Below are positions 1 through 39,927 of a DNA stretch of 39,927 nucleotides, in pieces. The number at the start of each line of letters is the position of its first letter. Position 1 is the stretch's first letter. This DNA is from Alphaproteobacteria bacterium. GTDB lineage: Bacteria; Pseudomonadota; Alphaproteobacteria; SHVV01. The DNA is taken from positions 1 to 39,927 of the forward strand of contig SHVV01000006.1 in assembly GCA_009694095.1 (NCBI GenBank). Direction: 5' to 3'. The translations under genes were made by a program, and so were the position numbers. The notes beneath the pieces were generated by a model. The model saw only the letters and a list, made by a program, of their open reading frames with translations. It made no database searches and was not told the DNA's origin.

Positions 1-49
1 CGCCCGCGCGTTCGTCGAGGGCCGCGGCCGCGGCGGCTCGTTCGACTGA
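1..49 (+). CDS. C-terminal end of an unidentified upstream ORF (...ARAFVEGRGRGGSFD*)
   Basis: Open frame from the window edge to TGA at 47-49; too short to identify. Confidence 0.35.
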   Translation, partial: ARAFVEGRGRGGSFD

Positions 50-65
50 GCGCGCGGGCCAGCGC

Positions 66-671
66 TCAGCCCCCAGCCTTCAGCCGCGCGATCTCGGCCC
101 CGAGCGCGGTGATGCGCCGCTCGTAGCCGGCTGCGGCTTAGAGCGAGACTTCGGCCGTGATCTTCTGTGGAATGTGCTGCGGGCAGTTGCAGTCCCACGC
201 GGCGATCGTAAACAGGATCGCCTGCTCGGGCGTCGCGTCTTAGCCTTCGGGAAAGAGCCGGGCAATCAATGCGGGGTCGGTTTCGACCACCCGCGCCGTA
301 CCCCAGATTTTGATCCGGCGGCGATTGACGTAGTCCATCACGAAGATGAACGCCTGCGGGTTGTCGGCGAGGTTGCCGGAGGAGGTGTACTGGCGATTGC
401 CCCTATAGTCGGCGAAGCTCAGGGTTTTCTCGTCCAGCACGCGCAAGAATCCGCGCGGCCTGCCCTGGTGCTGAATGTAAGGTCGGCCGGCGGCATTGGC
501 GTTCCCGAGGTAGAACGAATCAGCATCGGACAGGAACGCGGCGAGGTTCTCGGTCACGGTCGTGGCCCAGCCGCGTTTTTCCTCCCTCCGCGCGTACGAC
601 GAGCGCGAGCCGCGCTTGCTTTGGATCGCCTTGACCGTTGGTGTGAAGGCGACATCGGAAAAAACAGTCAT
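66..671 (-). pseudogene. Pyridoxamine 5'-phosphate oxidase-like flavin protein, interrupted by two in-frame TAA codons
   Basis: MTVFSDVAFTPTVKAIQ...FLSDADSFYLGNANAAGRPYIQHQGRPRGFLRVLD... then PEG*DATPEQAILFTIAAWDCNCPQHIPQKI...: family-typical C-terminus continues in the same frame after TAA (240-242) and a second TAA (138-140), ending at TGA 66-68. Confidence 0.75.
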
Positions 672-794
672 ATCGAAAATCCTCGGGTTTAGGGCCGGAG
701 GCCCTCGTGGGCTCCGCTTTCCACACAACCTAACAATTCTGCTTTTTTATATAATTTTGTATTTTTGATATTAATTATCTTAATATTCGGAATA

Positions 795-1697
795 ATGAAT
801 CAGTTCGAATGCATCGCCACCTTTGTCACCGTTGTCGAGAATCGCGGTTTCTAGGCCACGTCGCGCCGTCTAGGCGTGCCGCTTCCAAACGTGAGCCGCA
901 AAGTCGCCGAGCTTGAGGACGCGCTCCGCGTCCGGCTCCTTAACCCAACGACGCGCCGGGTATCGCTCATCGACAACGGTCGGCAATTTTTCGAGTCGTG
1001 CCGGCGTATTCTCGACGAGCTCAGCGAAGCGGAACGGGCCGTCACCGGCGAGTATCACGCCCCGCGCGGCGAATTGGTCTTGACGGCACCGATCGTTTTC
1101 GGCCGCTTGCATATCGTGCCGATCGTCCCCGAGTTCCTCGCCGCGTTTACCGAGGTCGACGTTCGGTTACAGCTCGTCGACCGCATGGTGAACTTGATCG
1201 ACGAAAACGCCGACGTGGCGCTCCGAATCGGCGAACTTTCGGATAGCGCCATGGTGGCGATCAGGCTCGGAGTCACACGCCCGGTTGTATGCGCGAGCCC
1301 GGCATATCTCGCCGGCCGCGGCGTGCCCGATCGTCCCGAAGCGCTCGCACGCCACGCCTGCATCTCGTTCACCGGGCTCGCGGCCGCCAGCCAATGGCCG
1401 TTCCGCGCCGGACGAATGCGGCAAACGGTCCCGGTGCACCCGCGTCTCGTGGTCACCACCGCCGAAGCGGCGATCGACGCGGCGATCGCCGGAGTTGGCA
1501 TCACCCGCGTTCTCTCTTATCAAGTCGCCCAAGCGCTGAAAGAGGGACGATTGTCGATCGTGCTCGCCGACTTCGAACTCGAGCCGCTGCCGGTGAGCCT
1601 CGTTCACCTCAGCGGTCGGCTCATTCCAGCCAAGTTGCGCTCGTTCCTGGACTTCGCTGCTGCGCGCCTGCGCTCGCAACTGGAATCGCTCGGATGA
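795..1697 (+). pseudogene. LysR-family transcriptional regulator with in-frame amber codon in the HTH region
   Basis: ATG 795 MNQFECIATFVTVVENRGF*ATSRRLGVPLPNVSRKVAELEDALRVRLLNPTTRRVSL...; TAG at 852-854 (codon 20), same frame continues to TGA 1697. A GTG restart at 876 would lack the first half of the HTH. Confidence 0.75.
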
Positions 1698-1709
1698 TCA
1701 GGCGCCGCG

Positions 1710-2324
1710 ATGTTCGCCGGTAACGATCTCACCTGCATTCGCGGCGAGCGGGTAGTGTTCCGCGGCCTCGATTTCGTCGCCGCGCCCGGCGTGGCGCTCG
1801 TGCTTCAGGGTCCCAACGGCGCCGGCAAATCGAGCCTGCTGCGCCTGGCCGCCGGGTTGCTCACCGCCGCCGAGGGCGCGCTCACCTGGAACGGAACGGC
1901 GATCACCCAGGACCCCGACGCCCACAGCGCCTGCCTCGTCTATGTCGGTCACTTGGATGCGGTGAAGCCGGCGCTCACCGCGCGCGAGAACCTAGCGTTC
2001 TGGTCGCGCCTGGGCGGCGGCCCGGCCGAGGTCGGCGGGGCGCTCGAGAGCCTAGGCCTCGGCCCGCTCGCCGACGTGCGCACCCGACTGCTTTCGGCCG
2101 GCGAGCGGCGGCGGCTCAATCTGGCCCGCCTGGCGCTCCGCCCAGCCAAGCTCTGGCTGCTCGACGAGCCCACGGTTTCGCTCGATGCAGCGAGCGTCGC
2201 GCTCTTCGCCGCACTCGCCCGCGCGCACCTCGGCGCCGGCGGCCTTATCATCGCGGCGACGCACGTCGCGCTCGACTTGCCGGGCCGCGTCCTGGCAATG
2301 CGTTCGAACGCACGGGCCGCATGA
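1710..2324 (+). CDS. ccmA: Heme exporter ATP-binding protein CcmA
   Basis: Walker A GPNGAGKSS, LSAGERRRLNLARL signature, LLDEPTVSLD; followed by ccmB with ATGA overlap. Confidence 0.95.
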   Translation: MFAGNDLTCIRGERVVFRGLDFVAAPGVALVLQGPNGAGKSSLLRLAAGLLTAAEGALTWNGTAITQDPDAHSACLVYVGHLDAVKPALTARENLAFWSRLGGGPAEVGGALESLGLGPLADVRTRLLSAGERRRLNLARLALRPAKLWLLDEPTVSLDAASVALFAALARAHLGAGGLIIAATHVALDLPGRVLAMRSNARAA

Positions 2325-2986
2325 ACGCATTCGCCCGCATCTTCGCCCGCGACGCGAGCTTGGCGTTCCGCCACGGCGGCGGCGCCGGACTCGCGGTCGC
2401 CTTCTTCGTCCTCACCGTAACGCTCTTTCCGCTCGGTATCGGGCCCGAGACGCAAATCCTTGAGCGGGTAAGCGCCGGCGTCGTCTGGGTCGCGGCCCTG
2501 CTGGCAACCCTGCTCTCGCTCGATCGGTTGTTCCAGGCCGACTACGAGGACGGCAGCCTCGATCTCCTCGCGCTCGCGCCGCTGCCGCTCGCGCTCGTGG
2601 TGCTGGCCAAGTGCGCGGCGCATTGGCTGACGACCGGCCTTCCGCTCCTGATCGCCGCGCCGGTGCTCGCGCTGCTCCTCAATATGGACGCCGGCGGTCT
2701 CGGCGCATTGGTGCTGGCGATGCTCTTGGGCACGCCGATCCTTTCGATCTTCGGCGCGATCGGCGCAGCGCTCACGGTCGGCGTCCGGCGGGGCGGCGTG
2801 CTGCTCACGATTCTCGTGCTTCCGCTCTACATCCCGGTGCTGATTTTCGGCGTCTGCGCCATCGAGGGCGCGATTTCCGGCCTGGGCGCCAGGCCGCATC
2901 TCCTGGTCTTGGGCGCGCTGCTCCTGGGCGCGCTCGCGCTCGGCCCCTGGGCGGCGGCCGCGAGCCTTCGGCTTAACCTCGACTGA
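2321..2986 (+). CDS. ccmB: Heme exporter membrane protein CcmB
   Basis: Hydrophobic ~221 aa protein with CcmB-type sequence (DRLFQADYEDGSLDLL...GTPILSIFGAIGAALTVG); operon position. Confidence 0.95.
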   Translation: MNAFARIFARDASLAFRHGGGAGLAVAFFVLTVTLFPLGIGPETQILERVSAGVVWVAALLATLLSLDRLFQADYEDGSLDLLALAPLPLALVVLAKCAAHWLTTGLPLLIAAPVLALLLNMDAGGLGALVLAMLLGTPILSIFGAIGAALTVGVRRGGVLLTILVLPLYIPVLIFGVCAIEGAISGLGARPHLLVLGALLLGALALGPWAAAASLRLNLD

Positions 2987-3015
2987 ACGCCGGCCTTCGG
3001 GGCACTATCGCCGCC

Positions 3016-3741
3016 ATGCTGCATCGCTTCGCCAATCCCGCGCGCTTCGGCCGCATCATCGCCGCCATCCTGCCGTGGGGCGCCGGAGCGAGCGTGCTGC
3101 TGCTCGCGTTGGGGCTGTATCTCGCGCTATTCGTCGTTCCGCCCGACTACCAGCAAAAGGAAACGGTACGGATCATGTTCGTCCACGTGCCGGCGGCATG
3201 GATGGCGACCATGATCTACGCAGTGATGGCGCTGGCTTCAGCGGTTGCGCTGGTTTGGAAGCACCCGGTCGCCGATTTGAGCGCCAAGGCGGCGGCGCCG
3301 ATCGGCGCCGGCTTCACGTTCGTCGCGCTCGCGACCGGCTCGCTCTGGGGCCAACCGATGTGGGGCAGCTGGTGGGTGTGGGACGCCCGGCTCACCTCGG
3401 TCCTCATCCTTTTTTTCCTGTACTTAGGCTACATCGCGCTCTGGGAGGCGATCGACGATCCGGCGCGCGCCGCCAAGGCGGCGGCGATCCTAGCGCTGGT
3501 CGGAGCGGTCAACGTGCCGATCATCAAGTTCTCAGTCGACTGGTGGAACACGCTGCACCAACCCGCGAGCATCTTGAAGCTCTCGGGCTCGACCATCCAC
3601 GCCTCGATGCTCTACCCGCTCTTGGTGATGATCGCCGGCTTCACCGCGTTCTTCGTCACGGTTCTGATCATCCGCATGCAACGCGAATTGGCCGCCCGCC
3701 GCGTCCGCGCCCTCGCTTTGGGCGGTTCGGCGGACTCGTAA
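3016..3741 (+). CDS. ccmC: Heme exporter protein CcmC
   Basis: Tryptophan-rich motif WGQPMWGSWWVWDARLTS; VHVPAAWMA; operon position. Confidence 0.95.
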   Translation: MLHRFANPARFGRIIAAILPWGAGASVLLLALGLYLALFVVPPDYQQKETVRIMFVHVPAAWMATMIYAVMALASAVALVWKHPVADLSAKAAAPIGAGFTFVALATGSLWGQPMWGSWWVWDARLTSVLILFFLYLGYIALWEAIDDPARAAKAAAILALVGAVNVPIIKFSVDWWNTLHQPASILKLSGSTIHASMLYPLLVMIAGFTAFFVTVLIIRMQRELAARRVRALALGGSADS

Positions 3742-3750
3742 ATACTGGCA

Positions 3751-3795
3751 CCATCCCTCCCCTCGAGGGAGGTGCTGGGGAGCTTCCCCGATGGC
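3751..3795. repeat. GC-rich palindromic intergenic element (CCCTCCCCTCGAGGGAGG core)
   Basis: Inverted repeat ccatccctcccctcgagggagg; resembles other copies in this window. Confidence 0.55.
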
Positions 3796-3799
3796 GCCC

Positions 3800-4972
3800 T
3801 CACACCGCACTGCGCGCGCGAAGCTTCCCGATCGTCGCCGCGTCGCAGCCGATTCGTTGCAAGATTTCTTCCGTGTGTTCGCCGACTTGGGCCAAGGCCG
3901 GATTCACGCGCCCCGGCTCGTCGGCGTACTTGATCGGTACGCCGATATGATCGTTGCCCTCGGCGTCAGTCACCCGCATGGCGCGGGCGCGAACGTGCGG
4001 CCGCTCCCACGCTTCGGCTAGGTCCAGCACCGGCATCGCCGGAATGTCGCGTCCTTCGAACCACGCCTCCCATTCCGCACGGGTCTTGGCGCGGAACGCG
4101 GCGCGCAGGAACGCGATCGCGGGCGCGTGCCCGGGTCCCGCCGGCCCAGCGACCGCGGCGATGTATTCGGGCGCGCCCAGGCCATTGAACAAATTCGCGA
4201 CGAATTTCTTCTCGCCGCCGCCCATGGCGATGTGGCCGCCGTCCTTGGTGGCGTAAATATTGAACATGGCGTTGCCGCCGAGGGTGCGCTCGTCCGCCGG
4301 GTCGGGCGCGCGGCCACCGCCGAACACCGGACCGACGATATTGGGCTCGGCGGCCAAGACCGATTCGAACATGCTGACGTCGAGGTAATCGCCGGCGCCA
4401 GTTTTCTCGCGGCGGTAAAGCGCCATGACAACGCCAGCGAACACCAGCTGCGCCGCCAGGATATCGGCGATCGCGACGCCCAAGAGCGCCGGCCCGCCGC
4501 CCTCGGGCGAGCGCGATAGCGAGAGCGCGCCGGCCGCAGCGACCGTCGCGGTATCGTGCGCCGCCACGTCGCGCCACGGGCCGGTTTGGCCGAAGGCCGA
4601 AAGCGAACAATAGACCAGGCGCGGATTGGCGGCGCGCAGGCTTTCCGGCCCCAACCCCAGCCGCGCCATCACGCCGGGGCGGAACGACTCGACCATCACG
4701 TCGGCGCCAGCCGCGAGCTTCATCAGCAGCGCTTTCGCTTCCGCGTCCTTCAAGTTGAGCGTCACGCTTTTCTTGCCGCGGTGCGTCGAGCGGTACATCA
4801 CCGTGTGGCCGCCCTGGGTCCACGGAAAATACTGGGTCGAGCGGCCCGGCTCGGGCGCCGCCGGGTTCTCAATCTTGATCACCTCAGCGCCGTGGTCCGC
4901 CATCATCTGGGTCGCGAGCGGCCCCGGCAAAAACAGCGAGAGGTCGATCACGCGCACGCCGTCGAGTTTCAT
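3800..4972 (-). CDS. CaiB/BaiF type III CoA-transferase family protein
   Basis: MKLDGVRVIDLSLFLPGPLATQMMADHGAEVIKIENP...; SAFGQTGPWRDVAAHD; DYLDVSMFES. Start chosen at the Met of MKLDGV. Confidence 0.88.
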   Translation of the reverse strand: MKLDGVRVIDLSLFLPGPLATQMMADHGAEVIKIENPAAPEPGRSTQYFPWTQGGHTVMYRSTHRGKKSVTLNLKDAEAKALLMKLAAGADVMVESFRPGVMARLGLGPESLRAANPRLVYCSLSAFGQTGPWRDVAAHDTATVAAAGALSLSRSPEGGGPALLGVAIADILAAQLVFAGVVMALYRREKTGAGDYLDVSMFESVLAAEPNIVGPVFGGGRAPDPADERTLGGNAMFNIYATKDGGHIAMGGGEKKFVANLFNGLGAPEYIAAVAGPAGPGHAPAIAFLRAAFRAKTRAEWEAWFEGRDIPAMPVLDLAEAWERPHVRARAMRVTDAEGNDHIGVPIKYADEPGRVNPALAQVGEHTEEILQRIGCDAATIGKLRARSAV

Positions 4973-5108
4973 CGCGACCCCCTTGGCTCGAATGGAGCCG
5001 CAACGTTCGCACGTGTGCGCCTCAACCTCCAAGCATCAACCGGGCGAACGGCGCCAGCCCCAAGCGAGCGAAAGCAAAACGGGCTGGAGCGCCCCAGTTC
5101 ACCCAAAC

Positions 5109-5480
5109 CTAATGGAAGCGCCGACGATGCGCGTCGGGATAGTGCGGATGCGCGTGCTTCAGCGGTTCGTGAACGTGCGCATGCACATGCGGCTCGTCAG
5201 TCGGGTCGTCGTCGCTATGGTCATGCTGGTGGTGTTCGTCGTGCCGATGACCGTAGGCATGAGTTCCGTTCCCGTGCTCATGCTCGTGGGCATGCCGTTC
5301 CGTCAGGTGGGACCAAACGCCAATCCGCATCAACGCCGCGGCCGCCAGCATCGGCGCGGTGGCCGGCTCGCCGAAGACGACGACCGCGACGCCGACCCCG
5401 ACAAACGAGGCGGCCGATCGAGAACCCCATGACCAACTTCTCGAACCTACGGTCGCTTTAGGAACTAGCGTGGGCGGCAA
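5109..5480 (-). pseudogene. Probable C-terminal remnant of a DMT/EamA-like transporter with His-rich tail
   Basis: ...SFVGVGVAVVVFGEPATAPMLAAAALMRIGVWSHLTERHAHEHEHGNGTHAYGHRHDEHHQHDHSDDDPTDEPHVHAHVHEPLKHAHPHYPDAHRRRFH*; no N-terminal transmembrane segments recognisable upstream. Confidence 0.5.
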
Positions 5481-5668
5481 GTACCATCAAGGAAGCACGA
5501 CCACGGGCGACCACCGCGACGATCTCGACAGCATCATTACGCGGTCGGCCCACGGTTGCATTCGCGCGTCGTGCGCTTCATGCTAGCGACATACGGACAG
5601 GTCCGGAGTACAAGGTGCTCCGCGCCTCGGGCGACACCCCGCGCGTTAACGAGGCGGCGCGATCGACG

Positions 5669-5869
5669 ATGGAAGCAGTGGTTGAGTTCTTAGCGATGGG
5701 TGGCCACGCGGCCTATATCTGGCCAGCGTTCGGGCTGACGGCAGTTGTCATGATCGGCCTCTTGGTCGCGAGCCTGCGCGCGTTGAAACGCGAGCGCGCC
5801 ACGCTCGTGTCCCTCGAAGCCGCTCGGCCGGCGGGGCGGCGAGTGGCCGACGACGGGCCGGCGTCGTGA
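5669..5869 (+). CDS. ccmD: Heme exporter protein CcmD
   Basis: FLAMGGHAAYIWPAFGLTAVVMIGLLVASLRALKRERATLVSLE, typical CcmD; overlaps ccmE start (GTGA). Confidence 0.88.
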   Translation: MEAVVEFLAMGGHAAYIWPAFGLTAVVMIGLLVASLRALKRERATLVSLEAARPAGRRVADDGPAS

Positions 5870-6321
5870 AGCGCAAGCACAAGCGGCTCACGTTCGTCGC
5901 CGTCGGCATGGCGCTCTTGGCCGTCGCGGTCGCGCTGATGCTGGTCGTGTTCGAGGGTAGCGTCGTCTTCTTCTATAGCCCGACCGACGTGAAGGAGAAG
6001 CAGGTGCCCCCGGAGAAGCGCTTCCGCCTGGGCGGCCTGGTCGAGGAGAAGAGCGTCGCCAAGGCGAGCGATGGGCTCACCACCACGTTCCGCGTCACCG
6101 ATCTCGCCAACGTCGTTACCGTGACCTATCGCGGCCTGCTGCCCGATCTCTTCCGCGAGGGCCAAGGCGTGGTCGCCGAGGGCAAGCTAAGGCCCGATGG
6201 AGTTTTCGTAGCATCCGAAGTGCTCGCCAAGCACGATGAAACCTATATGCCGCCCGAGGTCGCCGATGCCTTGAAGAAGGGCGGCCAGTGGAAGGGCGAG
6301 AAGAGCGTCAAGAAGCCATGA
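5866..6321 (+). CDS. ccmE: Cytochrome c maturation heme chaperone CcmE
   Basis: KRKHKRLTFVAVGMALLAVAVALMLVVF...FFYSPTDV...FRLGGLVEEKSV...VLAKHDETYMPPEV (heme-binding His context). Confidence 0.95.
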   Translation: MKRKHKRLTFVAVGMALLAVAVALMLVVFEGSVVFFYSPTDVKEKQVPPEKRFRLGGLVEEKSVAKASDGLTTTFRVTDLANVVTVTYRGLLPDLFREGQGVVAEGKLRPDGVFVASEVLAKHDETYMPPEVADALKKGGQWKGEKSVKKP

Positions 6322-8309
6322 TCCCCGAGCTTGGACATTACGCGGTGGTGCTGGCGCTGGCGGTCGCGATCGCCCAGATGCTGATCCCGCTGATCGGCGC
6401 CAGTCGCGCTCTGCCGTCATGGGTCGCGGTGGCGCGGCCAGCCGCTGTGGCGCAATTCGCCTTCGTCGCGTTCGCGTTCGCGGCGCTGATGTATTCCTAC
6501 ATCGTCTCGGATTTCAGCGTCATCAACGTCGCCGAGAACTCGCACACCCTGAAGCCGATGCTTTACAAAGTGACGGGGTTGTGGGGGAACCACGAGGGTT
6601 CGCTGCTGCTCTGGGTTTTCATGCTTACTGCGTTCGGCGCGGCGGTGGCGCTGTTCGGCGGCAATCTGCCGCCGACGCTCCGCGCCCGCGTGCTAGCCGT
6701 CCAGGCGGCGGTTGGGGTCGGGTTCTACCTTTTCATCCTGCTCACCTCGAATCCGTTCGGACGCATCCTGCCGCCGCCCTTGGAGGGCCATGGTCTGAAC
6801 CCGCTCTTGCAGGACCCCGGTCTCGCTTTTCACCCGCCGTTCCTCTACCTGGGCTACGTCGGCTTCTCGATGGCGTTCTCGTTCGCGATCGCCGCTTTGA
6901 TCGAAGGCCGAGTCGATCCTGCGTGGGCGCGTTGGGTCCGGCCATGGACGCTCGCCGCCTGGTGCGCGCTCACGCTCGGCATCGCTCTGGGCTCATGGTG
7001 GGCGTACTACGAATTGGGTTGGGGCGGCTGGTGGTTCTGGGACCCGGTCGAGAACGCCTCGTTCATGCCTTGGCTGCTCGGCACCGCGCTCTTGCACACC
7101 GCGATCGTGGTCGAGAAGCGTGACGCGCTGAAGACCTGGACCATCCTGTTGGCGCTCCTCACCTTCGCGCTGTCGCTCTTGGGCACGTTCCTGGTGCGAT
7201 CGGGCGTCCTCACCTCAGTGCACGCCTTCGCGACCGATCCCGAGCGCGGCGTTTTCATCCTGCTCTTTCTCGTCATCGTGGTCGGCGGCTCGCTGACGCT
7301 GTACGCGATCCGCGCGCCAACGCTCGGCAACGGCGGCCTGTTTCAACCGATCAGCCGCGAAGGCGCGCTCATCTTCAACAATTTGCTGCTGACGACGGCC
7401 TGCGCGACCGTGTTCATCGGCACGATGTACCCGCTTTTCCTCGACGCCGTCGCCGGCGCCAAGGTCTCGGTCGGCCCGCCCTATTTCAACGGCACATTCG
7501 CGCCTCTCATGGTGCCGCTGATCGCCGCCATGGCAGTCGGGCCGCTCTTGCCATGGAAGCGCGGCGACATCGCCGGGGCATTCGGCCGGCTGAAATTCGC
7601 CTTCGCCGCCGCCGCGCTGGTCGCGCTGGCGACGCTCTACTTCGCGTGGGGCGGCCCGGTTCTCGCCGTGTTCGGCATGGCGGTCGCGGCGTGGCTCATC
7701 GTCGGCGCGGCGGTCGAATTCGCCGAGCGCGTTCGCCTGTTTCGCGCGCCGCTCGCCGAAACCTGGCGACGCGCGCTGCACTTACCGCGCGCCGCCTACG
7801 GCATGTCGATCGCCCACGCCGGCATGGGCCTCGTCGTCATGGGAATCGTCGCGACCAGCTCTTGGGAGCAAGAAAAACTCCTGATCATGAAGCCCGGCGA
7901 TCGAACGTCGATCGCCGGCTACGACATCGCCTTCGAAGGCGTCAGCAACGTGCGCGGGCCCAACTACTCGGCCGCGCGCGGCCATTATCAGGTGACGCGC
8001 GCCGGCGCGTTCATCGCCCGCATGGAACCCGAGCAGCGGAGCTATCCGACGCCACCGATGCAAACCTCGGAAGCCGCGATCCGCCCGCGCACCGACGGCG
8101 ATCTATATATCGCCATCGGCGACCCGGCTGAAAACGGCGGCTGGGCGACGCGGCTTTATCACAAGCCACTGGTGCACTGGATTTGGTTCGGCGCGTTCGT
8201 CATGGTCGGCGGCGGCCTTATTTCGCTCACCGACCGGCGCCATCGCGTCGGTGCCCCGGCCCGGCAGCGCGGGCCGGCGGTCCAGCCGGATGTCCAGGCG
8301 GCGGAGTAG
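6318..8309 (+). CDS. ccmF: Heme lyase CcmF/NrfE family protein
   Basis: ATGA overlap with ccmE; MIPELGHYAVVLALAVAIAQ...WGNHEGSLLLW...WAYYELGWGGWWFWDPVENASFMPWL. Confidence 0.95.
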   Translation: MIPELGHYAVVLALAVAIAQMLIPLIGASRALPSWVAVARPAAVAQFAFVAFAFAALMYSYIVSDFSVINVAENSHTLKPMLYKVTGLWGNHEGSLLLWVFMLTAFGAAVALFGGNLPPTLRARVLAVQAAVGVGFYLFILLTSNPFGRILPPPLEGHGLNPLLQDPGLAFHPPFLYLGYVGFSMAFSFAIAALIEGRVDPAWARWVRPWTLAAWCALTLGIALGSWWAYYELGWGGWWFWDPVENASFMPWLLGTALLHTAIVVEKRDALKTWTILLALLTFALSLLGTFLVRSGVLTSVHAFATDPERGVFILLFLVIVVGGSLTLYAIRAPTLGNGGLFQPISREGALIFNNLLLTTACATVFIGTMYPLFLDAVAGAKVSVGPPYFNGTFAPLMVPLIAAMAVGPLLPWKRGDIAGAFGRLKFAFAAAALVALATLYFAWGGPVLAVFGMAVAAWLIVGAAVEFAERVRLFRAPLAETWRRALHLPRAAYGMSIAHAGMGLVVMGIVATSSWEQEKLLIMKPGDRTSIAGYDIAFEGVSNVRGPNYSAARGHYQVTRAGAFIARMEPEQRSYPTPPMQTSEAAIRPRTDGDLYIAIGDPAENGGWATRLYHKPLVHWIWFGAFVMVGGGLISLTDRRHRVGAPARQRGPAVQPDVQAAE

Positions 8310-8312
8310 CCG

Positions 8313-8846
8313 ATGCGTTGGCGCACAGTCCTCCCGCTGGTGCTCTTCGCCGTACTCGCGGTGGCGCTTGGCGTCGGATTGACGCTCAACCCGCGCGATA
8401 TCCCCTCGGCGCTCATCGACAAACAGGTTCCCGACTTCGCTCTACCGCCGGTGCCGGGCAAAGCGCTCGGACTCGCGAGCGCCGATCTCAAGAACGGCGA
8501 GGTCGCGCTCGTCAACGTGTTCGCGTCGTGGTGCGTCGCCTGCCGCGCCGAGCACCCGCTGTTGATGGAACTCGCCCGCCGCCGCACCGTCCCGCTGCAC
8601 GGCCTGGCCTACAAGGACGCGCCCGCCGACTCGGCCCGTTGGCTCGCCGAGTGGGGCGATCCCTATGAGCGCACCGGCGTCGACCGCGTGGGCCGCGTCG
8701 GCATCGACTTCGGCGTCTATGGCGTGCCGGAAACGTTCGTCGTCGACGGCCAAGGTCGGATCGTCTTCAAGCACATCGGCCCGATCACACCACGCGATCT
8801 CGAGTCCAAGATACTGCCGGCCATCGCCACGGCGCGCGGATCATGA
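8313..8846 (+). CDS. ccmG: Thiol:disulfide interchange protein CcmG/DsbE
   Basis: Thioredoxin-like: FASWCVACRAEHP, GVYGVPETFVVDGQGRI; operon position. Confidence 0.93.
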   Translation: MRWRTVLPLVLFAVLAVALGVGLTLNPRDIPSALIDKQVPDFALPPVPGKALGLASADLKNGEVALVNVFASWCVACRAEHPLLMELARRRTVPLHGLAYKDAPADSARWLAEWGDPYERTGVDRVGRVGIDFGVYGVPETFVVDGQGRIVFKHIGPITPRDLESKILPAIATARGS

Positions 8847-9487
8847 CGCCTGGGGGCCGCGTTACCCCCCTCCCTACCCTCCCCCTCAAGGGGAGAGGGG
8901 AAGGGACACCGGCCCCCACCGATCCCCCTCTCCTTGAGGGGAGGGGCAGGCGGAGGGGTTCCTCGACCCGCATACGTTTGAGAATCACCGCCCCGCTTTT
9001 CGTTTTCGTCGCGTTCCTGCTCCTCGGCAATGCGGCGCGTGCGCTCGGCATCGATCCACCGTTGCCCGATCCGGCGCAGGAAGCGCGCGCCGTGGATCTG
9101 CACAAGGCGCTGCGGTGCCTGGTGTGCCAAAACCAGTCGATCCACGATTCGAACGCCGGCCTCGCCACCGACCTGCGCCGCATCGTGCGCGAGCGCATCA
9201 CCGCCGGCGACAGCGACAAACAGGTGATCGATTACGTCGTCACCCGGTACGGCGATTGGGTGTTGCTGAAACCGCCCCTTAATGTGCGGACGGCGGTTTT
9301 ATGGGCGGCGCCAGTGATTCTCATCTTGCTCGGCGCGGGCTTCGTCGCCAGTTTCCACCGACGCAACCGCAATGTCGCGCTCACCCTGCCGACGCCCCTC
9401 TCGGACGCCGAGCGCGCCAGGCTCAATGCGATCATGAGTAGCGACGAGCCGCCGCCGGCGGTTCGCTCCAAAGGAGCGGGGTCTTGA
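8843..9487 (+). CDS. ccmH: Cytochrome c-type biogenesis protein CcmH (CcmL-type)
   Basis: LRCLVCQNQSIHDSNAGLATDLRRIVRERI...YVVTRYGDWVLLKPP. ATG 8843 overlaps the ccmG stop, but the first ~45 codons are repeat sequence; alternative TTG start at 8978 gives a normal signal peptide (LRITAPLFVFVAFLLLGNAARA). Confidence 0.9.
   Translation: MTPGGRVTPLPTLPLKGRGEGTPAPTDPPLLEGRGRRRGSSTRIRLRITAPLFVFVAFLLLGNAARALGIDPPLPDPAQEARAVDLHKALRCLVCQNQSIHDSNAGLATDLRRIVRERITAGDSDKQVIDYVVTRYGDWVLLKPPLNVRTAVLWAAPVILILLGAGFVASFHRRNRNVALTLPTPLSDAERARLNAIMSSDEPPPAVRSKGAGS
8865..8959. repeat. Paired-hairpin GC-rich repeat at the ccmG-ccmH junction
   Basis: ctccctaccctccccctcaaggggagaggggaaggg ... ccccctctccttgaggggaggggcaggcggagggg: two oppositely oriented related palindromes. 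Confidence 0.7.
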
Positions 9488-11013
9488 TCCAGGCGTGGTT
9501 CTGGCTCGTCCTCGGCGTGATGACGTTGGGCGCCGTCGCCGCGATCGCGGTGCCGCTGGTGCGCGCCAAAGGCGACGCGACCCCACGCGCACACTTCAAC
9601 CGTCAAGTTTATCGCGATCAGCTGCGCGAACTGGAACTCGACTTGGCGCGCGGCGTGATCGGCGAAAGCGAAGCGAAAGCGGCACGGATCGAAATTGAAC
9701 GACGCCTGCTGTCGGCCGCCGATGAACAAACGCCGACGAAGGTGCTGCTCGCGTTCCGGGACAACGCGCTCGCCGCCGCCGCCGCCGTCGTGCTGATTCC
9801 CGTAGCGGCGATCGCTCTTTATACCTGGCTCGGCTGGCCCGATGCGCCGGGCGCCACCTTCGCCGGACGCGCGCATCCGCCGCTTGGTCGCCAAGCCGGC
9901 GGGCCGGTCGCCGAATCGAGCGCCGCCGCCGGCATGCAAACGCCGCACGACCTTGACGCCAACATCGTTCGACTCAAGGCTCGCCTCGACGCGGATCCGA
10001 ACGATCTACAAGGCTGGCTGCTGCTCGGACGCTCCTATGCCTTCACGGCGCGCCACGACGAAGCGACGGCGGCGTTTCAACGAGCGCTCACCCTCGCGCC
10101 CGACGACCCCGACGTTCAAGTGCTGGTGGCTGAAGCGATCGTGATGTCGGCGGGCGGTCGAGTTGCCCCCGAGGTCGAGAAAATTTTCCGCGGCGTGATG
10201 GAACAAGATACGTCGCACCCGGCCGCGCGTTATTACCTCGCCCTGGCCAAGGCGCAGGCGGGGGCGCTCCGCGAAGCCTTCGATATGTGGCGCTCGCTCC
10301 TGCTCGACTCGCCGCCCGACGCGCCGTGGCGCGAGAAGGTCGCCGCGCGCGTGCGCGAGATGGGCGAGCGACTTGGCCTAGCGGCCGGCGCCGGTGTGCC
10401 GCCCGACGCGCGCGGCGCCGGCGTCAGCGTGCCGCGTTCGTCCGCGGCGCCGACGCAAGCGGCGCGGTCGCCACCGGTCTCGACAGCGCCGGCACCGGCC
10501 TCGGGCGCGGGTGCGCCGCTGCGCGGACCTTCGGCCGCCGACATCGCCGCGGCGCAGAAAATGGCGCCCGAAGACCGCCAGCAAATGATTCGCGACATGG
10601 TCGAGGGCCTCGCGGTGCGGCTGGAAGAAAATCCGAACGACGCCGAGGGCTGGCAGCGGCTGGCGCGCGCCTATGGCGTGCTGGGCTACAAGGCCAAGGC
10701 AAACGACGCGCTTGGCAAGCTCGCCGCGCTCAGACCGACCGATGTCGATACTCTGCTCGATTACGCCGCGGCGTTGCTCGAGGCGCGCCCGCCTGGCGCA
10801 CCGTTCCCGGTGCCGGCGATCACGGTCTTCAACCAGATCCTTGCCCTCAATCCCGAGAACGCCGGCGCGCTTTACTATCTGGGCCTCGCCGAAGCCGAAG
10901 CCGGGCGGATCGACGCTGCCCGCGCGCGCTGGCGGCAGCTCCTACCCCGCCTCGAACCTGGCAGCCCCTCCTATCAAACCGTCAAACGCGCGCTCGACTC
11001 GCTCGAAAAGTAA
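9484..11013 (+). CDS. ccmI: c-type cytochrome biogenesis protein CcmI (TPR)
   Basis: TTG start overlapping the ccmH stop; N-terminal TM, RAHFNRQVYRDQLRELELDLARGVIGESEAKAARIEIERRLL, TPR units (LQGWLLLGRSYAFTARHDEA; AEGWQRLARAYGVLGYKAKA). Confidence 0.92.
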   Translation: MIQAWFWLVLGVMTLGAVAAIAVPLVRAKGDATPRAHFNRQVYRDQLRELELDLARGVIGESEAKAARIEIERRLLSAADEQTPTKVLLAFRDNALAAAAAVVLIPVAAIALYTWLGWPDAPGATFAGRAHPPLGRQAGGPVAESSAAAGMQTPHDLDANIVRLKARLDADPNDLQGWLLLGRSYAFTARHDEATAAFQRALTLAPDDPDVQVLVAEAIVMSAGGRVAPEVEKIFRGVMEQDTSHPAARYYLALAKAQAGALREAFDMWRSLLLDSPPDAPWREKVAARVREMGERLGLAAGAGVPPDARGAGVSVPRSSAAPTQAARSPPVSTAPAPASGAGAPLRGPSAADIAAAQKMAPEDRQQMIRDMVEGLAVRLEENPNDAEGWQRLARAYGVLGYKAKANDALGKLAALRPTDVDTLLDYAAALLEARPPGAPFPVPAITVFNQILALNPENAGALYYLGLAEAEAGRIDAARARWRQLLPRLEPGSPSYQTVKRALDSLEK

Positions 11014-11071
11014 CGGTGGTTAAAAATCCCTTGCCGCAGAATCCCTTACGTCGCGCGAGCCGCCGAAAATG

Positions 11072-11094
11072 CGCCCCGTTCGGGCGTTTTTTTT
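11072..11094 (+). terminator. Candidate rho-independent terminator downstream of ccmI
   Basis: cgccccgttcgggcg stem followed by eight T (11087-11094), with A-run just upstream. Confidence 0.55.
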
Positions 11095-11194
11095 CGCCCG
11101 CGCGGCGGTCGCCTGCTCCGCCCGATCGGCGACCACCTGCCCCGCGCCTCGACCCGCCCTTGGCCCGAACACGCACCTCGTGAGAGAGTGCGGC

Positions 11195-11770
11195 ATGAGC
11201 GAAACGCTGCGCGCCAAGGGGCCAATCGTCGAACGCGTGCCGGAGGGCGACACGCGGGCCCGGCTGGTGTGCGAGGACTGCGGCTTTATCCGCTACGAGA
11301 ATCCGAAGATCGTCGTCGGCGCGGTCTGCGCGTGGGAGGATCGCGTGCTGCTCTGCCGCCGCGCGATCGTCCCGCGCCGCGGCTACTGGACGATTCCGGC
11401 GGGCTACCTCGAACTCAACGAATCCCCGGCCGCCGGCGCGGCCCGCGAGGCGCGCGAGGAGGCTGAGGCCGAGATCGCAATCGACGCCCTGCTCGCGGTC
11501 TACGCGGTGCCCCGCATCAGCCAGGTGCAGCTCATTTACCGCGCGCGCCTGATCTCGCCCGCGGTCAAACCCGGGATCGAGAGCGAGGACGCGGCGCTGT
11601 TCGGCTGGGACGCCATCCCGTGGCGCGAGCTGGCGTTCCCCTCGGTCCATTGGGCGCTCGACGATTTCCGCGCCACCGCCGGCCTCGCCGCTTTCGCGCC
11701 GCGCGGCAATCCGCCGGGCGCAACCGGCGACCGAATGCCGGACGGCGGCGCCGCGTGGCGGCGCGAGTAG
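11195..11770 (+). CDS. NUDIX hydrolase
   Basis: VCEDCGFIRYENPKIVVGAV...PRRGYWTIPAGYLELNESPAAGAAREAREEAEAEI (Nudix box). Confidence 0.88.
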   Translation: MSETLRAKGPIVERVPEGDTRARLVCEDCGFIRYENPKIVVGAVCAWEDRVLLCRRAIVPRRGYWTIPAGYLELNESPAAGAAREAREEAEAEIAIDALLAVYAVPRISQVQLIYRARLISPAVKPGIESEDAALFGWDAIPWRELAFPSVHWALDDFRATAGLAAFAPRGNPPGATGDRMPDGGAAWRRE

Positions 11771-11908
11771 CGCAGACCCGCCGTGGTCGTCCGAGCCTCG
11801 TCCCGAAAACCGCGGTGCCTGGCGCCGGGCCGCGCGGCAATGACGAGAAAATAAGCGGCGCACTTCACCCGTTGGCGTTGGCGCGCGCCCGTTCAATGAG
11901 GTCCTGAC

Positions 11909-12724
11909 ATGTGCCGCTGGCTCGCCTATTCCGGTCGTCCGATCCTGCTCTCGACCATGATCCTCGACCCCGAGCATTCGCTGATCGACCAGAGCTTGCG
12001 CGCCAAGCGCGCGCAACACACCACCAACGGCGACGGCTTCGGGGTGGGGTGGTACGACAAGGAACCCGAGCCCGGTCTTTTCCGCGACACGCTACCGGCG
12101 TGGAACGACGAGAACTTGAAGAACCTCTCACAGCACATCGAGTCACGGCTTTTTTTCGCCCACGTGCGGGCCTCGACCGGGACCGCGGTCATGCGGCCGA
12201 ACTGCCACCCGTTCCGCCACGGCCGCTGGCTGTTCATGCACAACGGCGCGATCGGCGGTTTCGAGGACGTGCGGCGCGAACTCGACAATCTGATCGCGCC
12301 CGCGTTCTATCGCCACCGCCTTGGCACCACCGACAGCGAGACGATCTTTTATCTCCTACTGACGAACGGGCTCGACGCTCACCCCGAAGCCGCGATCGCC
12401 AAGACCGTCGGGCAAGTCCTGCGCGTCATGCGTAAAGCTCGACCTGAGAGCCGCTTCTCGCTCACAGCGGCGGCGGCCGACGGCGAGCGGGTCTACGCCA
12501 TCCGCTATTCGTCGGACCATGCCTCGCCGACGCTCTTCTATAGCCAGACCGCGCGCATCTTCGCCGACCTCGGCATCGATCCCGGCCGGCGCGACCCGCA
12601 TCCGATCCTCATCGTCTCGGAACCGCTCGATTCATCGAGCGGGCATTGGACCGAAGTCGCCGAGGCGCAGCTCCTAGTCGCGCACCACGGCAAGGTCTCC
12701 GCGCACGCCTTCGCGCCGGAGTGA
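11909..12724 (+). CDS. Class II glutamine amidotransferase (YafJ/EgtC-like)
   Basis: MCRWLAYSGRPILLSTMI (N-terminal nucleophile Cys), NGDGFGVGWY, FAHVRASTG, NCHPFRHGRWLFMHNGAI. Confidence 0.9.
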   Translation: MCRWLAYSGRPILLSTMILDPEHSLIDQSLRAKRAQHTTNGDGFGVGWYDKEPEPGLFRDTLPAWNDENLKNLSQHIESRLFFAHVRASTGTAVMRPNCHPFRHGRWLFMHNGAIGGFEDVRRELDNLIAPAFYRHRLGTTDSETIFYLLLTNGLDAHPEAAIAKTVGQVLRVMRKARPESRFSLTAAAADGERVYAIRYSSDHASPTLFYSQTARIFADLGIDPGRRDPHPILIVSEPLDSSSGHWTEVAEAQLLVAHHGKVSAHAFAPE

Positions 12725-12754
12725 GCAACTCCCACCCGCTCGCATTCCGCTCGA

Positions 12755-12830
12755 GACCTCCCCCGCTGCGCGGGAGGGGCGAAAAAAGACCCCCCCCCGG
12801 CTTTGCAGGGGGAAGCGGCGGAGGGTTCGG
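12755..12830. repeat. Paired-hairpin GC-rich repeat
   Basis: cctcccccgctgcgcgggagggg + cccccccccggctttgcagggggaagcggcggaggg; includes a C9 tract. Confidence 0.6.
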
Positions 12831-12935
12831 CTGGACACGTCGAATTTTCGCCGAGCCTTGTCGGAGACGCCAAAATGGTTCAGTTTTGTGTCTCAATACC
12901 GGTACGTTCGGGGATTCCATTCAGGAGAGGTCATC

Positions 12936-13322
12936 ATGTTTGCCTACGTCATGGTCGGAACCAACAATGTGAAACGCGCCGCCAAGTTCTACGACGCCGC
13001 GCTCAAACCGCTCGGGCTGGTGCGAACCGGGGGCAGCGACCGCCACCTCGGTTACGGACCGAAAAGCACGCCGAAAAAATCCAAGTTCTACGTGACCAAG
13101 CCCTACAACAAGAAGGCGGCGACGTTCGGCAACGGCACGATGATTTCGCTCGAGGCCAAATCGAAGCGGGCGGTCGATGGCTTTCACGCCGCGGCGATCG
13201 CGAACGGCGGCAAGGATGACGGCAAGCCGGGTCCCCGTCCGGCCGATGGCAATAACTATGTGGCCTATGCCCGCGACCCGGACGGCAACAAGATCTGCGC
13301 CTACTGCGCCAAGGCGAAGTAG
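12936..13322 (+). CDS. VOC (glyoxalase/bleomycin resistance) family protein
   Basis: MFAYVMVGTNNVKRAAKFYDAALKPLGL...YVAYARDPDGNKICAYCAK. Confidence 0.85.
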   Translation: MFAYVMVGTNNVKRAAKFYDAALKPLGLVRTGGSDRHLGYGPKSTPKKSKFYVTKPYNKKAATFGNGTMISLEAKSKRAVDGFHAAAIANGGKDDGKPGPRPADGNNYVAYARDPDGNKICAYCAKAK

Positions 13323-13350
13323 CGAGGTTCCTGAAGCTGCGGGATCGACG

Positions 13351-13844
13351 ATGCGAATAATCGGTCCACACAGTCCGAAGAGTGCGTTCGGTCGGCGGCG
13401 TTCGCGGACCGGCATGATTGCGGGCGCTTGCCTGATGCTGCTCGCGCTGGCGGGACCGGCGGATGCAGCGCCAGACACGACGCGACAGCGAACCGCACCA
13501 GCTTCATCGCAGCCGGCGGCCGTCAGATCGGCCGGATTGCAGACGGCATTTGGACGATGCGGGTCGACTTCACGCTGCAATGCGCGTTGGTCATAGAGGT
13601 GCCGCTGACGATCGCCGAGGGAAAACTCAAGGCCGAGCTTAAGCACCCGCGCGACCCGGTGACCTTCGACATCAGCGGCGCCGTCGCCGCCGACGGTGTC
13701 GTGACCCTGCGCGGGATCGGCTCGATCGTTAGGCTGGAGGGACGCGGCAAGATCGACAAGGACAAAGGTTCGGGCGACATGTTCATCATCCACGGCGATG
13801 GCGATTGTTCGGCGAAGTGGACCGTCGCGCGCAATCCAACCTGA
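13351..13844 (+). pseudogene. Small secreted protein, apparently split by a frameshift between signal peptide and mature domain
   Basis: Signal peptide MIAGACLMLLALAGPADAAP (Met at 13414) is in one frame; mature-like domain DGIWTMRVDFTLQCALVIEVPLTIAEGKL...GDCSAKWTVARNPT* is in another. Confidence 0.5.
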
Positions 13845-13920
13845 GTCGGACAACCCGAGCGACGACGCGCCAAGTCGCCGATCTCATCGGGTCGAACCGT
13901 CACCATCCCCGAGTGCCTCC

Positions 13921-14739
13921 TCAGCGGGACAACGGAAACCGCGCCACCAAAAAGCGCAGCGCAGCCTCGGTCCCGCCCTTGAACGGCACGTCGTTGTGGC
14001 CGGCGCCAGCGATGAAGACGCCCTGCTTGGGCTCGGGCGCAGCGGCCAAGAGCGCGCGCCCCGAGCCGACCGGTACGATGTCGTCGGCCTCGCCGTGGAC
14101 GATGAGAAGGGGCGCGCGCAAGGCGCCAATGCGGGCGATCGATTCGTAACGATCCTTCATCAACCAGCGCACCGGCAGGAAACGATAGTGATGGGCGGCG
14201 ATATCGACCGCCGAGGTGAGCGGCGCTTGCAGGATGAGGGCGGCGATGTCCACTTCGGTCGCGACCTTGACCGCGACGCCGGAGCCCATAGATTCGCCGA
14301 AGAGCACGATCCGTTCGGGCGCGACGCCTTGCGCTTGCGCGAAGCCTAGCGCGGCGGCGCCATCGGCGAACCAGCCGGCTTCGCTCGGGCTGCCTTCGCT
14401 CGCGCCGTAGCCGCGCATATTGAAGAGCACGACGCCGATGCCGCGGTCGAGCCACGGCCGCACCGTCGCGGCGCGGTCGGCGATGTTGCCGCCGTTACCG
14501 TGGAAGTAAACGATCGTCGGACTCTGGCCAAGCGCGGCGCGATACCAGCCAACGAGACGCACGCCGTCCGCCGCCCGCGTTTCGACCACCGCCATTTCCG
14601 GCACGCCGGCGGTCGCGGGCGAGGGCTGCACGCGGTCGGGAAAATATTGCAAGCCGCGCTGAAAGGCGAATGCCAGCGCGACGACGCCGGCATAGGCAAC
14701 GAACAGGCCCGCGGCGATCTTGAGCGCGGCTTCGATCAC
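13921..14739 (-). CDS. Alpha/beta hydrolase (BEM46-like serine aminopeptidase family)
   Basis: TIVYFHGNGGNIADR, LFGESMGSGVAVKVA (GxSxG), LIVHGEADDIVP, GAGHNDV; likely GTG start at 14739. Confidence 0.88.
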   Translation of the reverse strand: MIEAALKIAAGLFVAYAGVVALAFAFQRGLQYFPDRVQPSPATAGVPEMAVVETRAADGVRLVGWYRAALGQSPTIVYFHGNGGNIADRAATVRPWLDRGIGVVLFNMRGYGASEGSPSEAGWFADGAAALGFAQAQGVAPERIVLFGESMGSGVAVKVATEVDIAALILQAPLTSAVDIAAHHYRFLPVRWLMKDRYESIARIGALRAPLLIVHGEADDIVPVGSGRALLAAAPEPKQGVFIAGAGHNDVPFKGGTEAALRFLVARFPLSR

Positions 14740-14963
14740 GGGGCGTCGAGCGAGGGAGCCATACCGAAGAGTAGCACGACCAAAACAGCCGCCCGACGAG
14801 CCCGAGTTTGGCGTCGAGGGATCGCTCCGCCTCGCTACGTCGATCGACGGCCAGCTCGGAGCGTCGATTCTGAAAAGCCAATTACGATCCCGCCGATGAG
14901 CGGCGAGCCGCCGTCGATCGCAAGCAGGGGAGGGACAGATCAGCGGCGTCTTTCGTAAGGTAA

Positions 14964-14984
14964 TGTATATTATGGTAATATACA
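14964..14984. promoter_or_regulatory. Perfect 9-bp inverted repeat just upstream of brnT (candidate operator/promoter)
   Basis: tgtatatta-tgg-taatataca, AT-rich, 3 bp before the brnT ATG at 14988. Confidence 0.65.
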
Positions 14985-14987
14985 AAC

Positions 14988-15284
14988 ATGATCGACTTCG
15001 GCAAGATCGTAGGATTCGATTGGGATCAAGGAAATGATCGGAAGAAGGTCGCCAAGCACGGCGTCGGGCCGATCGAGGCGGAGCAGGTATTTGTGAACAG
15101 CCCGCTGATCGTCGAGGATTTCCGGCACAGCGCGACGGAACGTCGCTACCACGCGCTCGGTGAAACGGACGACGGTCGCCGCCTTCACGTGACGTTCGCG
15201 CTGCGTTACGCCAACACGAAAATCCGCGTCATCTCAGCGCGTGCCATGAGCCAAAAGGAACGACTCCTTTATGACGCAAGCTAA
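14988..15284 (+). CDS. brnT: BrnT family type II toxin
   Basis: VGFDWDQGNDRKKVAKHGVGPIEAEQVFVNSPLI...RRYHALGETDDGRRLHVTFALRYANTKIRVISARAMSQKER. Confidence 0.9.
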   Translation: MIDFGKIVGFDWDQGNDRKKVAKHGVGPIEAEQVFVNSPLIVEDFRHSATERRYHALGETDDGRRLHVTFALRYANTKIRVISARAMSQKERLLYDAS

Positions 15285-15555
15285 ACGAATCCCGAAGTTT
15301 CGCAGCGAAACCGCCGAGCGGCGGTATTGGAAAACGCACGACTCGGCGGCGCACCTTGATTGGAGCAAGGCCGAGCGCACCCGTTTCCCCAATCTCAAGC
15401 CGTCGGCGACGTCGATTTCGCTGCGCTTGCCGACCGCACTGCTCGAACGCATCAAGATCGCCGCGAACCGCAGGGACGTGCCCTACCAATCGCTGATCAA
15501 GGTTTGGTTAGCCGAAAAAGCGGGCGGGCCATGGAAGAAAACACGCACGGTGTAG
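15271..15555 (+). CDS. brnA: BrnA family antitoxin (ribbon-helix-helix)
   Basis: FRSETAERRYWKTHDSAAHLDWSKAERTRFPNLKPSATSISLRLPTALLERIKIAANRRDVPYQSLIKVWLAEK; overlaps brnT end. Confidence 0.88.
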   Translation: MTQAKRIPKFRSETAERRYWKTHDSAAHLDWSKAERTRFPNLKPSATSISLRLPTALLERIKIAANRRDVPYQSLIKVWLAEKAGGPWKKTRTV

Positions 15556-15620
15556 CGTGCATGGCGCGATGGAGCAGCGCAGGTTCTTCGCGTTCGCAAA
15601 TCCTGGCGCGCTTGAGCGAA

Positions 15621-15660
15621 CCCCAACCTTGCCGCTCCCCCAGAGGGAGAGCGGCAACCC
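15621..15660. repeat. Palindromic intergenic element
   Basis: ttgccgctcccccagagggagagcggcaa near-perfect inverted repeat. Confidence 0.6.
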
Positions 15661-15667
15661 ACAGTAT

Positions 15668-16110
15668 CGCAGTCATGCGCGGGCATGTCCCATGACCGTC
15701 CGGTTAGAAATTCCTAGGTTCGTTCAAAGTGTTGATTTTTCGTATCGATAGCACCCTCGCCGGCGTGCGGGACTCGGGATCGCACAATCCAGCAAGGGGT
15801 CGGGCATGGCAGCTGTCGGGGCGGCGTCCCGCGAGATGGTCGTCGCGGCCGTTTGATCTTTTTCGTCATCGCCGGACTTGTTCCGGCGATCCACGACTTT
15901 TTTTGCGGCCGCGAAATCCGTGGCTGCGCGGGACAAGCCCGCGCATGGCGACTTTGGTTGATGCCCCGGTCATCGAACGCAACTATTCGGTTGCCAACAA
16001 CACTCAACCGGACAGTCGCGGGCTTGTCCCGCGCACCTACGGATTCCTCGGCCGCTAACCAAGACGTGGATGACCGGGACTTCGCCCGGTCATGGCGAAC
16101 CGGTTTGCTG
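15668..16110. repeat. REP-like cluster of stem-loops with GGGCTTGTCCC-type cores
   Basis: atcgccggacttgttccggcgat (15868-15890), tgcgcgggacaagcccgcgca (15925-15945), cgcgggcttgtcccgcg (16017-16033), tgaccgggacttcgcccggtca (16071-16092), plus gtcatgcgcgggcatgtcccatgac (15672-15696). Confidence 0.75.
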
Positions 16111-16155
16111 GGAGGAATCTGGTCGTGACGTGAAAGGCGCTACGAGGGTCCGCGC

Positions 16156-17088
16156 CTAATCGGCACCGGTGAGGGCGCGGGCGAAGGCGTCGGCGTCGAA
16201 CGGCTGGAGGTCCTCGATCGCCTCGCCGACGCCGATGGCGTGAATAGGGAGCTTGAATTTATCGGCGATCGCGACCAGCACCCCGCCGCGCGCGGTGCCG
16301 TCGAACTTGGTCATGACGAGGCCGCTGACGGTGGCGACATCGCGGAATACCTCGACCTGCTGGATCGCGTTCTGGCCGGTGGTGGCGTCGAGCACGAGCA
16401 CGATATCGTGCGGCGCACTGGGCTCGATCCGTTTCACCACGCGTACGATCTTGGCGAGTTCTTCCATCAGCGCCGTCTTGTTCTGCAGCCGGCCGGCGGT
16501 ATCGATGATGAGGACGTCGGCCCGGCTCGCGGTAGCCCGGGTCAGGGCTTCGAACGCGACCCCGGCCGGGTCGGCGCCGACCGCGCCGGCGACCAGCGTC
16601 GCGCCGGCGCGATCGCTCCAGATTTTCAATTGCTCGATTGCGGCCGCGCGGAAGGTATCGCCGGCGGCGATCACGACGACGCGGCCCTCGGCGCGAAAGC
16701 GCGCCGCCAGCTTGCCGATGGTGGTGGTCTTGCCGGTGCCGTTGACGCCAGCAACGAGAATGACGTGCGGCTTGCGCGCCGGATCGGGCGTGAGCGGGCG
16801 CACGTGGGGCGCCAGAATGGCGGCGATACGGAGCGCCAACGCGGCGCGAATCTCGGCCGGCGTCGCTTCAGCGCCGAAACGCTCGGCCTTGAGGCCGGCG
16901 ACAACGGCCGCCGCCGTCGCGACGCCCAGATCGGCGGCGATCAGGCTCTCTTCTAGTCGATCGAGCGTTTCTTGATCGAGCCGGCCGCGCGCCAGCGCCT
17001 GACCGACCGCGCCCGAGAGACTCGCGGCGGTACGGGCTAGTCCGGCCTTGAGGCGTGCGAACAGGCCGGGCCGCGCCGGGTCGCTCAT
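16156..17088 (-). CDS. ftsY: Signal recognition particle receptor FtsY
   Basis: GVNGTGKTTTIGKLAARF, GDTFRAAAIEQLKIW, DTAGRLQNKTALMEEL, TKFDGTARGGVLVAI. Confidence 0.96.
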   Translation of the reverse strand: MSDPARPGLFARLKAGLARTAASLSGAVGQALARGRLDQETLDRLEESLIAADLGVATAAAVVAGLKAERFGAEATPAEIRAALALRIAAILAPHVRPLTPDPARKPHVILVAGVNGTGKTTTIGKLAARFRAEGRVVVIAAGDTFRAAAIEQLKIWSDRAGATLVAGAVGADPAGVAFEALTRATASRADVLIIDTAGRLQNKTALMEELAKIVRVVKRIEPSAPHDIVLVLDATTGQNAIQQVEVFRDVATVSGLVMTKFDGTARGGVLVAIADKFKLPIHAIGVGEAIEDLQPFDADAFARALTGAD

Positions 17089-17092
17089 CGCC

Positions 17093-17188
17093 GCTCCCCC
17101 GCCCTACCCTCGACCTCAAGGGAGAATGGTAATACGTACGAGCGACGCGGTTCGAGAATCCCCCTTCCTTTGAGGAAGGGGGCTGGCC
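17093..17188. repeat. Paired-hairpin GC-rich repeat between mtaB and ftsY
   Basis: cccccgccctaccctcgacctcaagggaga and cccccttcctttgaggaagggggctggcc. Confidence 0.6.
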
Positions 17189-17197
17189 GATCGGTTA

Positions 17198-18499
17198 TCA
17201 CGCGAGGTCGGCCAAGAGCGTCCCGGCGGCGACGCCGGTCGCGTGCGCGCGGACGATGGCGCCGGGGCGGGGCCGGGCGGCAGCACCGGGACCCGGCGAT
17301 GGCGGCACGCCATGGCTCGGCGGCGCGAAGCGGACTTCGGCGTAGTGCGGGGTGCGGCCGATCGCGGACGTTTCGACCAGCGCCTCGACGGTCGAGCCGA
17401 TCGACTGGCGCAAGAACGAGTCGAGTCGCTCGGCGGCACGGATACGCAGCCGCTCGGCGCGTTCCTTTCGCACCGGCATCGGCACCTGGCGCATGCGCGC
17501 GGCCGGCGTGCCGGGCCGCTCCGAATAGGGGAATACATGAAGATAAGTGAGTCCGACTTCATCGACGTGGCGTAGCGTGGTCTCGGCCATACCGTCCGAT
17601 TCGGTCGGAAAGCCGGCGATGAGGTCGGCGCCAAACACGATGCCAGGCCGGGCGGTGCGCAAACGTTCGGCGACGCGGATCGCGTCGGCTGGAGCGTGGC
17701 GGCGCTTCATGCGCTTCAAGATCATCGGTGCGCCGGATTGAAGACTGAGATGGGCATGCGGCATGAGCCGCGGCTCGGTGGCGAAGAGCTCGATCAAAGA
17801 GTCGTCGATCTCGGACGGGTCGATCGAGGATAGTCGAAGACGCGGCAGCGCTGGCACGGCGCGGAGGAGTTGCGCCACGAGCGCGGCCAGCGACGAGCCC
17901 GGCGCTAGATCGCGGCCCCAGTCGCCGATGTCCACGCCGGTCAACACGACCTCGGCGAAGCCTTGGTCGACCAGGCGCTCGACTTGGCGAACGATGTGGT
18001 CCGGGGCGACGCTCCGATTCGGGCCCCGGGCGAACGGGATGATGCAAAACGTGCAGCGATGGTCGCAGCCGTTTTGGATTTCGATGAAAGCGCGTGCGCG
18101 CGCGGCGAAGCCGGCGATCAAATGCTGCGCGCCCTCGGTGACCGCCATGATGTCGTTGACCGCGACCCGCGTCGAGCGGTCGGCGAGCACGCGGGCATCA
18201 AGCTTTTCGGCATTGCCGAGCACGCGGTCGACCTCAGGCATCGCGGCGAAGCGGGCGGGGTCGAGCTGCGCGGCACAGCCGGCGACGATGATGGCGGCGC
18301 TCGGGCGTTGGCGGCGAAGTTTGCGGATCGCCTGTCGCGCCTGGCGCTCGGCCTCGGCGGTGACGGCGCAGGTGTTGACGACGACAGTGTCGGTCAGACC
18401 GGCGCGCTCCGCCTGGGCGCGGATCACGTCCGACTCGAACGAGTTCAGCCGGCAGCCGAAGGTGACGACGTCGACGCCCCGGGCGGTTGGCGCGCTCAT
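17198..18499 (-). CDS. mtaB: tRNA (N6-threonylcarbamoyladenosine(37)-C2)-methylthiotransferase MtaB
   Basis: VVTFGCRLNSFES, NTCAVTAEAERQARQ, IQNGCDHRCTFCIIPFARG radical SAM motif, C-terminal TRAM-like region. Confidence 0.93.
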   Translation of the reverse strand: MSAPTARGVDVVTFGCRLNSFESDVIRAQAERAGLTDTVVVNTCAVTAEAERQARQAIRKLRRQRPSAAIIVAGCAAQLDPARFAAMPEVDRVLGNAEKLDARVLADRSTRVAVNDIMAVTEGAQHLIAGFAARARAFIEIQNGCDHRCTFCIIPFARGPNRSVAPDHIVRQVERLVDQGFAEVVLTGVDIGDWGRDLAPGSSLAALVAQLLRAVPALPRLRLSSIDPSEIDDSLIELFATEPRLMPHAHLSLQSGAPMILKRMKRRHAPADAIRVAERLRTARPGIVFGADLIAGFPTESDGMAETTLRHVDEVGLTYLHVFPYSERPGTPAARMRQVPMPVRKERAERLRIRAAERLDSFLRQSIGSTVEALVETSAIGRTPHYAEVRFAPPSHGVPPSPGPGAAARPRPGAIVRAHATGVAAGTLLADLA

Positions 18500-18503
18500 T
18501 GTT

Positions 18504-19349
18504 TCACGCCGCCTGCAGCGCGGAGGGATCGAGGGTGCCGGCGAAGCTGGTGGAGACCGGGCCGGTCATCAGCACGTGACCGTCCTCGCGCCAACGGACG
18601 AAGAGCGGGCCGCCGTCGAGGCGAATCGCGGCGGCGCGGTCGGTCAGGCCGCGACGTACGGCGGCGACCAGCGTAGCGCACGCGGCGGTGCCGCAGGCCA
18701 GCGTGATGCCGACGCCCCGCTCCCACACGCGCAGACGGATGGAGTCTCGGCCGAGCACCTGGGCGACCGAGACGTTGGTGCGCTCCGGGTAAAGCGCGTG
18801 ATGTTCGGCGAGCCGACCAACGGCCGCGAGATCGATCGCCTCGGCATCGGGCACGAAAAACACCGCGTGCGGATTGCCCATGCCGACGGCAACCGGATCG
18901 CGCAGCACCGGGTTCGCTTCCGGAACGGCGAGATCGAGGTGGAGGGTATCGATCGCTTGGCTGAGCGGAACGTCGCGCCAGTCAAGCCGGGCCAGCCCCA
19001 TGTCGACGGTGGTCGCGCCGTCCGCCGCCCGTTCGGCGTTGATAAGCCCAGCGGCGGTCTCGATCGTCACGCGCGGCTTGCCGCTCTCCCGCATCAGGAG
19101 CCAGGCGACGCAGCGTGCTCCGTTGCCGCACGCGCCGACTTCGCCGCCGTTGGCGTTGTGGATGCGCATGAACGCGTCGGCCTTGAGCGAAGGCTCGATC
19201 GTCAGCATCTGATCGAAGCCGATCCCGGTATGGCGCTGAGCGATGGCGCGGATCGCGGCTGGCGCCAGAACGGGCGCATCGCGTCGCGCGTCAATGACGA
19301 CGAAGTCGTTGCCGAGGCCATGCATCTTCAAGAACGAAACCGTGCCCAT
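18504..19349 (-). CDS. dapF: Diaminopimelate epimerase
   Basis: FLKMHGLGNDFVVIDAR, GACGNGARCVAW, LACGTAACATL (both catalytic Cys contexts). Confidence 0.95.
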   Translation of the reverse strand: MGTVSFLKMHGLGNDFVVIDARRDAPVLAPAAIRAIAQRHTGIGFDQMLTIEPSLKADAFMRIHNANGGEVGACGNGARCVAWLLMRESGKPRVTIETAAGLINAERAADGATTVDMGLARLDWRDVPLSQAIDTLHLDLAVPEANPVLRDPVAVGMGNPHAVFFVPDAEAIDLAAVGRLAEHHALYPERTNVSVAQVLGRDSIRLRVWERGVGITLACGTAACATLVAAVRRGLTDRAAAIRLDGGPLFVRWREDGHVLMTGPVSTSFAGTLDPSALQAA

Positions 19350-19638
19350 GGCCGCGTTTATAGAGCTCGGGCCAGCGCGGCGTCCATCACTTCGGGCGCA
19401 GCACGGGCCGCACCGGACGCCGTCAGCCCCGCCGATTTCGCTGGCCGGGTCGATAACCTCGGGCGCAACAAACCGGCCGAAAGCCGCTGTTCGTCGCCTT
19501 GACTTGGGTGTTCCCCAAGCCTAGGTTCCGCGCCGTTAGCGTTGTTGTTCGAGACCTTCACTCCCGAGGGGGTCCGTCCGTCCGCGAGTATCGCGCACGG
19601 ACGACATAACTGCTTGGGTGAAACGTAGATCGGATCGC

Positions 19639-20991
19639 ATGTTCGAAAGTCTTACCGAACGTCTTGGCCAGATCTTCGCGGCCCTCAGCCGACGCGGCGC
19701 GCTCACCGAGGGCGACGTGACGGCGGCACTGCGCGAAGTGCGGGTGGCATTGCTCGAGGCCGACGTCGCGCTACCGGTGGTCAAGAAATTCATCGACGAG
19801 GTGCGCGAGAAAGCCATCGGCACTGAGGTGCTCCGGAGCGTAACGCCGGGCCAGATGGTGATCAAAGTCGTGCACGATCACCTGGTGTCGACGCTCGGCG
19901 CCGAGACCGACGATCTCCGTCTCGATGGCGCGCCGCCGGTCGCGATCCTGATGGTCGGTTTGCAAGGCTCGGGCAAGACCACGACCACGGCCAAGATCGC
20001 GCTTCGGCTCAAAGACCGCGAGCGCAAGAAAGTGTTGATGGCGTCGCTCGACACCCAACGCCCGGCGGCGCAAGAACAGCTCAAGGTGCTGGGCGAACAG
20101 GCCGGCGTCGCGACTCTGCCGATCATCAAGGGCGAGATGCCGGTCGATATCGCCAAGCGGGCAATGATGGCGTCGCGGCTCGGCGGTTACGACGTCGTGC
20201 TGCTCGATACCGCCGGCCGGTTGCACGTCGATGAAGCTCTGATGGCGGAAGCCGCCGCGGTCGCCGCCGCGAGCCAGCCGGCCGAAACTCTGCTGGTCGT
20301 CGATTCGCTCACCGGCCAGGATGCGGTCAAGGTTGCGGAGCGGTTCAAGGCCCGGCTCGCCCTCACCGGCATCGTCATGACACGCGCCGATGGCGATGCA
20401 CGCGGCGGCGCCGCGCTCTCGATGCGGGCGGTCACCGGCTGCCCGATTAAGCTGATTGGCACCGGCGAAAAATTGGATGCGCTCGATCAGTTCCACCCGG
20501 CGCGCATCGCCTCGCGCATCCTCGGCATGGGCGACGTGGTGTCGTTGATCGAGAAAGCCGCCGAGACGATCGATCGCGACGAGGCAGCCAAGCTCGAAGC
20601 CAAGGTCCGTGCCGGCAAATTCGACCTCGACGACCTCGTCGGTCAACTCCGCCAGATGCGCAAGATGGGCGGCATGGAGGGCATGCTCTCCTTCCTGCCC
20701 GGCGTGCAGAAGGTCAAGAAACAACTCGCCGAATCCAATGTCGACGACAAGATGCTGTCGCGTCAGGAGGCGATCATCCTGGCGATGACCAAGGCCGAAC
20801 GGCGCAACGTCAAGATATTGAACGCTTCGCGCCGGCGCCGCATCGCCGCCGGTTCCGGCACCTCGGTGCCCGACGTCAATCGTTTGATCAAGCAATACAT
20901 GCAGATGGCCGATGTGATGAAACGCATGGGCCGCATGGATCCTAAACAGCTTCGCCGCCACGGCATCCCGGGCCTGGTCCCGCGCGCCTGA
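19639..20991 (+). CDS. ffh: Signal recognition particle protein Ffh
   Basis: MFESLTERLGQIFAAL, GLQGSGKTTTTAKIA, DTAGRLHVDEALM, Met-rich M domain. Confidence 0.97.
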   Translation: MFESLTERLGQIFAALSRRGALTEGDVTAALREVRVALLEADVALPVVKKFIDEVREKAIGTEVLRSVTPGQMVIKVVHDHLVSTLGAETDDLRLDGAPPVAILMVGLQGSGKTTTTAKIALRLKDRERKKVLMASLDTQRPAAQEQLKVLGEQAGVATLPIIKGEMPVDIAKRAMMASRLGGYDVVLLDTAGRLHVDEALMAEAAAVAAASQPAETLLVVDSLTGQDAVKVAERFKARLALTGIVMTRADGDARGGAALSMRAVTGCPIKLIGTGEKLDALDQFHPARIASRILGMGDVVSLIEKAAETIDRDEAAKLEAKVRAGKFDLDDLVGQLRQMRKMGGMEGMLSFLPGVQKVKKQLAESNVDDKMLSRQEAIILAMTKAERRNVKILNASRRRRIAAGSGTSVPDVNRLIKQYMQMADVMKRMGRMDPKQLRRHGIPGLVPRA

Positions 20992-21036
20992 CCCGAAGTT
21001 GCACATGATGTCCCAACAAAGGAGATAGCGATCCCC

Positions 21037-21408
21037 ATGGCTCTCAAGCTCAGAATGTCGCGCGGCGGCGCCAAAAAGCGCCCGTACTTTCGTATCGTCG
21101 TGGCCGATTCGCGCGCACCGCGCGACGGCCGCTACATCGAGCGGCTCGGCACCTACGATCCGCTGCTGCCCAAGGGCGACGCGAACCGCGTGAAGCTGAA
21201 CCTCGATCGCATCAAGCATTGGCTGAGCCACGGCGCGACGCCGTCCGACCGGGTCGGCCGCTTTCTCGGCGCCGCCGGGTTGATCCCGGTGCCGGAGCGC
21301 AAAAACAATCCGGAAAAGGCCAAGCCGCGCAAGAAGCGTCAGGACCGCGAGGCAGCAGAAGCGGCCGGCGCCGCAGCCGCTCCGGCGGCAACGACTCCGG
21401 CCGAGTAA
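21037..21408 (+). CDS. rpsP: 30S ribosomal protein S16
   Basis: [43 protein letters not shown]. Confidence 0.97.
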
Positions 21409-21426
21409 CGGGACCGCGAGGACCGC

Positions 21427-22026
21427 GTGTTTGACGCCGTGCCAGACGATCGACGTACCTCGGAGGCGGCGGCGCCCCGCCCTGCGCCGACGGAACGAGT
21501 CTGCGTCGGCGCGATCGTCGCGGCGCACGGCGTTCGCGGCGAGGTCCGGGTCAAATGCTTCACCGTCGCGCCGGAAAATATCGCTGCATACGGACCGGTC
21601 GAGGATGAAGCCGGAACCCGGCGGTTCACGTTGACGATCGTCGGCGTCGATCCGCGCGGCGCCCGCGCGCGCATCGCCGGTATCACCGAACGCAACGCCG
21701 CCGAAGCGCTGCGCGGCGCACGGCTCTACGTGGCGCGAAGCGCTCTCCCGCAACCGGGGGCCGACGAATATTACGCGACCGATCTCGAAGGCTTGGCGGC
21801 GGTCGCGAGCGATGGCCGCGACTTGGGCCGGGTCGCGGCGGTCCACGATTACGGCGCCGGCGCTATTCTCGAAATCGCCGGGGCGGATGGCAACGACGTC
21901 ATGGTTCCATTCAACGGCGACGCGGTGCCGACGGTCGACCTCGACGCACGGCGGGTGACCATCGCAGCCGGTATTTTCGACGCCGAGCGCGGCGGCAAAT
22001 CAATCGACGACGGGAACGAGCGATGA
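21427..22026 (+). CDS. rimM: Ribosome maturation factor RimM
   Basis: [22 protein letters not shown]..., [14 protein letters not shown] start; between rpsP and trmD. Confidence 0.94.
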
Positions 22027-22757
22027 CCGCGCCGTGGAGCGCCTGGGTTCTGACGCTGTTCCCGGAGATGTTTCCCGGGCCACTCGCCCATACGCTCGCC
22101 GGCAAGGCGCTCGCCGATGGACTCTTCGCGCTGCATACCGTCGCCATTCGCGACTTCGCGCACGACCGCCACCGGACCGTCGATGACACACCGTTTGGCG
22201 GCGGGCCGGGCATGGTGATGCGCGCCGACGTGCTGGCCGAGGCGCTCGAAGCGACTGCCGCAGCGGCACGCGCCACACTCGGAGCCGAGACCTGCCCGAT
22301 CGTTTACTTGACGCCGCGCGGCCGGCCGCTCGATCAGGAGCGGGTGCGCGCGTTGGCGCGGGCGCCGGGCGTGATCTTGATCTGCGGCCGTTACGAGGGA
22401 ATCGATCAGCGCGTGATCGAGGCGCATCCGATCGAAGAGGTAAGCCTCGGCGATTTCGTGCTCTCGGGCGGCGAGCCAGCCGCGCTGGCGCTGATCGACG
22501 CCGTCGTTCGGCTGCTGCCGGGCGTCGTCGGCCAAGCCGACAGCCTGAGCGACGAAAGTTTCGAGACCGGGTTGCTCGAATATCCGCATTACACCCGCCC
22601 GCGCGTCTGGCAAGGACGAAGCGTCCCCGAGGTTTTGCTCTCGGGACATCATGAAAATATCGTCGCGTGGCGCCGGACCGAATCCGAGCGCATCACCGCC
22701 GAACGCCGCACCGATTTATGGCAACGCTATCAACAGAAGACGAGGATCGAGCGATGA
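22023..22757 (+). CDS. trmD: tRNA (guanine(37)-N1)-methyltransferase TrmD
   Basis: [60 protein letters not shown]. Confidence 0.96.
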
Positions 22758-23182
22758 ACAGATTGCAGCAATTCGAAAACGATCAAGCGGACAAACTCTC
22801 CAAGTTGCACACCATCCCGGATTTCAGTCCAGGAGACACGCTGCGGATCAGCGTCAAGGTGATCGAAGGCACGCGCGAGCGCGTGCAGGCGTTTGAGGGC
22901 GTCTGCATCGCCAGGCGCAATCGCGGCTTCAATTCGTCTTTCACCGTGCGCAAAATTTCCTACGGCGAGGGCGTCGAGCGGGTGTTCCCGCTTCACTCGC
23001 CGCAAGTCGCGGCGATTGAAGTCCTGCGCCACGGCGACGTGCGCCGCGCCAAGCTCTATTACCTGCGCGGGCGGACCGGTAAGAAGGCACGCATCGCCGA
23101 GAGGCAAGCGGTGTTCGGCCTCGCCATTGATCGGACCGCCGAGCGGCGCGACGGCGCGCCGCCGGTGGTCGCCAAGAAGTAA
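22754..23182 (+). CDS. rplS: 50S ribosomal protein L19
   Basis: [67 protein letters not shown] overlap with trmD. Confidence 0.96.
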
Positions 23183-23214
23183 GCGTTGCACCGTCCGTTC
23201 CAAGGGAGAGCGCC

Positions 23215-24624
23215 ATGGCGAAGCCGCGCACATTGTTCGACAAGATTTGGGACAGCCATCTCGTCGACGAGCAGCCAGATGGTACTTGCATCGTCTACGT
23301 CGATCGCCATCTGACCCACGAAGTAACAACGCCGCAAGCGTTCGAAGGATTGCGTGACGCCCATCGCAAGGTCCGTCGCCTCGATGCAACGCTCGCAGTC
23401 GCCGACCACAACGTGCCGACGACCGATCGCCGCGGCGGCATCAAAGAAGAAGGGTCGCGTATCCAGATCGAGACCCTGACCGAGAACTGCCGTGAATTCG
23501 GCGTCGAGCTGTTCGACATGAACGACGTCCGCCAGGGCATCGTGCACGTGATCGGTCCCGAGCAAGGCTTCACTCTTCCTGGCGCGACGCTCGTCTGCGG
23601 TGATTCGCATACCGCGACGCACGGCGCGTTCGGCTGCTACGCGATGGGGATCGGCACCTCGGACGTCGAACACGTCCTAGCGACGCAAACGCTCATGATG
23701 AAGCGGCCGAAGAATTTCCGCATCAACGTCGAGGGCGCGTTGCCGATCGGCGTCACCGCCAAGGATCTCGTGCTCGCGATCATCGGCAAGATCGGCACCG
23801 CCGGCGGCACCGGGCACGTGATCGAGTATACCGGTCAGGCGATCCGCTACCTCAGTGTCGAAGGACGGATGACAGTCTGCAATATGTCGATCGAAGCCGG
23901 CGCACGCGCCGGTTTGATCGCGCCCGACGATAAGACCTTCGCCTACCTCGAGGGCAAGCCCAAGGCGCCCAAGGGCGCTCTGTGGGAGCAGGCGGTCGCC
24001 TATTGGCGAACGTTGCCGTCCGACGCCGGTGCGGTCTACGACAAGGACGTCACGATCAAGGCCAGCGATATCGCGCCGCAAGTAACCTGGGGCAACAGCC
24101 CCGAGGATGTCTTGCCGATCACCGGCTGCGTTCCGGCCCCGGCCGACTTCGCCGACGAGGGCAAACGCCAATCGGTCGAGCGAGCGCTCGTCTATATGGG
24201 TCTGACGGCCGGAACGCCGCTCACCCAGGTCAAAATCGACCGCGTCTTCATTGGGTCGTGCACCAACGGGCGGATCGAGGACCTGCGCGCGGCCGCGACG
24301 ATCGCAAAGGGGCGCAAAGTAGCAGCACACGTGAGCGCGATGGTCGTGCCGGGGTCGGGCCTCGTCAAAGTCCAAGCCGAGGAAGAAGGTCTCGATAAAG
24401 TTTTCCTCGCCGCCGGATTTGAGTGGCGCGAGCCGGGGTGCTCGATGTGTCTCGGGATGAATCCAGACCAGCTCACCGCGGGCGAACGTTGTGCCTCGAC
24501 ATCGAACCGGAACTTCGAAGGCCGCCAAGGTCCCGGCGGACGCACGCATTTGATGAGCCCGGCGATGGCGGCCGCGGCGGCGATTGCCGGCACGCTCGCC
24601 GACGTCCGCGACTATCAACGCTAG
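23215..24624 (+). CDS. leuC: 3-isopropylmalate dehydratase large subunit
   Basis: [17 protein letters not shown]..., [38 protein letters not shown]. Confidence 0.96.
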
Positions 24625-24639
24625 GCGGGGGAGAACTCG

Positions 24640-25251
24640 ATGGATAAATTCACGACTCTGCGCGGCATCGCCGCGCCGCTGGCGATGGTGAACGTTGACA
24701 CCGACCGCATCATTCCCAAGCAGTTTCTCAAGACCATCAAACGCACTGGGCTGGGCAAGGCGCTTTTTCACGAGATGCGCTACGACGCGACTGGCAAGGA
24801 GCGGCCCGAGTTCGTCTTGAACCGCGAACCTTATCGCAAGGCCCGGATCCTAATCGCCGGCGAGAACTTCGGCTGCGGGTCGAGCCGCGAGCACGCGCCA
24901 TGGTCGCTGCTCGACTTCGGAATCCGCTGCGTGATCGCGCCGTCCTTCGCCGACATCTTCTTCAACAACTGTTTCAAGAACGGCATTTTGCCGATCGTGC
25001 AGCCGAAAGCGTTGGTCGACAAACTGCTGGATGACGCCGGATGCGGCGCCAATGCCAACATCACGGTCGATCTCGAAAAACAGGAAATCACCGGGCCTGA
25101 CGGCGGGCGCGTCCACTTCGATATCGACCCGTTCCGAAAACATTGTTTGATGAACGGGCTCGACGACATCGGCCTCACGCTGCAAAAAGAAGCGAAAATC
25201 ACGGCTTTTGAGACCAGGCAACGGAGCGAACAGCCGTGGCTATACCGGTAG
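24640..25251 (+). CDS. leuD: 3-isopropylmalate dehydratase small subunit
   Basis: [63 protein letters not shown]. Confidence 0.96.
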
Positions 25252-25326
25252 CGGCCTCCAAGCGATTCGTCTCCCAACCCAGCTACTTCGCGCCGGTACC
25301 TCTCACGACCATCAGGACGGTTTCTC

Positions 25327-26439
25327 ATGCCAGCGAATAAAAAACTTCTCGTCCTTCCCGGCGACGGCATCGGCCCTGAAGTCATGTATCAGGTTCGCCG
25401 ATTGATCGACTGGTCTGACAAGCGCCGCCACGTGACGTTCAACGTCACCGAAGATCTCGTTGGCGGGACGTCGATCGACACCCACGGCGTCCCGCTGACC
25501 GATTCGACTCTCGACAAGGCGATGGGCGCCGACGCGGTTCTGTTCGGCGCCGTCGGCGGCCCGAAGTGGGACAACCTCGAGTTCAAAGTGCGGCCCGAAC
25601 GCGGTCTCTTGCGCCTGCGTAAGGAGATGGATCTATTCGCCAATCTGCGTCCTGCGATCGCGTTCGACGCTTTGGCCGACGCATCGTCGTTGAAGCGCGA
25701 ACTGGTTGCCGGACTCGACATTATGATTTTGCGCGAGCTCACCGGCGGGGTCTACTTCGGCGAGCCGCGCGGCATCACCACACTGCCCGACGGCACCCGC
25801 CGCGGCATCAACACTCAAGTCTACACCGACAAGGAAATCCGCCGCGTCGCCCACGTCGCATTCGAGCTGGCGCGCAAGCGGAAAAACCGCGTGACCTCGG
25901 TCGAAAAGGCCAACGTGATGGAAAGCGGTATCCTGTGGCGCGAGGAAGTCCAGAAAGTCCACGATGAGCATTACCCCGACGTCGAACTCGCGCACATGTA
26001 TGCGGACAATTGCGCGATGCAGCTGGTGCGCCAGCCCAAGCAATTCGACGTGATCGTCACCGACAATCTGTTCGGCGACATTCTGTCGGACGCCGCCGCG
26101 ATGCTGACCGGCTCGCTGGGCATGTTACCTTCGGCCTCGCTCGGGGCAGCCGATAGTTCCGGACGCCGCCGCGCGCTCTACGAACCGGTCCATGGCTCGG
26201 CGCCCGACATCGCTGGCAAGGGCGTCGCCAACCCGTTGGCCTGCGTCCTCAGCTATGCGATGGCGCTGCGTTATTCGTTCGACGCCGGGGAGGACGCCGA
26301 CCTAATCGAGAACGCGGTCAAGCGCGTGCTCGAGGGTGGGTTGCGGACCGCCGACATCATGCAGCCGGGCAAGGCGCAGGTCGGAACCAAGGTGATGGGT
26401 GACGCCATCATCCGCGAGCTCGACAAGCTCGCGGCGTAA
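25327..26439 (+). CDS. leuB: 3-isopropylmalate dehydrogenase
   Basis: [57 protein letters not shown]. Confidence 0.96.
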
Positions 26440-26531
26440 GGCACGGCCAGAAACGATTGCCGGGAGACGGCCATCGGAATGGATCACGGCCACGGCTTGT
26501 TTAGGACGTGGCAGCGAACGAGGAGACGATC

Positions 26532-27554
26532 ATGGGCTATCGGATCGCGGTGGTGGGCGCCACCGGCAACGTCGGGCGCGAGATGCTCAACATCTTGGCC
26601 GAACGCGAATTTCCATGCGATGAGGTGATCGCGCTCGCTTCGCGCCAATCGATTGGCAAGGAAGCGGCTTACGGCGACAAGACTTTGATCGTCAAATCGC
26701 TCGACGATTTCGACTTCAAAGGCATCGCCATCGCGCTATTCGCGGCCGGCTCGGCGGTCGCCAAAAGCAAAGCGCCTCAGGCCGCCAAGGCTGGCGCGAT
26801 CGTGATCGACAACTCATCGTACTTCCGCATGGACCCCGACGTGCCGCTGATCGTGCCGGAAGTGAACGCGGCGGCGACCGCTGGATACGCCAAGCGCAAT
26901 ATCATCGCCAATCCCAACTGCTCGACCGCGCAAATGGTCGTGGCATTGAAGCCGCTCCACGACGCGGCGACGATCAAGCGCGTGGTCGTCGCGACCTATC
27001 AATCGGTGTCGGGCGCGGGCAACGCGGCAATGGACGAGCTGTTCCGGCAGACGCGCGCGATCTACGTCAACGACGCGGTCGATACCAAGAGGTTTACCAA
27101 GCAGATCGCGTTCAACGTCATCCCGCACATCGACGTTTTCATGCCAGACGGCGCCACCAAGGAAGAGTGGAAAATGGTGGTCGAGACCAAAAAGATCTTG
27201 GACTCGGCGATCGAAGTCATCGCGACCTGTGTTCGCGTGCCGGTCTTCGTCGGCCATTCCGAGGCGGTCCACATCGAACTCAAGAAGCCGCTCTCGGCGG
27301 CCGCGGCACGCGAGATCCTGCGCAAGGCGCCGGGCATCATGGTGGTCGATAAGCGCGAGGACGGCGGCTACATCACACCGTTGGAATGCGTCGGAGAGTA
27401 CGCGACCTACGTTTCGCGCATCCGCGAGGACACCACCGTGAAGCACGGTCTAGCGCTCTGGGTCGTCTCCGACAACCTACGCAAGGGCGCCGCCTTGAAT
27501 GCCGTGCAGATCGCCGAAGTGCTGATCAACAAGCACCTAAAGAAGGCAGCTTAA
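26532..27554 (+). CDS. asd: Aspartate-semialdehyde dehydrogenase
   Basis: MGYRIAVVGATGNVGREMLNIL, NPNCSTAQMVVALKPLHD, YQSVSGAG. Confidence 0.95.
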   Translation: MGYRIAVVGATGNVGREMLNILAEREFPCDEVIALASRQSIGKEAAYGDKTLIVKSLDDFDFKGIAIALFAAGSAVAKSKAPQAAKAGAIVIDNSSYFRMDPDVPLIVPEVNAAATAGYAKRNIIANPNCSTAQMVVALKPLHDAATIKRVVVATYQSVSGAGNAAMDELFRQTRAIYVNDAVDTKRFTKQIAFNVIPHIDVFMPDGATKEEWKMVVETKKILDSAIEVIATCVRVPVFVGHSEAVHIELKKPLSAAAAREILRKAPGIMVVDKREDGGYITPLECVGEYATYVSRIREDTTVKHGLALWVVSDNLRKGAALNAVQIAEVLINKHLKKAA

Positions 27555-27583
27555 GACCCCAGCCACTTCGCGTGCGGCGAAAA

Positions 27584-27684
27584 CACCCCCTCGCCCCGGT
27601 CGCCGCTTCGTGCGAGAGGGCTAGATCCGTTCGCGCCGAAATCTTCGCTCCCCCTGCAAGCAGGGAGGGGCGTGCGGCGGTCAG
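27584..27684. repeat. Paired-hairpin GC-rich repeat downstream of asd
   Basis: ccccctcgccccggtcgccgcttcgtgcgagaggg and gctccccctgcaagcagggaggggc. Confidence 0.55.
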
Positions 27685-27934
27685 CGAATAGTCGAACGGC
27701 GAGCGGACGAAAGCGCGACGCAAAAGGGCCTCGGGCGTGATTGCGCCGCCGGTCCAGCCCGTTCGATGCAGATTTCGTCCGTTGCTTTAGCCGGCTTATG
27801 CCGGCCGCGTCGTTGACTTAGCGCAAGCGGAAGTTTTAAATGTCCGCACGGTTGTCGATTTCAAGAAGCAGGGGGGGCAGACGCAGCTCAGACGCTTCGT
27901 GCGCCGTTCCTCCAGTTAAATAGCGAGGCCCACG

Positions 27935-28330
27935 ATGGCAGACATTAACCGCCCCCTCTCGCCCCACTTACAAGTCTACCGCCCGCAAATCACCTCGATC
28001 CTGTCGATCATCCACCGCGCGACGGGATTTTTTCTCGCCGTCGGCACGCTGCTTCTGGCGTGGTGGGTGATCAGCGCCGGCGCCGGTCCGGCAGCGTATA
28101 GCTCGTTCGACTGGTTCATCGACGGCTGGATCGGCCGATTGGCGCTACTCGGCTTCACATTTTCCCTGTTCTATCACCTGTGCAACGGCATCCGGCACTT
28201 GTTCTGGGACATCGGCGCCGGCTTCGAGCTGGCGTCGGTCAGCGCGACTGGCTGGTTGGTGTTGATCGTCTCGTCCGGCTTGACGCTTCTCTCCTGGATC
28301 GTCGGCTACGTGATGCGAGGTGCATTATGA
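27935..28330 (+). CDS. sdhC: Succinate dehydrogenase cytochrome b556 subunit
   Basis: RPLSPHLQVYRPQITSILSIIHRATGFFL, LFYHLCNGIRHLFWDIG. Confidence 0.95.
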   Translation: MADINRPLSPHLQVYRPQITSILSIIHRATGFFLAVGTLLLAWWVISAGAGPAAYSSFDWFIDGWIGRLALLGFTFSLFYHLCNGIRHLFWDIGAGFELASVSATGWLVLIVSSGLTLLSWIVGYVMRGAL

Positions 28331-28707
28331 GCATGCAAAGCCCGTTGGGGCGCGTCCGCGGCCTCGGTTCGGCCAAGAGCGGGACCAACCATTGGTGGCA
28401 CCAGCGATTGACCGCGTTAGCACTGATCCCGCTCACGGTCTGGTTCGCCGTCTCGCTCGTCGCGATGACCGGGCGCGGCTACGACACGGCGGTCAATTGG
28501 CTCGCTTCGCCGGTTTCCGCCTGCCTGATGATTCTGCTGATCGGCGCCGGCTTCTACCACATGAAGCTCGGCCTGCAGGTGATCATCGAGGACTACATTC
28601 ACGTCGAATGGCAGAAGCTCACGCTGCTCATCGTCATGCAGTTTTGGAGTTGGCTGCTCGGCATCGCCTCTATCATGGCGGTGTTGTGGGTTTGGTTGGG
28701 AGGCTGA
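28327..28707 (+). CDS. sdhD: Succinate dehydrogenase hydrophobic membrane anchor subunit
   Basis: [40 protein letters not shown]...[17 protein letters not shown] overlap with sdhC. Confidence 0.94.
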
Positions 28708-28708
28708 C

Positions 28709-30496
28709 ATGGCTGCCTACGACATCATCGACCACACATACGACGTCATCGTCGTCGGCGCCGGCGGCGCCGGGCTTCGCGCCGCGGTCGGCCTCGCCGA
28801 AGCGGGCCTCAAGACCGCTTGCCTCACCAAGGTGTTCCCGACCCGCAGCCACACCGTCGCCGCGCAGGGCGGCATTTCGGCCGCGCTCGGCAACATGGGC
28901 CAAGACGATTGGCGCTGGCATATGTACGACACCGTCAAGGGCGCCGACTGGCTCGGCGACCAAGACGCGATCGAATATATGTGCAAAGAGGGCCCGGCCG
29001 CGATCATCGAGCTCGAGCATTACGGCGTGCCGTTCTCGCGCACCGACGCCGGAACCATCTATCAACGGGCCTTCGGCGGCATGACCGCCGAATTTGGCAA
29101 GCGCATCATTCAACGCACCTGCGCCGCCGCCGACCGCACCGGCCACGCGATTCTGCACACGCTCTATCAACAATCGCTCAAGCACGACGTCGAGTTCTTC
29201 ATCGAGTACTTCTCGCTCGGACTCATCATGGAGAACGGCGTCTGCTGCGGCGTGATGGCGTGGAACCTGGACGACGGCACCGTCCACCGCTTCCGCGCCC
29301 ATCTGGTGATCCTCGCGACCGGCGGCTACGGCCGCGCCTATTTCTCGGCGACCTCGGCCCACACTTGCACCGGCGATGGCAACGCCATGGTGCTCGAAGC
29401 CGGGCTGCCGCTGCAGGACGTCGAGTTCGTCCAGTTTCACCCGACCGGCATCTACGGCTCGGGCGTGCTTATCACCGAGGGCGCGCGCGGCGAGGGCGGC
29501 TTCCTCGTCAACTCGCAGGGCGAGCGCTACATGGAGCGTTACGCGCCCAACGCCAAGGACCTTGCCTCGCGCGACGTCGTCAGCCGAGCGAGTACGATCG
29601 AGATTCTCGAAGGCCGCGGCGTCGGTCCGAACAAGGACCACGTCTTCCTCCACCTCGATCACCTCGATCCCAAGATCCTCGAGGAACGGCTGCCGGGCAT
29701 CAGCGAAAGCGCGCATGTCTTCGCTGGCGTCGACGTGACTCGCCAGCCGATCCCGGTGATTCCGACCGTGCACTACAACATGGGCGGCATCCCGACCAAC
29801 TACCTGGGCGAGGTGTTGATCCGCAAGGGCGACGACCCGGATTGCGTGGTGCCCGGATTGATGGCGATCGGCGAAGCGGCGTGCGTCTCGGTGCATGGCG
29901 CCAATCGGCTCGGCTCAAACTCGCTGCTTGATCTCGTCGTGTTCGGCCGCGCCGCCGCGATTCGCGCCGCTCAAGTGGTCAAGCCCAACACCTCACATGC
30001 TCCGCTCAAGGCGAGAGCGGGAGATGAAGCGGTGGCCAAGCTCGATTACTACCGCCACGTCAAAGGCAAACTGCCGACGGCGGCGATCCGCTTGAGCATG
30101 CAGAAGGTCATGCAGGCCAATTGCGCCGTGTTCCGTACCGGCGAAGTGATGGCCGAGGGCGTCAGAAAACTCGAAGAGGTGCGCCAGTCGATGAGCGAGA
30201 TCGGCGTCACCGACCGCTCAATGATCTGGAACTCCGACTTGATGGAGACGCTCGAGCTCGACAACCTGATGCAGCAGGCGATTTGCACCATGCACGCCGC
30301 CGCCAACCGCAAGGAAAGCCGCGGCGGCCACGCGCGCGAGGACTTCAAGAACCGCGACGATGCCAACTGGATGAAGCACACGCTGGTTTCGTACGACAAG
30401 AAGACCGGCAAGGTGTCGATCGACTATCGCCCGGTTCACGCCTACACGCTGACCGACGAGGTCGAGTACATCCCGCCCAAGGCGCGGACGTACTGA
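28709..30496 (+). CDS. sdhA: Succinate dehydrogenase flavoprotein subunit
   Basis: [59 protein letters not shown]. Confidence 0.97.
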
Positions 30497-30524
30497 GCGT
30501 CACCGGAACAACGAGGACACGCCC

Positions 30525-31307
30525 ATGGCCGAATTCACACTGCCGCAGAACTCGAAGGTTCGTCCCGGCAAGACGCATGCGGCGCCGACCGGCGCCAAGC
30601 GGACCAAGAAGTTCAAGGTCTACCGCTGGAATCCGGACGACAAGAAGAACCCGCAGGTCGATATCTACGAGGTCGACCTCGACAGCTGCGGGCCGATGAT
30701 CCTGGACGGGCTGATCAAGATCAAGAACGAGATCGACTCGACGCTGACCTTCCGGCGCTCCTGCCGCGAGGGCGTGTGTGGCAGTTGCGCGATGAACATC
30801 GACGGCACCAACACGCTCGCCTGCACCAAGGCGATCGGCAACGTCAAGGGCGACGTCAAGGTCTACCCGCTGCCGCATCTGCCGGTGGTCAAGGATTTGG
30901 TGCCCAACCTCAACACGTTTTACGCCCAATACAAGTCGATCAAGCCGTGGCTGCAATCGGAATCACCACCGCCGCCCGACCGCGAGCGCAAGCAGTCGCC
31001 CGACGAACGCAAGAAGCTCGATGGTCTTTGGGAATGCATCCTTTGCGCCTCGTGCTCGACCAGCTGCCCGAGCTATTGGTGGAACGGCGAGCGCTACCTC
31101 GGCCCGGCGATCCTTTTGCAGGCCTATCGCTTCCTGGTCGATTCCCGCGACGAAGCGACCGGCGAGCGGCTCGATAACCTCGAGGACCCGTTCCGGCTAT
31201 ACCGCTGTCACACGATCCTAAATTGCACCAAGACCTGCCCCAAGGGCCTCAACCCGGCCAAGGCGATCGCCGAGATCAAGAAGATGATGGTCGAGCGACA
31301 GGTCTAA
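30525..31307 (+). CDS. sdhB: Succinate dehydrogenase iron-sulfur subunit
   Basis: [71 protein letters not shown]. Confidence 0.97.
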
Positions 31308-31333
31308 CGTGGCTCGATTCAGCGCACTGTGCA

Positions 31334-31367
31334 AAACCGCCGGCCGTAGCGCCGGCGGTTTCGTTTC
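31334..31367 (+). terminator. Rho-independent-type terminator downstream of sdhB
   Basis: 11-bp stem aaaccgccggc-cgtagc-gccggcggttt followed by cgtttc. Confidence 0.75.
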
Positions 31368-31388
31368 TGGCGCGTCGATGCCGAGCCG

Positions 31389-31784
31389 CTACTTCTTAGT
31401 TCGCGACAGAGAAATCTTGCACTTGCCGTTCAGACTGCCGAGTTTCTGCCAGCCTTCTACATCGAGACGGTCACCATCAATTTTTCTGGAAAAATCCGAA
31501 GATCCGTGTACGCCGGCCATAAAATCGATGGAAACGCGCAGCAATACTTGCTCACCGGAATCCAATTGACCCGAGATTAATAGCGCGTAGGTCGGTCCCG
31601 TTTCTCGGTACTCGTATTTCTCATTCGTGACGACACTGGGACCTCTCGCCGGTCTATTCTTGGTAAGGGCGTCGCACGTCATTGTGCCTGACCACTCCCC
31701 GTCATATGTGGGGGCGGATGCCGATGGGGTGCCGGCCGCGAGAACCAGAAGGCCGAGAACGTTGGCAAAAACCCGTTTCGTCAT
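31389..31784 (-). CDS. Small secreted protein of unknown function
   Basis: MTKRVFANVLGLLVLAAGTPSASA signal peptide, then PTYDGEWSGTMTCDALTKNRPARGPSVV...NGKCKISLSRTKK. Confidence 0.65.
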   Translation of the reverse strand: MTKRVFANVLGLLVLAAGTPSASAPTYDGEWSGTMTCDALTKNRPARGPSVVTNEKYEYRETGPTYALLISGQLDSGEQVLLRVSIDFMAGVHGSSDFSRKIDGDRLDVEGWQKLGSLNGKCKISLSRTKK

Positions 31785-31944
31785 CTGCCCCACTCCTTCG
31801 CTTTGTCGCCCAATGGCCTCGGCAACGATCGCCATAGGCCGCAGCTTTTTCATCGCTAATTGACTATTGTAGTACTTTGCGCACCCAACCCTCTGATTCG
31901 AGGTTTTTCCTCGAAGCGATCCCCTCCTTTGGGAGACGAACGCC

Positions 31945-33441
<1,497 letters not shown>

Positions 33442-33447
33442 GCGGCG

Positions 33448-33822
33448 TTAGAAGCGTTCGCCGTCGTCGAGGTCCGTGGCAGCAACATTAGGTTCGGTCG
33501 CGACCGCCGACGGATGCGGTCGGAACGCGGCGATCGACCCCAAACACTTGAAATTTTTCTCCGTCTCGATCGAACCGCGCGGCTCGCAGAAACGGCGGTC
33601 GCTCCGAACCAGTCTGTCGATGATCCGGCAATCGCGACCGGTCGTGAGGTCGAGCGCGTGTTAGACGAGACCACTGCCCGAGGTCGCGGTCGCAGCGGCC
33701 GAGATGGCCGTTGCGGCCTGATCGAGAAAAGGCACGCCCAACATCGACGCGACGCAGCCGCCGAGGTTCAGCGCCAGGAGCGCTGCAAGCGCGACGCGCC
33801 CACCTAGCTTAACAACGAACAT
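33448..33822 (-). pseudogene. Small lipoprotein-like gene interrupted by in-frame TAA (codon 54)
   Basis: MFVVKLGGRVALAALLALNLGGCVASMLGVPFLDQAATAISAAATATSGSGLV*HALDLTTGRDCRIIDRLVRSDRRFCEPRGSIETEKNF...DDGERF*; lipobox LGGC; TAA at 33661-33663. Not in the supplied ORF track as one ORF. Confidence 0.6.
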
Positions 33823-33912
33823 CGAGCGTCATCCGCGCACTGTCGCTGCGTCGACCCGGACCAAGAAGCTCATAGCTTCGATCGACGGCGAGCACGAGAG
33901 CTTTTAAGCCGC

Positions 33913-34794
33913 CTACCACCGAAGCGCAGCGAGCGCGGCCTGCGGCCGGTACCCGCCAACGCGGCAGGCCGCCGCGATTTTCGCGCCGTCGGGTGTCTCT
34001 CCGGGCGCGATGCCGAGTTCGGCGGCGTGGATCCCCGAAGTGATGAAATAGCCATCGACGCCGGCGCCGTTCGCTCCGGCAATGTCAGTCCTGAGCGAAT
34101 CGCCGACCGCGAACACCTGATGGCGCTCGATGCCATCGAAGGTCGCAAAGCAGGCAGCGTACGCCGCGGCGTGCGGCTTGCCGTGGTAGGCGACGCGGCC
34201 GCCTAACCGTTCATAGGCCGCGGCGAGCTGGCCAGCGCACGGCACGTGGCGCGTCCCACGTTGCACCTCATGGTCGGGGTTGGCGCAAATCAGCGGCAGG
34301 TCGCGCTCCAACGCTTCGGCTAGGAAGGCGCCGTAGTCGGCAACTGTTTCGGTGTCGTCATCGAGAAGGCCGGTGACGACAATGAATGACGCAGTGCTCA
34401 GCCGATCGACGACGGTATAGTCGAGCGCCTCCATCAGACCCCAGTCGCGCTCCGGGCCAAGGCGAAAGTATCGGCGGCCGAGCCCGGCGTGAAACCCGTC
34501 GCCGCGTGCCGTCAGCGCGGCGCGGGTCAGATCGCCCGAGGTGATGATTGAATCATAGGCGCTCCGCGGAATGCCGAGCTCGACCAGACGCTGCACGACT
34601 TCGGACGAGCGCCGTGGCGCGTTCGATAGTAGCAGCGTCCGAATTTTTGCGTCGCGGAAGCGGCCGAGACAAGCGACCGCCGATGGAAACGCTTCGAGTC
34701 CGTTGTGAATGACCCCCCACAGGTCGAGGATCGCCGCCCGGTAGCGCCCGGCGATCCCGCGAAAGCCGGGCAGTATCGGCACGTCGTCGATCAT
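33913..34794 (-). CDS. HAD-superfamily class IIA hydrolase (TIGR01459-type)
   Basis: AAILDLWGVIHNGLEAFPSAVACL, LLLSNAPRRSSEV, YHGKPHAAAYAACF, VFAVGDSLRTDIAGANGAGVDGYFITSGIH. Confidence 0.88.
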   Translation of the reverse strand: MIDDVPILPGFRGIAGRYRAAILDLWGVIHNGLEAFPSAVACLGRFRDAKIRTLLLSNAPRRSSEVVQRLVELGIPRSAYDSIITSGDLTRAALTARGDGFHAGLGRRYFRLGPERDWGLMEALDYTVVDRLSTASFIVVTGLLDDDTETVADYGAFLAEALERDLPLICANPDHEVQRGTRHVPCAGQLAAAYERLGGRVAYHGKPHAAAYAACFATFDGIERHQVFAVGDSLRTDIAGANGAGVDGYFITSGIHAAELGIAPGETPDGAKIAAACRVGGYRPQAALAALRW

Positions 34795-34807
34795 GCGTTT
34801 ATCCTAT

Positions 34808-36003
34808 TCAATGCTCGAAACGGCTGGGCTTCGGCTCGCCGAACAGATAATCCTGCGCGTAGTCGATGTTGTGATCGATCAGATTGATGGCGACTGCTTC
34901 GGTTTCGACCCGTTCGGCGATCAGCCCGATACCGATTCGGCGCAGCGCCACCGACAGATCCTCGATATGGACCGGAAGGTCGGCCTGGTGGCGGGCCGAC
35001 ATCAGCGTTTCGGCGTTGACCTTGAGGAACTTGACGCCACGCTTCGCCAACTCGGAAATATCGAAGTGCAACGAGCGCACATGGTCGATCGAGAGTCCGA
35101 AGCGCAACTTCGCCAAGCGATCGAGGTTGCCCCGACGCTCGGATCGGTAAGAGTATCTTGCTCGAACTCGAAAAACAGCATCGGCGCCAATTCGGTGTTG
35201 TGCTGTAAAAAATCGACGAACTGCGAAAAAAAATCGCGATCGAGCAAAGAGGAACGCGAGATATTGAAAAAAACTCGAACCCCGATTCATCGCTAATAAC
35301 CCGACGCACGAGCTGGACGCAACAGATCAACAGCAGATTGTCGATCGTCGCGACGAAGCCGCGCTCGGCAGCGACGGCGATGTATCGCTCGGGCAGGATC
35401 ACGCGGCCGTCTTCCTCTCGTATCCGCGACAGAACTTCGCAGAACCGAACTTGAAGCGCCGGCAAACGGACGATCGGTTGCAGATACAGATCAAACCAAT
35501 TCTCGCGCAGGGCGCGCTTGGTGATTTCCAACACGTCGGCCTGCGCCAGCGACTTCGGTTGGATCATTGGCAGAGGCTGTATCGAATTGGACAGCGCGTC
35601 GTTCTTCGCCGTTGGTACCGCGTTGCCCCCGCTTGACGTTGAGATGCGTTAGCAGGCTGCGCAGAACCCGCATCTCGGAAACGATCTCGTTGTTCGAGCG
35701 AGCAACGTCGCCGTCCGACGCGAGAACTGTGAGCTCGGCCATTTTGGCTTCGGTCGCCGCCAGTTCACTTTTCAGGTCATCATGCGAAGCGCGAAGCGCC
35801 CGAACGTGATGCGACAGGCGCGGGTTGAGAGCGATCTGTGAAGCGACCACATGAATGAGTGCGCCGGCCACCAGAACGAAACTTGCGGCACCGTAGGCCG
35901 TCGATCCGGCCAGCGCTGGGTTGTCGTGCGGCAACCAGTAGCCGAAGCTGGCGGCAGCGGCGCTGTAGCCGAGCGGGATCGAGAGGTGCCAGTACCATTT
36001 CAT
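34808..36003 (-). pseudogene. Membrane-anchored degenerate EAL-domain protein, disrupted by three frameshifts
   Basis: Frame pieces in order: MKWYWHLSIPLGYSAAAAS...SLLTHLNVKRG | GNAVPTAKNDALSNSIQPLPMIQPKSLAQADVLEITKRALRENWFDLYLQPIVRLPALQVRFCEVLSRIREEDGRVILPERYIAVAAERGFVATIDNLLL... | VFFNISRSSLLDRDFFSQFVDFLQHNTELAPMLFFEFEQDTL | NLDRLAKLRFGLSIDHVRSLHFDISELAKRGVKFLKVNAETL...IAERVETEAVAINLIDHNIDYAQDYLFGEPKPSRFEH*. Confidence 0.8.
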
Positions 36004-36090
36004 GGCGCTATGCGGGACCTTCGCTCACCGTTGGAGAGCGTAACGACTTGGCAGGGTGGCGGCAGGGTAGCGCCTGACTTCACGCGGCTG

Positions 36091-37152
36091 TTATAGCGCA
36101 TCGCGCCCGACTGCGTCGGCAACCGACGCTAAGCCGTCGCGGACAAGCAGGTCCGCGAGTTCGCGTTTGATCCGGCGAACCAACCCGGGACCTTCGAAGA
36201 CGAGCGCGGTGTAGAGTTGGACCAGGCTCGCGCCGGCGCGGATCTTGGCGTAGGCGTCGGCGGCTGAAGCGATACCGCCAACCCCGATCAGCGGAATCCG
36301 GCCCGCCGTCAGTCGATACATGTCGCGCAGGACCGCGAGCGAGGGCGCGAAAAGTGGTGCGCCGCTCAAGCCCCCCGCTTCGTCCCGGGCGGCGCTCTTG
36401 AGACCTTTGCGCGCCGCAACCGTAGTGTTGCCGACAATCAATCCGTCGAGCTTTTTTTCCAACGCGACGGCGGCGATGGCGGCCCGTTCGTCCGGGTCCA
36501 GATCAGGCGCGATTTTCGCGAGAATTGGGACCGGATGCACGCCGGCACGAGCCGCTACTTGGCGCGCAGCGTCGAGCCGGTCCAGCAACTCGAAGAGAGC
36601 TGCTCGACTTTGCAGCGCCCGCAGCCCCGGCGTGTTCGGCGAGGAGACATTGACGACGACATACGACGCATATGGCGCGAGCGCCGCGTACCCGGCGACG
36701 TAATCGGCGATCCGGTCAGCGCTATCCTTGTTGGCACCGACGTTGGCGCCGACGATGCCGGTGCTGCGGCGACCCGCGAGGCGGCCGGCCGAGGCGGCAA
36801 GCCCATGGTTGTTGAAGCCCAGCCGGTTCACCACCGCTCGATCTTCGACGAGGCGAAATAGTCGGGGTTTGGCGTTGCCCGTCTGCGGGCGCGGCGTCGT
36901 CGAACCGACCTCGACGAAGCCAAAGCCTATTCCCAACATAGCGTCAACGACGAGCGCATCTTTGTCGAAGCCGGCTGCAAGCCCGACTGGATTGGGAAAA
37001 ACGAGCCCGAGAACGCGAACGGCGAGAACTGCGGGGTCTGGCTCCGGTTCGGCCTTGAAGAGTCCAGATCCCAGCGCCCGGAGGGTTAGCCTATGCGCGA
37101 CCTCCGGATCGAGCCGGTGGAGAACGGGACGTACAATGGAGAACAGCTTCAT
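36091..37152 (-). CDS. pyrD: Dihydroorotate dehydrogenase (quinone)
   Basis: NPVGLAAGFDKDALVVDAML, VEVGSTTPRPQTGNAKPRLFRLVEDRAVVNRLGFNN, VVNVSSPNTPGLRALQ, GVGGIASAADAYAKIRAGASLVQLYTALV. Confidence 0.95.
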   Translation of the reverse strand: MKLFSIVRPVLHRLDPEVAHRLTLRALGSGLFKAEPEPDPAVLAVRVLGLVFPNPVGLAAGFDKDALVVDAMLGIGFGFVEVGSTTPRPQTGNAKPRLFRLVEDRAVVNRLGFNNHGLAASAGRLAGRRSTGIVGANVGANKDSADRIADYVAGYAALAPYASYVVVNVSSPNTPGLRALQSRAALFELLDRLDAARQVAARAGVHPVPILAKIAPDLDPDERAAIAAVALEKKLDGLIVGNTTVAARKGLKSAARDEAGGLSGAPLFAPSLAVLRDMYRLTAGRIPLIGVGGIASAADAYAKIRAGASLVQLYTALVFEGPGLVRRIKRELADLLVRDGLASVADAVGRDAL

Positions 37153-37233
37153 CACGATCGGCGCCGGCACTGTACAAAATACTCGGTTGCTCGGAAAGGT
37201 AGGTCAGTACTATGGGGTAGACTGGTAGCCAAG

Positions 37234-38526
37234 ATGAAACTATTCCCCACCGTCCTTTTCGCCTCGATCGTTCTCGTCGGTCCGCCCGCGTTTTCCCAGC
37301 CGATCCACGATGCCGGTCAAGACATCTTCGATCGCATCAACGGGGCGATCGCAGCCACGTGCGCCCACCCCAACGATACGCTGAAGCAAATGGCAGCGCA
37401 TTTGGGGAGCGGCGCAGCACCGGTCTACCACCAGGTCCTTCGCCGCCGTGCGGTCGTGGCCGGTTGGCAGCGCGCCTTCACCCTCAAGACCTACGGCCTC
37501 CTCGAAGTGACTCGGATCCAGCCGACCGACGCCAGCGGCCAGATAACGGCCGAATTTTCGCTCGCCCTCGGCGAGCGTCTGCTGCCGACTCTCTCGGTGC
37601 TAGCGACGATCGATTGCCGCGTGCTCGAAGGTCGGCGCTTGGCCTATGACGGCAACGGTCAGCTCGAAAGTCTGATCGTCCTCGACGCCGACCTTGCGAC
37701 CATTGGCCCGGGCGCGAAACTCAATCCTGAATTCCCACCGGCCGTGGCTGGCGATTCCGCCAGCGAAGCTATCCGCGTCGCGATCGTCGACACCGGTATC
37801 AACTATCAGCTGCCGATCTTTGCCCGCGCGCTCGCCCGCAACCGTCACGGCCAACCACTCGGCTACGACTATTGGGATCTCGACCCGTTTCCATTCGACA
37901 GCGATCCGCGGCGCTCGCCGTTCTATCCCATGCATCAGGGCACTCGCACGGCGAGCGTGATCGTGAACGAGGCGCCGGCGGCGAAGATCGTCCCTTACCG
38001 CTTTCCTTATCCCGATGTCAGCCTGATGGCCGATCTCGTGCGCGACGCCGACGATGCCGGCGCCCGGATCGTCGCGATCGCGTTCTCCGGCGGCGAAGGC
38101 GAATGGGACGCCTTCATCGAGGCAGCCGAATCGCGGCCCAACATGTTGATCATCGCCGCGGCCGGCCCCGGCGGCGCCAATCTCGATGTCACCGCCGAGC
38201 CTCCGGCGACTCTAACGCTGCCAAATATCATCATCGTTACGGCAGCCGATCGCCGCGGACGCATACTCGAGGGCGCAAATTTCGGCCCTCGTTCAGTCCA
38301 CCTCGCCATGGTAGCGGACGACGTCGCCGTGGTCGATTTCTCCGGCCGGCCCGGGCGCGCAGCCGGCACCGGAATAGCCGCGGCGCGGCTGGCGGCCCTC
38401 GCCGCACGCTTGCTTGCCCGCAATCCGACCTGGACGATGAAAGAACTTCGCCGCGAGCTTTTCATCCTCGGTCGCACCGTGGCCGGCGAGCCGGCGCGCA
38501 CGCGCCATGGCGTGATCATGGAGTGA
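37234..38526 (+). CDS. Secreted subtilisin-fold (S8/S53-like) protein, predicted catalytically inactive
   Basis: Signal peptide MKLFPTVLFASIVLVGPPAFSQ; VAIVDTGIN (Asp motif), MHQGTRTASVIV (His motif region), IIAAAGPGGANLD, AGTGIAAARLAALAARLL (Ser motif region reads GTG). Confidence 0.7.
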   Translation: MKLFPTVLFASIVLVGPPAFSQPIHDAGQDIFDRINGAIAATCAHPNDTLKQMAAHLGSGAAPVYHQVLRRRAVVAGWQRAFTLKTYGLLEVTRIQPTDASGQITAEFSLALGERLLPTLSVLATIDCRVLEGRRLAYDGNGQLESLIVLDADLATIGPGAKLNPEFPPAVAGDSASEAIRVAIVDTGINYQLPIFARALARNRHGQPLGYDYWDLDPFPFDSDPRRSPFYPMHQGTRTASVIVNEAPAAKIVPYRFPYPDVSLMADLVRDADDAGARIVAIAFSGGEGEWDAFIEAAESRPNMLIIAAAGPGGANLDVTAEPPATLTLPNIIIVTAADRRGRILEGANFGPRSVHLAMVADDVAVVDFSGRPGRAAGTGIAAARLAALAARLLARNPTWTMKELRRELFILGRTVAGEPARTRHGVIME

Positions 38527-38576
38527 ACGCCCATTTGCCGACTTGAAGCGAAAGTGAGCCGCTTGCTCCGCTCGAC

Positions 38577-39269
38577 TCAAAGCAGCGAAGAGAACAAGGT
38601 CTGTTCCGGCTCGATGCAGCCAGCATCGTCGTTCTTAACCGAATTGACCCGGATCGAGACCCGTGTCACGGCGAGTTCGCCCGCGTAAGGCTTTAGAAGC
38701 GCATCGGGCGTTGCGCCGGCGCTGGCCCGAAGCCACGATTCGTGGTCGCGTTTTGGTAGGATGACCGGCATGCGCTCGTGCAGCACGCGGAGCTCCTCGT
38801 TAGCTTCTGTCGTGACGATCGTGCAACTTTGGATCGGTCCCGCCCCTCCTGGCGCCGGCGGATGCCAGCGATCCCATAACCCGGCAAAGACGAACGGCCG
38901 GCCATCGGGCGGCGCGATCAGATACGGCTGTTTGATCTTGCCCTCGATCTTCCACTCGTAAAATCCGTCGGCGAGGATGAGGCAACGGCGTCGAGCGAAC
39001 GCGTCGCGAAATGCTGGTTTTTCCTTAAGGGTGTCGGCGCGGGCATTGATGGTCTTGGCGCCGAACGCCAGGTCCTTGGCCCAAGCCGGGATCAGGCCCC
39101 AACGAAACGTCGCGAGTTCGGACTGGCCATCGGCACCAATCCGAACCGCATGCACCGGATCGGTCGGCGCGATATTGTAGCGGGGCGGTGCGTTCGGAAT
39201 CGCCCCAGTCAGCGATAGGTATTCGAAATATTCGGCCCAGGTGACCGAGCGCTTGAAGCGGCCGCACAT
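38577..39269 (-). CDS. SRAP (SOS response-associated peptidase, YedK/HMCES-like) protein
   Basis: MCGRFKRSVTWAEYFEY (Cys2), PPRYNIAPTDPVHAVR, FRWGLIPAWAKD, INARADTLKEKPAFRDAFARRRCLILADGFYEW, LHERMPVIL. Confidence 0.95.
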   Translation of the reverse strand: MCGRFKRSVTWAEYFEYLSLTGAIPNAPPRYNIAPTDPVHAVRIGADGQSELATFRWGLIPAWAKDLAFGAKTINARADTLKEKPAFRDAFARRRCLILADGFYEWKIEGKIKQPYLIAPPDGRPFVFAGLWDRWHPPAPGGAGPIQSCTIVTTEANEELRVLHERMPVILPKRDHESWLRASAGATPDALLKPYAGELAVTRVSIRVNSVKNDDAGCIEPEQTLFSSLL

Positions 39270-39326
39270 TGACCTTCGGTCCCTCCTCTCCTAGCCAACG
39301 GAGACGATCGATTCCGGGAGGCCCAC

Positions 39327-39927
39327 ATGCTCCACCTTTACGACTATCTGCCCTCGGGCAACGGCTACAAAGTTCGCCTGCTGCTCCGACTGCTTGGACT
39401 GCCCTAAGGGCGCACCGACCTCGATGTCATGAAAGGCGAAACGCGCACGCTGGCGTTCCTGGCCAAGAACCCGAACGGCCGCATCCCGGCGCTCCAACTC
39501 AACGCCGGCACGGTTCTGTGGGAGTTGAACGCCATCATATTTTACCTGGCCGACGGAACTCGTTTCTTGCCCACCGCCCGGCTTGCCCGCGCCCTGCAAT
39601 GGATGTCTTTCGAGCGTTATAGCTACGAGCCCTATATCGAGGGTGGTACGGTTCTAGTTGTAGCATACCGGCCTCGATGACGAAAATCGCCGCCAGTTGC
39701 CGCAGAAACGGGCCGGCGGCGAAGCGACGCTCTGGGTTATGGAACGTCACCTCGCGAACGAGGCGTTCTTCGTCGGCCCTTCTCTCACGATCGCCGATAT
39801 CGCGCTTTACGCCTATACCCACGTCGCCGACGAGGGCTCGTTCGACAGAGAAAGGGCCCGCCAGCGGCAAGAACCCTAGCGACCCGTCTGATCCGAGGGG
39901 CTGCGCTAGATCGAGGATCGATTCATC
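39327..39927 (+). pseudogene. Glutathione S-transferase-like gene, decayed
   Basis: MLHLYDYLPSGNGYKVRLLLRLLGLP*GRTDLDVMKGETRTLAFLAKNPNGRIPALQL...LWELNAIIFYLADGTRFLP...YIEG; then frame change to RF*L*HTGLDDENRRQLPQKRAGGEATLWVMERHLANEAFFVGPSLTIADIALYAYTHVADEG; TAA 39405-39407, TAG 39655-39657 and 39661-39663; further disruption after GSFD. Confidence 0.8.

Follow-up and report, generated by a model that had tools for sequence, protein, structure and literature searches.

The bacterial S8 pseudoproteases that we found in the literature searched are of the CspA/CspC type of Clostridioides difficile and its relatives. CspC has kept its catalytic Asp, with Ser changed to Gly and His to Thr, and the Csp proteins carry a jelly-roll insert of ~130 aa in the S8 domain (PMC6636752). 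The remaining families considered were compared by profile score. QhpE, the maturation protease of quinohemoprotein amine dehydrogenase, is a bacterial subtilisin-like S8 protein with weak profile similarity to the protein described here (NCBIfam NF049966, 16.1 bits against a cut-off of 165). Mycosins (MycP) are active, exported S8 proteases that form part of actinobacterial type VII secretion systems, and their profile (TIGR03921) was the best NCBIfam match by score, yet at 49.8 bits it fell far below its cut-off of 278.75. The protein was assigned to neither family, nor to the PatA family, for which the score was also far below the cut-off. A number of well-characterized pseudoproteases act as regulators of an active relative present in the same cell, whereas in the case described here the protease itself was apparently converted, and no active S8 copy was detected.

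The gene lies in the window, by which we mean the whole 39,927-nucleotide stretch of DNA that was analysed (assembly G000, contig C71). Its features and those of its neighbours are:

36091 to 37152, minus strand: pyrD (dihydroorotate dehydrogenase), the neighbour used as a selection yardstick; an ORF with an intact orthologue in the sister genomes and a dN/dS of 0.10-0.18.
37153 to 37233, no strand: 81-bp region between the divergent starts of pyrD and the pseudo-subtilase; both sister genomes and G228 have the same divergent arrangement.
37234 to 38526, plus strand: pseudo-subtilase coding sequence, 430 aa; open frame, Pfam PF00082 match (E 6.2e-14), orthologues 64-65% identical in G001 and G002, the other genomes of the genus.
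37234 to 37296, plus strand: probable signal peptide, residues 1-21, read directly as MKLFPTVLFASIVLVGPPAFS; the least conserved part, with low model confidence.
37297 to 37719, plus strand: N-terminal domain, residues 22-162; two helices and seven strands predicted (AlphaFold2 pLDDT 90.8 when modelled by itself).
37768 to 38469, plus strand: S8 core, residues 179-412; Pfam match at 179-407 and Foldseek matches to solved subtilases.
37789 to 37791, plus strand: D186, the catalytic Asp position, retained; D in 49/49 scorable canonical relatives and in 3/3 genus members.
37936 to 37938, plus strand: Q235, replacing the catalytic His; H in 49/49 relatives, Q in 3/3 genus members.
38167 to 38169, plus strand: P312, replacing the oxyanion Asn; N in 50/50 relatives, P in 3/3 genus members.
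38371 to 38373, plus strand: G380, replacing the catalytic Ser; S in 49/49 relatives, G in 3/3 genus members.
38577 to 39269, minus strand: SRAP (SOS response associated peptidase, YedK-like), convergent neighbour; PF02586 match (Pfam) on the L002 orthologue, and synteny.

An initial sequence-only reading had described this frame as intact among neighbours littered with stops, and all 430 codons are indeed open. The 81 bp that it gave for the region shared with pyrD holds if pyrD starts at the ATG at 37152, and becomes 63 bp if the GTG at 37170 is used instead. Its description of the neighbours applies to two genes, while pyrD, SRAP and a HAD gene are intact. The first of the two, an EAL-type gene (34811-36024, minus strand), is split over several frames in the window and is a single open frame in both sister genomes. 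The second, a GST gene downstream of SRAP (39315-39855, plus strand), has stops and a frame change in the window and is intact in both sisters. The breakage is thus private to the window genome or an assembly fault.

Pfam returned a single significant family for the 430-aa protein, Peptidase_S8, where the score of 52.4 bits clears the cut-off of 21.8. A phmmer search of solved structures matched AK.1 protease and subtilisin BPN' at E ~1e-7. The structure prediction proposed as a check on the sequence-only reading was run with AlphaFold2 on 45 aligned sequences, and the model (mean pLDDT 87.3, pTM 0.84) predicts an intact S8 fold. A Foldseek search with this model matched deseasin MCP-01 (E 1.8e-15) and subtilisins including BPN' (~1e-13). 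The profile match above cut-off and the Foldseek match together place the protein in the S8 fold family as a homologue, in agreement with the S8-like core recognized earlier. Profile-based annotation would label the gene a serine peptidase of family S8.

Ahead of the core, the N-terminal hydrophobic stretch, judged by eye, is typical of a signal peptide, as had been read from the sequence, and identity between the window and the sisters falls there to 21-26%, the lowest of the whole protein. The order of elements in the N-terminal domain differs from the usual I9 propeptide fold, and a search with residues 22-162 gave no PDB match better than E 0.2. A confident seven-stranded prediction with no solved counterpart at E below 0.2 describes this domain throughout the S8 family to which the protein belongs. 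We considered a LolA-type lipid binder, which was not supported (best LolA-superfamily matches E 0.25-0.36, TM 0.27-0.33). Among the 45 aligned sequences, C128 is invariant and C43 is present in at least 90%; the two likely form a disulfide, which would fit export.

Alignment to the canonical relatives is ungapped at all four active-site motifs, so the register is secure, and each motif bears out what had been read from the sequence. The Asp motif, VAIVDTGIN, is normal and supplies D186. The His motif reads YPMHQGTRTA, with Gln235 directly before GT and a His one position earlier, the oxyanion region reads IIAAAGPGG, with Pro312 at the Asn position, and the Ser motif reads AAGTGIAAAR, with Gly380 at the position of the catalytic Ser. 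Canonical relatives have, for example, RHGTAVAS, SAGNDG and SGSSYAVPR. In the AlphaFold2 model, D186 is at the end of strand 181-186, Q235 at the start of helix 235-246, P312 just after strand 305-309, and G380 near the start of helix 379-396. These predicted positions in the secondary structure are the classical ones, where subtilisin keeps its triad and oxyanion residue, and no usable His or Ser is present at the canonical sites. An active S8 peptidase has an Asp/His/Ser triad and an oxyanion Asn; with H235Q, N312P and S380G, the Asp alone is kept.

In the genome collection used, the genus (an uncultured freshwater lineage), its family and its order are sampled by three genomes, all drafts: the window assembly (63% complete), G001 (95%) and G002 (86%). 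Wider sampling of the order added no others. G001 is the public record VGEO01, isolate K_Offshore_80m_m2_115, and G002 is CAMDOQ01, isolate TH-11nov19-65, identified in each case by identical proteins. The sample names suggest that both came from lake water, Lake Tanganyika for G001, and PMC8245535 is the likely source study of G001. All three genomes have the pseudo-subtilase in single copy and in the same synteny, with the gene order HAD, EAL-type gene, pyrD, pseudo-subtilase, SRAP, GST. Conservation of the substitutions in orthologues had been put forward as a check, and in both sister species the gene is intact with the same Asp/Gln/Pro/Gly. It is the one S8 match in each of these drafts, in which a copy may have been missed.

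A scan of the genome collection with the single protein found no relatives, and an alignment-based scan found 44 loci. From public genomes and 385 genomes of the class we gathered 50 distinct relatives outside the genus, nearly all alphaproteobacterial, and every scorable one is canonical at the Asp, His, Asn and Ser positions. One copy is in a record titled Mesoflavibacter (Bacteroidota; CP051228.1, L023) and groups closely with that of the alphaproteobacterial G378; the record is probably a mislabelled assembly. The relatives form an unnamed alphaproteobacterial S8 family (e.g. Labrenzia sp. THAF82, L031) to which the genus copies are homologous over their whole length, at 32-41% identity in the aligned set, with the N-terminal domain, the cysteine pair and a GYDxWDxD signature in common. 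Members of this family differ in having the full Asp/His/Ser triad and the Asn and in lying mostly beside a trypsin-PDZ protease, both of which the genus copies lack.

In a maximum-likelihood tree, the three genus members form one clade (100/100) amid canonical relatives. Its stem is long, at 1.89 changes per site, and no exact sister of the clade was singled out. The copy in G228, from another family, has the canonical triad and is also divergent to pyrD, which provides a live counterpart in an equivalent position. Since the same replacements occur in 3/3 genus members and the canonical state elsewhere, a single derived loss on the long stem branch is the simplest account, and the replacements are not an artefact of sequencing or of a pseudogene. 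Because the change has one clean origin and can be compared with live relatives, including one in the divergent pyrD setting, the step from enzyme to binding protein is directly testable.

The dN/dS comparison suggested with the sequence-only reading gave 0.03-0.07 by four methods for G001 against G002, which indicates purifying selection and is below the value for pyrD; this low figure comes from that one genome pair, comparisons with the window being saturated at synonymous sites. For the same pair, dN/dS was 0.07-0.16 for SRAP and 0.03-0.10 for GST. The two pseudo-subtilase proteins are 95.8% identical (pyrD 88%), their codons have 84 synonymous and 18 amino-acid differences, and third codon positions differ at 20%. 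In the window comparisons third positions also change most (0.49 vs 0.27 and 0.20). A canonical triad in orthologues combined with relaxed selection on this copy had been named as evidence against the sequence-only reading; distant orthologues do have the triad, but the two sister species share the replaced residues, and purifying selection on the gene is stronger than on pyrD. The two marks of a pseudoprotease, missing catalytic residues and a protein kept by selection, were found in three species, with the dN/dS taken from G001/G002.

Conservation extends to the dead site. The sequence around the lost triad is 84% identical within the genus; in 418 canonical pairs that have diverged to a similar degree, live active sites show 83%. 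This level does not significantly exceed that of the rest of the domain (30/233 circular shifts reach it). In the canonical relatives, 117 positions are at least 90% conserved. All genus members retain the residue at 72 of these and depart from it at another 32, the His, Asn and Ser sites among them; at 23 of the 32 the three have one common new residue. The fixed replacements and purifying selection support the earlier suggestion of selection for a non-proteolytic role, the role itself being a prediction from sequence.

Set against the Csp proteins, the pseudo-subtilase resembles CspC and CspA in its S8 fold, in keeping Asp with His and Ser lost, and in being limited to one lineage with triad-bearing relatives elsewhere. 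It differs in several respects. The Csp proteins have a jelly-roll insert, whereas the S8 part here is ~234 residues with no such insert in the predicted model; they have a subtilisin-type prodomain, whereas the N-terminal domain here has another order of elements; and the host here is an alphaproteobacterium. They also have an active companion in CspB, whereas no companion S8 was detected in the three draft genomes. With a single S8 match per genome, regulation of an active S8 relative, as in CspC/CspB, is not apparent. Our best reading is that the pseudo-subtilase is CspC-like in principle, independently evolved and outside the Csp group.

We think that this is probably a real pseudoprotease, an exported S8 protease that became a predicted non-cutting binding protein in the stem lineage of the genus. 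There, the catalytic His and Ser and the oxyanion Asn of a single-copy exported protease were replaced, the predicted fold stayed intact, and the non-cutting form became fixed in the genus. With export judged by eye, the mature protein would leave the cytoplasm and may then use the surface surrounding the former active site to bind a putative ligand or protein partner; it could serve as a periplasmic or extracellular receptor or scaffold. The canonical PLGS strand, which forms the S1 substrate wall, is altered in the genus copies and is not constant even among them, which gives no support to ordinary peptide binding in the cleft. No other S8 gene was detected in the genus genomes, which argues against a decoy for a sister S8 protease. 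More tentatively, the only detected S8 gene of the genus might have been converted in place into a stand-alone exported receptor with no active sister, its dead site serving as a new ligand-binding or catalytic pocket. Among possible roles, we infer that binding outside the cytoplasm is the most likely, that inhibitor or adaptor of another protease comes next, and that a migrated active site is unlikely.

The alternative that survives best, which we regard as unlikely, is that the protein inhibits another protease or acts as its adaptor; a periplasmic trypsin-PDZ (HtrA/Deg) protease would be one example. In 33/42 canonical loci a convergent Trypsin_2/PDZ protease lies close to the subtilase, usually directly adjacent, which hints at a two-protease system. 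That partner was not detected in the genus: no close relative was found in the three genomes, where the best matches had E 1e-5 or weaker, a generic HtrA-type level. Any inhibitor target would thus be a different protease, and inhibition of the adjacent protease of the canonical locus was rejected. Partner loss as the cause of catalytic loss was rejected as well; the canonical G305, G065 and G132 also have no close partner match, so partner absence and catalytic loss are not coupled. The convergent, conserved S8 and Trypsin_2/PDZ pair was itself seen in many Alphaproteobacteria (L010-L048, e.g. L031:6993-8273 and L036:7233-8411). We rejected a role in anti-phage defence: the sole profile match was a generic subtilase one at 37 bits, and no defence genes lie nearby.

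It is very improbable that the active site migrated, with His234 and Thr379, each one place before the lost His or Ser, joining D186 in a shifted triad or a new chemistry. H234 (Arg in canonical relatives) and T379 (Ser in canonical relatives) are both invariant in the genus, the protein is strongly constrained, as would be expected of an enzyme, and according to a review some proteins presumed to be pseudoenzymes may have catalytic residues that migrated (PMC10211241). Still, the oxyanion Asn position is Pro, and a Thr before the catalytic Ser is ordinary in subtilases (the GTS motif). Because the alignment has no gap and the helices are predicted to start at the same places, the shifted His234 and Thr379 side chains should point elsewhere.

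Equally hard to favour is the view that the N-terminal domain acts structurally or as a chaperone and that the S8 part has been retained just as a fold: the domain has its high-confidence prediction without a solved counterpart and its conserved cysteine pair, but of the two parts the S8 one shows the higher conservation in the genus (74% against 53% identity between the window and G001). Least credible is a decaying gene, its function recently lost and its frame open only passively, since the broken EAL-type and GST neighbours that suggest it are open in the sisters, while the pseudo-subtilase is intact in three species with the same replacements, and for G001/G002 its dN/dS and protein identity refute decay.

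Elsewhere in the window, a cytochrome c maturation (ccm)-like cluster was recognized by reading at ~1.7-11 kb, and within it, on the opposite strand, lies an ORF that by eye resembles a CaiB/BaiF-type CoA transferase (3800-5032, minus strand).
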